Below are positions 1 to 64,000 of a DNA stretch of 64,000 nucleotides, in pieces. Origin of the DNA: Limnochorda sp. L945t (lineage in GTDB: Bacteria; Bacillota; Limnochordia; Limnochordales; Geochordaceae); contig NZ_CP141615.1 of NCBI RefSeq assembly GCF_035593305.1, positions 1-64,000 of the forward strand, given 5' to 3'. Each line of letters starts with the position of its first letter. The stretch's first letter is position 1. The position numbers were made by a program, and so were the translations under genes. The notes under the pieces are model-generated. The model did not search any database and had not been told where the DNA came from. It worked only from the letters and a program-made list of their open reading frames with translations.

Positions 1-1258
1 GCGTGGCTGGCGAGCGAGGGGTAGGGCGGGGCGATGGCGGCGGGGCCGTCACCGGTGTGGGGTTAGGCAGTGGTGGGGGCGTAACGACGTCCAGTTCCTG
101 CAGGGTATAGACCTGGCCGGCGTAGAGTGCGCGTCGCACGCCGTCCAGGCCGGTCAGTACGGTGACCGTCCGGCGGGGCGTCAGGGGCACCACGTGGCGG
201 TGCGCATCCAGCAGCTGATAGGTCTTGCCCTGGAAGCTGATCGTGGAGCCGGCGGAGGCCTTGCGCGTCTCCCGCAAGGCCAGGATAGTGAGAAGCTCAT
301 GGGCATTGGGGGCAGGACGGAAGGCGGGCTGGGGGTCTTTCGGGGCGACCGCAAAGCGGCGGTTGAAGCGTTCGATGAACCCGGGCAGGAAGTGGTTGGC
401 ATCGTCCAGGGTGCGGACGCGGGCAATGCGCAGCTCGGTTACCAGGCGGCTTTGGAGGGTTTGCCAGAGGCGTTCGATGCGGCCTTTGGCTTGGGGGGAA
501 CGGGCCGGGATATGGACGATCCCGAGGGCCTGCAGGGCCTGACCGAACTGGGTCAGTGGGATCGTCTGGCCAGCCAGTTCCTCGTCGATGGACAGCCGGC
601 CCTGCTTGGGGGAGAAGAACAGGGTGTGGCGGTCGGAGTAGAGGCGCACGGGCACGCCGTGGTGCTGGAGGATCTGGCGGAGGACCTGGAGATAGCCCAT
701 CAGTTGCTCGGTGAGGAGAAACCAAAGGCCCAGAATCTGACTGGTGGCATCGTCGATGGCCCCATGCAAGCAGAGGTGAGGACCGCGGTCTTCCAGCCAG
801 GCAAACGGGCTGGCGTCGACCTGGACCAAGGCGCCGGCTTGGGGCATCCGCTCCCGGGAGCGGCGCCGGCGGGCCGCTTTGTGGGTATGGGCCAAGGGAA
901 TCCCGGCCGCCTTGAGGATGCGGGCGATGGTCTTGGCACTGAGATGGACCTGATGGTACTCGGCCAGGAGTTCGGCCATGTGCTGGCAGCTCGCATCCCG
1001 GTAGACATCCAGCGCCAGACCCAGGACGGTTTGGCGCACGGCGTCGGGGACCGCATGGCTGGGTCGGCGGCCGCGGTTTTTGTGGGCCAGGATGGCAGCC
1101 CCGTGCTGGGCGAAGGCGTGCTTGAGACGTAGGACATGGCGTTCGGACAGTCCGAGGGCTTGAGCTCCTTCCCATACCGTGATCTCGCCTTTGAGCAGAC
1201 GCTCGAGCACGGGAATGCGCTGGGCCTCGTCGGGACGCAAGAAGACGTCACCCTTCAT
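1..1258 (-). CDS. ISNCY family DDE transposase (C-terminus outside window)
   Basis: The frame is open from ATG at 1258 to the window edge, about 419 codons. The N-terminal ~60 residues form a helix-turn-helix (LGLSERHVLRLKHAF). A second DNA-binding segment precedes the RNase-H-like catalytic core. The likely catalytic triad is D148 (VQVDASPF), D209 (LYSDRHTLF) and E262 (AKGRIERLW), in the usual order of integrase-type transposases. The arrangement matches the IS1202/ISNCY group, whose members are 400-500 residues, so little is missing. No frameshift or internal stop is visible, so it may still be active. The tail is proline-rich. Confidence 0.85.
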   Translation of the reverse strand, partial: MKGDVFLRPDEAQRIPVLERLLKGEITVWEGAQALGLSERHVLRLKHAFAQHGAAILAHKNRGRRPSHAVPDAVRQTVLGLALDVYRDASCQHMAELLAEYHQVHLSAKTIARILKAAGIPLAHTHKAARRRRSRERMPQAGALVQVDASPFAWLEDRGPHLCLHGAIDDATSQILGLWFLLTEQLMGYLQVLRQILQHHGVPVRLYSDRHTLFFSPKQGRLSIDEELAGQTIPLTQFGQALQALGIVHIPARSPQAKGRIERLWQTLQSRLVTELRIARVRTLDDANHFLPGFIERFNRRFAVAPKDPQPAFRPAPNAHELLTILALRETRKASAGSTISFQGKTYQLLDAHRHVVPLTPRRTVTVLTGLDGVRRALYAGQVYTLQELDVVTPPPLPNPTPVTAPPPSPRPTPRSPAT

Positions 1259-1288
1259 GGGGACGAGACATTCGCCAGGGCGGGCGTC

Positions 1289-1314
1289 GGCCCCGGGGGG
1301 CACCCCCCGGGGCC
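1289..1314. repeat. Perfect 12-bp GC palindrome beside the transposase start
   Basis: The arms GGCCCCGGGGGG and CCCCCCGGGGCC are separated by only CA. The palindrome lies 31 bases upstream of the transposase start, inside the element. It could limit readthrough from outside promoters into the transposase, or form a cruciform. Its function is inferred from position only. Confidence 0.55.
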
Positions 1315-1342
1315 CCACCCCGGGCCCCCTCCGGTCATCAGG

Positions 1343-1393
1343 GGGGTGACAAAATCTCAGTCCCGTTCACGGGGTGACATTATCACTGTCCGG
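1343..1393. repeat. Two direct repeats at the IS end
   Basis: GGGGTGACA followed by AATCTCAGTCCC (from 1343) and by TTATCACTGTCCG (from 1371) form two copies spaced 28 bases apart, about 80% identical. Tandem motifs of this kind at the ends of IS1202-type elements are probable transposase-binding sites. Confidence 0.6.
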
Positions 1394-1516
1394 CGACAGC
1401 AACGGCCCGCCGCGGTTGACGCGGCGGGCAGGGGCTCGTAGACTATGCCAGGTTGGGCCGGCGGGGGAAGGCGCGAATCGACGTGGCCCCTGCCTGCGCG
1501 GGAGGGAGATGGCCCG

Positions 1517-1885
1517 GTGCTGACGCTCACGGCCGAGGCGAGCGCGAGGTTGCGCGAGCTCCTCGAGCAAAAGCAGCGGCCCGAACTGTTGCTTCGCATA
1601 TACGTCCAGCCCGGCGGGTGCCGGGGATACAGCTACGGGATGGCGTTCGACGACAAGGTGCGGGAGGGGGACACGGTCGTCGAACAGGACGGGCTGCGCA
1701 TCGCCGTGGACCCTTTCAGCGTGGAGTTCTTACAGGGGGCAGAGGTCGGCTACGTGGAGTCGCTGATGGGGGGCGGGTTCACCATCCGCAACCCCAACGC
1801 GGTCTCGACGTGCGGGTGCGGGCAGTCGTTCCGGACGGCCAAGGACCGGGGCAAGCCCCAATCCTGTTGCGGCGGGGCCGGCTGA
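1517..1885 (+). CDS. IscA/HesB/ErpA-type iron-sulfur cluster carrier
   Basis: This A-type carrier of 122 residues would receive and pass on Fe-S clusters in the cytoplasm. The family's three ligands are present: the Cys in GGCRGYSYGM and the CGCG pair in STCGCGQSF. They are followed by a lysine-rich tail and a second Cys pair (QSCCGG) that most relatives lack. I chose GTG 1517 because GGGAGGGAG sits just upstream and the usual LTLTxxA start follows; an ATG at 1445 would add 24 atypical residues. It stands alone between the IS and the convergent sugar operon, with no isc or suf neighbours. Confidence 0.88.
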   Translation: MLTLTAEASARLRELLEQKQRPELLLRIYVQPGGCRGYSYGMAFDDKVREGDTVVEQDGLRIAVDPFSVEFLQGAEVGYVESLMGGGFTIRNPNAVSTCGCGQSFRTAKDRGKPQSCCGGAG

Positions 1886-2080
1886 GGCGGCGAACGCCAT
1901 TGCCTGGGAGGCGGGGGAGCCGGCGGGCTTCGTTGCTGTCTCCGGCATCCGGCGAAGCCACAAGTTCCCTCGGAACGCCGCACGGCAGACTCCGGAGTCC
2001 ACCTGCTCCTTTGGGCATTCGCCCGACTTCTCGGACCCGCTGGGCGTCGGCTCTGCGAGATGACGACCAGACCGGCACGC

Positions 2081-2866
2081 TTACGTGTAGTGGATGCGGC
2101 CCTTCAGCGCTTCCAACAACCGCCGGTTGGCTTCGGCGCCGCCGGGCACATTGCCACTGGTGAAGACAGGGGGTTGCAGCCCCCGCCGGGCGAGCAGCTC
2201 GGCCACTCGACACATCAGGCCGTTGACCAGCAGGGCACCTACGACGGTGGAGGCTGGCCCCACCGGGGCGTCGACGGCATTGAGGCGCAACGCCGCATCT
2301 CCCGCCGGCACGTGCGTATCGATGACGATGTCCGCGACATCGTGAAGGTAGTGCCCAGGCGGATGGTCCGGCGGCGCCACCAGAGCGTACCGCCTCGAGG
2401 TGAACGCGATGACGGTGGCGCCACGGGACCGCGCGGTCATGGCCATCTCGACCGGTACGGCGTTGCGTCCCGAGGTGGAGAAGACGAACAGCACGTCGCC
2501 CTGACGCAGCGGCACCCCCGACAGCACGACTTTGGCGTAACCCGGCAGGTGTTCAAGGGTGGAGGTGCGGGGCAGGGGGCGTTCGCTGATGGTCAGGCCG
2601 GGGGCGTAAATCGGGTTGATGATGGCCAGACCCCCGGCCCGGTAGACCAGTTCGCCGGTCAACAGGCTCGAGTGCGTGGCACCGAAGGCCCACAGGGTAG
2701 CGCCTCCGGCTATCGCTTCGGCCACCTTCTGCGCCGCGCCTTCGACGGAAGCCGCTTCGGCTGCCTGGATTTCCTGCCACAGCCGGGCCATTGCGTTCCA
2801 ATAGGCCTCAGCAGCTCCAGCCGTTCCGGCCGCCGCGGGCGGCTCATCTCGACGAAGAGGCACCAA
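2081..2866 (-). CDS. SIS-domain sugar-phosphate binding/isomerase protein (copy 2)
   Basis: Last gene of the amino-sugar operon. The single SIS domain begins with a helical segment (AEAYWNAMARLWQEI), then the nucleotide-like fold AIAGGATLWAFGATHSS, VLFVFSTSGRN and a VVGALLVNGLMCRV helix. SIS proteins bind phosphosugars as isomerases, etherases or sensors. It is a paralogue of the SIS protein at 10367-11050 and ends with the same xPPVFTSGNVPGG-type motif. The start is uncertain: AAGGTGG sits 7 bases ahead of TTG 2866, with GTG 2863 next; a frame from 3001 would overlap nanE by 98 bases. Its substrate is probably an N-acetylhexosamine phosphate, by context. Confidence 0.8.
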   Translation of the reverse strand: MVPLRRDEPPAAAGTAGAAEAYWNAMARLWQEIQAAEAASVEGAAQKVAEAIAGGATLWAFGATHSSLLTGELVYRAGGLAIINPIYAPGLTISERPLPRTSTLEHLPGYAKVVLSGVPLRQGDVLFVFSTSGRNAVPVEMAMTARSRGATVIAFTSRRYALVAPPDHPPGHYLHDVADIVIDTHVPAGDAALRLNAVDAPVGPASTVVGALLVNGLMCRVAELLARRGLQPPVFTSGNVPGGAEANRRLLEALKGRIHYT

Positions 2867-2903
2867 GGCGCATCCACCTTCCGAACGCTGAACGTGGTTG
2901 GCA

Positions 2904-3662
2904 TCAAGGCCGGTTGGGAACGGCGCCCACGAACCGCTGAGTGATGAGCTGGGGCGCCGTGATGGCCGAGCCGATGACGGCGGCAAATGCCCCCGCGTCA
3001 AACACGGCGCGCACGTCCTCCACTGTCCAGATGCCGCCCTCCGCGATGACCGGCGCCTTTACCCGTCCGGCCAGAGCCCGTACGACGTGAACCGCCGGTT
3101 TGGGTTCGTCCCTGGTGTACGGGGTAAACCCCACCAGCGTCGTTGCCACAAGGTCGGCACCGGCGTCTACGGCCCGTACACCCTCCTCTACGGTGGCGAT
3201 GTCCGCCATGACCATAACCCCGAGTTCCTCATGGATCCGGCGGATCAGGTCCTCCAGCCGCTCTGCTCCCGGCCGTGGCCGCTGCGTAGCGTCCACAGCC
3301 ACGATGTCCGCGCCGGCCCGTACCACCGCCGCAGCGGACCCGAAGTCCGGCGTGATGTACACCTCGAATCCCGGTTGCGGGCGCTTATGAATGCCGATGA
3401 TTGGCCGGGCGGTGACGGCGCGCACCGCCGATACGTCGTCCGGCCCGTTTACCCTGAATCCCACGGCTCCACCCATCTCAGCCGCCTGCGCCATGGCCGC
3501 CATGAAGCGCGGCCCGTGGAGGGGGCTTTCGGGGCTTGCCTGACACGACACGATGATTCCGTTCCTCAGCGCTTCAACTCGTGGGGGTAACGTAGGTGTC
3601 TGCTCCTCCCACCGCAAGAGTTGACTTTGGGTGCCCGGCGATACCTCGCTGCGCGTGCTCAC
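2904..3662 (-). CDS. nanE: N-acetylmannosamine-6-phosphate 2-epimerase
   Basis: Converts ManNAc-6-P to GlcNAc-6-P in the cytoplasm. The TIM-barrel signature of NanE is complete: NGIIVSCQA at the first strand, GFRVNG, IIGIHKRP, VDATQRPRP, MADIATVEEG, DLVATTLVGFTPYT and VIAEGGIWT. The length, 252 residues, is slightly over the usual ~230 because of an N-terminal extension of about 20 residues. The ATG overlaps the stop of the upstream kinase as ATGA, implying translational coupling: the kinase would supply the phosphorylated substrate. The neighbouring nagA/nagB-type steps are absent from the window. Confidence 0.9.
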   Translation of the reverse strand: MSTRSEVSPGTQSQLLRWEEQTPTLPPRVEALRNGIIVSCQASPESPLHGPRFMAAMAQAAEMGGAVGFRVNGPDDVSAVRAVTARPIIGIHKRPQPGFEVYITPDFGSAAAVVRAGADIVAVDATQRPRPGAERLEDLIRRIHEELGVMVMADIATVEEGVRAVDAGADLVATTLVGFTPYTRDEPKPAVHVVRALAGRVKAPVIAEGGIWTVEDVRAVFDAGAFAAVIGSAITAPQLITQRFVGAVPNRP

Positions 3663-4681
3663 CGGGGAAGACTGCCGCGCACCGGCCTCGGTTTGGCCCA
3701 GAGGCCCCCCGACGCCTGCGCTGCCGCCCCGAGGTTGCCCAGAATCCGTTCATCCGGCGCGATGCCCAGCTGGCGCAACGCCAGCAGCACTGCCCCCGCG
3801 CCCGGCGGCAACCGGGGTGCCGCCAAGCTGAAATCCGGCAGCTCGGCGTGCAACCGCCGTTCGACGGCCGTCCACAGCGGGCCACCAGGCTTCAGCACGC
3901 CGCCCTGCCCCACCACTCGCCTCTCGTCCTTCCCGAAAGGCAAAGCCCTGGCCGTCGCCACGACCAGGCGAGCGAGGTGGTTGGCTCCTTCTTCGACAAT
4001 CCGAAGCGCCTGGCTATCCCCCCGCGCTGCCCACTCGAGCACGGTTGGCGCCAGGTCGGCGACGAGCGAGCGGTCCAGCTCTCCCGTGTAGAGCGTCGCT
4101 GCCACCTCTCTCATGCTGGCCGCGCCGAAACGGGTCAACACCGCGAGAAGAAGCGGCGACTCGCTTTCCGCTCCGTCTTCGCACCGGGCCGCGAACTGTA
4201 GCGCCTGCAGCCCCAGCCACCACCCGCTCCCCTGGTCTCCCAGCAGGTACCCCCAGCCGCCCTTCCAGGCCCGCTCGCCCCGGCGTGTCTCGCCGTAGGC
4301 CACGGCGCCAGTCCCCGCGAGCAGCACGACCCCTGGAAGGCCCCCGGTCCCGCCGGCCAGGGCGCAGACCGCGTCGCTTTCGGCCGTTACCAGACGCACC
4401 GTTACGAGCCGCCTCAGGATCGCCTCCGCGGCACCGACGCCGGCCGTGAGGCCCAGATAGGCGGCCTCAAACACCGGCGATGACAGGCCGCCGGCCTGCA
4501 GCGCCTCGTGTACCGCCTCGGTCAGGGCCAGCTCCAGGCGTTCGAGTCCGCCCGGCCGGGTGAGGTGGTCGAGGCCGCGGCCCCGCCCCGTGGCTACCAC
4601 GAGGCCGTCCAGCGTGGCGATAAGACACAGGGTCGCGGATTGCCCCCCGTCGACCCCCAGTACGTAGCCGGCCGCACCCAT
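3659..4681 (-). CDS. BadF/BadG/BcrA-type N-acetylhexosamine kinase (copy 2)
   Basis: ASKHA-fold ATPase of about 340 residues. The phosphate-1 loop YVLGVDGGQSATLCL is at the N-terminus, phosphate-2 LLAGTGAVAYG in the middle and GWGYLLGDQGSGWWLG after it, as in N-acetylglucosamine kinases. ATG 4681 places the ATP loop at the N-terminus, lies 14 bases after the upstream stop and has a GGGGGG purine run ahead; an earlier ATG at 4777 would add 32 unrelated residues. It is coupled to nanE, so ManNAc or a related sugar is a likely substrate. A second, diverged kinase is encoded at 9285-10340 in the same operon. Confidence 0.82.
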   Translation of the reverse strand: MGAAGYVLGVDGGQSATLCLIATLDGLVVATGRGRGLDHLTRPGGLERLELALTEAVHEALQAGGLSSPVFEAAYLGLTAGVGAAEAILRRLVTVRLVTAESDAVCALAGGTGGLPGVVLLAGTGAVAYGETRRGERAWKGGWGYLLGDQGSGWWLGLQALQFAARCEDGAESESPLLLAVLTRFGAASMREVAATLYTGELDRSLVADLAPTVLEWAARGDSQALRIVEEGANHLARLVVATARALPFGKDERRVVGQGGVLKPGGPLWTAVERRLHAELPDFSLAAPRLPPGAGAVLLALRQLGIAPDERILGNLGAAAQASGGLWAKPRPVRGSLPR

Positions 4682-4695
4682 TCCTATCCCCCCGG

Positions 4696-5478
4696 CTACC
4701 CCCGCATAGCCGCAATGGTCCGGTGGTACTCCCTCGGCAGCACGTCGAGCCCGCAGAGCAACTCGGTACCCGACCAACCCGAGTTCCAGACGAAGAACTG
4801 CAGGCAGTCAACTCCGCGGTCCTTACACTCCCAGGCCAGCCGAACCATTTCGTCCACCGTGGGATAGCGCCACACGCCGGGTTTTGCAAACGCCTGGACG
4901 ATCGCCATGAACTTGCCCTTCACGTAAGGCCGGATATCGGAAAGGTACTTCAACGTAAACTCCCAGTCCGTGCCGTCGTAGTAACACGGATACAGGTCAA
5001 CCGAGACCAGGGGGAGTTCAAAGCGGGTCAGGTATTCCTTGGCATACTCGATGTCACGACGATGGCGGCGAAGCCCGCAGAAGTTCACGATGACGTTCTT
5101 GCCCGATACTCTCTGCCGGGTCACGAACCTATCCAGCATGCTCATGTCCATGGGGCCGAGTTCTGGCTCGTCAACATGGTAGTAGAAAGTGGCGGGCACT
5201 CCCGGGAAGTCCGGAAGCGTCTCCGGCAACGCCCGAGACTGACCGTTGGCCACGTCCAGCGAGATGTTGCTGAAGTAGCGCGCCACGAGGGGGACGTTGC
5301 GGTAGTCGGGCGTCGTGTAAGTGATGAAGTTGAAACCTATCGTGTTTGAGAGATAGTCCAGCGCTCGCTCCAACGGAGGCCTGCGATCGGTTCGCTTCTG
5401 GTGATGATCCCAGTAGTACTGCTCCTGGAAGGTCTCAGCCACGAAGACGCCGATCGTCTCAAACTTCGGGACTCTCAA
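4696..5478 (-). CDS. Unknown protein, possibly a TIM-barrel glycosidase-like fold
   Basis: I do not recognise the family. The 260 residues show alternating hydrophobic strands and acidic/aromatic loops typical of a glycosidase barrel. Strand ends with acidic pairs include FYYHVDEPELG, NVIVNFCGL, LVSVDLYPCYYDGTDW and CLQFFVWNSGWSG. HVDEPE resembles the catalytic strand of several glycoside hydrolase clans. There is no signal peptide, so it should act in the cytoplasm. The ATG overlaps the end of the DUF4838 gene by 20 bases, implying coupled translation. By context it may cleave or bind an imported oligosaccharide. Confidence 0.6.
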   Translation of the reverse strand: MRVPKFETIGVFVAETFQEQYYWDHHQKRTDRRPPLERALDYLSNTIGFNFITYTTPDYRNVPLVARYFSNISLDVANGQSRALPETLPDFPGVPATFYYHVDEPELGPMDMSMLDRFVTRQRVSGKNVIVNFCGLRRHRRDIEYAKEYLTRFELPLVSVDLYPCYYDGTDWEFTLKYLSDIRPYVKGKFMAIVQAFAKPGVWRYPTVDEMVRLAWECKDRGVDCLQFFVWNSGWSGTELLCGLDVLPREYHRTIAAMRG

Positions 5479-8002
5479 CCCCTGCCGCCTCCCGTCCGGT
5501 GTACGCGAGTCTCCGGCTCAGCCCCTCCATCGAGGCGGCGAAACGATACAGATGGTCCAGGTTCGCCCTCTCGCCGGGGCTGAGCTTCCGGTCGAACCCC
5601 ACAAGCTTCAGCACTATCGACTGGTTTGCCGTGTTCCACTCGACCTGCACCAGTTGAACCTTCTCGGGGGGATAGAGCTCGGCCAGGGCCAGCCCGTCGG
5701 CCCACTCGAGGATGAGGCCGGCCCCGGGCAGCTCTTCGCCCTTCAAGACGAGCCGGCCAGCGTCACCTGTCACGGATAGGGGGCGCACACTCGCCGGATC
5801 ATCGACGGCCCAAAGCCTCCAGCCGGGGGCTGCCGTGAACTGGCCGATGGCCGTGGGCCGGGCATAGGCCTGCGCCTCGCCTGCATTGGTGACCTCGCAC
5901 CAGAAGCGGAGCTCCGCGCCCTCCCGGGGAACGGCGATCCGGCGCTCCATCTGCAGGTCCTTCTGGTACACACCCAACAGCATGAGGCCTTCCAGGCGAG
6001 CGCTGAGGCGCGCCTCGCTCCCTTCAGGCGTCTCACGGATCTCTTGAACGTACGCCGCGCGATCCCCCAGGTTGATGCAGGCTTGCTCGGCGTAACCGGC
6101 GGCTGCGGGATATCCGTACTCCCATCGCCCCGGCAGGCGAAGTACCTGGCGCGCCGGCGCCGGCTTGCCGTCAGCGCCCGGCGGCGCTACGTACAGCTCC
6201 CGGATACGGCCGCCGAGCGATGCAGCCAGGACCGCTTTGAGGTGCGGGTTTTCCAGCACGGCGAGCGGGTGCGCCTGGCCCAGGATGCCGACCCGCTCGC
6301 GAAACTCCTTGGGGCTCTCTCCTTCTCTGCAGTGAACGATCCCGTGCCGGTCGAGGGCGGCCATGAAGCGATCCAGTTGGGCTCGTTTGTGGGGCCGGGT
6401 GACGGAGTCGAGAGACCGGCCGCGCTCGGTGAACGGCGCCGTGTCCATGAGGTCGACGTAGTCCAGGCTCAAGCTCAGCCGCTCGACGGCTTTCGCCTCG
6501 AGTTCGTTGCCGGCCATCCGTGCCGCCCGATCCAGAGCCTGCCGGGCTGCTCTCCGGAACTCCGCCGTAAGGTGCCCTGCGTCGAGGTTTGAGTAGAGGT
6601 TGAGGTGAATATCCTCGCGCCTGGCTTGTTGGGCCAGGAGGTCGTAGTACTCACGCACGGGCTCTGCCGCTGCGCCGTAGACGCCCTCGATGAAGTCGTT
6701 GACGAGCGTGTCGGCGTCCTGGCTTGCGTTCCACATGAGGTGCGCGAGCACGTAAGATCGGAGCCAGGCGAACTCGCCGCCGCCACCCTTCTCGTAGTGG
6801 CCCTGGAAGAAGATGCCGCGTATGCCTGCGTCGCGGTAGTTCTTGACATCCTTGGCCAGGGCGGCGAAGTTGGGGAACGGCATCAGGTAGTGGGCGAAGT
6901 CCGTGACGTAGTGCCAGACGTAGACGCGCGCTCCGAGGCCGGTCCATGTGAGGACGTTGCGCCAGTAACGGGCGTTGTGCTGGCACTCGTCGAGGGGATG
7001 CAGGTCGCAGGACGGGGCCATGTGGCACAAGCGCACGATGACGTTGGGCCTGGGGCGCGCAAGGAGCGGCACGTTCTCCGTCTCCATGTAGGCGAGGGTA
7101 TCGATGAGCTTGTCCGGGTGATGCTGCTCGAGCGTCTCCGCCAGTGCGTTGGCGAACCGGATGACCAGCCCGGACTCGCCGCCCTCGGCAGAGCGCACCG
7201 CATCGCATTGAGGACACTCGCACCATCCGCCCCAGTCGTTCTGCGACACGGAGTAGATAGTCGCCTCGGGGTGCTCCTGCGCCCACTCGAGCAAGCGCTG
7301 CTTCGCGGTTTCGACAAGACCCGGGTTAGTGAGGCAGAGCTGCGCCAGCTCCCGCTTGCGGCGCCCTCCGACCAGGGAGAAGTACTCGGGGTGCGTGGCA
7401 AAGTAACGGTCCGGCGGGATGAGGTGGTAGAAGGTGTGCACGAACGGGTGGTAGCGGACGGCGCCTCCCACGCTCTCATCCAGCCGCGCGTTGCCGCCGT
7501 TGAGGCGGTTGACCACGGCCCACTCCTTGTCGAACGCCTCCCAGTAGTAGATCTCCCGGTACTCGAAGTCCGGGCGGACCCTGCGGTGGATTGGTTGAAG
7601 GGCCAGCTCCCCCATGGAAGGCACCCGGACGTTCTCAGCCGTATACCACCGGCATCCAACGTACTCCTCGAGGAAGGTGTAGACCGCGTACAGCGTACCC
7701 CGGGGTCGTCCGCCGGCCAACAGCAGATGGCGGTCAAAAGTTTGGATCAACACCTCCTCCGCCCCCAGCTCCCGGCTGCCCCAATGGGAGAGCCAGAACC
7801 CGGGCAGCCCGACGAAGATCAGCGGTTCACCGGGGTCCGGCGGGGAGCTGAAGTCTTGCCTTACCACGGGGAGCCTGGCACCCGTTACCTGGTGGATGTA
7901 GTGTTGGAGGACGGAGGCCGCGCGCTCTTCGGCGACGGTCGCCTGAGACGGCAGGACGACGCGATAGGCGCTTCGGCCGTCAGCTGCCACAATCAGTTCC
8001 AT
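5459..8002 (-). CDS. DUF4838 family glycosidase-like protein
   Basis: The 847-residue protein starts with a GH20/GH67-type alpha/beta domain (residues ~1-120; ATVAEERAASVLQHYI, GTLYAVYTFLEEYVGCRWYT). The DUF4838 barrel region follows, with SVSQNDWGGWCECPQCD, LAYMETENVP and YVWHYVTDFAHYLMPFPN. The C-terminal ~250 residues form a beta-rich domain. The family is related to alpha-glucuronidases and N-acetylhexosaminidases, but activity is rarely proven. The paired cysteines in CECPQCD could bind metal. No signal peptide is seen, so it probably works on imported oligosaccharide. It sits between the GHL10 protein and the unknown barrel protein in the amino-sugar operon. Confidence 0.8.
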   Translation of the reverse strand: MELIVAADGRSAYRVVLPSQATVAEERAASVLQHYIHQVTGARLPVVRQDFSSPPDPGEPLIFVGLPGFWLSHWGSRELGAEEVLIQTFDRHLLLAGGRPRGTLYAVYTFLEEYVGCRWYTAENVRVPSMGELALQPIHRRVRPDFEYREIYYWEAFDKEWAVVNRLNGGNARLDESVGGAVRYHPFVHTFYHLIPPDRYFATHPEYFSLVGGRRKRELAQLCLTNPGLVETAKQRLLEWAQEHPEATIYSVSQNDWGGWCECPQCDAVRSAEGGESGLVIRFANALAETLEQHHPDKLIDTLAYMETENVPLLARPRPNVIVRLCHMAPSCDLHPLDECQHNARYWRNVLTWTGLGARVYVWHYVTDFAHYLMPFPNFAALAKDVKNYRDAGIRGIFFQGHYEKGGGGEFAWLRSYVLAHLMWNASQDADTLVNDFIEGVYGAAAEPVREYYDLLAQQARREDIHLNLYSNLDAGHLTAEFRRAARQALDRAARMAGNELEAKAVERLSLSLDYVDLMDTAPFTERGRSLDSVTRPHKRAQLDRFMAALDRHGIVHCREGESPKEFRERVGILGQAHPLAVLENPHLKAVLAASLGGRIRELYVAPPGADGKPAPARQVLRLPGRWEYGYPAAAGYAEQACINLGDRAAYVQEIRETPEGSEARLSARLEGLMLLGVYQKDLQMERRIAVPREGAELRFWCEVTNAGEAQAYARPTAIGQFTAAPGWRLWAVDDPASVRPLSVTGDAGRLVLKGEELPGAGLILEWADGLALAELYPPEKVQLVQVEWNTANQSIVLKLVGFDRKLSPGERANLDHLYRFAASMEGLSRRLAYTGREAAGVESPEV

Positions 8003-8022
8003 TCAGGCCGGCTCATCTCCCT

Positions 8023-9270
8023 TCAAATCACGCCGCGCCACGTACCGTAACAGAAGAGTGCCACGCCGGCGCCGCCGTTTTCCGATACCAGGGCCTCATA
8101 GCGCTGGAGCTCTTCCCCGCCGAGCGGGTAACCGTCGTTGCGCAGCACGCCCGCATAAACGGGGCAATCGGTACCGACCAGCTGGACGTACCCGCGGGTC
8201 AGCTCTCCCACCCGCTCCGCGGCAAAGCCGTACGTCATGGGAACGGCAAAGTCCAGGAGTCCCTCGCGTGCCCACTCCACCCAGTCCTGGGCGATGGTCC
8301 GCACGATCGCGGGGTAGTTCCAGAAGACTGCTGCCGAAAGCCTCTTGTGCGCAGCGTGGACCGGGCCGGCAATCGACCGGACAGCATCGGTCACCTGTTG
8401 CGCTCGCCACCGGACCCAGGCTTCTGGTGCCTCTTCCCACAGCCACCGGGCGACGGAGTGGGTGTCTGGCAGGTCGGGGATCCGAATGCCGGTTTCCTGG
8501 CTGAACCGGGCAAGGCACGAGTCACAGTAACAGTACCGGTACTGGCGTTCTAGGACCGCTTCGGAGGTACTGAGCGCGGTAAGCTCGTAAAACAGGTCCA
8601 GGTCCTGTTCGCCCGGCAGGTCAGAATGGGGCCGGGTGATGTAGAGGATGTCCCCCACCTTGATGCGCCGGCCGATGTCCGGAGCATCCGTTACGTCGAG
8701 CCGCAGCGTGCACCGGTAGTCCTCGTAGCGGATATAGTCGAGATGGATGCCATCGACGTCCGGGTACTTGGACAGCAACTCGGTGACCACGTGCCTGAGG
8801 AACTGCCGCACCTCTACCTTACCGGGGTCCAGCATCGTCAGCCCGCCCGGGCCCGGCCCCAGGCTTGGCGCTTCAAGCGTATGCCTTCCGTAAAGGTCCG
8901 TTGTGAACCAGTCAGGATGGGATCTCTGAAGCGGAGGCGTGCTTCCGATCTCGTACGCCTTGCCCTCGAGGTAGGGAAGGAGGTTGCTCCCCCAACAAAA
9001 GACCACGAACCAGGGGTGAACCTCGATCCCGGCCGCGTGGCACTCGTCAAGGAGGATGCGCAGCGGATTCCACTCTCTGTAGCCGAGCGCCGTGGGCGCA
9101 TATTCGCTTTCGTAGCAGAGTGTACCCGTGGCATGGGCAATGCAGGGGAACACAATTCCCATTCCGGCCCTTCGCGACCAGTTGACAAACTCACGGACGT
9201 CCTGGGGCCGCTTGAAGTCGGCGGCGATGTCGAGCCACACGGCGCGACGAGGCCAGTCGTAGGAGGCCAT
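8023..9270 (-). CDS. GHL10 (YngK-like) glycoside hydrolase family protein
   Basis: A 415-residue barrel with family features: RRAVWLDIAADFKRPQDV at the start, EVHPWFVVFCWGSN, TMLDPGKVEVRQF, then the acidic strand DVDGIHLDYIRYED, and WVEWAREGLLDFAVPMTYG near the end. GHL10/UPF0748 proteins are thought to act on peptidoglycan-type or amino-sugar glycans. A CYCDSCL cysteine pair lies mid-protein. I chose ATG 9270 because AAGGGAG precedes it at 8 bases. There is no signal peptide, which is unusual, because many relatives are exported. Confidence 0.78.
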   Translation of the reverse strand: MASYDWPRRAVWLDIAADFKRPQDVREFVNWSRRAGMGIVFPCIAHATGTLCYESEYAPTALGYREWNPLRILLDECHAAGIEVHPWFVVFCWGSNLLPYLEGKAYEIGSTPPLQRSHPDWFTTDLYGRHTLEAPSLGPGPGGLTMLDPGKVEVRQFLRHVVTELLSKYPDVDGIHLDYIRYEDYRCTLRLDVTDAPDIGRRIKVGDILYITRPHSDLPGEQDLDLFYELTALSTSEAVLERQYRYCYCDSCLARFSQETGIRIPDLPDTHSVARWLWEEAPEAWVRWRAQQVTDAVRSIAGPVHAAHKRLSAAVFWNYPAIVRTIAQDWVEWAREGLLDFAVPMTYGFAAERVGELTRGYVQLVGTDCPVYAGVLRNDGYPLGGEELQRYEALVSENGGAGVALFCYGTWRGVI

Positions 9271-9284
9271 CGAGTCTACTCCCT

Positions 9285-10340
9285 TCAAGCTTGAAGCCCT
9301 TGAACCAGCCAGCTCCACCCGCCAGCCGCGCGAAGCCTCTCCAGCATCCGCTTGGGCAGGCCTGCATCCAGACGGGAGTCCCGTGCGAGTGCCCTCAAGG
9401 CGTCAACTCCTGCACCGGACGCCACAGCATCAAGCACCCGGCGGACGACCCCGGCGATGGGAAGAACGGTCGGCAGCGTTAACACCACCTTGAGGGAGCG
9501 GTGTTCGCAGGCCCGGGTGAGCGCGCCCCCGAACGACGGGCCGGCCTTGAATACGCCCCCGATGCACGTGACGGGTACGAGCCTTTCGAAAAGGCCCGCG
9601 CGCCTCAGGGCAGCTGCGACGGTGTCGGCCAAGGCGGCCGCTGCTTCGTCCAGAATGAGACGCGCCACCCGATCCCCGTGGTCGGCTGCTTCTGCAACCA
9701 GGGGCACCAGCGCCGAGCGGCTCTGCCGCCGGGCAAGCGGTCCCCGGTGCACTGCATCCACTATGGCCGGGATATCGTGCAGGCCGAGCCGGGCGGCAAA
9801 GAGCTCCACCAGCTCCGTGGGGTCCCCCCGGCCATCGTGGGCCCGGAGCACGGCTCGAATGGCCCGCACCCCGATATCGGCACCACTCCCGTCATCTCCT
9901 ATGGGGAAGCCGTACCCATCCACAGTGACCTGCTTGCCTTCCGGACCACGGGCCCACGCCAGGGAGCCGGTTCCCACCACCAGCACAGCGGCCATCTCGG
10001 GTTCATCCGGCCAGAGTCCCATGGCCACATCAGGCTCGCTGAAGTGGTGCGAAGGGCCGCGAAAACCGGCGCGCGCAAGCACGGTTTTGAGTTGGCCGAG
10101 ATCCAGCGGGCCGGAGCAACCGGCCGCGACGACCTGGTCAGCCGCGATCCCGGCCTCCCCCAATGCTAGCCGAACGGCGTCGTCGAGGTGGGCGTACGTC
10201 TCCGAGGCCGGCGCGAAGTTAGGGTTCACGCCCCCGGACCGTGCTACGCTCAGGACTTCGCCATGCGTCGACGCCACCAACGCCATCACCTTGGTGCCGC
10301 CCCCGTCGACAGCCAGGACGTATCCTTCCGGCATCGGCAT
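9285..10340 (-). CDS. BadF/BadG-type N-acetylglucosamine kinase family protein (copy 1)
   Basis: ASKHA kinase of 351 residues: phosphate-1 loop YVLAVDGGGTKVMALVAS, phosphate-2 VLVVGTGSLAWARG, then GYGFPIGDDGSGADIGVRA and CIGGVFKAG (adenosine region). It resembles the GlcNAc kinase group. The start ATG 10340 follows GGGGAGG closely; ATG 10334, two codons later, is better spaced and equally possible. It lies 26 bases after the SIS gene and 14 bases before the GHL10 gene. With 3659-4681 it makes two diverged kinases in one operon, so each may act on a different released sugar. Confidence 0.84.
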   Translation of the reverse strand: MPMPEGYVLAVDGGGTKVMALVASTHGEVLSVARSGGVNPNFAPASETYAHLDDAVRLALGEAGIAADQVVAAGCSGPLDLGQLKTVLARAGFRGPSHHFSEPDVAMGLWPDEPEMAAVLVVGTGSLAWARGPEGKQVTVDGYGFPIGDDGSGADIGVRAIRAVLRAHDGRGDPTELVELFAARLGLHDIPAIVDAVHRGPLARRQSRSALVPLVAEAADHGDRVARLILDEAAAALADTVAAALRRAGLFERLVPVTCIGGVFKAGPSFGGALTRACEHRSLKVVLTLPTVLPIAGVVRRVLDAVASGAGVDALRALARDSRLDAGLPKRMLERLRAAGGWSWLVQGLQA

Positions 10341-10366
10341 GACGCCTCCCCATCTGGCGCCGCGTC

Positions 10367-11050
10367 TCAGTAGCCCGTACGGCGGTAGCGTTCCAGTTCC
10401 TCGGCGTAGCGCTGTTCGCCTCCGGACACGTTGACGCTCGTGAAGACCGTGGGGACAACGCCGGAGCGAAGCAGCGCGGCGATCGTCTCGGCCACGATGG
10501 CCCACATGAGGACGGCTGAAACGACGCCCGAAGTGGGACAGGCCCGCTGGCTCAGGCCGGGAAACTCCAAAACGGCGTCGCCGGCAACGCCCCCGATATC
10601 CAGGGCTACGTCCACGACATCGCGCAAGTGGCGTCCGTCGGGGTGCTGTGGCGGCGACACCTCGGCCTGAGCGTTGGACTGGAGCGCCACCGTGAAAACC
10701 CCGCGCGCTCTTGCCAGGATGGCCGCTTCCACGACGGGCGAGCTGCGGCCGGAGACGGATGCGATGAAAAGCACGTCGCCCCTGCGGACGCAAGCGGGAT
10801 CCTTGGCTGCCTCTGCGGTGACGGCGTGCATGGCCGCCAACCCCCCAGCCCGGTTGATGAGTTCGGAGCCGAGCAGGTGGCCGTTGTCCAGGAGGTGCAC
10901 GCAACCCCCATGGGCGATTACGTCCGCGGTACGCTGGGCAACCGAGGCGATTTGTTGGTGCTGGCTTTCGACGACCTGCTTCAGAATCTCGAAGATGGCC
11001 TCAACGTACCGACGCGCGGGCGTTGAGGGCGTCAGTCTGCTGAGACTCAC
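10367..11050 (-). CDS. SIS-domain sugar-phosphate binding/isomerase protein (copy 1)
   Basis: A single SIS domain of 227 residues: N-terminal helix RRYVEAIFEILKQV, sugar-binding loops GCVHLLDNGHLLGSEL and VLFIASVSGRSSPVVEA, and a C-terminal VPTVFTSVNVSGG motif shared with the SIS protein at 2081-2866. Relatives act as isomerases or etherases on amino-sugar phosphates, or sense them. The start overlaps the end of the DeoR gene by 50 bases and the kinase follows after 26 bases. The exact reaction cannot be read from the sequence. Confidence 0.82.
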   Translation of the reverse strand: MSLSRLTPSTPARRYVEAIFEILKQVVESQHQQIASVAQRTADVIAHGGCVHLLDNGHLLGSELINRAGGLAAMHAVTAEAAKDPACVRRGDVLFIASVSGRSSPVVEAAILARARGVFTVALQSNAQAEVSPPQHPDGRHLRDVVDVALDIGGVAGDAVLEFPGLSQRACPTSGVVSAVLMWAIVAETIAALLRSGVVPTVFTSVNVSGGEQRYAEELERYRRTGY

Positions 11051-11837
11051 TCAAACCGCTCTCCTTCTTGGCTTCCGCCACGGCCAACTCGACGCCGTGC
11101 TCCTCCAGGAACGACCTGTATGGATCCTGTGGCTCGGCGTCGGTCACCACGACGTTTACCTTGCTCAGCGGAGCCACCGTCACCAGGCTCACGGTGCCGA
11201 ACTTGGACTGGTCAGCCAGCAACATGATGTGGTCCGCCGATTGCAGGACGATGCGGTGGATCCTTGCCCACTCCGGTTGTGCGTCGGTCAGGCCACTGCC
11301 GATGGATACCCCCTTGGTGGAGATGAACGCCTTGTCCACGTGGTAGCTCCGTAACGCGTCCTCCACGTCTCCCCCCAGGAACGATAGCGAGTCCCGGTGA
11401 AGCGTGCCGGCGACGCCAAGCAAGCGCGCCTTCGGAAAGAGCGCGACCTGTTGCATCACCAGCAACGAGTTGGTGACCACCGTCAGCTCCTCGATTTCAT
11501 CTAGCAGGCGAGCCAGGAAGCCAACCGTGCTGCTCCCGTCAAGGTAGATGGTATCGCCAGGCTTGACGTACGCCCGCGCCTTTTCGGCAATCCGGAGCTT
11601 CTCGGTACTCAACATCGTCTGCCGTACCGAGACCGGAAGGTCTCTCCCATGGCCGTAGTTGGGTGCCAGCGCCCCTCCCCGCGTACGGACCAGCATCCCG
11701 GCCTTGTGGAGGGCCGTCAGGTCCTTCCTGACCGTTGCCGGCGTGACTTTGAAGAGCTGGACCAGTTCCGCCACTCCCACAGCCCCACGTCGGCGAACGA
11801 GCGACGAGATTTCGAGCCGGCGTTGCTCCGAGAGCAT
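11001..11837 (-). CDS. DeoR family transcriptional regulator
   Basis: Likely sugar-phosphate-responsive repressor of the operon that contains it. The N-terminal winged HTH covers residues ~5-55 (RRLEISSLVRRRGAVGVAEL, FKVTPATVRKDL). The DeoRC effector domain (~75-235) contains KLRIAEKARAYVKPGDTIY, DGSSTVGFLA and VVTNSLLVM, the conserved phosphosugar-binding loops. It lies between the transporter and catabolic genes, 23 bases after the second permease. A short palindrome (GTGATGTTCAC at 15335) near the operon promoter could be its operator, but this is a guess. Confidence 0.92.
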   Translation of the reverse strand: MLSEQRRLEISSLVRRRGAVGVAELVQLFKVTPATVRKDLTALHKAGMLVRTRGGALAPNYGHGRDLPVSVRQTMLSTEKLRIAEKARAYVKPGDTIYLDGSSTVGFLARLLDEIEELTVVTNSLLVMQQVALFPKARLLGVAGTLHRDSLSFLGGDVEDALRSYHVDKAFISTKGVSIGSGLTDAQPEWARIHRIVLQSADHIMLLADQSKFGTVSLVTVAPLSKVNVVVTDAEPQDPYRSFLEEHGVELAVAEAKKESGLSESQQTDALNARASVR

Positions 11838-11859
11838 TGAGGATCAGCCCTCCCCGCCC

Positions 11860-12681
11860 TTACACTTTCAGCGCTCCACTCGTCAATCCTCGGATGAAGG
11901 TGCGCACAGTGAGCGAGAACAGTAAGAGGATCGGGAGGGCCGCGATGACGTTAGCCGCCATCTCAGCACCCGGGTTAGGGTTCCGTTGCGCGCTGAGAAA
12001 GACAAGCCCGAGCGGAACGGTCCACAGCCGCTGGTCGCGAAGCACGAGGGAGGGCCACACGTAGTCGCCCCACACCCCTAGCACGTTGAGGATGGCGACC
12101 GTCCCCATCATGGGCTTGGACAGCGGAACGGCTATGTGCATCCACAGGGCCAGGTGCGAAGCCCCGTCGATCCGTGCGGCTTCGAACAGCTCCTCCGGGA
12201 GGCTGGCGAAGAAAGTCTTGAGGAGGAATACGTTGAATGCCTGTGCGGCCCATGACGGCAAGATGATGGCCCAGTGCGTGTTGGACAGCCCCAGGCGGAC
12301 CACCAGCAGAAAGGACGGGATGAGGGTGAGCACGCCCGGGATCATGAGCAGAGCCATCAGGGCGACGAAGATGGCATCTCTCCCCGGAAACCTGTAACGG
12401 GCCAGCGTATAGGCGCTGATAGATGAAAACAGCACGACTCCGGCGGTCGAGACCAGAGTCAGCAACGTCGAGTTCCAGAGGTACGACCGCACCACGGACC
12501 AGGCGTGCCAGTAATTGTCGAAATGCAGCGGCAGTGTGAGGCCCAGGGCGTTGACCTGGTACTGGTAGATGCTCTTGAGGGAGAGGTTGAGCATCTGGAG
12601 GAACGGGTACAGCGTCAGCGCCGCCAGCACAATGAGCACGGCGTGGATGACCGTAAGGCCGACCGTTCGTTGCTGTGTCAC
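11860..12681 (-). CDS. Carbohydrate ABC transporter permease, MalG-like
   Basis: Inner-membrane permease of 273 residues with six hydrophobic spans. The EAA loop EELFEAARIDGASHLALW followed by VPLSKPM contacts the ATPase. N-terminus and the WxxxxxLRDQRLWTVPLGL region match the CUT1 (MalG/UgpE) group. The GTG start at 12681 has GGAGAAG upstream. It works with the permease at 12712-13647 and the binding protein at 13714-15180. No ATPase gene is in the operon, as is common where one MsmK-type ATPase serves several CUT1 systems. Confidence 0.92.
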   Translation of the reverse strand: MTQQRTVGLTVIHAVLIVLAALTLYPFLQMLNLSLKSIYQYQVNALGLTLPLHFDNYWHAWSVVRSYLWNSTLLTLVSTAGVVLFSSISAYTLARYRFPGRDAIFVALMALLMIPGVLTLIPSFLLVVRLGLSNTHWAIILPSWAAQAFNVFLLKTFFASLPEELFEAARIDGASHLALWMHIAVPLSKPMMGTVAILNVLGVWGDYVWPSLVLRDQRLWTVPLGLVFLSAQRNPNPGAEMAANVIAALPILLLFSLTVRTFIRGLTSGALKV

Positions 12682-12711
12682 CGCACTTCTCCTACCCTGT
12701 CAGGCCTTGTG

Positions 12712-13647
12712 TCAGACTCGGGTTCCCTCGTATTCGACGCTCGACCTCATCAGCTTATAGCTGAGCAGCGTCATCCCCAGCACCACGGTGAAGAGGACCA
12801 CGCCAATGGCGGATGCGTAGCCGTACAGCTGTTCTTCGGCAGCCGCCTGATACATCCGCAGGGCCGGCACCTGGGTAGCCCACCCCGGGCCCCCGTTGGT
12901 CATCAGCAGGGGGGTGACGTACCCCTGAAAACCCCCGATGATGCCGAGGATGAGCACTAGCTTCAGCTGTCCCAGCACATAGGGAAGCTCGATCCGGGAG
13001 AACATCTGCAGGGGATTGACGCCGTCTATGACGGCTGCGTCGACGACGTCGTCAGGAATTGACTGAAGGCCGGCGCTATAGATCAGCACGTTGATCCCGC
13101 TCACCCAGGGGAACCCCATAAACATCAGGGCGTACAGTGCCATGTCGAAGTCCCCGAGCCACGGCCTGGCAAGCTCTGCAAGCCCAAGGTGCTGAAGAAC
13201 CGCGTTGAGTAGGCCGTCGCTGCGATAAATGTACTTCCAGAGCAGGATGGTAACGACGCCTGGCACCACGGTGGGCAGAACGAACGCGACCCTGTAGAGA
13301 AACTCAAGGCGAGCGCTCCGGAGGCGGTGGATGAGGACCGCGACGAACAGGGGCATGATCGTGCCGACCAGCACGGAGAACCCCGTCAGCTTCAGCATGT
13401 TGACCACGGAGGTGATGAACTGCCGTTCACGGAACATGCGTAGGTAGTTGTCCCAGCCGGCCCACCAGGTGCTGGTGCCGTCCCAGTGAAAGAGCGAATA
13501 GTAGACGGCGGAAAGCGCCGGGAAGTACTGAAACAGCCCCACCAGGACGACGGTCGGCAGAAGAAGCAGGTAGATGTAGCGCGCCCGGTAGACCTCCCGC
13601 AGGATGTCTCGGCGATGTTGGTTTGCAACCATCTGAGCGTCAGCCAC
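12712..13647 (-). CDS. Carbohydrate ABC transporter permease, MalF-like
   Basis: A 311-residue CUT1 permease with spans at YIYLLLLPTVVLVGLF (residues ~26-41) and five further segments. The EAA loop is degenerate: SIPDDVVDAAVIDGVNPLQM then IELPYVL. A typical GGFQGYVTPLLMTNGGPGWAT motif follows. The start is GTG 13647 or ATG 13632; neither has a clear ribosome site. A strong hairpin separates it from the binding-protein gene upstream and probably keeps its expression below that of the binding protein. Confidence 0.9.
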   Translation of the reverse strand: MADAQMVANQHRRDILREVYRARYIYLLLLPTVVLVGLFQYFPALSAVYYSLFHWDGTSTWWAGWDNYLRMFRERQFITSVVNMLKLTGFSVLVGTIMPLFVAVLIHRLRSARLEFLYRVAFVLPTVVPGVVTILLWKYIYRSDGLLNAVLQHLGLAELARPWLGDFDMALYALMFMGFPWVSGINVLIYSAGLQSIPDDVVDAAVIDGVNPLQMFSRIELPYVLGQLKLVLILGIIGGFQGYVTPLLMTNGGPGWATQVPALRMYQAAAEEQLYGYASAIGVVLFTVVLGMTLLSYKLMRSSVEYEGTRV

Positions 13648-13661
13648 TCCCGAATCAGCGA

Positions 13662-13698
13662 GGTCAGTCGTGGCGGGAGGAGCCCGCCGCGACTGACC
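13662..13698. promoter_or_regulatory. Intercistronic hairpin between binding-protein and permease genes
   Basis: The 16-base arms GGTCAGTCGTGGCGGG and CCCGCCGCGACTGACC enclose a 5-base loop with one mismatch. There is no U-run, so it looks like an mRNA-stabilising or partial-termination element, as known for malE-malF spacers. A second such hairpin sits in the same position at 61495-61527. Confidence 0.7.
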
Positions 13699-13713
13699 TG
13701 AAACACTGGAACT

Positions 13714-15180
13714 TCACCACTGGGACGCGTTCCACTGCGGGTTGCGCCGGATCTGGTCCTCCGCCCACTGGATGGCGAATTCGTCCATGGCGCGCAAGAC
13801 GTCCTCCACGCTGATGCGGCCCGCGAGGTATTCCTGGGTAGCTTTCTGAGCCGAGAGGCCGTACGGAAGCACATAGATGGGCTGGTTGCCGACCCCGGAC
13901 GGCTCGAAGAAGCCACGCCACTGAGTCTGCTTCACCGGGTCCGAAGTGACCTTCTCAATCGGCGCTCCGGCGTATGGAGGTACGGGCACCAGCTGATGCT
14001 TCATGGCGTTGGCCTGCATGGATGCGGTGGTGACGAATTGCAGCATGTCGAGCGCCAGTTCGAGCTTGCCCTTCTTGACCGTCGTGAGCGGCACTGCGAA
14101 GGGAATCGTAGTACTCACGGGCGAGAACCCGCCACCTCGGTACGGGGTGGTGTTACGCCCGAGGCGGCTCGCCTGGCGATCGATGGCCGGCATGAAGAAA
14201 GTGCCCCACTCGAAGTCCACGGCCGGGTTCTTGGCAAAGACCTCGACGTCGTCGCGATAGATGTACTCCATGACCGCGCGATGCGTGATGACCGGGTCTT
14301 CCGAGATGGGCGGCTCCAGGAAACCCTCCTGCCAGTACGCGCTCCACTCCTTCAGCAGGCGGAAGACCTCTTTCCACCCCTCGTGCCCGCTAAAGCGATA
14401 GCCCTTCTTGATGGCATACGCCCAATCCTCGGCGGTGATCTGGTCGGACGGGGCCCGGTAGGCCTGGATCCGCTCCAGGTCAGCACGTACGGGGGCGATC
14501 TCGTTGGGAAGGTACTCGGTGACCGGGATGCCCAGGAAGTTGATGCCGCTTTCTCCGCCGGCCGGGTGGTAGAAAGGCGTGTATCCTGCTTCCTTGAGCT
14601 TTCTCTGCACGGTGATGAACTCGGTCCAGGTCTTGGGTACGTTCACGCCCACCTTGTCGAAGACCGTCTTGTTGTAGACGATGGCCCAGTTGCCGATGGA
14701 GGGGAACGTCATCGGGAGCGCGTAGTACCCCTTGGCGGACTTCCACGTGCCGAGCTGAGCGGCGGGGTCCGGCCACTCCTGGAACCATGAAGCAGCCTTC
14801 CCGTACTTGTTGGGTTTGGAAAGGTCGAAATGGTAGAACCACTGGTCTGCCCGGTCGGCGTAGACGTGGGCGTACCAGACGATGACATCCGCGGCCTGGC
14901 CTGCGGTCAGCTGCCGCTGGTACCAGTTGAGCGTGGCCATGAAACCCCTGGACGGCACCGGTACCAACTCCAGTTGCACGTCCGGGCGCGTCTTGGCCCA
15001 CTCCTTCATCGCCCATACAAGGATCGCTTCTTGGTTAGACGGGTTGTTGGGGTCGCTCCAGGTTTGCACGGTGAGGACCTGCGTAGCCGCTGAGGCGCCT
15101 GCGATCGCGAACGCAACGATAGTAAACGCTACGGTAAGGAAACCAACTACCCGTTTCGACACGTGCCTCCGAGCGGACAA
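13714..15180 (-). CDS. Extracellular sugar-binding protein of CUT1 ABC transporter
   Basis: First gene of the amino-sugar operon, 488 residues. The basic N-terminus (RRHVSKRVV) and hydrophobic core end in an ASA-AT signal peptidase I site, with no lipobox cysteine. The mature protein is a family-1 solute-binding protein (TQVLTVQTWSDPNNPSNQEA, GQAADVIVWYAHVYADRADQW, LPMTFPSIGNWAIVYNKTVF, GGFSPVSTTIPFAV). Start TTG 15180 has AAGGAG 9 bases upstream. The substrate is probably an amino-sugar oligosaccharide, judged only from the enzymes encoded downstream. Confidence 0.9.
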   Translation of the reverse strand: MSARRHVSKRVVGFLTVAFTIVAFAIAGASAATQVLTVQTWSDPNNPSNQEAILVWAMKEWAKTRPDVQLELVPVPSRGFMATLNWYQRQLTAGQAADVIVWYAHVYADRADQWFYHFDLSKPNKYGKAASWFQEWPDPAAQLGTWKSAKGYYALPMTFPSIGNWAIVYNKTVFDKVGVNVPKTWTEFITVQRKLKEAGYTPFYHPAGGESGINFLGIPVTEYLPNEIAPVRADLERIQAYRAPSDQITAEDWAYAIKKGYRFSGHEGWKEVFRLLKEWSAYWQEGFLEPPISEDPVITHRAVMEYIYRDDVEVFAKNPAVDFEWGTFFMPAIDRQASRLGRNTTPYRGGGFSPVSTTIPFAVPLTTVKKGKLELALDMLQFVTTASMQANAMKHQLVPVPPYAGAPIEKVTSDPVKQTQWRGFFEPSGVGNQPIYVLPYGLSAQKATQEYLAGRISVEDVLRAMDEFAIQWAEDQIRRNPQWNASQW

Positions 15181-15294
15181 GACTGTTCACTCCTTCCCCT
15201 TTTCTTGTGGCGTGCCAGGAAATGACCTGCTGCCGGCAAGCTGCGGGCAGAGAAATCCCCTGCCAGCGGCCCGTCGTCGAGGGGGTATTCGAGC

Positions 15295-15345
15295 GTTATC
15301 TTTCTTTTCCTGCAGTATCGTTAAATGACTATTTGTGATGTTCAC
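15295..15345 (-). promoter_or_regulatory. Possible promoter and operator of the amino-sugar operon
   Basis: Read on the minus strand, TTAACG (15324-15319), an 18-base spacer and GATAAC (15300-15295) form a weak sigma70-type promoter about 115 bases before the binding-protein start. Just upstream, 15335-15345 holds GTGATGTTCAC, a short palindrome that could bind the DeoR regulator. Both are moderate matches only. Confidence 0.3.
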
Positions 15346-15567
15346 TGCCCCGGTAGGGCTGCTGCAGCAGGCCGGGGCAGTGGTCATGGTGGAGCGAGAA
15401 CTGGCGAAGCGATGGTACGTGGGTCGATCCTTGCGATGGCCGTGGCGCTTGCATTGTCCGCACCGAGGATGGCGGCCGCCGGATGGTGCGGCTTCCTCAT
15501 GACGGTTGGCTGCCGCAACTCCCGGGCAACACGAAATCTCCCCTGGCCCCTGGGTCCGGATGGCGGC

Positions 15568-15741
15568 GTGCGTCAAGCCTCTCTCGGAGGCCGCCGCTCG
15601 CATGGCGAGGCGCCGGACATCCAGCTCCTTGCCGCCAACGTCGACGTCGCCGTGATCGTCATGCCGGCACCGGCCGTGGGGCGAACGGCCATTGACCTGT
15701 TCCTGCAGGTGGCCGGCACAGGCGGGATGCAGCCGGTGCCG
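15568..15741 (+). pseudogene. Fragment resembling the RsgA ribosome-assembly GTPase
   Basis: Translated in the frame of 15568, the fragment reads RRSHGEAPDIQLLAANVDV, then AVIVMP, then a helix and GGMQPVP. This resembles the junction of the OB and GTPase domains of RsgA (QVLAANVDxxFIV, then RYLxLAxxxGxxPVVVLNKADL). The frame breaks down exactly where NKAD (G4) should follow, and no G1 P-loop is found downstream. It appears to be a decayed or truncated gene. The rest of 15181-16198 shows no other convincing gene apart from the next entry. Confidence 0.4.
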
Positions 15742-15863
15742 TGCTGCGGCCTCCGGCGAAGTGGACGAGGCCCGATGCCGCCAGTACCTTCGGTTGCGCC
15801 GGGCCTTGGAGCGGAGCCCGTCAGACTGGACGTGCCCGTCGGTGCGTGAACGGGGGACCTTCG

Positions 15864-16102
15864 TGGACGAGCACATCACGCCCCGGATGTGCCTGGAGTA
15901 CGTGGTGAGGATGCGCCGCCTCTCGCCCGGCAGCCTGAGCGTGCCACCCGTGGTCATCACTTCGTGGAGCCATCGCGCACTCGCCCGCCTGAGGGAGCTG
16001 CTCGGCGCGTCGCCCGAGCAGCCGTGGCTGTACGGGGAGTCGCACCCCGTGTACAGGTCCGAGGTGGGGGGCGGCCGGTCAGCCTCACCACGGCGATGGT
16101 AG
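15864..16102 (+). CDS. Short ORF of unknown function, probably a truncated gene
   Basis: About 79 codons from GTG 15864, with a GGGGGA ribosome site 5 bases upstream. Visible segments are VDEHITPRMCLEYVVRMRRL, SVPPVVITSWSHRALARL and QPWLYGESHPVYRSEVGG. They have the composition of a genuine alpha/beta domain start, loosely like a nucleoside-phosphorylase N-terminus, but the frame ends before a full domain. It lies beside the RsgA-like remnant, so this stretch may be a graveyard of rearranged gene pieces. Confidence 0.35.
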
Positions 16103-16198
16103 GGTCTCCCAGGCGGAGGCGACCCGTACGCCGGCTCTTGCCAGGGGAGCCCGCCGCTCTTATGATCGGAGGCCGTACGCCCGAGAAGGAGGAGCCCC

Positions 16199-17578
16199 AT
16201 GGACTGGGCGGGTGCGTCGGCAGCGGCCCTTCTGGTCTTCGCGGCGACCGTGGTCGGGGTGCTGTGGCGACCGCTGGGGGTGCACGAGGCGTGGGTTGCC
16301 GTGGCAGGCGCCGTAGCGATGGCTGTGGCGGGCTCCGTGGACTGGTTGCGCGTGGCCTCCATCGTTCACGAGACTGCCCCTGTGCTGGTCTTCCTGGCCG
16401 GGGTCCTGGTACTGGCCTCCGTCGCGGACCGGGCGGGCGTTTTCGCCTGGGCAGCCAACTGGACCGCTCGCATGGCGGGCAGCAGCGTGAGGCGCCTGTT
16501 CGTGGCGCTCTACGTGCTGGGGGCGGTCACCACCGTCTTCTTCAGCCTGGACACCACGGCGGTCGTCCTGGCTCCGCTCGTCGTCCGCTTGCTGCGACGA
16601 AGCCGCGTCGACCCCTTGCCCTTCGTCTACCTGTCGGTCCACGTGGCCAATGTGACGTCGCTCTTGCTCCCGGTGAGCAACCTCACCAACCTGCTCGTCC
16701 AGGCTCGCTTTCGCCTGCCGTTCTGGGAGTTCGCCCGGGTCATGGCGCTGCCGGCGCTACTCGCGGGCGCGGCCGATTTCGGGATGCTGTACGTCCTGTT
16801 CCGCGGTCGCCTCGAAGGAGCGGTCGATACCCAGGACCTGCAGCTTCAGGCCAGAGCGCTCGGACGGTCGCCCTTCCTACGCTGGAGCCTCGGGATCGTG
16901 GTGGCTACGATTGCGGGCTTCGGCGTCGCCGGCTGGTTGGGGGCGCCCTTGTGGCCCGTCGCGGTGGCCGGCGGCGCCGCTTCGGCGTTGCTTGCCCTGG
17001 CGCGCCGCGAGGTGCTGCCCGGCTTTTTCGTGCGCAGCATCTCGTGGGGAGTGATCCCGTTCGTGGTCGGCCTGTTCGTCGTGATGGACGGCTTTCGCGC
17101 CACCGAGGCCGGCAGGGCGCTGACCGCTGCTGCATTTCTGCCTGGAGCGGCGGCGAGCGCCCGGCCCGCGGCGGGCGGCGCCTGGTCCCAGGAGGCAGGT
17201 ATGGGCATGGCCGGGGGGTTGAGCAGCGCTGCGGGTGACGCCGTGTCACTGGGGCGGCTGGCCGCTGTGACCGCCGTCGGTTCCAATTTGATCAACAACA
17301 TCCCGATGACGCTTCTCGGTACCGGCGCGCTGGCGGTGCCTCCGGGCGGCTACGGGCCGCCGGATCGCCTCGCCCCTTACGCGCTCTTGCTCGGCGTCAA
17401 CGTCGGCCCGCTGCTCACGGTCGTGGGGTCGCTGGCCACGGTGCTGACCCTCGCGCTCTTTCAGCAGAGGGGCATCAACGTGGGTGGTTGGGAGTATCTC
17501 AAGACGGGGCTCTTGGTGATGCCTCCCACCCTCGCGGCGGCGTACCTGGGCCTTCTCGCGAGCACCTGGTGGCTCTGA
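16199..17578 (+). CDS. Ion-transporter superfamily (ArsB/SLC13-like) permease
   Basis: 459 residues with about 11-12 membrane spans. Two family hairpin motifs are clear: FFSLDTTAVVLAPLVVRLL with LLLPVSNLTNLLVQ in the first half, and LAAVTAVGSNLINNIPMTLL in the second. These are the re-entrant substrate-binding loops of the ArsB/NhaD/DASS superfamily. The ion cannot be assigned; there is no arsR or arsC nearby. The ATG follows a strong AAGGAGGA site. A promoter and TPP riboswitch begin about 45 bases downstream, so it is a separate transcript from the thiamine genes. Confidence 0.82.
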   Translation: MDWAGASAAALLVFAATVVGVLWRPLGVHEAWVAVAGAVAMAVAGSVDWLRVASIVHETAPVLVFLAGVLVLASVADRAGVFAWAANWTARMAGSSVRRLFVALYVLGAVTTVFFSLDTTAVVLAPLVVRLLRRSRVDPLPFVYLSVHVANVTSLLLPVSNLTNLLVQARFRLPFWEFARVMALPALLAGAADFGMLYVLFRGRLEGAVDTQDLQLQARALGRSPFLRWSLGIVVATIAGFGVAGWLGAPLWPVAVAGGAASALLALARREVLPGFFVRSISWGVIPFVVGLFVVMDGFRATEAGRALTAAAFLPGAAASARPAAGGAWSQEAGMGMAGGLSSAAGDAVSLGRLAAVTAVGSNLINNIPMTLLGTGALAVPPGGYGPPDRLAPYALLLGVNVGPLLTVVGSLATVLTLALFQQRGINVGGWEYLKTGLLVMPPTLAAAYLGLLASTWWL

Positions 17579-17622
17579 GGGGAGCGGGGCGGCCTTACGA
17601 GATCGGGGACCGCGCACTGCCG

Positions 17623-17651
17623 TTGACTTCCAGGCCGTCACGGCCTATAAG
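17623..17651 (+). promoter_or_regulatory. Sigma70-type promoter of the TPP riboswitch transcript
   Basis: TTGACT and TATAAG are separated by exactly 17 bases, one of the clearest promoters in the window. The riboswitch begins about 20 bases after the -10 box. Confidence 0.8.
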
Positions 17652-17667
17652 ATCGGTGACAAGTAAA

Positions 17668-17770
17668 CAGGCCGACCGGGGGAGCCGGGAGAGCCCGGCT
17701 GAGAGGGCAGCCCGCAATGCTGCCGACCCTTCGAACCTGACCTGGGTCATACCAGCGTAGGGAGCGGAAG
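17668..17770 (+). promoter_or_regulatory. TPP (THI element) riboswitch
   Basis: The conserved THI-box pieces are present in order: GGGGGAGCC, GGCTGAGAGGG, ACCCTTCGAACCTGA, CCTGGGTCATACCAGCG and TAGGGAG. CTGAGA is the pyrimidine-binding loop and ACCTGATCTGGxTAATACCAGCG-like sequence the pyrophosphate-binding arm. With TPP bound it should favour the terminator at 17786-17822 and switch off the thiamine-related genes downstream. Confidence 0.95.
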
Positions 17771-17785
17771 CGTCGAACGAGCGGT

Positions 17786-17822
17786 CGAAAAGCCGCCACC
17801 CGGGTCGGGTGGCGGCTTTTCG
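17786..17822 (+). terminator. Riboswitch-linked intrinsic terminator
   Basis: A perfect 16-bp stem (CGAAAAGCCGCCACCC / GGGTGGCGGCTTTTCG) has a 5-base loop, with the U-run built into the 3' arm. It lies 15 bases after the riboswitch and 25 bases before the DUF77 gene, which is the right place for transcription attenuation. Confidence 0.85.
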
Positions 17823-17847
17823 CGTTCGGCAAAGGTGGGGGAGCAGG

Positions 17848-18159
17848 ATGCCCAAGGCGATGGTGAGCTTCGAATGCCTGCCCCTGGTGGGGGCGCCCAA
17901 GGCCGAGGTCTACCGCGTGGTGGACGCGGCGATTGCAGAGGTCGAGGGCTCCGGGGTGACGTACATGGTCGGCCCCGCGGAAACCAGCATGGCCGGGGAG
18001 CTCGACACGTTGCTCGACGTCGTGAAACGGGCCATCGACGCATGCCGCAAGGCGGGCGCCGCCAGGCTCGCCGTCGTCGTCAAGGTGCTGACCGCCGACG
18101 ACGAAGATCTGGCGGATCTGGAGGAGAAAGTGGCGCCGTACCGAGCTCGTGGCCATTGA
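17848..18159 (+). CDS. DUF77/MTH1187-type thiamine-binding protein (YqgV-like)
   Basis: 103-residue ferredoxin-fold protein of the thiamine-binding DUF77 family: an N-terminal VSFECLPLVGAPKAEVYRVV, GVTYMVGPAETSMAG in the centre, and LLDVVKRAIDACRKAGAARL before a final strand. ATG 17848 follows AGGTGGGGGAG. As first gene after the riboswitch it probably buffers or delivers thiamine or a precursor (hydroxymethylpyrimidine) in the cytoplasm. It has no catalytic motif. Confidence 0.85.
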   Translation: MPKAMVSFECLPLVGAPKAEVYRVVDAAIAEVEGSGVTYMVGPAETSMAGELDTLLDVVKRAIDACRKAGAARLAVVVKVLTADDEDLADLEEKVAPYRARGH

Positions 18160-18248
18160 GCGGTGTCCGTCGAGCAGTGGCCGTTGAAGGGCAGCGGGCG
18201 AGGCACGGCCGTGGAGCGCGCGCCGTTTGGGGAGAGGAGCGTCGGCGG

Positions 18249-19256
18249 ATGGAGCGCAGGATGGCAACGATGGCCGTGGTGGCGATCGCGACGGTACTGG
18301 GGGTGGCGGGCCTCGCCTCTAGGGTGACGGCCGCGGCCCGGCCTGCCGAGCGCGTGACCGTCATGCTGGAGTGGTCGCCCAACACCAATCACACAGGGCT
18401 GTATGTGGCGCTCGACAAGGGCTGGTACCGGGACCAGGGCCTGGACGTCCAGATCGTGGAGCCGGGTGAAGGGGTCTCCGTCGAGTCGGTGGTGGGAGCG
18501 GGCCGGGCAGACTTCGGCTTCAGCGCGCAGGAGTTCATGACCTACGCGCGGCTGCAGGGCGTACCTGTCGTGTCGGTGGCCGCCGTGCTCCAGCACAACA
18601 CGTCGGGGTTCGCTTCGATGGCCGGCGCCCGGATCCGGCGGCCGAAGGACTTCGAAGGGAAGCGCTACGGGGGATTCGGGCTTCCCATCGAGCGGGCGGT
18701 ACTGTCGAGCCTGATGCGATGCGACGGGGGCGACCCGGAGAAGCTGCAGCTCGTCAGCATCGGGGTGGGCGATCTCCTCTCCCATCTCGAGCGGGGCAAC
18801 GTCGACCTCGCCTGGATCTTCTACGGGTGGCAGGGGATCGAGGCGAAGCTGCGCGGGCTCGACATCGACGTCGTCATGATGGACCGGTACGCCGGCTGCG
18901 TGCCCGACTACTACACGCCGGTCATCATCACGTCGGAGTCGCTGATCCGGCAACGACCCGAGCTGGTGCGACGGTTCGTCGAGGCGACCGCCCGGGGGTA
19001 CGCCTGGAGCATCGAACACCCGGACGAGGCGGCGGGCATCCTCGTGCGCCGGGTGCCCGAGCTCGACCCTCGCCTCGTGCGAGAGAGCCAGCGGTGGCTG
19101 AGCCCCCGGTACCGGGCGGAGGCGCCACGGTGGGGCGAGCAGAAGCTGGAGGTGTGGCAGCGCCTCGCCGATTGGCTGCTCGAGCACGGCCTCGTGAAGG
19201 GGCGGCTCGACGCGGCGTCGGCGTTCACCAACCGGTTCCTGCCGGCGCCACGTTGA
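18249..19256 (+). CDS. NMT1/ThiY-like ABC substrate-binding protein
   Basis: The protein of ~335 residues has an N-terminal signal sequence (TMAVVAIATVLGVAGLA) ending near VTAAARP, without a lipobox cysteine. The mature part is the NMT1/THI5-like fold: VMLEWSPNTNHTGLYVALDK, GWYRDQGLDVQIVEPG, then ADFGFSAQEFMTYAR and VPVVSVAAVLQHNTSGF, as in pyrimidine-precursor binding ThiY. ATG 18249 has GAGGAG 9 bases upstream. Position behind the TPP riboswitch supports uptake of a thiamine precursor. The expected ThiX permease and ThiZ ATPase are missing here. Confidence 0.88.
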   Translation: MERRMATMAVVAIATVLGVAGLASRVTAAARPAERVTVMLEWSPNTNHTGLYVALDKGWYRDQGLDVQIVEPGEGVSVESVVGAGRADFGFSAQEFMTYARLQGVPVVSVAAVLQHNTSGFASMAGARIRRPKDFEGKRYGGFGLPIERAVLSSLMRCDGGDPEKLQLVSIGVGDLLSHLERGNVDLAWIFYGWQGIEAKLRGLDIDVVMMDRYAGCVPDYYTPVIITSESLIRQRPELVRRFVEATARGYAWSIEHPDEAAGILVRRVPELDPRLVRESQRWLSPRYRAEAPRWGEQKLEVWQRLADWLLEHGLVKGRLDAASAFTNRFLPAPR

Positions 19257-19387
19257 TGGGCATGCACGGATTTCACAAGCGTGTCACCTGTTCGTAACAG
19301 GGGCGCCGGCCCGGCTCCTGAACCCCTCCACCGCTGGTCAGGACGACCTCGACAACCAGGATGCGACCAGCGGAAGGAGCGCGTGCC

Positions 19388-20392
19388 GTGTTGGCAGGCC
19401 GGTTCGTTCGCCGGATGGTGATGGCGGTCGCCGCGGGGGTGGCCGTAGCGGCTCTTGCTTCGTTCGCCGCGGCTGCTCCCCAGAAGACGCTCCAGCTTTA
19501 CACGTCGCAGCCCGACCAGGACGCCGCAGCGCTCGTGAAGGCCTTCGAGGAGGCCTATCCGGACGTGGCGGTCTCGATTTTCCGCTCCGGCACGGAGGAG
19601 GTCATCAGCCGCTTCTTGCTCGAGGCCGAGAGCGGCCACCGGCGGGCCGACGTCTTGCTGGTTGCCGACGCCCCGACCTTCGAAGCGCTCAAGCAGCGGG
19701 GCCTGCTGGAGGCTTACCGCTCGCCTGAAGCGGCCCGCATCCCTGCTGCCTACTACGACCCCGAGGGGATGTACTACGGCACCAAGGTGATGGCGACGGT
19801 CATCGTGTACCACCGCACCCTTGGCAAGCCGCTGCGCCGGTGGGCCGACCTCCTGCAACCGTCGGTGCGCGGCAAGCTCGTGATGCCGAGCCCCTTTTAC
19901 TCCGGGGCGGCGGCCTACAACGTGGGGGTATGGAGCCGCACGGAGGGGCTGGGGTGGCCATGGCTCGAAGCCCTCGCCCGCCAAGACGTGCTGATGGTGC
20001 AGGGCAACGGCGCCGTGCTGCGTAGCGTGGCGAGCGGAGAGCGGCCATACGGGACGATCGTCGACTTCATGGCCGTGCGGGCGCGCCTGCAGGGGTCCCC
20101 CATCGAGGTGGTGTATCCCGAGGATGGGGTGCCCGTCATCACGGAGCCCATCGGCATCGTCAAGGGTACGCCCAACCTCGAGGCGGCCCGGCGGTTCGTC
20201 GACTTCGTGCTTTCGAAGCAGGGGCAAGAGCTCGCCGCGCGGCTCGGGTACATGCCGCTTCGGAGCGACGTGACGCCTCCGGAAGGGTTTCCGGCGCTCG
20301 AGCGGATCCGGGTGATGGCCGTGCCGCCGGCCGAGCTGGCGGCCGGGCGGGAAGCGGACAAGCAGCGCTTCTCCGACGTCTTCGGGCAGTGA
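19388..20392 (+). CDS. Fe3+/thiamine-type ABC substrate-binding protein
   Basis: Periplasmic binding protein of 334 residues. The signal peptide ends near SFAAAAPQ and has no lipobox cysteine. The mature domain (LQLYTSQPDQDAAALVKAFE, RADVLLVADAPTFEAL, YYGTKVMATVIVYHRT, GIVKGTPNLEAARRFVDFVL) belongs to the family that includes iron-, thiamine (ThiB)- and phosphonate-binding proteins. GTG 19388 has AAGGAG 8 bases upstream. The stop overlaps the permease start as GTGA. Motifs look more iron-like; linkage to the TPP riboswitch argues for thiamine. I cannot decide between them. Confidence 0.82.
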   Translation: MLAGRFVRRMVMAVAAGVAVAALASFAAAAPQKTLQLYTSQPDQDAAALVKAFEEAYPDVAVSIFRSGTEEVISRFLLEAESGHRRADVLLVADAPTFEALKQRGLLEAYRSPEAARIPAAYYDPEGMYYGTKVMATVIVYHRTLGKPLRRWADLLQPSVRGKLVMPSPFYSGAAAYNVGVWSRTEGLGWPWLEALARQDVLMVQGNGAVLRSVASGERPYGTIVDFMAVRARLQGSPIEVVYPEDGVPVITEPIGIVKGTPNLEAARRFVDFVLSKQGQELAARLGYMPLRSDVTPPEGFPALERIRVMAVPPAELAAGREADKQRFSDVFGQ

Positions 20393-22194
20393 ACGCGATG
20401 CGCCGCCCGCTTCGCCGGGGAGCCGTCCCGGCCGGGGTTTGGTTCGCGACGGGGACGGCCGGCGTGGTCGTCCTCAGCGTGATACCGCTCGTGAGGTTGG
20501 GCACCCATCTCTTCGCCGGCGGCGCGGGCGGGCTCGCCCGGGCGGGGGCCGTAGCGACGTGGCTGGCTACCAGCCGCCAGGTGCAGGCGGCTTTCCTCCA
20601 TAGCCTCTTCACTACGAGCGCGTCGGCGGTCGTGACGACCGCGCTGGCACTGGTGCTTGCCGTCGCTGCCACGAAGACGGACCTCCCGGGCCGGCGGTGG
20701 GTCGCACCCGCCCTGCTCGTGCCGCTGGTCGTGCCGCCCCACCTGCTCACCATCGCCTACATCCACTGGGCCGGCCCGGCCGGCGCGCTGCAGCAGGCGC
20801 TACGGTGGATCTCGGGTGCGCAGGGGCCGCTCTGGTCGCTTTACGGGCCCGGCGGCATCGTCGCCCTGCTGGTGCTCGTCACCCTTCCTCTGGCCTTCTT
20901 CCCGATCCGGGCGGGCCTGCTGGCCGTGCCCAGGGAGGTGGAAGAGGCGGCCCGCTGTGAGGGCGCGTCGGGCTGGCGGCTGTTGCTCCACGTGACGCTG
21001 CCGATGGTACGCCCTTACCTGGCGGCTGCCGCACTGCTGGCCGCGCTGTCCGCTCTCAGCGACTTCGGAGTACCGGCGCTGCTCGGCATCCCGTCGGGGT
21101 ACATCACACTTCCGACGCTCATCTACCGGGAGGTCGCCTCTGCCCTGGGGAGGGGGTTCGACCGGCCCGTGGGGCTGGCGCTGGCGCTCGCGCTGCCGGC
21201 GGGGCTCCTCGTGGGCCTCCAAACCAAGTGGGCGCAGGGCGCCGGGGGCTGGGGCACGGGGGAACAATCCGGGAAGGCGCCGTTCTCCTGGGGCCGGGGT
21301 CGCTGGGCCGGTGCCGTCCTGCTGGTCGGCGGGCTTGCGGCGCTGGTGCTGGTGCCGTTCATGGCTATGGCCGCCATGGCCATGATCCGGGCGTACGGGC
21401 TACCCCTGCGATGGGCCCATCTCACCCTGGAACACTTCGCCTTCGTCCTCGGGCGGCTGGAGCCGTTGCGCCGGGCCCTGCTCCACAGCCTGTGGCTGGC
21501 AGGATCTGCCGCCCTGGTCACGGCAGGGCTGGCAGGGATCCTGGGGTACGGTGTCGTCCGGGCGGAGCGGCAGGGGTCGACGTGGCGCCGGTGGTGGTGG
21601 CGACCGGTACGGCTGGCGATCGCGCTGCCGGGCGCCGTGCCCGGGATGGTCTTCAGCCTGGGCGTGCTGCTCGCCTGGTTGCGGCCGCCCCTTCCCGGCC
21701 TCGAGCTCTACGGCACGCTGGGCCTGCTCAACGTCGCCTACTTCGGGCGGTTCCTGGCATTCGCCTTCGAGCCGGTGGCGGCGGGCTGGCGCGACTTGGA
21801 CCCGAGCCTGGAGGAGGCGGCGCAGGTGGACGGCGCCTCGTTCCTCCAGGCGGTGCGACACGTCCTCGCCCCCATCCTGCGGCCGGCGCTGGCCGCAGGG
21901 GCCGTGCTGGTCCTGACCCAGTCGTTCGCCGAACTGACCCTATCGGCCATCCTGGCCGGGTCCGGGACCGAAACCGTCGGATGGCTCATTTTCGGGCTCG
22001 AACAGGGCGGCTACGCGAGCCAGAGCGCAGCCCTCGGCACGCTCCTGGCACTCGGCCTCGTGGCGGCCGGCTCGGGACGGCTGGCGGCGCGCCGTCTGGG
22101 AGGTGCATGGGCTCGCCTCCGGCCGTGGGCAAGCAGCCACCTGAGCCGTGCGAGGCGGGCGGAAGAGGCCGGCTCCTTCTGGGAGGCTGCCTGA
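20389..22194 (+). CDS. Fused two-domain ABC permease (SfuB/ThiP type)
   Basis: 601 residues comprising two homologous permease domains, each with an EAA loop: VPREVEEAARCEGASGWRLL (first half) and LDPSLEEAAQVDGASFLQAV (second half), joined by a short Gly-rich linker (residues ~280-300). This duplication is typical of Fe3+ (SfuB/FutB) and thiamine (ThiP) permeases. It overlaps the binding-protein gene. An ATPase gene would normally follow, but the next gene, 5 bases away, is menE on the other strand, so the ATPase must be encoded elsewhere. Confidence 0.88.
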   Translation: MNAMRRPLRRGAVPAGVWFATGTAGVVVLSVIPLVRLGTHLFAGGAGGLARAGAVATWLATSRQVQAAFLHSLFTTSASAVVTTALALVLAVAATKTDLPGRRWVAPALLVPLVVPPHLLTIAYIHWAGPAGALQQALRWISGAQGPLWSLYGPGGIVALLVLVTLPLAFFPIRAGLLAVPREVEEAARCEGASGWRLLLHVTLPMVRPYLAAAALLAALSALSDFGVPALLGIPSGYITLPTLIYREVASALGRGFDRPVGLALALALPAGLLVGLQTKWAQGAGGWGTGEQSGKAPFSWGRGRWAGAVLLVGGLAALVLVPFMAMAAMAMIRAYGLPLRWAHLTLEHFAFVLGRLEPLRRALLHSLWLAGSAALVTAGLAGILGYGVVRAERQGSTWRRWWWRPVRLAIALPGAVPGMVFSLGVLLAWLRPPLPGLELYGTLGLLNVAYFGRFLAFAFEPVAAGWRDLDPSLEEAAQVDGASFLQAVRHVLAPILRPALAAGAVLVLTQSFAELTLSAILAGSGTETVGWLIFGLEQGGYASQSAALGTLLALGLVAAGSGRLAARRLGGAWARLRPWASSHLSRARRAEEAGSFWEAA

Positions 22195-22199
22195 GCAGC

Positions 22200-23807
22200 T
22201 CAAGGCTCGCCGGGCGAGACCTCCTGTCCCCGGCCGCCGCCCCCTGCGCCCGCTTCGAGCCACTGCTCACGAAGCCTGCTGCGCAGCAGCTTGCCCGCCG
22301 CGTTGCGGGGCAGAGGCGCTTGCACGATGCGCACTTCCTTGGGCACCTTGTAGCGCGCCAGCCGCCCGGCGCAGTGGGCGAGGAGCTCCTCCGCCGTTAG
22401 CCCCCAGCCCGCGCGCAACCGCACGGCCGCCACCGGCACCTGGCCCCACTCGGGGTGCGGGATCCCCACCACGCCTGCCTCCTGGATGGCCGGATGGGCC
22501 AGGAGGGCTGCTTCCACTTCGGCCGGGTAGACGTTTTCGCCGCCGCTCACGATGAGGTCGTCCCGGCGGTCGACCACGTACAGGTAACCCTCTTCGTCCA
22601 GGTACCCCAGGTCCCCCGTGCGCAACCAGCCCCCGTCTCGCCGGGCGGAAAGCGACGCCGCATCCTGTCCGGCTCCGTCTCTCCCGGCGGCTGCCACCGG
22701 CGCCTCGCGGAAATACCCCGGGCTCACGGTAGGGCCGCGCACCAGGATCTCGCCCACCTCTCCAGGCCCGGCAGGCCGGCCATCTCGCTCGATCCGCACC
22801 TCCGTCGGGAGCAGCGGCCTGCCGGCCGAACCCAGCTTGCGCAGCGCCTGGCCGGGCGGGAGCGTGGTCACCTGCGAGGCGGCCTCCGTCAGGCCGTACG
22901 TCTGGACGACCGGCATACCGAGCCGGGCGGCGCGCTCCAAGAGTGCCACGGGCACGGGCCCGCCGCCCACGAGCACGGCCCGGAGCGACGGGGGATAAGG
23001 GCGCTCGCCCCGGGCATCCAGCATGCGGGCCAGCGTGGTGGCCACCACCGAGAGGAGGGTCACCCCTTCCTCGTCAATGGCGCGGTTGGCGGCCTGCGGG
23101 TCGAAGCGCGGGTGCACCACCGCCGTCATGCCGTAGATGACGCCACGCACCAGGATGGAGAGGCCTCCCACGTGGAAGAGGGGCAGGTTGGCAAGCCAGC
23201 GATCCCCGGCGCAGAGGCCCAGGTTGAGGGCCGAGCCCACCGCGCTCCACCAGTAGTTGCCGTACGTGAGCAAGGCCCCTTTGGGCCGCCCGGTGGTGCC
23301 GGAGGTGTAGAGGATGCTGTGCACCGCCTCGAGTTCCACGAACGGACGGAGAGACGCATCGGCCGCTTCGGGTGCCGACGCCAGTTCCTCCGTGGAAAGG
23401 ACAGCGACCTCGGAGGAGGCGGCCTCGCCCCCCGTCTGCCCTTCCTGCGCCCACCGGGCCAGAGCGGCTCGGGCCGCCGGCTCGGTCTGCGGGGCGTAGA
23501 CGAACGCCCGGGGAGCTGCATGCCCGAGCTGCCAGGCGAGTTCCGGCGGGGCGAGGCGCGTGTTGAGCGGCACCAGGATGCCGCCCGCGCGGCCGACCCC
23601 GTGCGCCAGCTCGACGAACTCGGGCCCGTTGGGCAGCAGCAAAGCGACCCGGTCCCCGGGGCGAACCCCGAGCCCGACCATCCGGCGGGCCAGCGAGGCC
23701 GCCCGCCGGTCGAGCTCCTGAAAGGTCCACCGCACGTCGCCGGCGATGATCGCCAGGCGCTCCCCGGCCGTCGCCGCCCGGTGCGCCAGCCAGTCCGGGA
23801 GCCTCAT
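22200..23807 (-). CDS. menE: 2-succinylbenzoate-CoA ligase
   Basis: Activates o-succinylbenzoate with ATP and CoA in menaquinone synthesis. The acyl-adenylate domain contains YTSGTTGRPKGALLTYGN (P-loop), LPLFHVGGLS, QTYGLTEAASQVTTL and GWLRTGDLGYLDEEGYLY. The C-terminal hinge is VVDRRDDLIVSGGENVYP and the catalytic lysine region LPRNAAGKLLRS. 535 residues, slightly longer than usual because of a Gly-rich tail and an inserted Ala/Gly loop around residues 395-410. The ATG overlaps the menA stop as ATGA. Confidence 0.93.
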   Translation of the reverse strand: MRLPDWLAHRAATAGERLAIIAGDVRWTFQELDRRAASLARRMVGLGVRPGDRVALLLPNGPEFVELAHGVGRAGGILVPLNTRLAPPELAWQLGHAAPRAFVYAPQTEPAARAALARWAQEGQTGGEAASSEVAVLSTEELASAPEAADASLRPFVELEAVHSILYTSGTTGRPKGALLTYGNYWWSAVGSALNLGLCAGDRWLANLPLFHVGGLSILVRGVIYGMTAVVHPRFDPQAANRAIDEEGVTLLSVVATTLARMLDARGERPYPPSLRAVLVGGGPVPVALLERAARLGMPVVQTYGLTEAASQVTTLPPGQALRKLGSAGRPLLPTEVRIERDGRPAGPGEVGEILVRGPTVSPGYFREAPVAAAGRDGAGQDAASLSARRDGGWLRTGDLGYLDEEGYLYVVDRRDDLIVSGGENVYPAEVEAALLAHPAIQEAGVVGIPHPEWGQVPVAAVRLRAGWGLTAEELLAHCAGRLARYKVPKEVRIVQAPLPRNAAGKLLRSRLREQWLEAGAGGGGRGQEVSPGEP

Positions 23808-24739
23808 GGCGACCTCGCCATGCCGATGGCGAGCAGCGCGCTGTAGGCAAGGAGCAGCCGCCCGGTGCCCTTGAGCACCTGGTTGAGCGTCGCCCCGCGC
23901 TCGCCGCCCAGGACGCGGCGCACCAGCGGCCAGGCGATGGGCGCGCTGAGCCAGGGCAGCCAAAAGAGCGGTCCCGCTGCTCCCACGGCCCGCAAGACGG
24001 CGGGCATGGCCAAGGCCACGACGACGAAGAGCGCGTACTGGATGCGGGTGGCCTGTTCTCCGATGCGCACCGCGAGGGTCCGCTTGCCCGCCTGCCGGTC
24101 CTGGTCGATGTCGCGCAGGTTGTTGACCACCAGAATGTCGGTCACGAGCAGCCCGACCGGTACGGAGGCGAGAAGCGCCCCCGGCGTGACGGCCCCGGCC
24201 TGCAGGTAGAACGTGCCCGTCACGGCGACGACCCCGAAGAAGACGAAGACGAAGAGATCCCCGAGGCCGTGGTAGCCGATGGGCCAGGGCCCTCCCGTGT
24301 AGAGCACGCCGGCGACGATGGAGGCGAGCCCCACGGCCACGATGGGCCACCCGCCCACCGAGGCCAGGTACGCCCCGATGAGCACGGCTGCCCCGAAGGC
24401 GACGATCGTGCCCCGCTCCACGTCCCGCTCGGAGAGCAGTCCCGTCTGCGTGACCCGGGTCGGGCCCAGGCGCCCGGGCCGGTCCGCCCCTTTCCGGAAA
24501 TCGTAGAGGTCGTTGGCGAAGTTGGTCCCGACCTGGATGAGCAGCGCGGCCGCCAGCGTGGCCAGAAAGACGGGAAGGCTCAACGGCCCGTGCGCGGCCG
24601 CTGCCCCCGTGCCCGCCAGCACCGGAGCTGTCGCCGCAGGGAGCGTGGGGATGCGGGCGGCCATGACCCACGCCTTCGCCCGGCTCACTCCGGGCTGCCG
24701 GAGCCCGGCCGCCGCCTCGGCGGGGCCCGTCACGCCCAT
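23804..24739 (-). CDS. menA: 1,4-dihydroxy-2-naphthoate prenyltransferase
   Basis: Membrane UbiA-family enzyme that attaches the polyprenyl chain to dihydroxynaphthoate. The first Asp-rich motif is NFANDLYDFRKGAD and the second NNLRDIDQDRQAGKRTLAV, both for Mg-diphosphate binding. Eight or nine membrane spans are visible in 311 residues. ATG 24739 puts the typical WVMAARIPTLPAATAPV start about 25 residues in. The gene lies 40 bases after menB. Confidence 0.92.
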   Translation of the reverse strand: MGVTGPAEAAAGLRQPGVSRAKAWVMAARIPTLPAATAPVLAGTGAAAAHGPLSLPVFLATLAAALLIQVGTNFANDLYDFRKGADRPGRLGPTRVTQTGLLSERDVERGTIVAFGAAVLIGAYLASVGGWPIVAVGLASIVAGVLYTGGPWPIGYHGLGDLFVFVFFGVVAVTGTFYLQAGAVTPGALLASVPVGLLVTDILVVNNLRDIDQDRQAGKRTLAVRIGEQATRIQYALFVVVALAMPAVLRAVGAAGPLFWLPWLSAPIAWPLVRRVLGGERGATLNQVLKGTGRLLLAYSALLAIGMARSP

Positions 24740-24779
24740 GCCAACGGCCGTACCCGTGCCCGTCGCCGCAAAGCCCCGG

Positions 24780-25607
24780 TCACGGGAGCCTGGGGAACCT
24801 GGAGAAGTCGGGCTTCCGCTTTTCCAGGAACGCATTGCGCCCCTCCTTCGCTTCCTCGGTGAGGTAGTAAAGGAGCGTGGCGTTGCCGGCCAGTTCCTGG
24901 ATGCCGGCGAGCCCGTCCGTATCGGCGTTGAACGCTGCCTTGAGCACCCGGATCGCCGTCGGGCTCTTGGCCAGGATCTCCTTGGCCCACCGCACCGTCT
25001 CCTCTTCCAGCTGATCGAGGGGCACCACGGCGTTGACGAGGCCCATCTGCAGGGCCTCCGGGGCCGTGTAGCGCCGGCAGAGGTACCAGATCTCCCGGGC
25101 CTTCTTCTGGCCGACCGTGCGGGCCAGGAGGCCTGCCCCGTAGCCACCGTCGAAACTGCCGACCTGGGGCCCCGTCTGCCCGAAGATGGCGTTGTCCGCG
25201 GCGATGGTGAGATCGCAGACCAGCTGGAGCACGTTGCCGCCTCCGATGCACCAGCCGGCCACCATCGCGATGACCGGCTTGGGGAGCGTGCGGATCTGGC
25301 GCTGCAGGTCGAGCACGTTGAGCCTCGGAATCCTGTCGGCTCCCACGTAACCCCCTTCGCCCCGCACCCGCTGGTCGCCTCCGGAACAAAACGCCTCCTT
25401 ACCCGCGCCGGTGAGGATGACCACCCCCACCGACCCGTCGTCCCGGGCGGCCGCGAAAGCGTCCATGAGCTCCATCACCGTCTCGGGCCGAAAGGCGTTG
25501 CGCACTTCGGGCCGGTTGATGGTGATCTTCGCCATGCCCTCCGCGGTTTCGTACAGGATGTCCTGGTAGGTGCGGGTTTGCTTCCACGCAACCGGCACCT
25601 CGCTCAC
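24780..25607 (-). CDS. menB: 1,4-dihydroxy-2-naphthoyl-CoA synthase
   Basis: Crotonase-fold enzyme that closes the naphthoquinone ring. The 275 residues include [20 protein letters not shown], the oxyanion loop [37 protein letters not shown] and [20 protein letters not shown], with [19 protein letters not shown]; all are MenB hallmarks. MenB enzymes of the GGGN(x)LQ type rely on bicarbonate or an Asp side chain; here the Gly in [11 protein letters not shown] suggests the bicarbonate-dependent class. Clear ribosome site GGTGAGCGAGG before the start. Confidence 0.95.
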
Positions 25608-25643
25608 CTCCCAGCAGAAGTCCCTTCCGGCGGGGCGTACCCG

Positions 25644-26525
25644 TTAGCGGGCGTCCACCCCGGCCAGAAACTCCAGCACGAGCGACCGGAACGCCTCGGG
25701 CCGCTCGAGATGTACGGCATGCCCGGCGCCCTCCACCACGGCCACGCGCGCGCCGGGCACGAGGGCACCCATGCGCCTTGCCAGGTGGCGGTACCTGGCG
25801 TCTTTCTCGCCGGCGAGCACCAGCACCGGCAGGCGCAGCCCGCCCAGCGCGTTCCACAGAGGCTGCTGGACTCCGGCGCCCAGGCCGCGGAGCGCGAAGG
25901 CGAGCCCGTGAGGGCGCTGGCTGAGGCGGTCGGCTCGCACCGCGTCCCGCACGGCCGGATCGAGCGCGGCCTGGGTCGCGAAGAGCGGCTGGCTCTCCCA
26001 GCGTTCGACGAAAGCGCGGATGCCCTCCCGTTCGAGCAGCAGGGCCAGCTCCTCGTCCTGTGCCCGCCTGCGGGCTCGTTCCTCGGGGTCCTCGATCCCC
26101 GGCGAGGCGCTTTCCACGACCAGCGAGCGCACCCGGCCGGGCGCGGCCAGCGCCAGGTGCATGGCGACCCGCCCTCCCATCGAGTAGCCGAGCAGGTCGA
26201 CCACCCGCGCCTCGAGCCGGTCCATCAGCCCGAGCAGGTCCTCGACCACGCGGGCGAAGCCATAGCGGGAAGGCTCCCCGGGCGCGTCGGAGCGCCCGTG
26301 CCCGACCAGGTCCACGGCGTACGCCAGGCCCCTCGCCTGGCCCAATGGCCCCAGGTGGGCCTGCCACGTCCGGGTGCTTCCCGTGAAGCCATGGATCAGC
26401 AGGAGCGGCGGCCGCGTCCGGTCGTGCGGCTCCGTGCCCGGGCCCGGCCCTGAGGCTTCCACGTAGAGGTGCAGCCCGTTGACCGCGATGCGAACACCGG
26501 GAGCGCCCTGGGGCCGGAAGGTCAT
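25644..26525 (-). CDS. menH: SHCHC synthase-like alpha/beta hydrolase
   Basis: Eliminates pyruvate from SEPHCHC in menaquinone synthesis. The 293-residue hydrolase has the oxyanion HGFTGSTRTW, the nucleophile elbow LLGYSMGGRVAM, the acid region VLVLAGEKDARY and the His in VEGAGHAVHLERPEAF. Starting at ATG 26525 overlaps the menD stop as ATGA; an upstream in-frame start at 26570 would lie inside menD. Assignment to MenH rather than a general hydrolase rests on the position between menD and menB. Confidence 0.86.
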   Translation of the reverse strand: MTFRPQGAPGVRIAVNGLHLYVEASGPGPGTEPHDRTRPPLLLIHGFTGSTRTWQAHLGPLGQARGLAYAVDLVGHGRSDAPGEPSRYGFARVVEDLLGLMDRLEARVVDLLGYSMGGRVAMHLALAAPGRVRSLVVESASPGIEDPEERARRRAQDEELALLLEREGIRAFVERWESQPLFATQAALDPAVRDAVRADRLSQRPHGLAFALRGLGAGVQQPLWNALGGLRLPVLVLAGEKDARYRHLARRMGALVPGARVAVVEGAGHAVHLERPEAFRSLVLEFLAGVDAR

Positions 26526-28339
26526 GAGAGCCCCACCGCCCCCCGCACTTCCTGCACGACCTGGTCCCACAACCGCCGGTGGTGGGCCGCGTTGGCGCTG
26601 CGCTCGGTGCGAACCTCGACCACCGACAGGCCGCCCGCCTCCAGTCCCTGCCGCACGGCGCGTTGGAACTCGCCCCAGCTCGCCACCCTCGTGAAACGCC
26701 CTCCGTACATCTCCACGGCAGGCCGGAAATCCAGCCCGGTGGGCGTGCCGAACAGCTGCTCGAAGTGTTGCGGGTGGTCGGCCTGCGGCAGCAAGGAGAA
26801 GATGCCGCCGCCGTCGTTGTGCAGGAGCAGTACCGTGAGCGAGAGGGAGTGCAGGCGTGCGGCCAGCAGGCCGTTGAGGTCGTGGTAGAAGGAGAGATCC
26901 CCGATGGCGAGCGCCACCGGCCCCTTGCTCACCGCCGCGACCCCCAGGGCACTCGAGACCACCCCGTCAATGCCACTCGCGCCCCGGTTGCCCAGCGCCC
27001 GGATCTCCCGGGGGCCGGCCTCTGCGAAGCCGTCCAGGTCACGTACCGGCATGCTGTTGCCGGCGTAAAGAGTCGAACCATCGGGCAGCAACCGGACCAG
27101 CTCTGCGATCGCCCGGGCCTCGGAGAGCCCCTCGCTTTCTGAGAGCAGCCGCCGGGCCGCCTGGCGAGCTGCGCGGTGCAGGGCGAGCCAGCGCTCCAGC
27201 CAGGCCCGGCGCTCCTCCTGGCGGCGCCCCTGCAGCTGCAGGACGCCGGCGCGTGGCTGGTTGCCGGGCCCTTCCGGCGTCTCCACGTAGCGGGATAGCC
27301 CCTCGAGCAGCGCCACCGGATCCACCGGCCAAACCTGCGTGGCCGACAGCGCCGGATCCCGCCACCCGCCCCCGGGATCCACGACCACCTGGGGGACGTC
27401 GAGGAGGCGCTCCAGGTAGCCGAGCAACGCCTTGGAGACCGGTGCCGCTCCCAGGCGCAGGATGGCGGTGGGGCGTAGCCGGTCCGCCAGCGCCTCGTCC
27501 CGCAAGAAGAGGTCGTAGCTGTCGACCACCGCTCGCAGCTCGTGACGTCCCCACCGGGCCTGGGAAAGAGGGTCGGCCAGCAGTGGCGCTCCCACCCGGG
27601 CCGCGAACCCGCTCGTGAGCGCCGCCAGGCGGGGGTCCTCCTGCGGGCCCAGCACGAAAAGGGGCCGGGGCGAACCCGCGATCCACCGCGCGATGTCGTC
27701 GAGCACGGCAGGGTCCGCGGCTCGCCGGCCCTCGACGGGCCTGAGGGAGCCCGTGCTCCGGGCGGCCGGCCCGTCGCGGCCGGCGGCCTGGGGCGCCTGC
27801 GGCACCAGGGGTTCCCGGAAAGGGAAGTTGAGGTGCACGGGGCCTGCCGGCTCCGCCGCGGCGGTCCGGACGGCTCGGGTCGCCAGCACGCGGGCGTACC
27901 GCAGCATCCGGCCGGAGGCCTCCGGCAGGGCCGCGTCCGCGAACCACTTGACGTGCGGCCCGTACAGGCCCAGCTGGTCGATCGCCTGGGAGGCACCCAC
28001 GTCACGCAGCTCCGGAGGGCGGTCGGCCGTCAGCACCACGAGCGGCACCCGGGCATACCGGGCCTCGATCACGGCGGGGTAGAAGTTGGCGGCCGCGGTG
28101 CCGGACGTGCAGACGACGGCGACGGGCTCCCCCAACCCCCTGGCCATGCCGAGCGCAAAGAAGGCGCACGAGCGCTCGTCGACATGGGTCCAGAGGCGCA
28201 CCCCCGGATGATCCGCCAGCACCATCGCGAGCGGCGTCGATCGCGATCCTGGCGCCAGGCAGACGTGGCGCAGTCCCGACGCGGCGAGGGCGTCGACCAA
28301 CTCACGCACGTAGAGGTAGGTGACCTCGGCCGGGTTCAC
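26522..28339 (-). CDS. menD: SEPHCHC synthase
   Basis: Thiamine-diphosphate enzyme that adds succinic semialdehyde carbanion to isochorismate. Of 605 residues, the Pyr domain has HVCLAPGSRSTPLAM, WTHVDERSCAFFALGMARG and VVCTSGTAAANFYPAV. The PP domain holds GNRGASGIDGVVSSALG and the diphosphate/Mg motif AIGDLSFYHDLNGL. GTG 28339 is chosen because the family start (Y/V-RELVDALAASG) follows it; it overlaps menF by 38 bases. A GGGAGG site lies 13 bases upstream, a little far. Confidence 0.93.
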   Translation of the reverse strand: MNPAEVTYLYVRELVDALAASGLRHVCLAPGSRSTPLAMVLADHPGVRLWTHVDERSCAFFALGMARGLGEPVAVVCTSGTAAANFYPAVIEARYARVPLVVLTADRPPELRDVGASQAIDQLGLYGPHVKWFADAALPEASGRMLRYARVLATRAVRTAAAEPAGPVHLNFPFREPLVPQAPQAAGRDGPAARSTGSLRPVEGRRAADPAVLDDIARWIAGSPRPLFVLGPQEDPRLAALTSGFAARVGAPLLADPLSQARWGRHELRAVVDSYDLFLRDEALADRLRPTAILRLGAAPVSKALLGYLERLLDVPQVVVDPGGGWRDPALSATQVWPVDPVALLEGLSRYVETPEGPGNQPRAGVLQLQGRRQEERRAWLERWLALHRAARQAARRLLSESEGLSEARAIAELVRLLPDGSTLYAGNSMPVRDLDGFAEAGPREIRALGNRGASGIDGVVSSALGVAAVSKGPVALAIGDLSFYHDLNGLLAARLHSLSLTVLLLHNDGGGIFSLLPQADHPQHFEQLFGTPTGLDFRPAVEMYGGRFTRVASWGEFQRAVRQGLEAGGLSVVEVRTERSANAAHHRRLWDQVVQEVRGAVGLS

Positions 28340-29894
28340 GGGTGCGCTCGATCCTCCCTCGCCTCCAGCCTTCCTCGAGAACGCGCAGCATGGGCTGGAG
28401 CTTGAGCCACGACTCCTCCCACTCGCTCTCGGGGCGGGAGTCGGCGACGATGCCGCATCCGGCGAAGAGGGTGGCCCGGGCCTCTTCCAGCCGCGCCGAG
28501 CGAATGGCGACCCAGAAGTCGCCGTTGCCCTGAGCGTCCCACCAGCCGATGGGAGCCGAGTACCAGCCCCGGTCGAACTCCTCGTGCCCCCGCAACCATT
28601 CCAGGGCGGCCGCTTTCGGGTGACCACCGACCGCCGGCGTGGGATGCAGGGCTTTCACCACGTCCACGACGGAGATGCCGGCGCGCAGGCGCCCGGCGAG
28701 AGGGGTGTGCAGATGCTGGACGGAGGCCAGCCGCAGCAGGCGTGGGGTGCCTGGCACCTGCAGCGACTCCGTCAGGGGGGCGAGCGCCTCGCGCAGGGCG
28801 TCGACGACGAGCCGGTGCTCATGGCGCTCCTTCGGGCTGTCGAAAAGCGCCCGGGCCAGCGCCTCGTCTTCGTGACAGCGCGTGGCCCGCCCCGTGGAAC
28901 CGGCCAGCGCCATGCTACGAACCTGCCCGCCGGCGTCGACGGCCGCGAGCCGCTCCGGCGACGCGCCGATGAACCACATCCCGCCGTACGACAGCGCGAA
29001 GCGGGCGCAGCCGGGGCACTGGCCCCAGAGCGCCTCGAAAAGGCGCCCCGGGTCGAGGGGGCCGGGAGCCTCCACGTCGAGCGCCCGGGCCAGCACCACC
29101 TTCGAGAGGCGGCCTTCGCGGATGGCCTCGACTGCAAGGCGCACCTCGTGCAGCCAGCGATCCGCGCCGTCATCGCGCAGCCACCGTCGTGCGCCGTCAT
29201 CGGGCGCTGGCGGTGGAGCTTGCGACACCTCCGGCGGCTGGGGCGCCAGGCCTTGCGAGATGGCCTCGATCAAGGCACGAGCCTGCGAGGCCGCCTGGGA
29301 GGCCGTCAAGCCGGCATCGGCAGAAGCAGAAACGGCCAGGTTGATCGTGAGCAAGGCCGGCTCCGGCCCCGCCGGTATCGTCAGCAAGAACCGGGGGATC
29401 ATGAAGTCCGCGTCGGCGATCTGCTGCCAGGCGGCATCGGGTGACCGGTGCGGATCGTAGCGGAAGCCGCCCAGCGCCACGATGCCGGTGGCAGCAGGAT
29501 GGCCGTCCCCGTGGCCGTCGCGAAGGTCCCCGTTGCCGTCGCGAAGGATGGTCGACACTTCCACGAGGCGGCGGAAGCGGGCCTGGATCTCCTCGAAACG
29601 GGCGTCCCCTGCTGCCGTGAGCGTCCACTCGGCGCCAACGCCTATGATCGTCGGCCCCTCGTCGCCAGCGGCCAGGGCGAAGCGCTGCCATCCAGGAGCG
29701 CTACGAGATGGCCCGGGGGCATGTACCGGCCACGAGAGGGCGCCCACGAACGCGGCCGACGGGTCGAGACGGCCCACCGGCAAAACCGCGCTGGCCAGTA
29801 CCGGGTGTCCGAGCGCTCGTGCCTGTTTTCTTGCCGCCTCGACCGCGAGATGGATTGCCCGTGCCAACGACCCCATCCCCACCGGCGCCGCCAT
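28302..29894 (-). CDS. menF: Isochorismate synthase
   Basis: Converts chorismate to isochorismate, the first menaquinone step. The C-terminal chorismate-binding domain contains GRLSKVVLARALDVEAP, ALSYGGMWFIGASPERLAA, ALAGSTGRATRCHEDEALA, ALHPTPAVGGHPKAAALEW and FDRGWYSAPIGWWDAQGNGDF. The N-terminal half (residues 1-230) is variable, with a tandem 7-residue repeat (RDGNGDL/RDGHGD) encoded at 29505-29546. At 530 residues it is longer than most MenF. It is the first gene of the men cluster; menC is not in the window. Confidence 0.92.
   Translation of the reverse strand: MAAPVGMGSLARAIHLAVEAARKQARALGHPVLASAVLPVGRLDPSAAFVGALSWPVHAPGPSRSAPGWQRFALAAGDEGPTIIGVGAEWTLTAAGDARFEEIQARFRRLVEVSTILRDGNGDLRDGHGDGHPAATGIVALGGFRYDPHRSPDAAWQQIADADFMIPRFLLTIPAGPEPALLTINLAVSASADAGLTASQAASQARALIEAISQGLAPQPPEVSQAPPPAPDDGARRWLRDDGADRWLHEVRLAVEAIREGRLSKVVLARALDVEAPGPLDPGRLFEALWGQCPGCARFALSYGGMWFIGASPERLAAVDAGGQVRSMALAGSTGRATRCHEDEALARALFDSPKERHEHRLVVDALREALAPLTESLQVPGTPRLLRLASVQHLHTPLAGRLRAGISVVDVVKALHPTPAVGGHPKAAALEWLRGHEEFDRGWYSAPIGWWDAQGNGDFWVAIRSARLEEARATLFAGCGIVADSRPESEWEESWLKLQPMLRVLEEGWRRGRIERTREPGRGHLPLRA
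29505..29546. repeat. Tandem 21-bp repeat inside menF
   Basis: Two adjacent copies of 21 bases (GTCCCCGTGGCCGTCGCGAA and following base), 20 of 21 identical, encode a 7-residue repeat in a variable linker. In-frame length makes slippage harmless to the reading frame. Confidence 0.75.
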
Positions 29895-29919
29895 CGAACC
29901 GACCAGTCAGTCTAGCGGG

Positions 29920-29948
29920 ATTATACCACCGTGCAGAGGGGTAACGCA
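29920..29948 (-). promoter_or_regulatory. Possible menF promoter
   Basis: On the minus strand a perfect -10 box TATAAT (29925-29920) lies about 25 bases before the menF start. The sequence 17 bases upstream, TGCGTT, is a poor -35. The very short leader would leave little room for a ribosome site, so the true start may differ. Confidence 0.4.
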
Positions 29949-29951
29949 GAA

Positions 29952-29981
29952 GGGGCTTTTCACGCGCCGGTGAAAAGCCCC
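29952..29981 (-). terminator. Intrinsic terminator after the MFS transporter gene
   Basis: A perfect 12-bp stem (GGGGCTTTTCAC / GTGAAAAGCCCC) with a 6-base loop lies 88 bases downstream of the transporter stop and just before the menF promoter region. It would separate the two minus-strand transcripts. Confidence 0.7.
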
Positions 29982-30068
29982 CGAATGGGTCCGCACGGTA
30001 CGCCCGCACGCACACCGTATCCCGGGCCGTGCAGACCGCCTGTACCGTCTCTCGCGCCGGCGCCCCCG

Positions 30069-31439
30069 CTACTCGGCGCCGGCCGCCTCCAACCCCTCGA
30101 CCTCTTCCCAGATGGAGACCTTGTGGGTCTCCTTGACCAGCAAGGTCCCCACCACGAAGGTCATGGCCGCCACGGCCACCGGGTAGACGAGCCCGGCGTA
30201 AATGTTGCCCGTGGCCGCCACCGCCGACGAAGCGATGAGCGGAGTGAACCCTCCGAACCACCCGTTGCCGAGGTGATACGGCAAGGAGAGCGACGTGTAG
30301 CGGATCTTCGCAGGGAACAGCTCCACCAGGAACGCTGCGATGGGCCCGTAGACCATGGTCACGTAGAGCACCTGCAGGAAGACCATGAGGGTCAGGCCCA
30401 CCGGGTTGAAGGGGTCCGAGAACGCCTTCATGGCCTGGTAGATGGGATAGTACGTGAGGACCGCCAACAGGTTACCGGCCATCATCACCGGCTTGCGGCC
30501 CACCTTGTCGGACAGCCACCCGAAGAAGATGAAGAACGGGGTGCCGAGGGCCAGCGCCACGGCAATGATCACGTTGGAGGTCACGAACGGCACCTTGAGC
30601 GTGTTTTGCAGGAAGTACAGGGCGTAGAACTGGCCGGTATACCACACCACCCCTTGCCCCGCGGTGGCGCCGAACAGCGCGAGAGCCATCAGCTTCCAAT
30701 TGCGCCCGGTCTCCCGCAAGGGCGAGCGCGAGGTGCGCCCGGCCTGCTTGAGCCTGCTGAAGAGCGGCGACTCCTTGAGCCGCACCCGCATGTACAGGGA
30801 GAGAGCGAGCAGCACGCTCGAGAGCAGGAAGGGGACGCGCCAGCCCCAGGCGTTGAAGTCCGCCTCCGGCAGGGAGAGCCGGACCGCCAGGATGACCCCC
30901 AGCGAGACGAAGAGCCCCAGCGTCGCCGTCGTCTGGATGAAGCTGGTATAGAAGCCGCGCCGCCCGTCGGGCGCATGTTCGGCGACGTAGACCGCCGCTC
31001 CGCCGTACTCGCCGCCCAGCGCCAGGCCCTGGAGCAACCGGAGCAGCAACACGATGAGCGGCGCAAACAGGCCGATGGATGCGTACGACGGCACGAGCCC
31101 GATGGCCATCGTCGAACCGCCCATGATGGTGAGCGTCACCAAGAAGGCGTACTTACGGCCCACCAGGTCGCCGATACGCCCGAACACGAGCGCGCCGAAA
31201 GGCCTCACGGCGAACCCGGTGGCGAACGTCGCCAGCGTGGCCAAGAACGCGGCCGTGGGATGGCCGGGCGGGAAGAATGCTCCCGCGATGACGGTGGCCA
31301 GGCTGCCGTAGATGTAGAAGTCGTACCATTCGATGAGCGTGCCGCCCGTCGACGCGGCGATCACGTGCCAGAGCCTGGCGGTGGTCTCGTGCGCTCGCGC
31401 CTGCACCACGGCTGCGTGCGCTCCAGCCCGAGCCTCCAT
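30069..31439 (-). CDS. MFS transporter, metabolite:H+ symporter (MHS) type
   Basis: 456 residues and 12 membrane spans. Typical motifs: ASTGGTLIEWYDFYIYGSLA in span 1, RPFGALVFGRIGDLVGRKYA (motif A, loop 2-3), LLRLLQGLALGGEYGGAA and FFIFFGWLSDKVGRKPVMMA (second motif A, loop 8-9). These place it with ProP/ShiA/citrate-type proton symporters. The C-terminus (VKETHKVSIWEEVEG) resembles the family's short charged tail. The substrate is unknown; neighbouring glyoxylate-shunt genes make an organic acid plausible. ATG 31439 has GGGGGG 8 bases upstream. Confidence 0.88.
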   Translation of the reverse strand: MEARAGAHAAVVQARAHETTARLWHVIAASTGGTLIEWYDFYIYGSLATVIAGAFFPPGHPTAAFLATLATFATGFAVRPFGALVFGRIGDLVGRKYAFLVTLTIMGGSTMAIGLVPSYASIGLFAPLIVLLLRLLQGLALGGEYGGAAVYVAEHAPDGRRGFYTSFIQTTATLGLFVSLGVILAVRLSLPEADFNAWGWRVPFLLSSVLLALSLYMRVRLKESPLFSRLKQAGRTSRSPLRETGRNWKLMALALFGATAGQGVVWYTGQFYALYFLQNTLKVPFVTSNVIIAVALALGTPFFIFFGWLSDKVGRKPVMMAGNLLAVLTYYPIYQAMKAFSDPFNPVGLTLMVFLQVLYVTMVYGPIAAFLVELFPAKIRYTSLSLPYHLGNGWFGGFTPLIASSAVAATGNIYAGLVYPVAVAAMTFVVGTLLVKETHKVSIWEEVEGLEAAGAE

Positions 31440-31497
31440 GGTTTCAACCCCCCGTGCGTCGATTGAGAAGGGACCGCTCCACCATGCTTTCCCGCCG

Positions 31498-31938
31498 TCA
31501 CCGCGCGATGAGTACGGGACAGCTTGCCAGGTGGAGTACCTTGTGGCTGACGCTGCCGAGGATGAGTTGAGCGACCGGGCCCAGGCCCCGGGCACCCATG
31601 ACGATGAGGTCGACCTTGCGTTCCTGGGCGGTGGCGAGGATGGTCTCAGCAGGGTCCCCTCGCCGGAGAAGCAGTTCGGGAGCGGAAGGCAATCCGGCGA
31701 GGCGCTCTTTGTAACGCTGGAGAAGCTGCCGGCCCTCCTCCTCTTCCTCGGCCGACAGGTTCTGGATGCGTTCCCAGAGCTCGGGGGACGAGCTGAGGTA
31801 CTCCAGGCCCCGCTGTCCGGGGAGTACGTGGAGCAGGATGACGTCCGGCCGGGCCACCTCCTCGAGCAACCGGGCCGTGACGTCGACCGCCTTGCGCGCG
31901 CCCTCGGAACCGTCGACCGCCACGAGCACCCGCAACAC
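31498..31938 (-). CDS. Universal stress protein A family (UspA)
   Basis: 146-residue Rossmann-like protein. ATP-binding features are present: VLVAVDGSEGARKAVDV at the N-terminus, DLIVMGARGLGPVAQLILGS (the G-2x-G-9x-G-S/T loop) and VSHKVLHLASCPVLIAR at the end. GTG 31938 is chosen because a GGGGGG site lies 6 bases upstream and the core begins at once. It is encoded 58 bases upstream of the transporter and diverges from aceB. Confidence 0.9.
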   Translation of the reverse strand: MLRVLVAVDGSEGARKAVDVTARLLEEVARPDVILLHVLPGQRGLEYLSSSPELWERIQNLSAEEEEEGRQLLQRYKERLAGLPSAPELLLRRGDPAETILATAQERKVDLIVMGARGLGPVAQLILGSVSHKVLHLASCPVLIAR

Positions 31939-32194
31939 CCATTTCCCCCCTTTCAACGGCCGGGGCATGGTAGCAACCGTTGTCACAAAGGTAAGCTTCG
32001 AACCTTTGACGTCTATCCTATGAGACTTCCCCGGGTGCCTGCAAGGGGTATCAAAGGTTTTGTCGGCGGGCCTGGGTTGCGAAAAGCCTCTCTGTGTGGC
32101 CGGGCGAGCAAGGCGGCGCTTTGGCGAGCCTTCCTGGCCAGCTTCGTCTCTCCCGGAGCGAAATCTCGCTTGCGCCCCGGAGATCGAATCGCTA

Positions 32195-32219
32195 GTGTGG
32201 ATCCCACACCCTGTATACA
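32195..32219 (+). promoter_or_regulatory. Paired palindromes upstream of aceB
   Basis: GTGTGGATCCCACAC (32195-32209) is a perfect 15-base palindrome, followed two bases later by TGTATACA (32212-32219). TGTATACA is the core of GntR/FadR-type operators. Both lie about 90 bases before the aceB start, a likely place for a repressor. The regulator is not encoded in the window. Confidence 0.45.
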
Positions 32220-32305
32220 CACTGCCTTCCGTGCAAACCATCGGCCTCCGTCTGCGGCTGGATCCGGCCTCACGCTCCCGTACCCGAGAAAGGAGGCGCT
32301 GTGGT

Positions 32306-33928
32306 TTGTCTTACCAGGTGCCGGACGGCGTGGAGCTCAGAGAACCACCCGTACCGGGGTCCGAGAGCGTGCTCACCCCGGCTGCCCTCGCTTTCGTGGC
32401 GGCACTGGCCAGGACGTTCGGGCAGGCCCGGCAGGAGTTGCTCCGTCGCCGCGCCGACCGGCTCCGAGAGGTGCGCGAAGGTAAAGGGCTCGACCTTCGG
32501 GCGGGCCCGGCGGGCGAGTGGAAGGTAGCGTCGCCCCCATCCGACCTCGTGGACCGGCGCGTCGAGATCACGGGTCCGACCGACCCGAAGATGATCATCA
32601 ACGCCCTCAACTCGGGAGCCCAGGTCTTCATGGCCGATTTCGAGGACGCCAACGCCCCCACGTGGGCCAACATGGTGCAGGGGCAGGCCCACCTCCGGCA
32701 GGCCGTCCGCCGCACCTTGAGCTACGTCGCGCCCGACGGGCGGGTGTACCGGCTCGGCTCCCAACCGGCGGTCTTGAGCGTTCGGCCCAGAGGTTGGCAT
32801 CTCGACGAGCCCGGAGTGTGGGTGGACGGCCGGCCCGTTTCCGCCTCGCTGTTCGACTTCGGGCTGTTCGCCTTCCACAACGCCCGGGAACTCCTGCAAC
32901 GGGGCAGCGGCCCGTACTTCTACCTTCCCAAGCTCGAGGGCGCAGCGGAGGCCCGGCTGTGGAACGAGGTGTTCGAGTGGAGCGAGCAGCGCCTGGGCCT
33001 GCCGAGCCGCTCCATCCGGGCCACCGTGCTCATCGAGCACGTCCTGGCGGCGCTCGAGATGGAGGGGATCCTGTACGAGCTCCGGGACCGGATCACCGGG
33101 CTCAACCTCGGGCGGTGGGACTACATCTTCAGCTTCATCAAGACCTTTGCCCACCGGCCCGACCGAGTGCTGCCGGACAGGGCGCTCCTGACGGTGCCGT
33201 CCACGCCGTTCTTGCGCACGGCGTCGCAGCTGCTCGTCCACGTCTGCCACCGGCGCGGCGCCCACGCCATCGGCGGGATGTCGGCGTACATCCCGCGCAA
33301 GGACGACCCCGACGCCAACGAGCGGGCGCTCGCCCAGGTGCGGGCGGACAAAGAGCGGGAGGCGGGTGAGGGGTACGACGGCGCGTGGGTCGCGCACCCG
33401 GGGCTGGTCGGGGTGGTGCGGGAGGTCTTCGAGCGGGCCTTCCCGGGGCCCAACCAGCTCGAGCGGATGTCCCCGGCTCCGGAGCGCCCGGAGGAGCTGC
33501 TCGCGATTCCTGACGGGCCCGTCACCGAGGCGGGCCTCGCCGGCGACATCGACGTGGCGCTGCGCTATCTGGCCGCATGGCTGAGCGGCCGGGGGGCGGT
33601 GGCGATCCATCACCTGATGGAAGACACTGCCACGGCCGAGATCGCCCGGTCTCAGCTGTGGCAGTGGGTACGCCACCGGGACTTCGGGGCCCTCTACCGG
33701 TCCGCGCGAGCGGAGCAGCTGCAGCGCCTGCGGGCCGAGGCCGGCTCCTCGCCTGCCGCCTCGGGTGCGGACGGTGGCGACGGTGGCCCGTTGCGGCTCG
33801 ACGAGGCGGCCCAGCTGCTCGACCGGCTGGTGCTCGATCCGGAGTTCGTCGAGTTCCTCACGATCCCCGGCCTGGCCTACCTGCGGGGAACTCACGCCGG
33901 CATCGCTCAGGAGAGAGGAAGGGGTTGA
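32306..33928 (+). CDS. aceB: Malate synthase A
   Basis: Condenses glyoxylate with acetyl-CoA in the glyoxylate shunt. The 540 residues carry [34 protein letters not shown] (Mg/active-site region), [31 protein letters not shown], the signature [16 protein letters not shown], and [22 protein letters not shown] 32306 is preceded by AGGAGG at 9 bases and gives the normal length; no ATG is available. In the signature the usual His in RDHIxGLN is Arg (RDRITGLN), an oddity. aceA follows after 2 bases. Confidence 0.93.
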
Positions 33929-33930
33929 AC

Positions 33931-35319
33931 GTGGCGATGGAGGAGCGTCGTGAAGGGGCGGGCAACGGCCACGTGCCGCAGGCGGGTGGGCCGCCGGCCG
34001 ATGCCCTGGCCGAGCAGCGCCGCCTCGAACAACGGTGGGTCACCGATCCCCGCTGGAGCGGTATCCGGCGAGACCACACGGCGGCGGACGTCCTCAGGTT
34101 GCGCGGCTCCGTGCGGCAGGAATACACGCTGGCGCGGCGGGGGGCCGAGCGGCTCTGGCGCTTGCTCCAGAGTGAACCGTACGTGGCCACCTTCGGCGCC
34201 ATGACGGGGGCGCAGGCGGTGCAGATGGTGCGAGCGGGCCTTCAGGCCATCTACGTGAGCGGGTGGCAGGTGGCGGCCGACGCCAATCTCGCCGGGCAGA
34301 CCTACCCCGACCAGAGTCTCTATCCGTCCAACAGCGTGCCGGCCCTGGTGCGCCGCATCAACCAGGCGCTGCTTCGGGCCGACCAGATCGAGTGGTCGGA
34401 GCGCTGGCCCGAAGCGGCGGGCGCGGCGCTCCGGCGAGACTGGATGGCCCCCATCGTGGCCGACGCCGAGGCGGGCTTCGGCGGCCCGATCCACGCCTTC
34501 GAGCTGACCAAGGCACTCATCGAGGCGGGCGCCGCCGGCGTGCACTTCGAAGACCAGCTCGCCTCCGAGAAGAAGTGCGGCCACATGGGCGGGAAGGTGC
34601 TGGTGCCGGCATCCACGTTCATCCGCACGCTGCGGGCCGCGCGCCTGGCCGCCGATGTGCTGGACGTTCCTACGGTACTGGTGGCGCGGACCGACGCCTT
34701 GAGCGCCACCCTCCTGACGAGCGACGTCGACCCGGCCGATCGCCCCTTCCTGACGGGGCAGCGGACCTCGGAGGGGTTCTACGTGGTGCGGGGCGGCCTC
34801 GAGGCGGCCATTGCCCGGGGGCTCGCCTATGCGCCCTACGCCGACATGGTCTGGTTCGAGACGGCGAAGCCCGACCTGGGGGAAGCCCGGGCCTTCGCCG
34901 AAGCGCTGCACCGGCAGTACCCGGGCAAGTGGCTCGCCTACAACTGCTCGCCGTCGTTCAACTGGCGCCGCCATCTCGACGCGGGCACCATTGCACGGCT
35001 GCAACGGGAACTGGCCGCCATGGGATATCGGTTCCAGTTCGTGACGCTGGCCGGCTGGCACCTGGTCAACTTCCACACGTTCCAACTCGCCAGGGCGTAC
35101 CGGGAGGAGGGCATGGCCGCGTACGTCCGGCTTCAGGACGAGGAATTCGCCAGGGAGGCCGACGGGTACACCGCGACACGTCACCAGCGGGAAGCCGGCG
35201 CGGGCTATTTCGACCTGGTCGCGCTGGCCGTGTCGGGCGGTGAGGCCGCCACGGTCGCCCTGGCGGGGTCGACGGAGGCGGAGCAGTTCGGGCGGCCGGC
35301 GGGCGGGCACGCCGCGTGA
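33931..35319 (+). CDS. aceA: Isocitrate lyase
   Basis: Cleaves isocitrate to glyoxylate and succinate. The family signature with catalytic Cys is [13 protein letters not shown]. Other hallmarks are [70 protein letters not shown] and [15 protein letters not shown]. It has 462 residues; GTG 33931 has GGAAGGGG 6 bases upstream, and ATG 33937 is an alternative. It forms an operon with aceB and is closed by a hairpin at 35343. Confidence 0.95.
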
Positions 35320-35342
35320 GCGGCCCGGGTGAGGGTGAGCGA

Positions 35343-35379
35343 GAGGGGGCCTTTCACGGTTCCGTGGAACGTCCCCCTC
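35343..35379. terminator. Hairpin terminator between aceA and the convergent regulator gene
   Basis: Outer arms GAGGGGG / CCCCCTC and inner arms CACGG / CCGTG form a stem with a small internal loop. It starts 23 bases after the aceA stop and overlaps the last codons of the convergent response-regulator gene, so it may serve both strands. Confidence 0.6.
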
Positions 35380-36106
35380 TGCTTGCTACTCCCTCGGTGG
35401 GAGGGGCCGCCGCGTCCGGATCGGGCGCAATGCCCGAACGCAGCGCGTACAGGGCCGCCTGGAAGCGGTCGTCCAGGTGGAGCTTGTGGAGAATCCGAGA
35501 CACGTGAGCCTTCACGGTCCTGGGCGTCACGTTGAGCGCCGTGGCGATCTCCTTGTTGCTGCGGCCGGCGGCCAGGAGCTTCAGCACCTCCCGTTCCCTC
35601 GGGGTGAGTCCTTGACCCGACGGACCCTGAACACGCTCGTGGACCAGGCGGCGCACCAGTTTCGGAGCCACCGACGGGGCCAGGTAGACCTCTCCGAGGG
35701 CCACCCGGGCGAGGGCTTGCTCCAGGTGCGTGCCGGCGTCTCGTTTGTGGAGGTAGCCGAGCGCTCCTGCCTTGAGGGCCTCGACCGCGAACGGATCTTC
35801 GGGCAGCACGCTCACCATGAGCACCTTGAGGTCAGGGTGCCGTTGCACCAGGCTCCGGGTCAGCTCGAGGCCGTTGGGGCCGGCCATCTGGATGTCGATC
35901 AGCACCACGTCCGGCTGGAGGCTGTCGACCCGCTGCGCTGCCTCCGACGCCTGCGAGCTCTCGCCGACCACGATCACATTGGGAATCGTGTCGAGCAAAG
36001 AACGCAACGCGCTGCGGGAGAGGGGGTCGTCGTCCACGACGAGCACCCTCCGCGCCGGCTCGGCGGCCGTGCCCGGTTGGCCCTTGCCTGCGTCCCCGCT
36101 GTTCAT
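35354..36106 (-). CDS. NarL/FixJ-type response regulator
   Basis: 250 residues. The receiver (~22-140) has RVLVVDDDPLSRSAL with the acidic pair, the phosphoacceptor Asp in DVVLIDIQMAGPNGLEL, and the Lys in GALGYLHKRDAG. A LuxR-type HTH (~175-230) follows: GLTPREREVLKLLAAGRSNK, EIATALNVTPRTVKAHVSRI. It is encoded 42 bases after the soluble histidine kinase, most likely its partner. The kinase/regulator pair directly precedes, in transcription order, no metabolic gene; its nearest same-strand neighbours are the secretin-block genes. Confidence 0.9.
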   Translation of the reverse strand: MNSGDAGKGQPGTAAEPARRVLVVDDDPLSRSALRSLLDTIPNVIVVGESSQASEAAQRVDSLQPDVVLIDIQMAGPNGLELTRSLVQRHPDLKVLMVSVLPEDPFAVEALKAGALGYLHKRDAGTHLEQALARVALGEVYLAPSVAPKLVRRLVHERVQGPSGQGLTPREREVLKLLAAGRSNKEIATALNVTPRTVKAHVSRILHKLHLDDRFQAALYALRSGIAPDPDAAAPPTEGVASRGGRSTEP

Positions 36107-36148
36107 CCGACTTCCCCTTCTGTCCGGCATCCCTGTGGAGCGTGCCCG

Positions 36149-36889
36149 TCACCCGAACACCGGCAGCACGATTCCGACCTCTGCGCCGCGGGGCTCGATA
36201 TCGCCGATGTGAAGCCGGCCGCCGTGGATGTACACGGCCGCCCGGACAATGGACAGCCCCAGGCCCGTCCCACTGCACCCGGCGAGTTGCCGGAGCGCGG
36301 GATCGGCGAGCCCCGGCAGGCCGCGTCGCGCAAAGCCCGGCCCGGTGTCGCGGACGCAAACCTCCAGGCCGGCCGGCGTGGAGGCCACGCAAAACTCGAT
36401 GCGCCCGCCCTCCGCTCCGATCGCCTGCAGGCTGTTGATGGCGAGGTTGACGAAGGCCGCCTCGAGCAGCCGGCGGTCGCCCCAGATCAGGGGTACCGAG
36501 GGGTCATAGCGTTCAACGACCTCGACGGGCCCGGACGACTCGCCCCGCCCGTCCGCTGCCGAGCGTATCATGGAAGCCACGGAGCGCAGCATGCCCGGTA
36601 CGAGCAGCGGTTCCCCTTCGAGCAAGCGGAAAGTGGGACGGCCGAGGGCCCCTTCCACGAGAGCCGTGGCCCGGCGGATGGAGGCCAGCGCCGTGTCGAT
36701 CTCTCGGGCCGCGAGCTCCCGCACCGGCGGCGCCTTGCGCTGAAGGGCTGCCAGGCTCATCTGGACCACCGCCAGCATCGTCTTGACCTCGTGGGCCCAC
36801 CACAGCTCGTGGAGCTCGGCCTCATGGCCCGGTAGCGGGCCTACGTCGTTGCCCTGCTGTGCCCAGGTCTCCGTTACGAAAACGGTCAC
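36149..36889 (-). CDS. Soluble sensor histidine kinase
   Basis: 246 residues without a membrane span or recognisable sensor domain. The H-box is HEVKTMLAVVQMSL (about residue 33), followed by N-box NLAINSLQAIG, G1 VRDTGPGFARRG and G2 GTGLGLSIVRAAVYIHGG. It would autophosphorylate in the cytoplasm and pass phosphate to the regulator at 35354-36106. With so little N-terminal sequence, the input must come from a partner protein. It follows the barrel-protein gene with a 48-base gap. Confidence 0.86.
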   Translation of the reverse strand: MTVFVTETWAQQGNDVGPLPGHEAELHELWWAHEVKTMLAVVQMSLAALQRKAPPVRELAAREIDTALASIRRATALVEGALGRPTFRLLEGEPLLVPGMLRSVASMIRSAADGRGESSGPVEVVERYDPSVPLIWGDRRLLEAAFVNLAINSLQAIGAEGGRIEFCVASTPAGLEVCVRDTGPGFARRGLPGLADPALRQLAGCSGTGLGLSIVRAAVYIHGGRLHIGDIEPRGAEVGIVLPVFG

Positions 36890-36937
36890 TGAAGGACCCC
36901 CCCAAACCCCCGGCCGAGCCGCTGGACCCTTTTCGGT

Positions 36938-37864
36938 TCACGGCTGAAAGTCGATACCCAGGCGATAGGAGCGGCTCGAGGAGTACCCGATCTCCAGACC
37001 GAAAGGAGACGGCAACACGGCCAGTGCGACTGCCCAGTAACCCAACTGTCTCGTGCTCGGGTCATATCCGGCCGCCGCGTCCAGGGCCACCATCCGGTTG
37101 GCCGCCAGCCGCCCGCTGGCCACCAGGGTGGTGCCGGCGGCCGACTCGAGATCGGCATCGTCCCACCCGAAGGCCAGGAGGCTCCCCTCCAGGGGGCCTC
37201 CGGCGAGTCCGGGGAAGGAGATGGTGAGGCCGGCGCTTCCTCGCCGGGCCCTGGCGGCGAGGTCGCTCGCTCCCACCGGGATCCCGGCGATCGCACCTCC
37301 CACGGCCAGCCAGGCGCCGAGCCGGGTGCGAAAGCCCACGTCGGCGCTCCATTGCTGCCCGGGGTCAGCGCCTGCAAGCTGCCTTTCCCAGTTGGCCCTG
37401 GCTCCGAGGGCGACGGAGCCCATGCGGGCCGCCAGCGTGTAGGCGAGCCGGAGCAACTCGCCGTCGCCCGGCGTATCCGCGCCTGACCGGCGGAAAACGC
37501 CCGTGAGCCCGCCGGACAGACTGGCTCCCGGGCCCCCGGTCCCCGGATCGAGCAGGGCTGCGGCATAAAGAGGCCGGGCGTGTCCCGGCGCTGAGCCGGC
37601 GGAGGGCACGACCGCCCACCCGGCCACCAGTGGCCGCCCCAGTTGCGCAGCCGCCGCAGGGTTGAGCAAGACGGCCGAAGCCGATGACGACGCCCCGGCG
37701 ACGTCGAACAGGGCAACATGGGCGGTCGGGTCATCCGGCAGGCCGCCTCCCGTCGAGCCGGCCCGGACGGCGACGGAACGCAGGCCGGCGCCCGCGGCCA
37801 TCAGGAGAACGGCAGCCACTACCCGGCATATCTGCCTCGCCAGGGTCCTGGTAGAGCCTCGCAC
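36938..37864 (-). CDS. Secreted beta-rich protein, possible outer-membrane barrel (PorV-like)
   Basis: 308 residues starting with a signal peptide (RVVAAVLLMAAGAGLRSVA). The mature part alternates Gly/Ala-rich strands. Near the N-terminus is ASAVLLNPAAAAQLGRP, which resembles the LxNPAALA motif of the PorV/UPF0164 outer-membrane barrel family, and it ends in an aromatic strand, SYRLGIDFQP. I do not recognise a closer family. Position next to a secretin supports an outer-membrane role; this is inference, not homology proven here. Confidence 0.6.
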   Translation of the reverse strand: MRGSTRTLARQICRVVAAVLLMAAGAGLRSVAVRAGSTGGGLPDDPTAHVALFDVAGASSSASAVLLNPAAAAQLGRPLVAGWAVVPSAGSAPGHARPLYAAALLDPGTGGPGASLSGGLTGVFRRSGADTPGDGELLRLAYTLAARMGSVALGARANWERQLAGADPGQQWSADVGFRTRLGAWLAVGGAIAGIPVGASDLAARARRGSAGLTISFPGLAGGPLEGSLLAFGWDDADLESAAGTTLVASGRLAANRMVALDAAAGYDPSTRQLGYWAVALAVLPSPFGLEIGYSSSRSYRLGIDFQP

Positions 37865-37917
37865 GTCAGACGCTTCCTTTCGTACGGGATGGTTCCTGTT
37901 GACTTCTGTCGAGCGGG

Positions 37918-39261
37918 CTACGGTCCGGGCGATTCGAGGAGGTGAGGAGTGATGAACACCACGACCTCCGACTTGGCACGCTGGGTGCGCGTCGACGAGA
38001 ACAGGAAGCGGAGCAAGGGAAGGTCACCCAACAGCGGCACCTTGGAGGTGACCGTCTGCTCGCTGTCCTGCACGAGGCCCCCGAGCGCCAGCGTCTCTCC
38101 GTCCTTGACCCGCACGGTGGTGGAGATTTGGCGCCGGCTCACCACCGGTAGATCGTCACCGACCTGGCCGGTGACGTCGCTGACGGTTGGCTTGACGACG
38201 AGCGTCACGTAGCTGCCCGGCGCAACCCTCGGGGTGATGTCGAGGGTGACGCCCACGTTGATGGCCTCCAGGCGGGTGAAGGGGGTGGCGTCCGATCCCG
38301 TGACGATCTTGAAGTAGCGGTCCTCGCCCACGAAGATCTCCGCGCTCTGGCCGTCGAGGACGGTGAGCCGGGGGTTGGCACGGATCGAGGCCTTGCCGGC
38401 GTCCTCCATCTTGCGCAGGTTGGCGATGAGCAACTCGTAAGGCAATTGCAGCGCGACGTTGAACACCCCTTGCTGCGACAGGTTGAATCCCGCTTCGTAC
38501 TTTCGATTCCGCCCGGCATCATCGGGTGTGAAGGTAACACCCCAGTCGAGGCCCAGTTGCTTGCGCGCCTCGTCCGACACCTCCGACACGACGGCATCGA
38601 TCAGCACCTGCGGGGCCGGCTGGTCGATGTGTTGGAGGTCCTCCCGGATCCGCTTCAACAGATCGGGCGCCGCGGTGATCACGGCGGTGTTGGTCTCGGC
38701 GTCGAAGCGCACGTAAGGCGTGTAGTAGTCGGAGAGCAGGCGCTTCGCCTCATCGGCCGTGACGTAGCCGAGCCGGACCCGTTCGGTCTGGCTGAGCTGG
38801 TGGAAGATGGGGCTTTTCGGGTCGGGTTTGCCGATCAGGTACGTGCGGTCGTCCAGCTTGACGAACGTGAGCCCGTTGGGTGCCAGCACCATGGCCAGTG
38901 CTTTCTCCAGAGGTACATCCTTCAGCTCCAGGGTGACGAACCCCTGCGCGCCCGGGTCCACCAGGATGTTGACACCCGCCTGCATGGCGATGTCCTGCAA
39001 CGCCTGCGTCAGGTACGTCTCGACGAAGACGTTGGAGACGAGCGGCTCCGCCGGGGATGCATCCGCGTCTTGATTCGGGGCGGGAGCCTGCTTCTGTGCC
39101 GCCGGCGGCTGTTGCGCCGGGGCCTGCTTCGGGGGCGCGGCCTGTGTTTGCACCGGCGGTTTTGGCGTAGCCGGGCCGGGCTTGTCGAGCTGGGCCTGCA
39201 CGCTTGCGGAGGTCCCCACCACCAGCGCAACGGCCAGGATCACGAGGCGCCTGCACTGCAT
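37918..39261 (-). CDS. Secretin (GspD/PilQ superfamily), orphan
   Basis: Forms a multimeric outer-membrane channel. The 447-residue precursor has a signal peptide (LVILAVALVVGTSASVQA), a Pro/Gln/Ala-rich linker (~25-70), an N0/STN-like domain (VETYLTQALQDIAMQAGVNI), an N1 domain (LGYVTADEAKRLLSDYYTPY) and the secretin core: VLIDAVVSEVSDEARKQLGL, SIRANPRLTVLDGQSAEIFV, KDGETLALGGLVQD and VPLLGDLPLLRFLFSS. It is short and lacks N2/N3. No pilus or type II secretion ATPase, platform or pseudopilin gene is in the window. Confidence 0.93.
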   Translation of the reverse strand: MQCRRLVILAVALVVGTSASVQAQLDKPGPATPKPPVQTQAAPPKQAPAQQPPAAQKQAPAPNQDADASPAEPLVSNVFVETYLTQALQDIAMQAGVNILVDPGAQGFVTLELKDVPLEKALAMVLAPNGLTFVKLDDRTYLIGKPDPKSPIFHQLSQTERVRLGYVTADEAKRLLSDYYTPYVRFDAETNTAVITAAPDLLKRIREDLQHIDQPAPQVLIDAVVSEVSDEARKQLGLDWGVTFTPDDAGRNRKYEAGFNLSQQGVFNVALQLPYELLIANLRKMEDAGKASIRANPRLTVLDGQSAEIFVGEDRYFKIVTGSDATPFTRLEAINVGVTLDITPRVAPGSYVTLVVKPTVSDVTGQVGDDLPVVSRRQISTTVRVKDGETLALGGLVQDSEQTVTSKVPLLGDLPLLRFLFSSTRTQRAKSEVVVFITPHLLESPGP

Positions 39262-39299
39262 CGGTTACCCCACCGTTTCCTGCATCTCTCGTTCGTGTC

Positions 39300-40994
39300 T
39301 CACCGGCCCTGCGCCGCTGGCTGTTTGGACGCGGTGGTCTGGCGGACACGCATCATGGCCTCCTGGGCCAGGGCTTGCCCGCCCGGGTAGCGCACCACCG
39401 CCCGGATGCGATATTCGCCGGGCTGCGAAGGGATCTCGAGCAGCGCCCCCAGGTTACGCTCACCCCCCGGCAATACCGGCGTCGTGACGGGAGGCAACGT
39501 CAGCCGGGTCGACTCGACCCAGATCGGGTCGCCCACGTACTCGGTGCCCGGCGCCGTCTCCGGGAGGGTCTTGAGTTCGACGATGACCTGGGCGCTGGGG
39601 GTCAGGTGGATCTGGCCGGTATTACGAAAGACGGACGAAACCAGCCAGAACCTCCCGTCCGGAGAAGGCTCCACCTTCAAAGGAGCCAGCTCGCCGGCGG
39701 CCTTGAGGTCTTTACCCAGCATGGCGTGGAGCGGTACGTTGATCTGAGTTTCTCCGGCGTCCTGGCCCGGCTCCCGGGCCGGCCGGGCCGTCACCAGCAC
39801 CTGGGCGTAGTGGCCCCCTTGCGAGGCGTCCTTCGGCGTCCGCACCCCCACCTGGATGCTGCGTACCTGCCCGGGTTCGATGGTGACCGTGTCGGGGCGG
39901 AGCTCCACCCACTGCGCCGCCGGGTCCTGGGTCGCGACCGGCTCCGTGTTGGGATTGCCGCCGGCGTCGTAGACCAGCGGCAGGACCCGGGCGCTAACCG
40001 CCAGCGGCACCTTGTCGAGGTTACGAATACGCACCGACGCGTAGCGAGAGGCCCCAGGTAGGAGATCGAACGTCACGTCGTCGGGCTCCACGGCCAAACG
40101 GACGCCTCGCCCGCTCTGGGAGGCCTGGAGCAGTTCGGAGCCCACCGTAAACTTCTGGCGCAAGATGGCCGGCCGGGGCCCCCCGTAGTTCACCACCGCT
40201 TGCAGCGAGTAATGGCCCGGCGGGAGCCCGTTGGGCAGGATGGACGCCATTCGTACGGTAGCGCCGGGAAGGATGGCCCCCCGCCCCGCACCCAGGGGGA
40301 TCTGCTTGATCTTCCTGCCTGCCTCGTCCCAGAGGCTGATCGACCCCGCCGCAAACCCGTGCACGGTACCCTCGTTGACCAGGTCCCCGATGAAGATGAG
40401 CGCCTGCGAACCGAACTGCCGGGCGTACTGCTCCAAGCCCTTCTGCGCGGCGGACAGCACGCTGAAGCGTTCGAGGTGGATATCGGGGCGCACACCGGGC
40501 GTCATGGCCACGGCCTCGACGATGACGGCCACTTCGTTTCGCAGCACCTGGCGTGCTGCGTCTTGGGGGCCTCCCTCGTCGGGCTGGAGCGTGACGAGCA
40601 CGGCCGCGTAGGCGCCACCTCGGAACCGGCGGGGAAACGTGAGCTCCCCCGCGATGATTTGCCCCTTGCCGGGCTCCAGGGAGAACCGGTCCGGGCTCAC
40701 CCGGATCCACTCCGCCGCCGACCGGTCGCTCTTGCCGGTCGGGTCGACCCGGTAGTTGCCCGAGAGGTCCTGGAGAACGGGAGCCACCGACACGGTGAAG
40801 TTGCCCGGCCGGCTTCCACTCTCGTTGGCCACCGTGATCTCGAACCGGGCCGTGCTCCCTGGTGCCCCCTCCAGCTCGAGCAACAGCGGGCTCACCGTGA
40901 ACCCGATCTGCTGCGCCCCGGCCACCCGGCCAAAGGCCAGGAGGGCGAGGAGGCCGGCGGCCATCTGGAGAGGGACGCGATGCCGACGGTTCAA
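39300..40994 (-). CDS. Secreted DUF916/COG1470-like protein with two tandem Ig-type modules
   Basis: 564 residues with a signal peptide (MAAGLLALLAFGRVAGA). Two homologous halves are visible. The first has FTVSPLLLELEGAPGSTARF, WIRVSPDRFSLEPGKGQII and GGAYAAVLVTLQP. The second has LAVEPDDVTFDLLPGASRYA, WVELRPDTVTIEPGQVRSI and GGHYAQVLVTARP. Each half looks like a chaperone-type Ig domain followed by another beta domain, as in DUF916 and fimbrial-chaperone-like proteins. A third stretch near the C-terminus resembles a transport-associated beta domain. By position it may escort or anchor the two secreted proteins encoded just upstream. Confidence 0.75.
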   Translation of the reverse strand: MNRRHRVPLQMAAGLLALLAFGRVAGAQQIGFTVSPLLLELEGAPGSTARFEITVANESGSRPGNFTVSVAPVLQDLSGNYRVDPTGKSDRSAAEWIRVSPDRFSLEPGKGQIIAGELTFPRRFRGGAYAAVLVTLQPDEGGPQDAARQVLRNEVAVIVEAVAMTPGVRPDIHLERFSVLSAAQKGLEQYARQFGSQALIFIGDLVNEGTVHGFAAGSISLWDEAGRKIKQIPLGAGRGAILPGATVRMASILPNGLPPGHYSLQAVVNYGGPRPAILRQKFTVGSELLQASQSGRGVRLAVEPDDVTFDLLPGASRYASVRIRNLDKVPLAVSARVLPLVYDAGGNPNTEPVATQDPAAQWVELRPDTVTIEPGQVRSIQVGVRTPKDASQGGHYAQVLVTARPAREPGQDAGETQINVPLHAMLGKDLKAAGELAPLKVEPSPDGRFWLVSSVFRNTGQIHLTPSAQVIVELKTLPETAPGTEYVGDPIWVESTRLTLPPVTTPVLPGGERNLGALLEIPSQPGEYRIRAVVRYPGGQALAQEAMMRVRQTTASKQPAAQGR

Positions 40995-41049
40995 ACCCGG
41001 ATGCCTCCTTGAACGCTCGAGGTTGTCCTGGAAGGAGGAAGGGAAGGGA

Positions 41050-41070
41050 CCCTGCCCTCCCCCTCCCCCC
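41050..41070 (-). promoter_or_regulatory. G-quadruplex-type sequence in the spacer after the surface-protein gene
   Basis: On the transcribed strand, four G-runs (GGGGGG, GGGGG, GGG, GGG) with 1-2 base loops occur 12 bases after the stop of the gene at 41082. The flanking purine tracts could also pair as a hairpin. Such a structure could slow ribosomes or polymerase between the secreted-protein gene and the chaperone-like gene. Confidence 0.45.
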
Positions 41071-41081
41071 GCCGCAGCGCC

Positions 41082-41858
41082 TCAGATGGTCGACGGGACG
41101 TACTCCTCAGTCGGCGGGGTGCCGAACTGATCCTGGGCGTAGCGGCCGGTCTGCCCATCGATCCAGAACTTCAGGTTGGTGACGGCCAGCCGCACCGTCC
41201 CCACGTTTTCGTACTCAGACGACGAGTTGGACTTCTGGACGTCCAGGCGCTGCCAGAACTTGAGCTGGAAGCCCTGGTGGAGGTCTTCGCTGTTGGGGAA
41301 GGTATAGGTCGTCTCGTTGAGGTCAGCCGCCCGTACCCAGCCGTTCGCGTTGGCCTCGGCGAAGCTGGCGCCCACGCCGAAGTACGTGGGGATCGTGTAC
41401 TGGAGCTGCGGGTCCTCGACCCGGTCCCCGAGGTACTCCAGGTCGCCGAAGCCGTCGAAGCTCACGACCACGTCGTTGTTGCTCGCGATGGTGAAGTCGA
41501 TGGAGTCGGAGGCGTACTGCCCGGGCTTACGGATCCGCCAGTCCTTGCGGCTGGTCGCCAGCGACCAGTCGATCCACTGGGCGACCGACGCATGGCTCGT
41601 GAACGTGATGTCCCAGTACGCCTTGTTGCAGTTGCCCTGGAGCGGGCCCGAGTTCCAGCTCCGGGCACGTTGGTCTGCGTTGCCCGAGCCGATGGACTCC
41701 CAGGCCTGATTGTCCGGGTTGAAGTAGTACACTTCCTGTTCCGTCGCGCCCGACGGGAGCGCCTCGCCGTTCGGATTGTACTGGGCCGAGGCGGCCGCGC
41801 CGGCCGCGAGCACGAGGCCGGTCACCATCACGAAAAAGAGTGCCTTGAACCTCTTCAT
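41082..41858 (-). CDS. Secreted protein with DWRIRKPG domain, candidate structural subunit
   Basis: 258 residues, of no family I recognise. The signal peptide (LFFVMVTGLVLAAGAAASAQ) ends at an ASA-Q type cleavage site. The mature protein is rich in Asn, Ser, Asp and aromatic residues with few Lys. Its C-terminal ~130 residues (KDWRIRKPGQYA, NNDVVVSFDGFGDLEY, GVGASFAEANANGWVRAADL, FQLKFWQRLDV) are homologous to those of the next gene. It has a strong AAGGAG site and its own promoter candidate, suggesting high expression. Size and composition fit an exported surface or fibre subunit. Confidence 0.75.
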   Translation of the reverse strand: MKRFKALFFVMVTGLVLAAGAAASAQYNPNGEALPSGATEQEVYYFNPDNQAWESIGSGNADQRARSWNSGPLQGNCNKAYWDITFTSHASVAQWIDWSLATSRKDWRIRKPGQYASDSIDFTIASNNDVVVSFDGFGDLEYLGDRVEDPQLQYTIPTYFGVGASFAEANANGWVRAADLNETTYTFPNSEDLHQGFQLKFWQRLDVQKSNSSSEYENVGTVRLAVTNLKFWIDGQTGRYAQDQFGTPPTEEYVPSTI

Positions 41859-41892
41859 GCCGTTCTCCTTCCGTTTTCCTGGCAGACGGGCG

Positions 41893-41920
41893 ATCATACA
41901 GACGGACACGACGATGGAAA
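41893..41920 (-). promoter_or_regulatory. Possible promoter of the secreted-protein gene
   Basis: Minus strand: TTTCCA (41920-41915), 16-base spacer, TATGAT (41898-41893), 35 bases before the start codon. Four and five of six positions match the consensus boxes. Confidence 0.35.
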
Positions 41921-42002
41921 CTATCCGACGCACACGACCACTCCACACGACGTCACCCGGATCGAGCCATCTCTCACCCCCTCTCAGGGCGGTGCCCGTG
42001 TT

Positions 42003-42980
42003 TCATGAACCGTCGGCCACGAACTCGCGAACGTTGGCCGGCACGAAGACCACGGACGCCTCGTTCACGTAAGCCGCAGGCCGGACGTCGGGGCCGATGC
42101 GCAGCCGCTGCCACAAGGACCACGCGATCCCTTCCTCGAGGGCCCCGGAGCGGCCCAACCGGACCTGCAGGCCGTTGAGCTGGTCGGCGGCCAGCCATCC
42201 CGCGCTCGCGGCCTGGTCGAGGCTATCGCCTATCGCATAGAACACCGGGATGCCAGGGGCGTCCCCGCGGGACGAACCTGCCGGCAAGAGCTCCCCGAAC
42301 TCGCGGAAGTAGAACGTCACGTCCTCGTTGCTCGAGACGATTGCCCGGAAAGCCAGGGCGGCGTACTCTCCCGGCTTTCGGATGCGCCAGTCGATCCGGG
42401 TCCCGGACAGCTCGACCCGGAGCCATCCTCTTGCCACCGCCTTGACCCCGACGCACGGGAGGGAGAGGCTGCCCTTTCGCCATCGAACGGTCAGGCCCGA
42501 ATCCAGGGCGTAGTTGCCTGGTTCGCCGTACATCTGCTTGCCGCGCGGGTTCGTTCCGGTCGCAATCTTCAGCACCATCGTCGCCGTCTCCCCGGGACGC
42601 ATCGTGCCCACGTCCCAAACGACGGCGGTTGCGCTCGTGCGCCCGCCGACGGGCTCCACGAGCACTTCGCCCCGGGATGCGACCACCGAGCGGGGGTCGA
42701 CGTCGATCTCGGCCGAGTAGTGGTTGACCGCGCTGACGTCGTTCAACGACTGCCCCGACCGGTTGTAGAGGGTCCACGTGACGGTCCACTCGATGCGCTG
42801 GCCGGCCGGTACGACCCAGACGCCATCGTCGTTGCGGCTCGCTCCGGGTGTCGGCGAGCCGAGCTGGTATTCCACCGTGACGGGGCCGGTGGCGTGTGCC
42901 GCGGCGACCGATGCCGAGGCGAGCCCTACCCCGAGAACGACGGCCATCAAGTGGCGCCGCGCCGGACCGTAACGCCGCAA
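42003..42980 (-). CDS. Secreted protein: Ig-like domain plus DWRIRKPG domain
   Basis: About 325 residues. TTG 42980 is preferred because GGGAGG lies 10 bases upstream; ATG 43013 lacks a ribosome site. After a signal peptide (AVVLGVGLASASVAAAHA), residues ~45-185 form an Ig/DUF11-like region (RIEWTVTWTLYNRSGQSL, VWDVGTMRPGETATMVLKI). The C-terminal domain repeats the neighbour's pattern: IDWRIRKPGEYA, SSNEDVTFYFREFGELLPAG, SAGWLAADQLNG and IAWSLWQRLRIGP. It could be a larger or adaptor subunit of the same structure. Family unknown. Confidence 0.72.
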   Translation of the reverse strand: MRRYGPARRHLMAVVLGVGLASASVAAAHATGPVTVEYQLGSPTPGASRNDDGVWVVPAGQRIEWTVTWTLYNRSGQSLNDVSAVNHYSAEIDVDPRSVVASRGEVLVEPVGGRTSATAVVWDVGTMRPGETATMVLKIATGTNPRGKQMYGEPGNYALDSGLTVRWRKGSLSLPCVGVKAVARGWLRVELSGTRIDWRIRKPGEYAALAFRAIVSSNEDVTFYFREFGELLPAGSSRGDAPGIPVFYAIGDSLDQAASAGWLAADQLNGLQVRLGRSGALEEGIAWSLWQRLRIGPDVRPAAYVNEASVVFVPANVREFVADGS

Positions 42981-43298
42981 GTTTCCACAGCCTCCCGCCC
43001 GCCGCGCTATCATGCGGCTTGCTTACCGTGGAGAGTGTACGAACGGTGCCAGCATGCGAGCAATTGGACGGAGGACCACCCGGCTGATCCCAAGGACGAT
43101 GGCCATGAGATCAACGCACGCCTGTTCGCAGGCGTCCCGCCCGGTGCGAGGTGCCGCCGTCGCGACCAGAGGGCGGGCCTTCCGCCGGCCCGATGCGGTA
43201 CTCAGCATAACAACCGTGCGCACGGGGCAGCCAGGGTGGCATCCCTCGTTGCAGGGGAGGGTAGCCCCACCGGCGCGAGGGGGAGTGCCCGGGGGCAG

Positions 43299-43340
43299 CC
43301 AGGGGACGACCCCTGGGTCGAACCAGGGGGTACCCCCCTG
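43299..43340. repeat. Adjacent CCAGGGG palindromes in the intergenic region 43014-43422
   Basis: CCAGGGG-ACGA-CCCCTGG (43299-43316) is followed by CAGGGGG-TA-CCCCC (43324-43337). A third related segment, CAGCCAGGGTGGCATCCC, lies near 43228. No gene is seen in the ~400-base spacer between the surface-protein gene and the receiver gene, so these repeats may be regulator sites or transcription-stopping hairpins. Confidence 0.45.
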
Positions 43341-43422
43341 TTGCTCGACCGCTGCCCGATGGTACGGTAAGCCCGTCCGGGGGTTTTCGGGGGTGGGATG
43401 GGACGGGTATCCGGAAGAGCGG

Positions 43423-43788
43423 ATGGGATACGCCGTGTTGCTGGTCGACGACCAGCCCGATTTTCTCCGGATGGCCCGTCTCATCCTCGCCACCGATCCC
43501 GCCTTCCGAGTCGTGGGAACGGCGGGCACAGGCGAAGAAGCGCTACGGCGACTCGTCGAGCTTCAGCCGGACGTGCTCCTGATCGACGTGCACCTGCCGG
43601 GCCTCAATGGGTTCGAGACGGCGCGGCACGCCCTGGACCGGTGGCCGCGCTTACGCGTCGTGTTGGTCAGTGCGCTGGACGATCCTGAGTACGAGGCCCT
43701 CTCCCGGTCGGTGGGAGCCGCCGGCTTCTTGAGCAAGAAGCATCTGGAGGTCTCGAGACTTCGCCAGCTTCTGGGGATCCCGCGCTGA
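43423..43788 (+). CDS. Single-domain response regulator (receiver only)
   Basis: 121 residues made of one receiver domain: AVLLVDDQPDFLRMARLIL with the acidic pair, phosphoacceptor Asp in DVLLIDVHLPGLNGFETA, Ser/Thr switch in VVLVSALDDPEYEAL and Lys in AAGFLSKKHLEVSRL. There is no output domain, so it should act by protein contact or phosphorelay. It is transcribed away from the secreted-protein genes. The start ATG 43423 has GGAAGAG upstream. Confidence 0.88.
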   Translation: MGYAVLLVDDQPDFLRMARLILATDPAFRVVGTAGTGEEALRRLVELQPDVLLIDVHLPGLNGFETARHALDRWPRLRVVLVSALDDPEYEALSRSVGAAGFLSKKHLEVSRLRQLLGIPR

Positions 43789-43833
43789 GAGGGGAAACCG
43801 TGCCCTGGCTACGGCGGCACGTTTCAAGGGCGC

Positions 43834-44538
43834 TCAAGCGCGCGGTTCCTTCAAGTACCGCAGCACGGCCTTCACCCGCGGGTGCACCGTGCGGTCCGCG
43901 CTGTCGATGTCGAGCTCCTGATAGAGTAGATTGATGTGATTCTCGACCGACTTGGGGGACAGATGCAGCTTTTCCGCGATGGCCGTATTGGTGTAGCCCT
44001 GGGCGATCAGGGCCCAAATCTCCCGCTGGCGCGGGGTGAGGCTCGCGGGCCCGCCGCGCCGCTGGGCCAGCGCTCCTCGAGTCAACTGCGGATCGAGGAC
44101 GACGAGCCCGGCGGCCGACCCTTCCACGGCCCGCTCGAGCGTGGCCAGGTCCCCGACGGAGCGCTTGAGGAGGTAAGACCACCCGGACAGCTCCTCTTGT
44201 GGCACGGCCATCAGGAAATCCGGATCGGCGTGGTTGGAGAGCAAGACCACGCCCAATCCCGGTAGGTCGCGCCGGAGCCGCAGGCCGAGGTGGATGCCGT
44301 TGAAGGGCCCGCCCAGCTGGATATCCAGGATGGCCACGTGAGGGTCCAGCGACGGCACCACCTCGAGCGCTGACCCGGCATCCCCGAACGCCCGCGCCAC
44401 CTCGATGCGCGGGTGACGAGACAGCGCCGTGGCCAGCAAGTCTCGATACAGCCCTTCGTCCTCTACGATGACGACCCGGATGCGCTCGCCGGAGGTTGCC
44501 GCGCCGGATCCCTGCGTCAGGTCCCATCCTGCCGGCAT
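43834..44538 (-). CDS. NarL-type response regulator, receiver partly degenerate
   Basis: 234 residues. The receiver (~20-140) has RVVIVEDEGLYRDLLATAL, Asp in HVAILDIQLGGPFNGIHL and a Lys in SGWSYLLKRSVGDL. The LuxR HTH (~165-225) reads LTPRQREIWALIAQGYTNTA, then KLHLSPKSVENHINLLYQEL. It converges with the receiver-only gene, with 45 bases between stops. ATG 44538 has AAGGAG 7 bases upstream. No dedicated kinase is adjacent. Confidence 0.9.
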   Translation of the reverse strand: MPAGWDLTQGSGAATSGERIRVVIVEDEGLYRDLLATALSRHPRIEVARAFGDAGSALEVVPSLDPHVAILDIQLGGPFNGIHLGLRLRRDLPGLGVVLLSNHADPDFLMAVPQEELSGWSYLLKRSVGDLATLERAVEGSAAGLVVLDPQLTRGALAQRRGGPASLTPRQREIWALIAQGYTNTAIAEKLHLSPKSVENHINLLYQELDIDSADRTVHPRVKAVLRYLKEPRA

Positions 44539-44597
44539 CTCGGTCTCCTTCCCTCGTACCGGCAGTTCGGTGGCCGGCCGGCAACACCTGCCGCTCG

Positions 44598-45611
44598 GTG
44601 GCGTGGGCAGCGGGGCTTGGCTCACGGGCACGGCGTAGGAGCGGCCGTGAAGGGCCTCGAGACCTCGCCAACCTCGCCGAAGCGCTGATCCGCCGAGGCG
44701 ACAGGGCGGCGGGCAAGGCCTGCCTGGACCAGGCCATCCTGCGCGAAGACGAGCTCGCCAGGGCGGGTTCGCATTTCGCGGGATGGATGAGCAAGTTCCT
44801 GCAGCTCTTCCGGGCCGACGTGCAGTGGGACGAGGGCGACCGGGAGGCGGCATTGCGGGTCTACGCCGCGATGCTGGCGGACCCGCTGGCACCGGTCGAA
44901 TACGCCCGGATGGAAGAGCGGTGTACCGCGTCCGGGGCCGACGTGAAAACCCTTATTCGGCAGCGCCGGAAGGCGGACCTGGAGTTCACCGCGCTGGCGG
45001 GGGCAGAGGCCGTCGAGGTGGCACCTTCGGCCGGCCGGACGCTGTACGCTTCTTACTGGAAGGGCTTCGAGGGAGCACCGGGTGTGTTGCTCCTCGCGAT
45101 GGCCGGGAGTTCCAGGCACGCCTGGTCTCCCTACGTAGGAGAGATGACCGCCCGGGGATGGCACGTGCTGGCCCTCGACCCTCCGGGGCAGGGGATGAGC
45201 GTGGGCCCGGGCCTCGATCGCAAGGCGCTGGCCGAAGACGGGAAGGCCGCGCTGGAGATGCTGGCTGCGCGGGGCGCTGCTGCCGGACGCCTTGGCGCCG
45301 TAGGGGCCAGCTTCGGAGGAGCGGTGGCGCTCCTCACCGCAGTGGCCGGACAGCCGCCTGTCCGTGCTCTGGTGCTGCTCTCCCCTGCAGGCACCGTAGA
45401 TGCAGCCCGGCAGCGTAGTGATCCGACGCTGCTCGTCACGAGCGTCGACGACGGGCCGTTCACCCTGCGTAACCGGGAGATGTTCGACGAGGCGCCGCAG
45501 GGGGCATGGGAGCTGCGTGTCCTGCCTGAGACCGGGCACGGCACGACTCTGCTGGAGGCACGGCCCCGTCTCTGGGCCGAGGTCGTCGACTGGCTTGCGG
45601 AGAAGCTGTGA
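44598..45611 (+). CDS. TPR-like/alpha-beta hydrolase protein, start uncertain
   Basis: The N-terminal ~80 residues resemble tetratricopeptide helices (LANLAEALIRRGDRAAGKAC, GDREAALRVYAAMLADP). They are followed by an alpha/beta hydrolase (VLLLAMAGSSRHAWSPYVGE, LDPPGQGMSVGPG, nucleophile elbow GAVGASFGGAVALL, final His in LPETGHGTTLLE). GTG 44598 is the earliest start not inside the divergent regulator gene, but neither it nor ATG 44784 has a good ribosome site. The TPR block looks as if it should begin earlier, so this may be a 5'-truncated gene. Confidence 0.6.
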   Translation: MAWAAGLGSRARRRSGREGPRDLANLAEALIRRGDRAAGKACLDQAILREDELARAGSHFAGWMSKFLQLFRADVQWDEGDREAALRVYAAMLADPLAPVEYARMEERCTASGADVKTLIRQRRKADLEFTALAGAEAVEVAPSAGRTLYASYWKGFEGAPGVLLLAMAGSSRHAWSPYVGEMTARGWHVLALDPPGQGMSVGPGLDRKALAEDGKAALEMLAARGAAAGRLGAVGASFGGAVALLTAVAGQPPVRALVLLSPAGTVDAARQRSDPTLLVTSVDDGPFTLRNREMFDEAPQGAWELRVLPETGHGTTLLEARPRLWAEVVDWLAEKL

Positions 45612-45721
45612 GCGGGGGGCGTCTCGAGCAAAACGCCTAACGAGGCACCCCCATGGGCGGAAGGCCCTCCTCAGGCAGGGGTGGGGGGAGCGGGGAGGCC
45701 GGCTGTCGCCGTTCGCCCTCG

Positions 45722-46426
45722 TCACGCAGCCCGGCGCTGCTCGCAGGCCAGTTGGACGGCGTCGAGCAGCGACCACAGCACGTCGCACTTGAACTCCAGG
45801 GCCGCCACGCACCGTTCCTGGTCCTCGCGGGTGCGGGCGTGCTGCAGTACCAGCGACAGCCCGTGCTGCACATCCCGCCGCGCCTGGCTGAGCCGGCTCT
45901 CGGAGTACCGGTACCCCTCGGGCCGGATCCACGGGTAGTGGCGCCGGAAGGCCTCGAGCCGGGCCTCGTGGATGCCGGGCGCAAAGAGCTCGGTGAGGGA
46001 GGCCGCCACGCCCTCGAGCCACGGTCGCTCCCGCACGAAGGTGACGTAAGCGTCCACCGCGAACCGTACCCCCGGCAGCAGGAAACGGTCCGACCAGAGG
46101 TCGTCCCGCTCCAGCCCTGCCGCCTCGCCCATCATGACCCACAGCTCCAAGCCGCCCTCGTTGCCCTCCCGTCCATCCTGGTCGATGATGCGCTGCAGCC
46201 AGAGCCTGCGGTCTTCCCGGGTCGGGAGCTTGGACAGCAGGATCCCGTCTTTGACGGGCACGTTCTTCTGGTAGTAGAACCGGTTGGCTATCCACAAGCG
46301 CATGTCGTTGGGGGACAGCTGCCCGGCGTGCATCCTCTGGTTGAACGGATGCAGGTGGTGATAGCGCCGTTCCCCGACGGCCCGCAGCCTCGCCTCGAAC
46401 TCCGCGGCCGGCCATGGCTGGCTCAT
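45722..46426 (-). CDS. pqqC: Pyrroloquinoline-quinone synthase
   Basis: Catalyses the last oxidative ring-closure step of PQQ. The 234 residues show the helical-bundle family signature HHLHPFNQRMHAGQL, LWIANRFYYQKNVPVKDGIL, DGREGNEGGLELWVMMGEA, RFAVDAYVTFVRERPW, LTELFAPGIHEARL and LEFKCDVLWSLLDAV. Family length is about 240-250. The ATG overlaps the pqqB stop (ATGA). Last gene of the operon. Confidence 0.93.
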   Translation of the reverse strand: MSQPWPAAEFEARLRAVGERRYHHLHPFNQRMHAGQLSPNDMRLWIANRFYYQKNVPVKDGILLSKLPTREDRRLWLQRIIDQDGREGNEGGLELWVMMGEAAGLERDDLWSDRFLLPGVRFAVDAYVTFVRERPWLEGVAASLTELFAPGIHEARLEAFRRHYPWIRPEGYRYSESRLSQARRDVQHGLSLVLQHARTREDQERCVAALEFKCDVLWSLLDAVQLACEQRRAA

Positions 46427-47346
46427 AGTTCGACCTCCCAACCGTCTTCGGCGATGTCCAGCCCGGCCTCCCGAAGCCTTCGCCGCTCCGGCGACGAGGG
46501 ATCCAGGGCCGGGTTGGTGTTGTTGACGTGAACGTAAAGCTTCCACCGCGCAGGCAATTCGCCGAACCACCGGGCCGTACCGTGGCTGCCGTTCATCGGG
46601 GCATGATCCATGTCGGCCGCGGTGCGGTGGGCGACTCCGAGGCGGATGAGTTCGTCCTCGTCCCAGAGCGTGCCGTCCAGCAGCACGACGTCGGCCTGTT
46701 CGAGCTGTGCTCGGAGGGAGGCCTCGAGCCGGCGCAGCCCTGGAGCGTAGACCAGCCGTCGGCCGGTAGCCGGGTTGGTCAACGTGAAGGCGACGACCGC
46801 TCCCGGCGCAGGCGCGCCGGACAAGGCTTGCGCGTAGACGGGCAGTCGCCGAGAGACCTCCGTGGCGAGCACCTGGACGCTTGCGCCCGGTGCACGCTCA
46901 GGCGGGAGCATGAACGCCCTGTCCACCGGCATGGCCCTCACCTGCAGCTCTGAGGAGTAAGCGCGCAGGATGGGAAGCACCGGATAGACGCTCTCGAGCA
47001 CGTGGAGGACGGCAGGAGTGGCCCACAGCGTCCAACGAGCGTTTTCTCGCAGGTTCAGCAGCCCGAGGGTATGGTCGAGTTCGGCATCGGTCAGCAGGAC
47101 GCCGCGAAGCGGGGTGTCCCGGATGCCAGGCCCCGGCGCCAGCGCCCGGAAATGCGCCATCTGCTCGCGGACGTCCGGCGTTGCGTTGATCAGGTACCAC
47201 GCTGCGCCATCGGGAGAGACGGCCAGCGAGGATTGGAGACGGCGGCCGGACGGGCCGGCGGCCCGAGCACGGCGGCAGTTGGCGCAGTTGCAGTTCCACT
47301 GGGGGAGACCACCGCCCGCGGTCGTCCCGAGCACCCGGATCCTCAT
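46423..47346 (-). CDS. pqqB: PQQ biosynthesis protein PqqB (metallo-beta-lactamase fold)
   Basis: Hydroxylase-type member of the metallo-hydrolase fold, acting on a PQQ intermediate. The 307 residues carry RVLGTTAGGGLPQWNCNCAN (with the Cys cluster), WYLINATPDVREQM, VLLTDAELDHTLGLLNLRE, LLDGTLWDEDELI, HAPMNGSHG and VHVNNTNPALDPSSPER, all PqqB hallmarks. The ATG overlaps pqqE by 4 bases. Confidence 0.95.
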   Translation of the reverse strand: MRIRVLGTTAGGGLPQWNCNCANCRRARAAGPSGRRLQSSLAVSPDGAAWYLINATPDVREQMAHFRALAPGPGIRDTPLRGVLLTDAELDHTLGLLNLRENARWTLWATPAVLHVLESVYPVLPILRAYSSELQVRAMPVDRAFMLPPERAPGASVQVLATEVSRRLPVYAQALSGAPAPGAVVAFTLTNPATGRRLVYAPGLRRLEASLRAQLEQADVVLLDGTLWDEDELIRLGVAHRTAADMDHAPMNGSHGTARWFGELPARWKLYVHVNNTNPALDPSSPERRRLREAGLDIAEDGWEVEL

Positions 47347-48506
47347 GAGAAAGCGCCCGCCTTTCCGGGGCCCGGATACGTGCGGTAAAGAGGCTTCGCC
47401 GGCCGGGGGCTGCTGGCCGGCGAGGGTCGCGGGGATGCAGCGTCGAGACCCCTGTGCGGGCTGGTTGCCGCGACGACTCGCTCGTGGTGCGGCGAGAAGG
47501 CGCAGGCCGGATCCGTCGCCTCAGGATCGCCCGTGAGCAGAAACGCCTGGCAGCGGCAGCCGCCGAAATCCTCGAACCGGCGTGCACAGCTCCGGCACGG
47601 CTCCTGCATCCAGTCAAACCCACGAAATCTCTGGAACGCCGGGGAATCGTACCAGATCCAGTCCAGCGTCGCCTCGGTGGCAAGCGGTGGGTCCAGGCCG
47701 GGCAGGACGTAGGCCACCGGGCACGGTAGCGCCCGCCCGTCGGGGGCCACCGTCAGCTGAAGGCGCCCCCAGCCGCCCATGCACGGCTTGGGGCGGCCCT
47801 CGTGGTAGTCGGGGATGACCCAAAGGATCTCGAGGGAGCTGCCCCGGGCTCGAAAGGCGTCGACCTCTCTCTCGGCTCTCTCCAGGGTAGCCCGGTCCGG
47901 CATCAGGAAGGCGCGGTTGGCAAGCGCCCACCCGTAAAACTGCGTGTTGGCGAGCTCCAGGCGCTCGGCTCCGAGCGCGTCCGCCATCTCCATGAGCTCC
48001 CGGACCTGGCCGAGGTTGTGGCGATGGAGCACCACGTTGAGGGACAAGGGGAGGCCCGCCTCTCGAACGAGCGTGGCGGCAGCTACCTTCTCCTCCCAAA
48101 ACTCGCCACCCGCAATCTCCCGGGCGAGGGACGGGTCGGCCGCCTGAAAGCTCAGCTGAACCGCGCCCAACCCGGCATCCTTGAGTTCCCCCACCCTGCG
48201 TTGGGACAGGCCCACTCCGCTGGTGATGAGATTGGTGTACAGTCCCTCTTCCGAAGCCACCCGCACGAGCTCGGCCAGGTCACGGCGCAAGAGCGGCTCA
48301 CCGCCGGATAGGTGCAGCTGGAGCACGCCGAGCCGCGCCGCCTGGCGAAAGATGCGGGCCCACGCACGGGTGTCCAGCTCCGCGGAGCGAGCGACGAGTT
48401 GGACGGGGTTGGAGCAGTAAACGCACTGCAGCGGGCATCGGTGGGTGAGTTCGGCCAGCATGGCCATCGGCGGGGCCACAGGGCGGGGCGTCCGAGCGCC
48501 CGCCAT
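47343..48506 (-). CDS. pqqE: PqqA peptide cyclase, radical SAM enzyme PqqE
   Basis: Links the Glu and Tyr side chains of PqqA. The radical SAM cluster motif is CPLQCVYC (C-x3-C-x2-C), with LHLSGGEPLLRRDL next. The C-terminal SPASM region has CMGGWGRLQLTVAPDGRALP, PCRSCARRFEDFGGCRCQAF and the Cys in ATDPACAFSPHH, matching the auxiliary Fe-S sites. ATG 48506 forms a TGATG overlap with pqqD; upstream ATGs at 48533 and 48524 are possible. A Pro/Ser-rich tail of ~35 residues is unusual. Confidence 0.95.
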   Translation of the reverse strand: MAGARTPRPVAPPMAMLAELTHRCPLQCVYCSNPVQLVARSAELDTRAWARIFRQAARLGVLQLHLSGGEPLLRRDLAELVRVASEEGLYTNLITSGVGLSQRRVGELKDAGLGAVQLSFQAADPSLAREIAGGEFWEEKVAAATLVREAGLPLSLNVVLHRHNLGQVRELMEMADALGAERLELANTQFYGWALANRAFLMPDRATLERAEREVDAFRARGSSLEILWVIPDYHEGRPKPCMGGWGRLQLTVAPDGRALPCPVAYVLPGLDPPLATEATLDWIWYDSPAFQRFRGFDWMQEPCRSCARRFEDFGGCRCQAFLLTGDPEATDPACAFSPHHERVVAATSPHRGLDAASPRPSPASSPRPAKPLYRTYPGPGKAGAFS

Positions 48507-48790
48507 CACCCCGGCAGCACCCATTCCACCCACCCTCTCTTTGTCGCCTCCTGGAGGAAAGCCATGACGTCGTCGCCCACTTCGGCGCTCGGGTAGCGCT
48601 GCTTCAACTCGGCGATGAGGGCGCGGGTGGTACGGTTGCCGTCGCAGCAGGCAAGGACGGCGGCGGCCGTTTCGTTGAGGACGATGACCTTCTCGGGCAT
48701 CAAGAGCACGTGACGACGGCGCACGCTGTCCCAGCGCAAGCGAACTCTACGGGCCAACCTGGGCCTGGCCCATGCGTTGGTGGCGTCCAT
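48506..48790 (-). CDS. pqqD: PqqA-binding chaperone PqqD (RRE domain)
   Basis: 94-residue RiPP recognition element that presents PqqA to PqqE. Motifs are PRLARRVRLRWDSVRRRHVL, LMPEKVIVLNETAAAVLACC and the YPSAEVGDDVMAFLQEATKR helix, with the full family length. It lies between pqqA and pqqE and is translationally coupled to pqqE. Confidence 0.93.
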   Translation of the reverse strand: MDATNAWARPRLARRVRLRWDSVRRRHVLLMPEKVIVLNETAAAVLACCDGNRTTRALIAELKQRYPSAEVGDDVMAFLQEATKRGWVEWVLPG

Positions 48791-48936
48791 GGCGGCTTCG
48801 CCTTTCTACCGCCACCGGTCGGAGGGCCCGGGCCGGGAGGTAGGAGAACCCGCCGGGTCAGGTAAGTGGACGTAGGGCTGCCGTTACGGTGAAGCGCTCT
48901 CCGGCCCGGTGCCCGGCTCGACCGCCGGTCCAATAC

Positions 48937-49008
48937 TCAGCGGACGTACACGTAGGCGGTGACCTCAGCGCAGACGGAGATCTCCTCGAACGCCGGCTTC
49001 ACCCACAT
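48937..49008 (-). CDS. pqqA: PQQ precursor peptide PqqA (23 residues)
   Basis: Decoded from ATG 49008, the peptide begins MWVKPAFEEISVC and ends AEVTAYVYVR. It contains Glu15-x3-Tyr19 (EVTAY), the two residues PqqE crosslinks, and the MW-x-KPAF start found in known PqqA. It is preceded by AAAGGGGG about 8 bases upstream and lies 146 bases before pqqD in the same direction. An internal Cys at position 13 is not typical. Confidence 0.92.
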   Translation of the reverse strand: MWVKPAFEEISVCAEVTAYVYVR

Positions 49009-49137
49009 GCTGGTTGCCCCCTTTCTTTCCCGCCCAGCTTCCCGGGCGGTGATGCGACAGACGCCAGAAACCGGTCATCGATGGGGGAGGCCAGGGCACG
49101 GGAAGACCGAGCCTCGGCTCGCTGCCTCGTTACGGTG

Positions 49138-49166
49138 ATTATGACGCACGGTCCGCACGTTTGCAA
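49138..49166 (-). promoter_or_regulatory. Promoter of the pqq operon
   Basis: Minus strand: TTGCAA (49166-49161), exactly 17 bases, then CATAAT (49143-49138). The pqqA start lies ~130 bases downstream, leaving a leader that contains a small hairpin (CGAGC-CTCG-GCTCG). Confidence 0.65.
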
Positions 49167-49227
49167 CCCATTTCATGTTACCGCGAGCACCTTCGGCACA
49201 GCAGCCGGGCGTGCGGCTCCTATCGCC

Positions 49228-49968
49228 TCAGCCTTGCCAGAGCCATCTTCGTTCCGAGGAGGCGATACGGAATTCCCCGGGCACGGTGATGGTCGCACGG
49301 TCCAACCGGACCTTTCCCTGCCGGCGAAGCCGCTGCAGCGCGCGGTTGGCCGAAGGGACGCTCTTGCCGCTCAACATGGCGATCTGCTCGCGCACCACCG
49401 GCAGCTTGACGGCGACCTCGGAACTGCGGCCGTTGCCCAGAGCCTCCGCCAGCGAATGCAGGGTGAAGGCCACCGCCTGGTCAGCCTCGCTCGAGAAAAT
49501 GAGACACTGCTCCACCGCCACCAGGAACCTTTGCTGGAGCTGGGAGAAGAGCAGCCGCATCATGGCCGGATCCGAATCCAGCGCTGCGCAGAAGTCCTCG
49601 TAGTCAAAGAGCAAGAGCCGCGCATCGGTGATGGCGCTGAAAAGCACCGTGGTGCTCGGGAAGCTTTGCGCGATACGAGCGATACCGATGACGCTGCCCG
49701 GCTTGACCAGCTCGGTACCGCGCGCCTGGCCGTGTTGTGTGACCAGCGCCACTGCCCCGATGCCGTCCTCGACGATGCCGATGGATTCCCCCGGGCCGAT
49801 CTGCAGCGGATAGTCCCGGTTGTGCCGGCACTCCAGCACCCGCGGGCTCTTGCAGCGGGCGAGGGCCAGCTGCAGGAGCTCCCGGTTGGCGTCCGGAAGG
49901 CGCTCTTCTTCGAGGAAAGCTTGCTGCACGGCATCCGCCTCCTGGTGGCTGCGCTTTCCAAAGCCCAT
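49228..49968 (-). CDS. Crp/Fnr family transcriptional regulator
   Basis: 246 residues. The N-terminal cyclic-nucleotide-type beta barrel (~30-135) is followed by the dimer helix (LFSQLQQRFLVAVEQCLIF). A winged HTH closes the protein: LPVVREQIAMLSGKSVPSAN, RALQRLRRQGKVRLDRATI. The barrel lacks an obvious cAMP-binding RxS motif and no Fe-S cysteine set is present, so the signal is unknown. ATG 49968 is chosen because the upstream in-frame region is low-complexity. It could control the permease/decarboxylase genes on the same strand or pqq. Confidence 0.85.
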   Translation of the reverse strand: MGFGKRSHQEADAVQQAFLEEERLPDANRELLQLALARCKSPRVLECRHNRDYPLQIGPGESIGIVEDGIGAVALVTQHGQARGTELVKPGSVIGIARIAQSFPSTTVLFSAITDARLLLFDYEDFCAALDSDPAMMRLLFSQLQQRFLVAVEQCLIFSSEADQAVAFTLHSLAEALGNGRSSEVAVKLPVVREQIAMLSGKSVPSANRALQRLRRQGKVRLDRATITVPGEFRIASSERRWLWQG

Positions 49969-50050
49969 TCTACCATCGGGAGGCCTGCGGGGTCCCGGAG
50001 GAGCGGGGCGGCCGGAGGCGTCGTGGCGCCTCGACGCCGCCCCCACACCT

Positions 50051-51574
50051 TCATGCCTGTGACTGGGACCGGCTTGCCCACCAGCGCGCGGTGTACATGA
50101 CGACGGCCGCTCCCAGCCAGCCCAGCGCGTACTGCGGCGCCGCGGCCCAGCCGAAGCGGGCCGAGTGCAACAGGCCCAGCCAGGAAAGGCCCGCCGCCAC
50201 CAGGCACCAGGCGGCCGCCTTCTCGAAGTGACGGTCGATCAGCTCGGTGACAGAAGCGCTGACGATCAGGACCAGGAAGAGGAAGCCGTTGCCCAGCCCC
50301 TGGATGGAGGCCCAATAAACGGAGCGGTTGAGCGCCTGGGTCACGGCAGGGTCGGCCGCCGACAGCCCGAGTGCCGGCAGCACGGAGTTGAGGGCGCTCA
50401 TCACCACCACGCCGGCCGGGATCACGAACCCCAGCAGGACGGCATTGTGGTAGTTTCTGGGCACCCGTCCCAGGGTCGCCATGCCGACCCCGATGGCTAC
50501 GTAGGCGATCATGGCCGCGAGGATCGGCCAGGGGAAGAGCTGGCTCGTGAACATCGCCAGCCCCAGCGAAACGATGGGCAGGAAGACCACCGGCGTCCAG
50601 ACCTGGAAGCCGATGCGTGCCCCCATCGCCTTGTACGGCGGGTGCAGGGCGTAGACCACCGGCGTGATGATGCTGCCTGCCAGGCCGCAGACCAGCGTAC
50701 CCAGGCCGTCCCAGAAGACGACCCACCGGGCGTCGTACTCGTCGCCTGCGGACGCTCCGCCTTCGACTGCCGCGATGTCCTGCAGCACCTGGTAGACCGC
50801 CATGGGGATCACCACGGAGAAGAAGGGGGCCACCTTGGGAAGCGCCTGGAGCAGCCCCAGGGAGACCGCCCATGGCACCGTCGGCGCGATCCCCTGCCAG
50901 GTCGGACGCACGTAGCCGATGGCCAGCCCGATGGCCAGCGGGATGAGCCACACTACCAGAAACGGCGGAATGCCCCAGCGGGTGACGCGCAGCCGCGCCA
51001 GGACTGCCGCGGAGACGATGGCCAGGGCCACCAGTCCGACGATGGGGTTGTCGAACAGGCGCTGGAGCAGGATCAGGGCGAGGTAGCTGTACATCGCGGT
51101 GCCGAACACCGTCATGGAGGCCGGTACCGGGATGATGGCTCGCAACCTCCTGGCAAAGGGTGCCATGGCGAGCTTGATGAGGCCGGTCCAGATCACGGCA
51201 GCCGCGGCGATCTCCCAGGCCAGCACCGGATCGTGCTGATCCAGGTAGACCGGCAGCATGATGGAGAGGGTGTAGGCCAGGATGGCAGGCACGTTGTTCC
51301 CGTAGACGTGCGAGGTGACGTCGGACCGCGCCTGCCGGCGACCGAGCTGGATCCCGAGGAAAGCCAGGCCCAGGGAGCCGACCAGGAAGCCCAGGGCGTA
51401 CCCCGGCAAGAGGTGCGTCGTGCTGAAGGCCGCCGAGATACCGGCAGGCAGCAAGAGAAAGACGGGAATGATCATCTGTGCCAGGTTGAGCCCCACTTGC
51501 GCCACCGTGGCGTCGACGTCGCCGCGGGTAAGGGCCCACCACCGCGTGAGTGGTTGAGCGGACTGCATGCTCAC
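50051..51574 (-). CDS. NCS2-like (xanthine/uracil-type) permease
   Basis: 507 residues with about 12-14 membrane spans. Repeated features: LAQMIIPVFLLLPAGISAAF, DVTSHVYGNNVPAILAYTLS, IIPVPASMTVFGTAMYSYLA, and VVIPMAVYQVLQDIAAVEGG with the acidic site in the eighth-helix region. The fold and inverted-repeat layout fit NCS2 or a related APC-superfamily permease. The substrate is unknown; context suggests an aromatic or cyclic acid. GTG 51574 or ATG 51568 follow AGGTGGGGG. Confidence 0.7.
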   Translation of the reverse strand: MSMQSAQPLTRWWALTRGDVDATVAQVGLNLAQMIIPVFLLLPAGISAAFSTTHLLPGYALGFLVGSLGLAFLGIQLGRRQARSDVTSHVYGNNVPAILAYTLSIMLPVYLDQHDPVLAWEIAAAAVIWTGLIKLAMAPFARRLRAIIPVPASMTVFGTAMYSYLALILLQRLFDNPIVGLVALAIVSAAVLARLRVTRWGIPPFLVVWLIPLAIGLAIGYVRPTWQGIAPTVPWAVSLGLLQALPKVAPFFSVVIPMAVYQVLQDIAAVEGGASAGDEYDARWVVFWDGLGTLVCGLAGSIITPVVYALHPPYKAMGARIGFQVWTPVVFLPIVSLGLAMFTSQLFPWPILAAMIAYVAIGVGMATLGRVPRNYHNAVLLGFVIPAGVVVMSALNSVLPALGLSAADPAVTQALNRSVYWASIQGLGNGFLFLVLIVSASVTELIDRHFEKAAAWCLVAAGLSWLGLLHSARFGWAAAPQYALGWLGAAVVMYTARWWASRSQSQA

Positions 51575-51697
51575 GGTTCCCCCACCTTCCAGGTGGTAGG
51601 CGGTCCCCTGAAGGACTCGCCGTCGTCTGGAAAAGGCGCGAGGGGTGTGCGGCCCGCCCGGGGGGTGCGGCCGGCGCCCCCGCGCCTTTCGAACGGC

Positions 51698-52690
51698 TCA
51701 GATCTTGAACGACTCCAGCGTCTCCGGGGCGAAGAGGTCCCGGGGCTGGAGCAGGCGCTTGGACAGCCCCTGCTCGTACGAGTAGCGCAGGAAGACCGCC
51801 AACGTTGCCTCGTTGGCCTCGAACCCGTAGGGCCAGAAATCCCGGCCCATGACGGCACGCGTCTCTTCCACGTGCGAAGTGAGCCAGGGAAGCATGAGCT
51901 TGAGGGCAGCGGTTTGGTAGAGGTCCGCGTAGGCCTCCTGCTGGGCCTGGGCCAGCGCCTTCATCAGCGACTGCGCCACCCACGGGTGCTTCTCGTAGAC
52001 GTCGCGGCGGATGACCACGGTGTGCATGATGGGGAAGATGCGCGTCTTCTGGAAGTACGCCTGCTCGACTTCCTTGTAGTTGGGGAATAGCCGCCGGACG
52101 TTCTGCGAGCCCCGCGCGAAGCACGAGGGCATGCGCGCTGTGTAAAGGGCGTCGATCTCGCCGCTGTCGAGCATGGCCGAGAGCGTCTTCTCGGGCCCGA
52201 TGGGGTGGACGTGGATGTTGCTCGGCAGATCCAGGCGGAGCTTCTCCGGGCGGCCGGGCTCCTCTTCGCCGCCGGTGAAGTACTCCACGCTGTCCACGGG
52301 TACGCCGTATTCGTCGGACAGGATCCCGCGAATCCAGACGCCGGCCGTCATCTGGTACTCGGGCGTTCCGACGCGCTTTCCGATCAAGTCGTTGGGCTCG
52401 CGGATGCCGCTATGGCTGTTGACGTAGATGCAGGAGTGGCGGAAAAAGCGCGACGGAAAAACCGGGATGGCGATGAACGGCGGGTTGTCGCTGAACAGCG
52501 ATACCACGTACGACGACAGGGACATCTCCGCGGCATCGAATTCCCGGTGCCGCAGCATCCGGAAGAAGGTCTCCTCGACCGGCAGCGGAAGGTACGTCAG
52601 GTCGATTCCGTCGGGTCTGATGCGTCCCTCCTGCAATGCACGGGTACGATCGTAGTTCCAGCAGGCCATGGTCAGCTGAAGGTTGCCCAT
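51698..52690 (-). CDS. 4,5-dihydroxyphthalate decarboxylase-like / NMT1-fold protein, cytoplasmic
   Basis: 330 residues with no signal peptide, hence probably an enzyme or soluble receptor in the cytoplasm. The sequence starts LQLTMACWNYDRTRALQEGR, IRPDGIDLTYLP and has FDAAEMSLSSYVVSLFSDNP, FIAIPVFPSRFFRHSCIYVN, GKRVGTPEYQMTAGVWIRGI and RRLFPNYKEVEQAYFQKTRI, IFPIMHTVVIRRD, the pattern of the Pht5-type decarboxylase family. ATG 52690 follows GGGAGAG. It is divergent from the UbiD genes and heads the permease transcript. Confidence 0.78.
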   Translation of the reverse strand: MGNLQLTMACWNYDRTRALQEGRIRPDGIDLTYLPLPVEETFFRMLRHREFDAAEMSLSSYVVSLFSDNPPFIAIPVFPSRFFRHSCIYVNSHSGIREPNDLIGKRVGTPEYQMTAGVWIRGILSDEYGVPVDSVEYFTGGEEEPGRPEKLRLDLPSNIHVHPIGPEKTLSAMLDSGEIDALYTARMPSCFARGSQNVRRLFPNYKEVEQAYFQKTRIFPIMHTVVIRRDVYEKHPWVAQSLMKALAQAQQEAYADLYQTAALKLMLPWLTSHVEETRAVMGRDFWPYGFEANEATLAVFLRYSYEQGLSKRLLQPRDLFAPETLESFKI

Positions 52691-52971
52691 GCAAACGGCT
52701 CTCCCTTCTGATATGGACCCCTCGTTCGCTGCGGGCAGCGAGCGGTCCCGGTGCCGCGGACGGCGGCGCCGCCGGCTCCCGGCCCGCGTTGCATGCATCC
52801 GGTAACATGGTGCGCCTCTGGGGATGGCCGCCTCGATATCAAATGATCACCTCCGACCCGTGCCGGCGACGTCCCCGTGACGTCACGTCGAAGCGAAGAG
52901 GCCGCCTGCAGTGTGCCTGCGCGGGCCCCGGGAAGCACCCCCGTGCAAGGAAAGAAGCCCCAGCAACTGCC

Positions 52972-52987
52972 TTAGCCCACGCTAATG
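52972..52987. promoter_or_regulatory. TTAGCC-N-GCTAATG palindrome, operator candidate 1
   Basis: TTAGCCCACGCTAATG, an inverted repeat of TTAGC with a 4-base centre, lies 80 bases before the riboflavin kinase start in the 376-base divergent spacer 52691-53066. A copy matching 14 of 16 bases precedes ubiD at 54242. No other feature is recognised in this spacer. Confidence 0.65.
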
Positions 52988-53066
52988 CACGGCGCGAGGC
53001 GCGAGCGGTACGCGATGAGGAGGTGAAACGGCGGGAGGAACCAGGGCCCGAGGAGGTACGTCCCGG

Positions 53067-53510
53067 TTGGAGCGGATCGTCAGAGGCACGGTGCGGGCCG
53101 GCAACGGGCATGGGACGCAAGCCACGGCCCACGGCTGGTTTCGCAAAGCGGTGGAGGAGCGCTACGGCTTCGTCCCGGAGCTCGGCACGCTGAACGTCCA
53201 GGTGGCGGAGGAAATCCAGAGTCGCTTGGTGCTTTTGGAAGAGCTCCTGGGAAAGGGGACGGTGCTGGTCCCGCCCTCCCGAGCCATCTGTTGCTCCATC
53301 CTGCGCCGTGTGCGGCTGGGGTGCGTCAGCAGCCGGCAAGACGGCTTGGTGGTCCGGCCGCTGGTCGAGGGGTACGACCCCTACAAGGTGGAGATCGTGG
53401 CTCCCGTCCACCTGCGGACGACGTTGGGCCTGGCCGACGGCCAGGAGGTCCTGCTCCGTTTCGACGTCCCGGAGCCGCGGGGCCGATGGACGCTCGCGGA
53501 CAAACCCTGA
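53067..53510 (+). CDS. ribK: CTP-dependent (archaeal-type, DUF120) riboflavin kinase
   Basis: Phosphorylates riboflavin to FMN using CTP in the archaeal family. The 147 residues fit its cradle-loop barrel: RIVRGTVRAGNGHGTQ, GFVPELGTLNVQV, SRAICCSILRRVRLGCV, and the hallmark YDPYKVEIVAPVHLRTTLGL, ADGQEVLLRFDVP. TTG 53067 has GAGGAGGT 9 bases upstream. Bacteria usually use RibF, so this type is uncommon in them. It directly precedes a riboflavin transporter gene and ubiD. Confidence 0.88.
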   Translation: MERIVRGTVRAGNGHGTQATAHGWFRKAVEERYGFVPELGTLNVQVAEEIQSRLVLLEELLGKGTVLVPPSRAICCSILRRVRLGCVSSRQDGLVVRPLVEGYDPYKVEIVAPVHLRTTLGLADGQEVLLRFDVPEPRGRWTLADKP

Positions 53511-53535
53511 TTTGATCCACGGGAGGTGCCGCCGG

Positions 53536-54153
53536 ATGGGAGCGTGCCCGAGGGACATCCAGGAACCGGAGGGGGTTCCGGCAGGAAGGCAGGGAGGAAG
53601 CCGGGAAGGCGGCTGGGTACGGAGCCTCGCTTCGTCGGGGCTACTGGCGGCCATCTCCTTGGTACTTGCGCTGTATGTCCATTTCCCCCTGCTGCCCGTC
53701 GCGCCCTACCTCCTCTACGACCCGAGCGACATCCCCGTGATCCTGGCCGGCTTATGGCTGGGTCCGGGCTGGGTGCTGCCCATCAGCGCCGTGGTGGCGC
53801 TGGCTCTCGGGGCGACGGCGGGCGGCGGCGCGGTGGGCGTGGTCAGCCGGCTGGTGGGGAGCGCCGCCCTGGGAGTGGCGGCGGCGGTCGCGTTCCACCG
53901 CGGCGGGCGCCGGATCGGATTCGCCGGGATGGTGGCCGTCGCAGCCTACACGGCGGCGGAGGTCCTGCTGACCCTCCTCCTGGTGCCGCTCTTCATGGGA
54001 GGGAGCCTGGACGACGCCGTCGCGTTGCTCCTGCCCGTGGTCGTTCCCTTCAACCTTCTGAAGGGCGGCATCAACTTCGCGCTTTGCTCCGTGATCGCCC
54101 GCCAGTTGACCAAGACCCCGGCGGGATTCTCTCTCGGCCGGCGAGCGGACTGA
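53536..54153 (+). CDS. ribU: Riboflavin ECF transporter substrate-binding component
   Basis: 205 residues with five or six membrane spans. Span 1 and loop (SLVLALYVHFPLLPVAPYLL, YDPSDIPVILAGLWLGPGW) match the RibU hallmark FP-(x)-PFLKYDxSDIPxLIAGFxFGP. A basic soluble N-terminus (~30 residues) precedes it. ATG 53536 has GGGAGGTG 7 bases upstream and lies 25 bases after ribK. The shared EcfA/EcfT energising module is not in the window. It would import riboflavin for the kinase. Confidence 0.83.
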   Translation: MGACPRDIQEPEGVPAGRQGGSREGGWVRSLASSGLLAAISLVLALYVHFPLLPVAPYLLYDPSDIPVILAGLWLGPGWVLPISAVVALALGATAGGGAVGVVSRLVGSAALGVAAAVAFHRGGRRIGFAGMVAVAAYTAAEVLLTLLLVPLFMGGSLDDAVALLLPVVVPFNLLKGGINFALCSVIARQLTKTPAGFSLGRRAD

Positions 54154-54239
54154 GGCCAGGGCTTCCTCACGGCATCATTCCTCAAAGAGTAATCAAGTTG
54201 AATAGTTATATGTTAAGCCCTCGGCTCCCGGCACCCCCA

Positions 54240-54257
54240 CATTAGCCTGCGCTAATG
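54240..54257. promoter_or_regulatory. CATTAGC-N4-GCTAATG palindrome, operator candidate 2
   Basis: A perfect 7-base inverted repeat with a CTGC centre lies 66 bases before ubiD. Just upstream is an AT-rich island (54178-54215, with GTTATATGTT) that is unusual for this genome and may contain the promoter. It shares 14 of 16 core bases with the site at 52972. Confidence 0.7.
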
Positions 54258-54322
54258 ATGGTGTTCCACCCGCGATGGTAGTGTTCCGCCGGAAGCAACT
54301 GATTTGAAAGGGGTGTCGTCGG

Positions 54323-55786
54323 TTGGCTGTCCCTCGTTCGACGTGCGAGGCCTTCGACCTCCGCGGATGGCTGGAGAAGGCGGAGCAGATAGGCCAGCTC
54401 AGGCGAGTGGAGAACGCGGAAGCCAGGCTCGAGATCGGCGCCATCTCGGAGCTGAACAGCAAGCGGCGGGGACCGGCCCTCCTGTTTACCAAGGTGCCGG
54501 GTTACCGCGAGGATTTCGGCGTCCTTACCAGTGCCATGCTCAACGCCAGGACGCTGGGGCTCACCCTGGGCATCGACGAAGAGCTGGACAACATCGGCAT
54601 CGTCAACCGGATCGCGAGCATGCTGCGCAAGTGCGAGAGCCATGCCTCGGAGTATCCCATGAAGTGGGTCGACGGCGGGCCCGTGATGGAAAACGTCTTG
54701 CGGGACGACGACGTGGACCTGACGATCTTCCCCACCCCGATCTGGCACGAGCTGGACGGGGGGCCGTTCATCGGCACCGGGTGCGTGCAGATCCACCAGG
54801 ATCCTGAGACCGGCTGGGTCAACGTCGGCACCTACCGGATGCAGCTGCTGGGGAGGAACCTGCTGGGCAATTACATCTCGCCGGGCCACCACGGACACAT
54901 CATCCGCCAGAAGTACTGGAAAGCGGGCAAGCCGGCTCCGGTAGTGGTCAGCTTCGGGCACCACCCGATCTTCCTGCTCATGGGTTCGTCGGACGTTCCC
55001 GCTGGGGTTGACGAGCTCTCCTGGATCGGAGCGATCTACGGGCAGCCGGTTCCGGTGATCCGGGGACCGGTAACAGGACTCCCTATCCCCGCCTGCGCCG
55101 AGATCGCGGTGGAAGGGTGGGCCTACCCGGACAAGCGAATGGCCGAGGGCCCCTTCGGCGAGTTCACGGGCTACTACGCCTCCGGGCAGAAGCAGGAGCC
55201 CTACGTCGAAGTGAAGGCGCTCTACTTCCGCAACCAGCCCATCCTGCTCGGGGCACCGCCCAACCGTCCTCCCAACGACTTCTCGTACTACTTCTCGGTC
55301 ATGCGCGCGGCGGCCGTCCACGAGAGCCTGCGGAAGGCTGGCATTCCCGGCGTCCGGGGCGTCTGGGTGTACGAGGCCGGCGGCGGCCGCATGTTCCTGG
55401 TGACCAGCATATCCCAACAATACGCCGGCCACGCGAGCCAGGCGGCCGCCATCGCCGCCACCTGCCAGGCGGGAGGCCTGATGGCCCGCTATTCCATCGT
55501 CGTGGACGACGACATCGACCCGTCCAACCCCGACGACGTCATCTGGGCTCTGAGCACTCGCTCCGACCCGGCCAGCGACATCGACATTCTGCGGCAGAGC
55601 TGGAGCAACCCCCTGGACCCGATGATTTCCGACGAGGCGAAGGCCAGGGGGCAACTGTGGAATAGCCGGGCGCTCATCAACGCCTGCAAGCCGTTCGACC
55701 GGCTCAAGACCTTCCCGCCCGTGGCGGAGTCGTCGCCGGCCATGCTCAAGGCGACGCGTGAGAAGTGGGCCTGGTTGTTCGAATGA
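54323..55786 (+). CDS. UbiD family (prenyl-FMN-dependent) decarboxylase
   Basis: 487 residues of the UbiD fold. Visible landmarks are FDLRGWLEKAEQIGQLRRVE, SKRRGPALLFTKVPGY, WHELDGGPFIGTGCVQI (prFMN region), VNVGTYRMQLLGRNLLGNYI, SPGHHGHIIRQKYWKAG, and the catalytic loop AEGPFGEFTGYYASGQKQ containing the key Glu. Substrates in the family range from polyprenylbenzoate to phenolic and phthalic acids; lack of quinone-type neighbours other than transport genes suggests catabolism. TTG 54323 has AAAGGGG upstream. UbiX, which makes prenyl-FMN, is not in the window. Confidence 0.93.
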   Translation: MAVPRSTCEAFDLRGWLEKAEQIGQLRRVENAEARLEIGAISELNSKRRGPALLFTKVPGYREDFGVLTSAMLNARTLGLTLGIDEELDNIGIVNRIASMLRKCESHASEYPMKWVDGGPVMENVLRDDDVDLTIFPTPIWHELDGGPFIGTGCVQIHQDPETGWVNVGTYRMQLLGRNLLGNYISPGHHGHIIRQKYWKAGKPAPVVVSFGHHPIFLLMGSSDVPAGVDELSWIGAIYGQPVPVIRGPVTGLPIPACAEIAVEGWAYPDKRMAEGPFGEFTGYYASGQKQEPYVEVKALYFRNQPILLGAPPNRPPNDFSYYFSVMRAAAVHESLRKAGIPGVRGVWVYEAGGGRMFLVTSISQQYAGHASQAAAIAATCQAGGLMARYSIVVDDDIDPSNPDDVIWALSTRSDPASDIDILRQSWSNPLDPMISDEAKARGQLWNSRALINACKPFDRLKTFPPVAESSPAMLKATREKWAWLFE

Positions 55787-55943
55787 GTCAGGGGGTGGCC
55801 TCGGGGCGCCTTTGCAGGGGCCGCGGGGCCACCCGGCCGCAAAGTCACCCGAAAGGCGTGGCGCCGCCCCCATCCCGAACGCACACGACCGGAGCGAAGC
55901 AGCGCATCCAGTCAGACGTCACTGACACGAGGGGGATCCACCA

Positions 55944-57350
55944 TTGCTCACGACGCAAGCCGTCAAGGCTGACCGAAAGCTGCTGTGGCTCGGCACCGGG
56001 GTTCTCCTGGGCCTCATCTTGTGGTTCATGCCCACGCCGGCAGGTTTGACCGTCGCCGGGCAGCACGCCCTGGCGGTCGTGATTTTCACGGTCTTCTTGT
56101 GGGTCTCCGGCGCGGTTCCGACCAGTGTGGGCTCCCTGATGATGATCGGCATCGTGCTTTGTCTGATGCCGAACGAGGTTCCCGCGACCAAGTTTCTCTC
56201 CTTCTGGACTCAGGATACGATGTGGTTCGTCCTCGTTTCTTTCATTTTCAGCGTGGTCATACAGAAGAGCGGGCTCGGCAACCGGCTCGCCATCTACGTG
56301 TTTTCTCTCCGCAACCTGCTGGTGATCGACATTGCCCTGCTCGTCCTCAACGCGCTCTTCTCCGTCGTAGGCATGGCGGCCTCCTTCCCGAAACTCGTGT
56401 TGCTCATGCCTCTGGTCGTCTCGATGGCCGCCCTTTCCGGCATGCCGAAGGAGGATCCGTACGTCCGGCACGTAGCCCTCATGATCAACGTGCTGGCCAA
56501 CCAGACGGGGCTGCTCGTCTACTCCGGCTTCGTGCTCAACCCGGCTCTGGGGCCCCTGGGTGGTTTCCAGCTGGACTACACGAAGTGGCTGCAGTGGTTC
56601 TTCCCTCCGGCCCTGGTGTACACGTTGATATCCTTCGTCGTACTCTACCTCCTCTTCCGCCCGGCGCGTGGCGCGAACGGGTTCGACGTGAAGGTCATAG
56701 AGGAGAAGCGCCGCGAGCTGGGTCCCTTGAGCCGGAAGGAACAGAAGGCCATCGTCTGGCTCGTCGTCGCCGTGGTCCTCTGGGCGACCGGGGGGATGAC
56801 GGGAATCCCCGCGGGCTTCGCGGCCGTCCTGGTAGCCGCCATGCTGATGCTTCCTGGAATCGGCGTGGTGAACTTCAAGGAGTTCGTGCAGGCGACGGAC
56901 TGGAACACGGTCTTCATGCTGATGGGGGTGCTCTCCATCGGGGCCCTGGGCGCCACCGGGTTCGCCAAGTGGCTGTGGGGCCACATCCTGCCCAGTCAAC
57001 TGCCGGGCAACCCCATGGTGGCGCTGGTGCTCATCTCCTTCCTGGTGGAGCTGCTGCACATTCCCCTGGGCAGCCTGGGGACGACGCAGGCGTTGGCCGT
57101 CCCGTCGCTGGCGGCGTACGGGCCGACGGTGGGCATGTCCAGCGAACTGCTGAGCATCGTGGCCTACATGTCCATCGTCGGGCAGTTCTTCTTCGTCTAC
57201 CAGAACGCGGCGCTGGTGGCGGGGCAGGGCTTTGGCCTGTGGAAGCCGAAAGACATACTCAAGTTCGGCGCCGCCATGTTCGTCGTCACGCCCCTGGTGA
57301 TGGGCGTGGTGCTGTTACCGTGGTGGCTGCACATGGGGTGGATCCGGTAA
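55944..57350 (+). CDS. SLC13/DASS-type anion:Na+ symporter
   Basis: 468 residues with about 11-12 membrane spans. Family motifs: GQHALAVVIFTVFLWVSGAV, PTSVGSLMMIGIVLCLMP, FWTQDTMWFVLVSFIFSVVI, the first hairpin region AASFPKLVLLMPLVVSMAAL, NVLANQTGLLVYSGFVLNPA, and LGSLGTTQALAVPSLAAYGP. It would import a di- or tricarboxylate or aromatic acid. TTG 55944 has GAGGGGG upstream. A strong terminator follows 7 bases after the stop. It lies 157 bases after ubiD. Confidence 0.86.
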   Translation: MLTTQAVKADRKLLWLGTGVLLGLILWFMPTPAGLTVAGQHALAVVIFTVFLWVSGAVPTSVGSLMMIGIVLCLMPNEVPATKFLSFWTQDTMWFVLVSFIFSVVIQKSGLGNRLAIYVFSLRNLLVIDIALLVLNALFSVVGMAASFPKLVLLMPLVVSMAALSGMPKEDPYVRHVALMINVLANQTGLLVYSGFVLNPALGPLGGFQLDYTKWLQWFFPPALVYTLISFVVLYLLFRPARGANGFDVKVIEEKRRELGPLSRKEQKAIVWLVVAVVLWATGGMTGIPAGFAAVLVAAMLMLPGIGVVNFKEFVQATDWNTVFMLMGVLSIGALGATGFAKWLWGHILPSQLPGNPMVALVLISFLVELLHIPLGSLGTTQALAVPSLAAYGPTVGMSSELLSIVAYMSIVGQFFFVYQNAALVAGQGFGLWKPKDILKFGAAMFVVTPLVMGVVLLPWWLHMGWIR

Positions 57351-57356
57351 GCGTCC

Positions 57357-57395
57357 GGCCGGGCGCCCGCCCGAGGGAAGGGCGGGCGCCCGGCC
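57357..57395 (+). terminator. Strong GC hairpin after the anion transporter gene
   Basis: Perfect 16-bp stem (GGCCGGGCGCCCGCCC / GGGCGGGCGCCCGGCC) with a 7-base loop beginning 7 bases after the stop. It lacks a long U-run, as is common in this GC-rich window. Confidence 0.7.
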
Positions 57396-57512
57396 CCCTG
57401 GACGAAGGTCGCCAGATGCGGGGACGGGTGGAAAGGAGCCAACGGGGGACGGAGGGTGCGAGGGCGTCTCCAGGCCGGGTTCGGGCAGAGATGACGGGGG
57501 AGGGGGACGGGC

Positions 57513-58079
57513 ATGACGGTCTCGTGGCCAGCCCTGCAGCTTGCCGGAGCGATCGATCGGTTCCTGGCCCTCCCGGGTGCCCGTTACGTCAAGCTCGAAG
57601 GGAGGGCCTTCCACGTATTGCACATCGGTGACGACGGTTACGTGTGGCTCGTCGTTTCCGGCTGGCTGCTAGGCATGCGGGGCAACGCCGAAGGGCGGCT
57701 GAAGGGGACGGGCCTGTTCGGACCGGGCGACCTCCTGGGGATGAGCAGTCTCGGCGGAAACGTGCGGGAGGTGCCGTTCTACAGCATCGGCGAGACCGAG
57801 GTCATCCAGGTGAGCCGGCTCGCGCTCGATCGCGCGGTCGAGAGGGACGATACGCTCTGCCGGTGGCTCTTGAAGTACATGTGCATGCGCTACTCCGAGC
57901 TGCTGGACGAACTCGAGGTGAGCACGCTGTTGCCGCTCCGGCAGCGGATCGAGGCCTTCGAGAGGAAACTGACGCAGAAGATGCCCGTCTCCGTCGAGAG
58001 GCCAGTGCCCCAGACCGTCCTGGCTTGGGCGGTAGGAGGGCACCCGGTCAGCGTCTGCCGCGCGCTCAAGGGCGCGTAG
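57513..58079 (+). CDS. Crp/Fnr-like regulator with shortened DNA-binding end
   Basis: 188 residues. The cyclic-nucleotide-type barrel (~20-110; KLEGRAFHVLHIGDDGYVWL, TGLFGPGDLLGMSSLGGNV) and dimer helix (WLLKYMCMRYSELLDELEV) are complete. The C-terminal part (TVLAWAVGGHPVSVCRALKG) keeps a recognition-helix-like segment but stops before the wing. It could be a naturally short member or a truncated gene. ATG 57513 has GGGGGAGGGGGA upstream. It may bind the TTAGC palindromes or lack DNA binding altogether. Confidence 0.72.
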   Translation: MTVSWPALQLAGAIDRFLALPGARYVKLEGRAFHVLHIGDDGYVWLVVSGWLLGMRGNAEGRLKGTGLFGPGDLLGMSSLGGNVREVPFYSIGETEVIQVSRLALDRAVERDDTLCRWLLKYMCMRYSELLDELEVSTLLPLRQRIEAFERKLTQKMPVSVERPVPQTVLAWAVGGHPVSVCRALKGA

Positions 58080-58111
58080 GGCCTCCAAGCACTCCGGTAC
58101 GCAATGCGCGG

Positions 58112-59638
58112 TCAACCCGGCAGATCGGGTACGGGGGCCAGCGTCCCCACGCTCTGCAGCGCAGTGTAAAGATCGGCCCACCGGCGGAGACTGCGCTGGT
58201 AGATGGTGTTCCACTGAGGATTGCCCTGCACCACCTGTTTGGACGGTACCATGCTCGCCACCGCTTCCGCTTCGTCGGTCCAGACGCCTGCTCCCAGCCC
58301 GCCGAGCAAGGCCGCGCCCAGCGCGGTAGCTTCAGGCACGTCCGCGAGGTACAAAGGGGCAGGGGAGGCAGCGGCTTTGATATCCACCCAGAGCTTGTTA
58401 CGCGTGCCCCCGCCGGTGACGGTGATGGAATCGATGCCCTGGCCGGTCAACTGATGCATGAGTGCAGTGAGGAACATGGTCTCCAGGGCCAGTCCCTCCA
58501 GCACAGCCCTCAGGAGGTCCGCGCGTTTGTGATAGGCTCCCAGGCCCAACCATGCCCCCCGAGCCCGCGCGTCAGGCGGCTGAATGGTACCCCTTAGGTG
58601 CGGGACAAACAGGCACCCGTTTGCCCCGGGCGGCGAGTTGCCCGCTTCCCGGGTCATGCTGAGGTAGAAGGCCTCTCCGTATCCAAGGTCTGGAAAGAGC
58701 TCCCGTAGCCATTCGATGGTAGCCCCGGATGCCAGCAGCCCGCCCATGATATAGTATCGGTCCCTTGCGGCGTGGCACCCGATACTGAATCCCGCCTCGG
58801 CGAGGGATTCCGTGATCAGCGGCGATGGTAACGTCATCAGCACGGCCTCCGCCGTGCCCATGGAATGAAGCACCTCACCCGGGCGATAGATGCCGGCGGC
58901 CAACGCGCCACAAACGTGATCGTGGCCGCCCGCAACGATCGTGGTCCCAGACCCCAGCCCCGTCCGTCTCCGTACCTCCTCCGTGAGGGGTCCCAGCGGC
59001 GTGCCGGATGGCACCAGACTGGGCCACAGCGACACGGGGATGCCCGCTTCTTCTAGCAATTCGGATGACCATCGACGTCCGCGGATATCGAACGCCATCG
59101 TACGGCTTGCCAGGGAGAAGTCCATGACCATCTCCCCGCTCAGCTTGAACAGCACGTAGTCAGCAACACACAACCACTTGGATGCTCTGCCGAATAGCAC
59201 CGGATCGTGCTGCTTGAACCACATCACCTTGTTGATGCTCGGAATGTGAGACATCGGGAAGCCGGTTATCGCGTAGATACTCCTGGGACTCCGATGGGTC
59301 TCCCACCAAAGACGCTGCGGCTCCGTTCTGGAGTCGAACCATTCAATGATCTCGCTGACGGGATCGCCTCGACGATCCACCAAGAGCCCGGCCTCGCCCA
59401 CGCTCGTTACGGATATTGCGGTTACTTCACGAGCTCGGTCGGATCCCAGTTGCTCTGTCACGGAGGCAAGCCCCCGGATGACCGCCTCCCAGACGTCGTC
59501 TGCGCGCCATACGCTCCGGCCGGCTCCTTGATGGTACCGTTTGGTGGCCTGTTTGAACGATGCGACAATCTCCCCGCTTTGGTTGAAGGCTATCACTTTC
59601 CAGTTGGTAGTACCTATATCGATCCCGATCAGGTACAC
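58112..59638 (-). CDS. FGGY family carbohydrate kinase
   Basis: 508 residues of the xylulokinase/gluconokinase type. The N-terminal phosphate loop is YLIGIDIGTTNWKVIAF; the substrate region includes EIIEWFDSRTEPQ; the second domain has TTIVAGGHDHVCGALAAGIY and ITVTGGGTRNKLWVDIKAA, the FGGY adenine loop. The family acts on pentoses, polyols or gluconate. It ends the minus-strand sugar operon, 35 bases after the second permease gene. GTG 59638 is the start. Confidence 0.9.
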   Translation of the reverse strand: MYLIGIDIGTTNWKVIAFNQSGEIVASFKQATKRYHQGAGRSVWRADDVWEAVIRGLASVTEQLGSDRAREVTAISVTSVGEAGLLVDRRGDPVSEIIEWFDSRTEPQRLWWETHRSPRSIYAITGFPMSHIPSINKVMWFKQHDPVLFGRASKWLCVADYVLFKLSGEMVMDFSLASRTMAFDIRGRRWSSELLEEAGIPVSLWPSLVPSGTPLGPLTEEVRRRTGLGSGTTIVAGGHDHVCGALAAGIYRPGEVLHSMGTAEAVLMTLPSPLITESLAEAGFSIGCHAARDRYYIMGGLLASGATIEWLRELFPDLGYGEAFYLSMTREAGNSPPGANGCLFVPHLRGTIQPPDARARGAWLGLGAYHKRADLLRAVLEGLALETMFLTALMHQLTGQGIDSITVTGGGTRNKLWVDIKAAASPAPLYLADVPEATALGAALLGGLGAGVWTDEAEAVASMVPSKQVVQGNPQWNTIYQRSLRRWADLYTALQSVGTLAPVPDLPG

Positions 59639-59673
59639 TGCCGGTCAGGCCCTCTCCACCTGCTGCGCCGCCC

Positions 59674-60549
59674 CTACCCTCGAACGGCGCCGAGCGTCAA
59701 GCCTCGCACCACGAACCTCTGCGCGATGATGGCCACGATCGCCGGAGGGCTCATGGCCAGAAGAGATCGTACGGCGATGTACCAGAACTGCGCACCCCGC
59801 GTGTCGTATCCGCTTGCAATGCGGACCGGCATCGTGATCGCGTCTCTGGACGTAAGGGTCAGCGCCATGAGGAACTCGTTCCAGCTGAATGCGAACCCGA
59901 TGAGACCCGCCGCTACCAGCGACGGCGCAACCAGCGGAATGGCAACCCTGAGCATTGCCCCGATGTGTGTCGCTCCGTCCAGGAGGGCCGCTTCCTCCAG
60001 ATCAGGGGGCAGGTCACGGAACGACTGGACGAGGATGGCTATCACGAAGGGCATTGTGAAAGTCGCGTTGACCAGAACAAGTGCGATCAACGTATCCAGC
60101 AGATGCAGGGCCCTCATGGTCAGGAAGAAGGGAATGGCCACGACGACCGGCGGCATGACACGCTGCGAGATGAACCAGATGGTGATGTCACGGTTCTTTG
60201 GACGAGTAAACCTGAAGCGGGCAAGCGAGTAGGCAGCAGGCGCTCCGAGAAGCAGCGCAATGGCCGTGCCGCCCAGACCTGCCAGCATACTGTTAACCAT
60301 GGACCTGCGCATTTCCGGCACATGTAGCTCGGTCATCCAGTTTTCGGCCGTAGGACGAAATGACAACCCCGGCACGGCAAGCCCGGAGATCTGCAGCGCC
60401 TGGGCTGCCGGTCTGAACGACATCGATATCCCCCAGTAAAAGGGCAGGATGACCCAGACCACGACGATGGCGGTGACGAGGACGAGGCCAAAGCGGGTCA
60501 GTGTCTTCGACACAGCATCTCGAAACCGGCGCTCGTCTGTCCTGTGCAT
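59674..60549 (-). CDS. Sugar ABC transporter permease, MalG-like
   Basis: 291 residues, six spans. The EAA loop is LPPDLEEAALLDGATHIGAM then VAIPLVAPSLVA; the core MTLTSRDAITMPVRI matches CUT1 MalG-type proteins. The ATG overlaps the partner permease stop as TGATG. It pairs with 60549-61472. Confidence 0.92.
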   Translation of the reverse strand: MHRTDERRFRDAVSKTLTRFGLVLVTAIVVVWVILPFYWGISMSFRPAAQALQISGLAVPGLSFRPTAENWMTELHVPEMRRSMVNSMLAGLGGTAIALLLGAPAAYSLARFRFTRPKNRDITIWFISQRVMPPVVVAIPFFLTMRALHLLDTLIALVLVNATFTMPFVIAILVQSFRDLPPDLEEAALLDGATHIGAMLRVAIPLVAPSLVAAGLIGFAFSWNEFLMALTLTSRDAITMPVRIASGYDTRGAQFWYIAVRSLLAMSPPAIVAIIAQRFVVRGLTLGAVRG

Positions 60550-61472
60550 CAGTCATACATCTCCCTCGTGCCGCGGAACAGCAGGTTCGCGACGATCATC
60601 ACGGCTACCAGCAACAACAGGCTGAGGGCTGCCGCATACCCGAGGTCGAAGAAGCGCAGTCCCACGCGAAACGTGTATAGGGAGTACACTTCCGTGCTCC
60701 GTCCTGGCCCGCCGGAAGTCAGCACGAAGGGAGTGTCGAAGACCTTCGCTGCCTCGATGAACCTGAGGAGCAACACGAGCCGGATCAGCGGCGCCATCAT
60801 GGGTAGTACGACCTGCGTGACGATCTGTCTGTTTTTCACCACGTCCAGGCTTGCCGCTTCCAGGACTTCCTGAGGCAGGCCTTGCAGCCCCGCCAGGAAC
60901 ACGAGGAAGCAAAAAGGTGTCCACTGCCATACGTCCACTAGCAACACGGAGAGTCGTGCCCAGAAGGGATTGGAAAGCCACGGAGGATGCCACCCGAGCG
61001 GGGCAAGGAGGGAGTTGACGAGCCCGCCCTCCTCATAGAGGATCGTCGTGAAAAGGTATGCCACACCGACCGGCGTCGCAAACAGCGGCATCGTCATGAT
61101 GGCTCGTAGCACGCCTTGCCCTCGGAAATCGCGATTGAACAGGAGGGCGAATGCAAATCCCAGGATGAGCTCGAGAGGCACGGCGACGGCGATGAAGAGG
61201 ATGGTTCCGAGGGCACTTTCGGACAGCTTGTAGTCAGCAAACGCCTTCGCGAAATTCTCCATCCCTACGAAGTACCCCGGACGTCCCAGACGAATGCGCT
61301 GGGTGGAAATCCAGAGCGTATATACGAAGGGAAAGACCGTAAAGAGGAGCGTCCACACTGCCGCCGGAAGCAGAAGGATACGCTTGGTCATCGTCTTGTA
61401 GGAAAGGCGTGGCCAACCTATCATCTCCGCCCCTGCAAGCCCCATTGTGGCAGTCCTTGGCTGCCTGCTCAC
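60549..61472 (-). CDS. Sugar ABC transporter permease, MalF-like
   Basis: 307 residues, six spans (LLLPAAVWTLLFTVFPFVYT is the first). The EAA loop is LPQEVLEAASLDVVKNRQIV with VVLPMMAPL, and FDTPFVLTSGGPGRSTEVYS follows. A ~25-residue N-terminal extension precedes the first span. It is separated from the binding-protein gene by a strong hairpin. Confidence 0.92.
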   Translation of the reverse strand: MSRQPRTATMGLAGAEMIGWPRLSYKTMTKRILLLPAAVWTLLFTVFPFVYTLWISTQRIRLGRPGYFVGMENFAKAFADYKLSESALGTILFIAVAVPLELILGFAFALLFNRDFRGQGVLRAIMTMPLFATPVGVAYLFTTILYEEGGLVNSLLAPLGWHPPWLSNPFWARLSVLLVDVWQWTPFCFLVFLAGLQGLPQEVLEAASLDVVKNRQIVTQVVLPMMAPLIRLVLLLRFIEAAKVFDTPFVLTSGGPGRSTEVYSLYTFRVGLRFFDLGYAAALSLLLLVAVMIVANLLFRGTREMYD

Positions 61473-61494
61473 ACTTACACCCCCAGTACTGTCG

Positions 61495-61527
61495 GCAGGC
61501 CGCCGGACCTCCGGTCCGGCGGCCTGC
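61495..61527. promoter_or_regulatory. Intercistronic hairpin between binding-protein and permease genes
   Basis: Perfect 15-bp arms (GCAGGCCGCCGGACC / GGTCCGGCGGCCTGC) with a 3-base loop fill the 66-base gap. Position and strength match the hairpin at 13662-13698 in the other sugar operon. Confidence 0.7.
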
Positions 61528-61538
61528 TTGCGGCATCG

Positions 61539-63185
61539 TCACTTTCCGCCCATGGCCTCTTGATAGGGCTTGCCGTATCCGATCGATTGCCTGTAGAGCT
61601 CTAGCTGCTCGCGCCTTCCGAGACGGTTGGTGATCTCGTCCCAGTCCCGAGCCGTCCTGTCCAGGGCCTCCTTTGCGCTGACGGCGCCGGTCAACGCCTC
61701 TGAGATGTGCTGATCGAGCGACACCCAGTACTCGTGGCCTCCCGGGATACGCAGGTAGGGTAGCTGCCTCTCCGCGAAGAAGGTCTCGTAGTACGCCTGT
61801 GTGTACTCGCGCACGTCCTCCGCATTCCAGCCCTGCGCCACGTAATCCTCCAGCTTTGCATCGCCCTGTGGCGCCAGGAAGTGGTGCCGGGTACCCGGAT
61901 CTACGCCGTCCCAGCCCCGGTAAGCGTGCCACTGGCTGATGGGAGTCATGGCCAGGAATGCGAGGAAGTGATAGGCAACCTCCGGATTCTTGGAAAGTGC
62001 CGAAATCACGCCGTGCCACGATCCGCCGGTCGTGTTGCCCACCACGTTCGGCGAGTCGAACTTGACCCAGCGATTATGCTCACGGTCCCACACTTCGAGG
62101 GTACCGGGAAGCATGGCAGTGCCCAGCTTACCCTTGATGACCGAGCGACCTGGCTCCTGGACGAGCCCGCCCACGTCACCCCAGGAGAAGGTGAGCACGG
62201 CTTTGCCGCGCATGAAGTAATCCCAGGCCTCACCCAGGTCCCAGCTGAGCTGTGCAGAAGGACCGAACTTGGCGAGCTGCAACAGGAGCTCCAGCGCGCG
62301 AACGTGTCCGGGAGAGTTGATGAGAGGATTCATGTTTTCGGGATCGAACCAGTACACGTTGTGGTACCTGTCCACCGTCGGTCCGGGAAAGAGCACGAAC
62401 GGAGCGGACAGGGAGGCGTAGTGGAACATTCCCTGCCCGCCAACCTTGAGGTGCATCACCATACCGGAATCGGGCTCGCCGTCTCCGTTCCAGTCCCAGC
62501 CGTTGAAGAACTCGGCGATATCGCGAACCTGCTCCCACGTCTTGGGCGGTACGGGCAGGTCGTAACCGTACTTTGCCTTGAACCTCTGGCGGTACGAGGC
62601 GTTGGTCAGGATGTCACGCCGGTAGTAGAGCACCTGGCCATCTGAATCATTGAGCACCCCATACCAGTGGCCTTGCCACGTGTGCAGTGCGACCTGCGAC
62701 AGGGGCATGGCGGAGCGATCCCACTTCGGGAAGCGGGGATCGTTCAAATACTTGTCGATGGGGATGATGTAGTTTCCCGCTATCAGGTCACCGTACCAAT
62801 CGGCGCCTGCCATGAAGATATCGTACTGGCCAGTGCCCGTGAGGAGGTCGGTCATAGCCTTCGAGTAATGCTCGGCGTAAGGAATGCCAACGATGTTCAC
62901 CTTACCACCGGTGAGTTCCTCCCATGGCTTACGCCACTCGTGCAGCGGCCCCTCGATGGGCCCCTTCGGCCCGGCGACGTTGACGGTGATGGTGATGGTC
63001 TTTCCCGCGAAAGGCTTCTTCCCGTCCGTGATGATGGTGCCCAGGTCGCTCTTGGGTACGTAGACGGTATCTCCCGACAGGTTCTTGATGGGAACGAGGT
63101 CGGATGCGGCGTGCACGGACACGGCCATGGCCAACGTCGCGAGGACGACCCACACGAGGAGCGTCAACCGCTTGTGAGACTGCAT
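61539..63185 (-). CDS. Sugar-binding protein of ABC transporter
   Basis: 548 residues, large for the family. The signal peptide (RLTLLVWVVLATLAMAVSVHA) ends in a VHA-A cleavage site with no lipobox cysteine. The mature protein has ITITVNVAGPKGPIEGPLHE, LTGTGQYDIFMAGADWYGDL, GVLNDSDGQVLYYRRDIL and GKAVLTFSWGDVGGLV, as in large family-1 binding proteins. ATG 63185 has AAGGGG upstream. Substrate unknown; the kinase and aldolase in the operon suggest a monosaccharide or polyol. Confidence 0.9.
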   Translation of the reverse strand: MQSHKRLTLLVWVVLATLAMAVSVHAASDLVPIKNLSGDTVYVPKSDLGTIITDGKKPFAGKTITITVNVAGPKGPIEGPLHEWRKPWEELTGGKVNIVGIPYAEHYSKAMTDLLTGTGQYDIFMAGADWYGDLIAGNYIIPIDKYLNDPRFPKWDRSAMPLSQVALHTWQGHWYGVLNDSDGQVLYYRRDILTNASYRQRFKAKYGYDLPVPPKTWEQVRDIAEFFNGWDWNGDGEPDSGMVMHLKVGGQGMFHYASLSAPFVLFPGPTVDRYHNVYWFDPENMNPLINSPGHVRALELLLQLAKFGPSAQLSWDLGEAWDYFMRGKAVLTFSWGDVGGLVQEPGRSVIKGKLGTAMLPGTLEVWDREHNRWVKFDSPNVVGNTTGGSWHGVISALSKNPEVAYHFLAFLAMTPISQWHAYRGWDGVDPGTRHHFLAPQGDAKLEDYVAQGWNAEDVREYTQAYYETFFAERQLPYLRIPGGHEYWVSLDQHISEALTGAVSAKEALDRTARDWDEITNRLGRREQLELYRQSIGYGKPYQEAMGGK

Positions 63186-63255
63186 GATCTTACAACCCCT
63201 TTCCGTCTCGCTTTTCGTTGCGATGCCTGTCGTCAGCCTCCTTGACCGCCTTGCC

Positions 63256-64000
63256 TCACCTCCCCTGTCGCACCGCCTCGAAGAGGAGCGACAGCTTTGC
63301 CCGGGCGGACTCGTACACGCTCTCAACAGTCATCTGGCCGAGCTCGGCTGGATCCCGCGCGGGAGAAGCATGACAAAACTCGCGAATCGCACCGGTGTGC
63401 GCGGCGCGTAGCACGCTTCCAAAGTTGACTTTTCCCAAAGCCATGCCGATCGCGGCGCGTATGTCGTTTTCGTCTACTCCCGATCCCCCATGCAGCGCGA
63501 GCGGCACCCGCACCTGCTGGCTCAGGGCGCGAACCAAATCCAGGTCGAGGTGGGTCCGTGTCCCGGCCGCGTAGGCGCCGTGAGCGCTTCCCACCGGAAC
63601 GGCCACGAGGTCGACGCCGGTCTCCTGTACGAACAGGGACACCATCTCGACGGACACCCGATCCTCGGACGTGATGGCAACGCCGGGCTCACCTTGCCCT
63701 TTCGAGGGGATCCGTCCCACGGCTCCCTCGACGACGGCGCCTGTCGAGCGAGCGGCATACACCACTTCACGGGTCTTCTGGACGTTCTTTTCAAACGGAA
63801 GCTGCGACCCGTCGAACATCACGGAATCGAATCCGGCCGCGATGCACCGGATGACCTCCGCCAGGTCCCGACCGTGATCGAGGTGAAGATACACGGGGAC
63901 AGGCGCCTTTGAACGTTCCGAAGCGACCCACGAGGCCACTGCCTCCGGGCCCACGATGTCCAGGTCGGACCCTCCGCATGCGACGATGACCGGCACGCCC
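63256..64000 (-). CDS. Class II (KbaY/GatY-type) aldolase, N-terminus outside window
   Basis: About 248 codons are visible and the frame runs off the window end. Zn-binding and active-site motifs are YLHLDHGRDLAEVIR, AGFDSVMFDGSQLPFEENV-like (here FEKNV), GAVVEGAVGRIPSKGQGEP, VPVGSAHGAYAAG and LALHGGSGVDENDIR, as in fructose- or tagatose-bisphosphate aldolases. The missing part should be the first ~35-40 residues. It precedes the transporter genes, so the operon probably starts further upstream. Confidence 0.9.
   Translation of the reverse strand, partial: GVPVIVACGGSDLDIVGPEAVASWVASERSKAPVPVYLHLDHGRDLAEVIRCIAAGFDSVMFDGSQLPFEKNVQKTREVVYAARSTGAVVEGAVGRIPSKGQGEPGVAITSEDRVSVEMVSLFVQETGVDLVAVPVGSAHGAYAAGTRTHLDLDLVRALSQQVRVPLALHGGSGVDENDIRAAIGMALGKVNFGSVLRAAHTGAIREFCHASPARDPAELGQMTVESVYESARAKLSLLFEAVRQGR

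Follow-up and report, generated by a model that had tools for sequence, protein, structure and literature searches.

The window analysed here comprises the first 64 kb of a genome of 3.31 Mb that is assembled in a single contig and is 99% complete (G000 below). On its plus strand, a DUF120 gene is followed by a gene for a RibU-type S-component and then by ubiD. UbiD enzymes need prenylated FMN (prFMN). The initial annotation had read this row as riboflavin importer and kinase genes next to ubiD, and both coordinates and families were confirmed. The features of the locus are as follows:

49228-50046, divergent from duf120: Crp-type regulator
50051-51574, divergent from duf120: permease
51698..52690, minus strand: 4,5-dihydroxyphthalate decarboxylase (Pht5)-like protein; tblastn identity 60-72%
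52972..52985, no strand: candidate operator TTAGCCCACGCTAA, 81 bp upstream of duf120
53067..53510, plus strand: DUF120 / CTP-dependent riboflavin kinase homologue, 147 aa; TTG start; PF01982, 4.2e-17
53536..54153, plus strand: RibU-type ECF transporter S-component, 205 aa; PF12822, 2.7e-13
54242..54255, no strand: second candidate operator TTAGCCTGCGCTAA, 67 bp upstream of ubiD
54323..55786, plus strand: UbiD-family (de)carboxylase, 487 aa; PF01977, PF20695 and PF20696 all above cut-off
55944..57350, plus strand: DASS-family anion transporter; PF00939, 4e-40
57513..58079, plus strand: Crp-like regulator, 188 aa; PF00027, 7e-5, below cut-off

The TTG start of duf120 has a GGAGG-type ribosome-binding site in front. 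Since ubiD is preceded by a 169-bp gap which holds an operator-like palindrome of its own, duf120 with the S-component gene and ubiD are probably two transcription units. A search for sigma-70 promoters found none. The exact sequence TTAGC-N4-GCTAA occurs twice in the whole 3.31-Mb genome (0.8 copies are expected from base composition), upstream of duf120 and upstream of ubiD; the TTAGCCCACGCTAA copy sits between duf120 and the divergent Pht5-like gene. Crp/Fnr operators have this 5-4-5 layout, and the cluster has a Crp-like gene on either side. The palindrome is evidence, albeit not proof, that both units may be co-regulated through it. The palindromes found upstream of the Symbiobacterium genes had no motif in common.

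Both palindromes are kept in Bu05, a Limnochordaceae bacterium MAG matching the window at 96-98%. It has been placed in the species of Carboxydochorda subterranea L945, whose genome is closed (PMC11456536), so that the window probably comes from that isolate. Bu05 (locus L005) is devoid of the window stretches 54662-57769, 49666-50854 and 52367-52471. These three gaps are clean cuts inside genes with ends lacking clear repeats, and are either strain differences or assembly errors. The loss of ubiD in Bu05 as a sign of independence was set aside because other clean in-gene deletions lie within about 6 kb and the MAG is perhaps misassembled.

For the Pht5-like protein, the start was placed at MGNLQL and one tblastn match is annotated as 4,5-dihydroxyphthalate decarboxylase. 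The protein is likely the catabolic partner of the cluster, and its gene suggests an aromatic-acid catabolic cluster at this site; given its 72% identity to proteobacterial plasmid copies, it was probably acquired horizontally. The DASS transporter probably serves the UbiD unit as substrate permease; in the Symbiobacterium loci L073 and L075/L076, ubiD likewise has a DASS gene next to it (tblastn 28-30% in L073/L076). The Crp-like protein encoded at 57513-58079 has its C-terminus directly past the recognition helix. Its gene is possibly truncated; the protein is a candidate regulator or a relic. Further upstream (45722-48790, minus strand), the window of this Bacillota genome contains a PQQ biosynthesis set consisting of pqqE (TIGR02109, 492 bits), pqqD (TIGR03859) and a gene which we take to be pqqC-like.

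UbiD in a genome lacking UbiX

The UbiD of the window is single copy in the host genome, and its residues R172, E275 and E280 occupy the positions of the E-R-E network described for UbiD (PMC5818171). Assignment as phenylphosphate carboxylase subunit beta (TIGR02724) was rejected at 283 bits against a cut-off of 469, as was phthaloyl-CoA decarboxylase (66 bits, 2e-17, far below other UbiDs). Among the closest plasmid relatives is a UbiD of Aromatoleum aromaticum EbN1 plasmid 2 (43%; L084 331-900 and 2373-9422), whose cluster includes idi and UbiX genes; the window is without this canonical supply.

The initial annotation had noted a missing UbiX, which is true of the cluster and of the whole genome: PF02441 matched only CoaBC and dipicolinate synthase subunit B, and nothing in the host genome exceeded the TIGR00421 cut-off. 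Consequently, a UbiX elsewhere in the genome, to provide the prenylation that it had placed outside the cluster, is not supported. The PF02441 match in a 269-aa frame, a UbiX candidate at first sight, is the dipicolinate synthase subunit (DpaB), which adjoins DpaA. Compared with a UbiX-UbiD pair, the UbiD has the same intact domains and E-R-E residues, but the host genome is without any UbiX. Among the 60 relatives in the class, UbiD and UbiX occur in the same six genomes and in no others (Fisher p = 1e-7 for their co-occurrence in the class), which leaves the window genome as the sole UbiD-positive, UbiX-negative genome of 61.

The S-component scores 50.7 bits against PF12822 (cut-off 30.7). 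A profile of six S-component relatives, searched against the PDB, matched among S-components RibU only (5kbw, 1.9e-17; 3p5n, 5.9e-15), and the window protein itself matched TmRibU at 4.8e-16. Thus RibU, the group II ECF riboflavin S-component, is the sole structural match among S-components; however, identity to RibU is 25-28% (44-51% between the window protein and those of Symbiobacterium), and several positions common to TmRibU and SaRibU (VK, GD and N), which may take part in binding, are changed in all six S-components paired with DUF120. Many ribU genes are preceded by an FMN riboswitch, but none was found in the window at 44-64 kb or at the related pair loci.

Three genomes of a second genus (G396, G476 and G496) have the S-component/DUF120 pair as well; we take the first of them to be Symbiobacterium thermophilum. 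UbiX is absent where DUF120 is paired with the S-component in G000, Bu05, G396 and G476, whereas UbiX is present in 9/9 UbiD-positive genomes having DUF120 without the S-component; in G496, the pair is accompanied by a fragment of UbiX that lies at the edge of a contig. Fisher's test for pair against UbiX absence gives p = 0.014 without Bu05, with three of the four genomes from the same genus. The association is suggestive only, because G396, G476 and G496 share a genus and the independent events are few.

Two single cases weigh more than this association. The genome of G396 is one contig of 3,566,135 bases without UbiX, and its one UbiD is the menaquinone decarboxylase (TIGR03701, 680 bits versus 496). 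The locus of G496 has a vdcC-type ubiD with vdcD and without vdcB, i.e. UbiX. The pairs of G476 and G496 are located no more than about 5 kb from ubiD and a DASS gene. At L069 6816-7334 (minus strand), near the menaquinone-type ubiD of G396, a frame reads like another ECF S-component. Other prFMN routes, or gaps in MAGs and drafts, exist as well, since G446 and G454 are UbiD-positive and UbiX-negative without having DUF120.

DUF120 kinases in bacteria and their gene context

The window DUF120 protein scores 62.7 bits against PF01982 (CTP-dep_RFKase, cut-off 25). Together with seven relatives it gave a profile that matched the riboflavin kinase MJ0056 at 2.9e-22, and the solved relatives of this profile are all riboflavin kinases. 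Retained are G12NGHG, G40TLN (G40-T41-L42-N43) and E109; the G, T and N of GTLN and the glutamate are invariant across the aligned relatives. We take GTxN to be the metal motif and the glutamate to be the conserved one of an E-I-x-A-P motif. Archaeal RibK (MJ0056, DUF120, PF01982) has the same domain and the same GTLN and E..AP motifs; in contrast, the window protein is bacterial, 21% identical to MJ0056, accompanied by RibF in its host and tied to UbiD, and its relatives include fusions with UbiX or with LpdD-type domains.

An archaeal-type kinase in a bacterium, to which the initial annotation had drawn attention, was borne out and is rare. DUF120 is present in 1/61 genomes of the host's class (the window genome alone) and in 9/398 Bacillota genomes (phylum); for the class of G396 the count is 7/121. 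In the tree, the DUF120 proteins of the pairs and the fusion protein of G462 form one supported clade (0.98), and the window protein groups with Symbiobacterium (support 0.83). AlphaFold2 models of two sequences had a mean pLDDT of 35 (DUF120) and 45 (S-component) and were discarded.

For the linkage count, one locus per genome was used, only genomes with UbiD were considered and the distance to ubiD or ubiX was limited to ≤ 10 kb. DUF120 fell within this distance in 10/13 Bacillota genomes versus 0.75 expected (P about 4e-12); hence, the linkage recurs and is not unique to the window genome. The following arrangements were found:

G182: phenylphosphate carboxylase-type operon, DUF120 with UbiDs and UbiX
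G265: DUF120, then UbiX
G336: UbiX-DUF120 fusion in two copies; UbiX (248 bits) and DUF120 in one frame
G311, G116: type 2 IPP isomerase, UbiD and a DUF120-HAD fusion
G462: UbiX, then a DUF120-LpdD-type fusion
G378: UbiD cluster 8.6 kb from DUF120
G476: S-component and DUF120 near UbiD and DASS, two copies; one DUF120 is LpdD-fused
G496: S-component and DUF120 near UbiD and DASS; DUF120 fused to an LpdD-type domain
G396: S-component and DUF120 alone
Azoarcus sp. KH32C (pAZKH), outside Bacillota: ppc operon, UbiD-UbiX-DUF120-NUDIX
G078, exception: DUF120 fused to histidine phosphatase, on a 5-kb contig
G486, exception
G509, G534, exceptions: divergent DUF120 in genomes without UbiD

The fusions of G336 are encoded at L032 3576-4595 and L033 1838-2917 (both minus strand); that genome has 26 matches to UbiD. 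At L034 1999-3051 (plus strand), DUF120 is joined to a CobC-like histidine phosphatase. The divergent DUF120s of G509 and G534 (L078 7705-8190 and L077 4427-4936) are located close to ribosomal protein genes; both genomes lack UbiD and UbiX, and these DUF120s may have a different role. The DUF120-HAD arrangement occurs in Archaea too: a Natrinema gelatinilyticum plasmid encodes such a fusion (L029 5995-6918, plus strand) about 14 kb from a UbiD relative.

One genome thus has DUF120 fused to UbiX, and three others have it fused to an LpdD-type domain. The latter, C-terminal domain is PF21758 of the LpdD family, and a stand-alone PF21758 copy (L037) matches LpdD structures at 1e-6. LpdD binds prFMN only in its reduced form and helps to activate UbiD (PMC10865409). 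The fusions therefore tie the kinase to the maker of prFMN and to a chaperone family carrying it. Together with the linkage to ubiD or ubiX and the Azoarcus operon, they make a strong case from gene context that the bacterial DUF120 protein would belong to prFMN metabolism.

The locus resembles known systems in part. The Azoarcus sp. KH32C phenylphosphate carboxylase operon also combines DUF120 with UbiD, but has UbiX directly before DUF120, a NUDIX gene and no S-component. The prFMNH2 chaperone LpdD (L. plantarum; PMC10865409) and the maturase PhdC (PMC13040415) are likewise accessory proteins of UbiD systems. In contrast, the accessories in the window are an importer and a kinase; the Symbiobacterium relatives have the LpdD-family domain fused to the DUF120 kinase, and the window kinase is without such a domain.

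A putative route for prenylated flavin salvage and its alternatives

The host genome encodes an ordinary bifunctional RibF, so riboflavin is already convertible to FMN. Of the cofactor-supply cassette proposed in the initial annotation, a flavin supply tied to UbiD stands, but the supply of plain FMN explains little. The absence of UbiX from the genome points instead to salvage of an already prenylated flavin. Such salvage would explain most simply how UbiD can work without UbiX and why a redundant kinase and a RibU-like importer are present. With a probability of roughly 0.45, we propose that a flavin salvage module lets this UbiX-less bacterium run its UbiD decarboxylase; the imported molecule would be prenylated riboflavin and the phosphate donor CTP.

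In the proposed route, a regulator on the palindrome would induce both units when an aromatic or unsaturated acid is present, and such an acid, the presumed UbiD substrate, would enter via the DASS carrier. Neighbouring cells would shed prFMN in dephosphorylated form, as the source of prenylated riboflavin. The RibU-like S-component, together with a putative EcfAA'T module of the cell, would import this compound, DUF120 would phosphorylate its ribityl 5'-OH, probably with CTP, and the resulting prFMN would load into UbiD. In Symbiobacterium, the LpdD domain fused to the kinase may hand prFMN over.

Against salvage, genomes with UbiX also have DUF120 beside UbiX, without the S-component; there, it would be enough for DUF120 to supply FMN or to repair prFMN that has lost its phosphate. 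The UbiX fragment of G496, which has the pair, and the UbiD-positive, UbiX-negative genomes G446 and G454, which have no DUF120, also speak against it. In the open-access literature, with subscription papers outside the search, no paper was found on prenylated riboflavin with prFMN or riboflavin kinase, and there is no documentation of prenylated riboflavin in the environment.

A dedicated FMN supply, in which riboflavin enters through the RibU-like protein, DUF120 turns it into additional FMN and a so far unrecognised enzyme outside the UbiX family adds the prenyl group, is the main rival, though less likely. It takes the S-component and kinase at their family names of riboflavin importer and riboflavin kinase, and DUF120 beside or fused to UbiX in UbiX-containing genomes would fit FMN made on the spot for UbiX; neighbouring Idi-2, NUDIX or HAD genes could feed dimethylallyl phosphate. 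However, FMN should not be limiting in the presence of RibF, and we know of no second family of flavin prenyltransferases. Furthermore, the S-component/DUF120 pairs occur mainly in UbiX-less genomes, and several RibU-common positions are changed in all six of their S-components.

Repair of prFMN is improbable as the main role. DUF120 would re-phosphorylate prenylated riboflavin made inside the cell by phosphatases, as the fusions with UbiX, LpdD-type and phosphatase domains (HAD, histidine phosphatase) would fit, and the importer of UbiX-less systems would be an ordinary riboflavin transporter; but the prenylation step is left without an account where UbiX is absent.

DUF120 might act on another alcohol, for instance prenol, and feed prenylation with dimethylallyl phosphate, which UbiX uses. 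The Idi-2, HAD and NUDIX neighbours in UbiX-containing genomes speak for this, yet it is very unlikely given that the solved relatives are all riboflavin kinases, the partner transporter is RibU-like and the host has no UbiX to use the product. A chance acquisition of ordinary riboflavin salvage genes, together with ubiD or beside it, would agree with the families of both proteins and with the patchy distribution of DUF120, which suggests horizontal transfer, but has hardly any probability left, being already contradicted by the linkage in 10/13 genomes and also by the UbiX and LpdD-type fusions and the genome-unique palindrome common to both units.

Meaning for prFMN as a cofactor

The part families are known, but it appears to be new that they are combined in a prFMN system, which includes fusions and occurs in genomes without UbiX: nothing was found in the open-access literature linking DUF120 with UbiX, UbiD or prFMN, or on a UbiD without UbiX. 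To our knowledge, prFMN is known only as a product of UbiX made in the cell using it. Even without salvage, bacterial DUF120 proteins would be assigned to prFMN metabolism, and the kinase, transporter and fusion proteins could improve UbiD activation in biotechnology. More broadly, and tentatively, some bacteria may take prFMN as a vitamin, being UbiX-less and using a dedicated ECF S-component and DUF120 as prenyl-riboflavin kinase. If a UbiX-less cell does import and phosphorylate its prFMN in this way, prFMN would be a shared vitamin, UbiD function, even in menaquinone synthesis, would depend on neighbours and one of the dependencies of hard-to-grow bacteria would have a concrete candidate.
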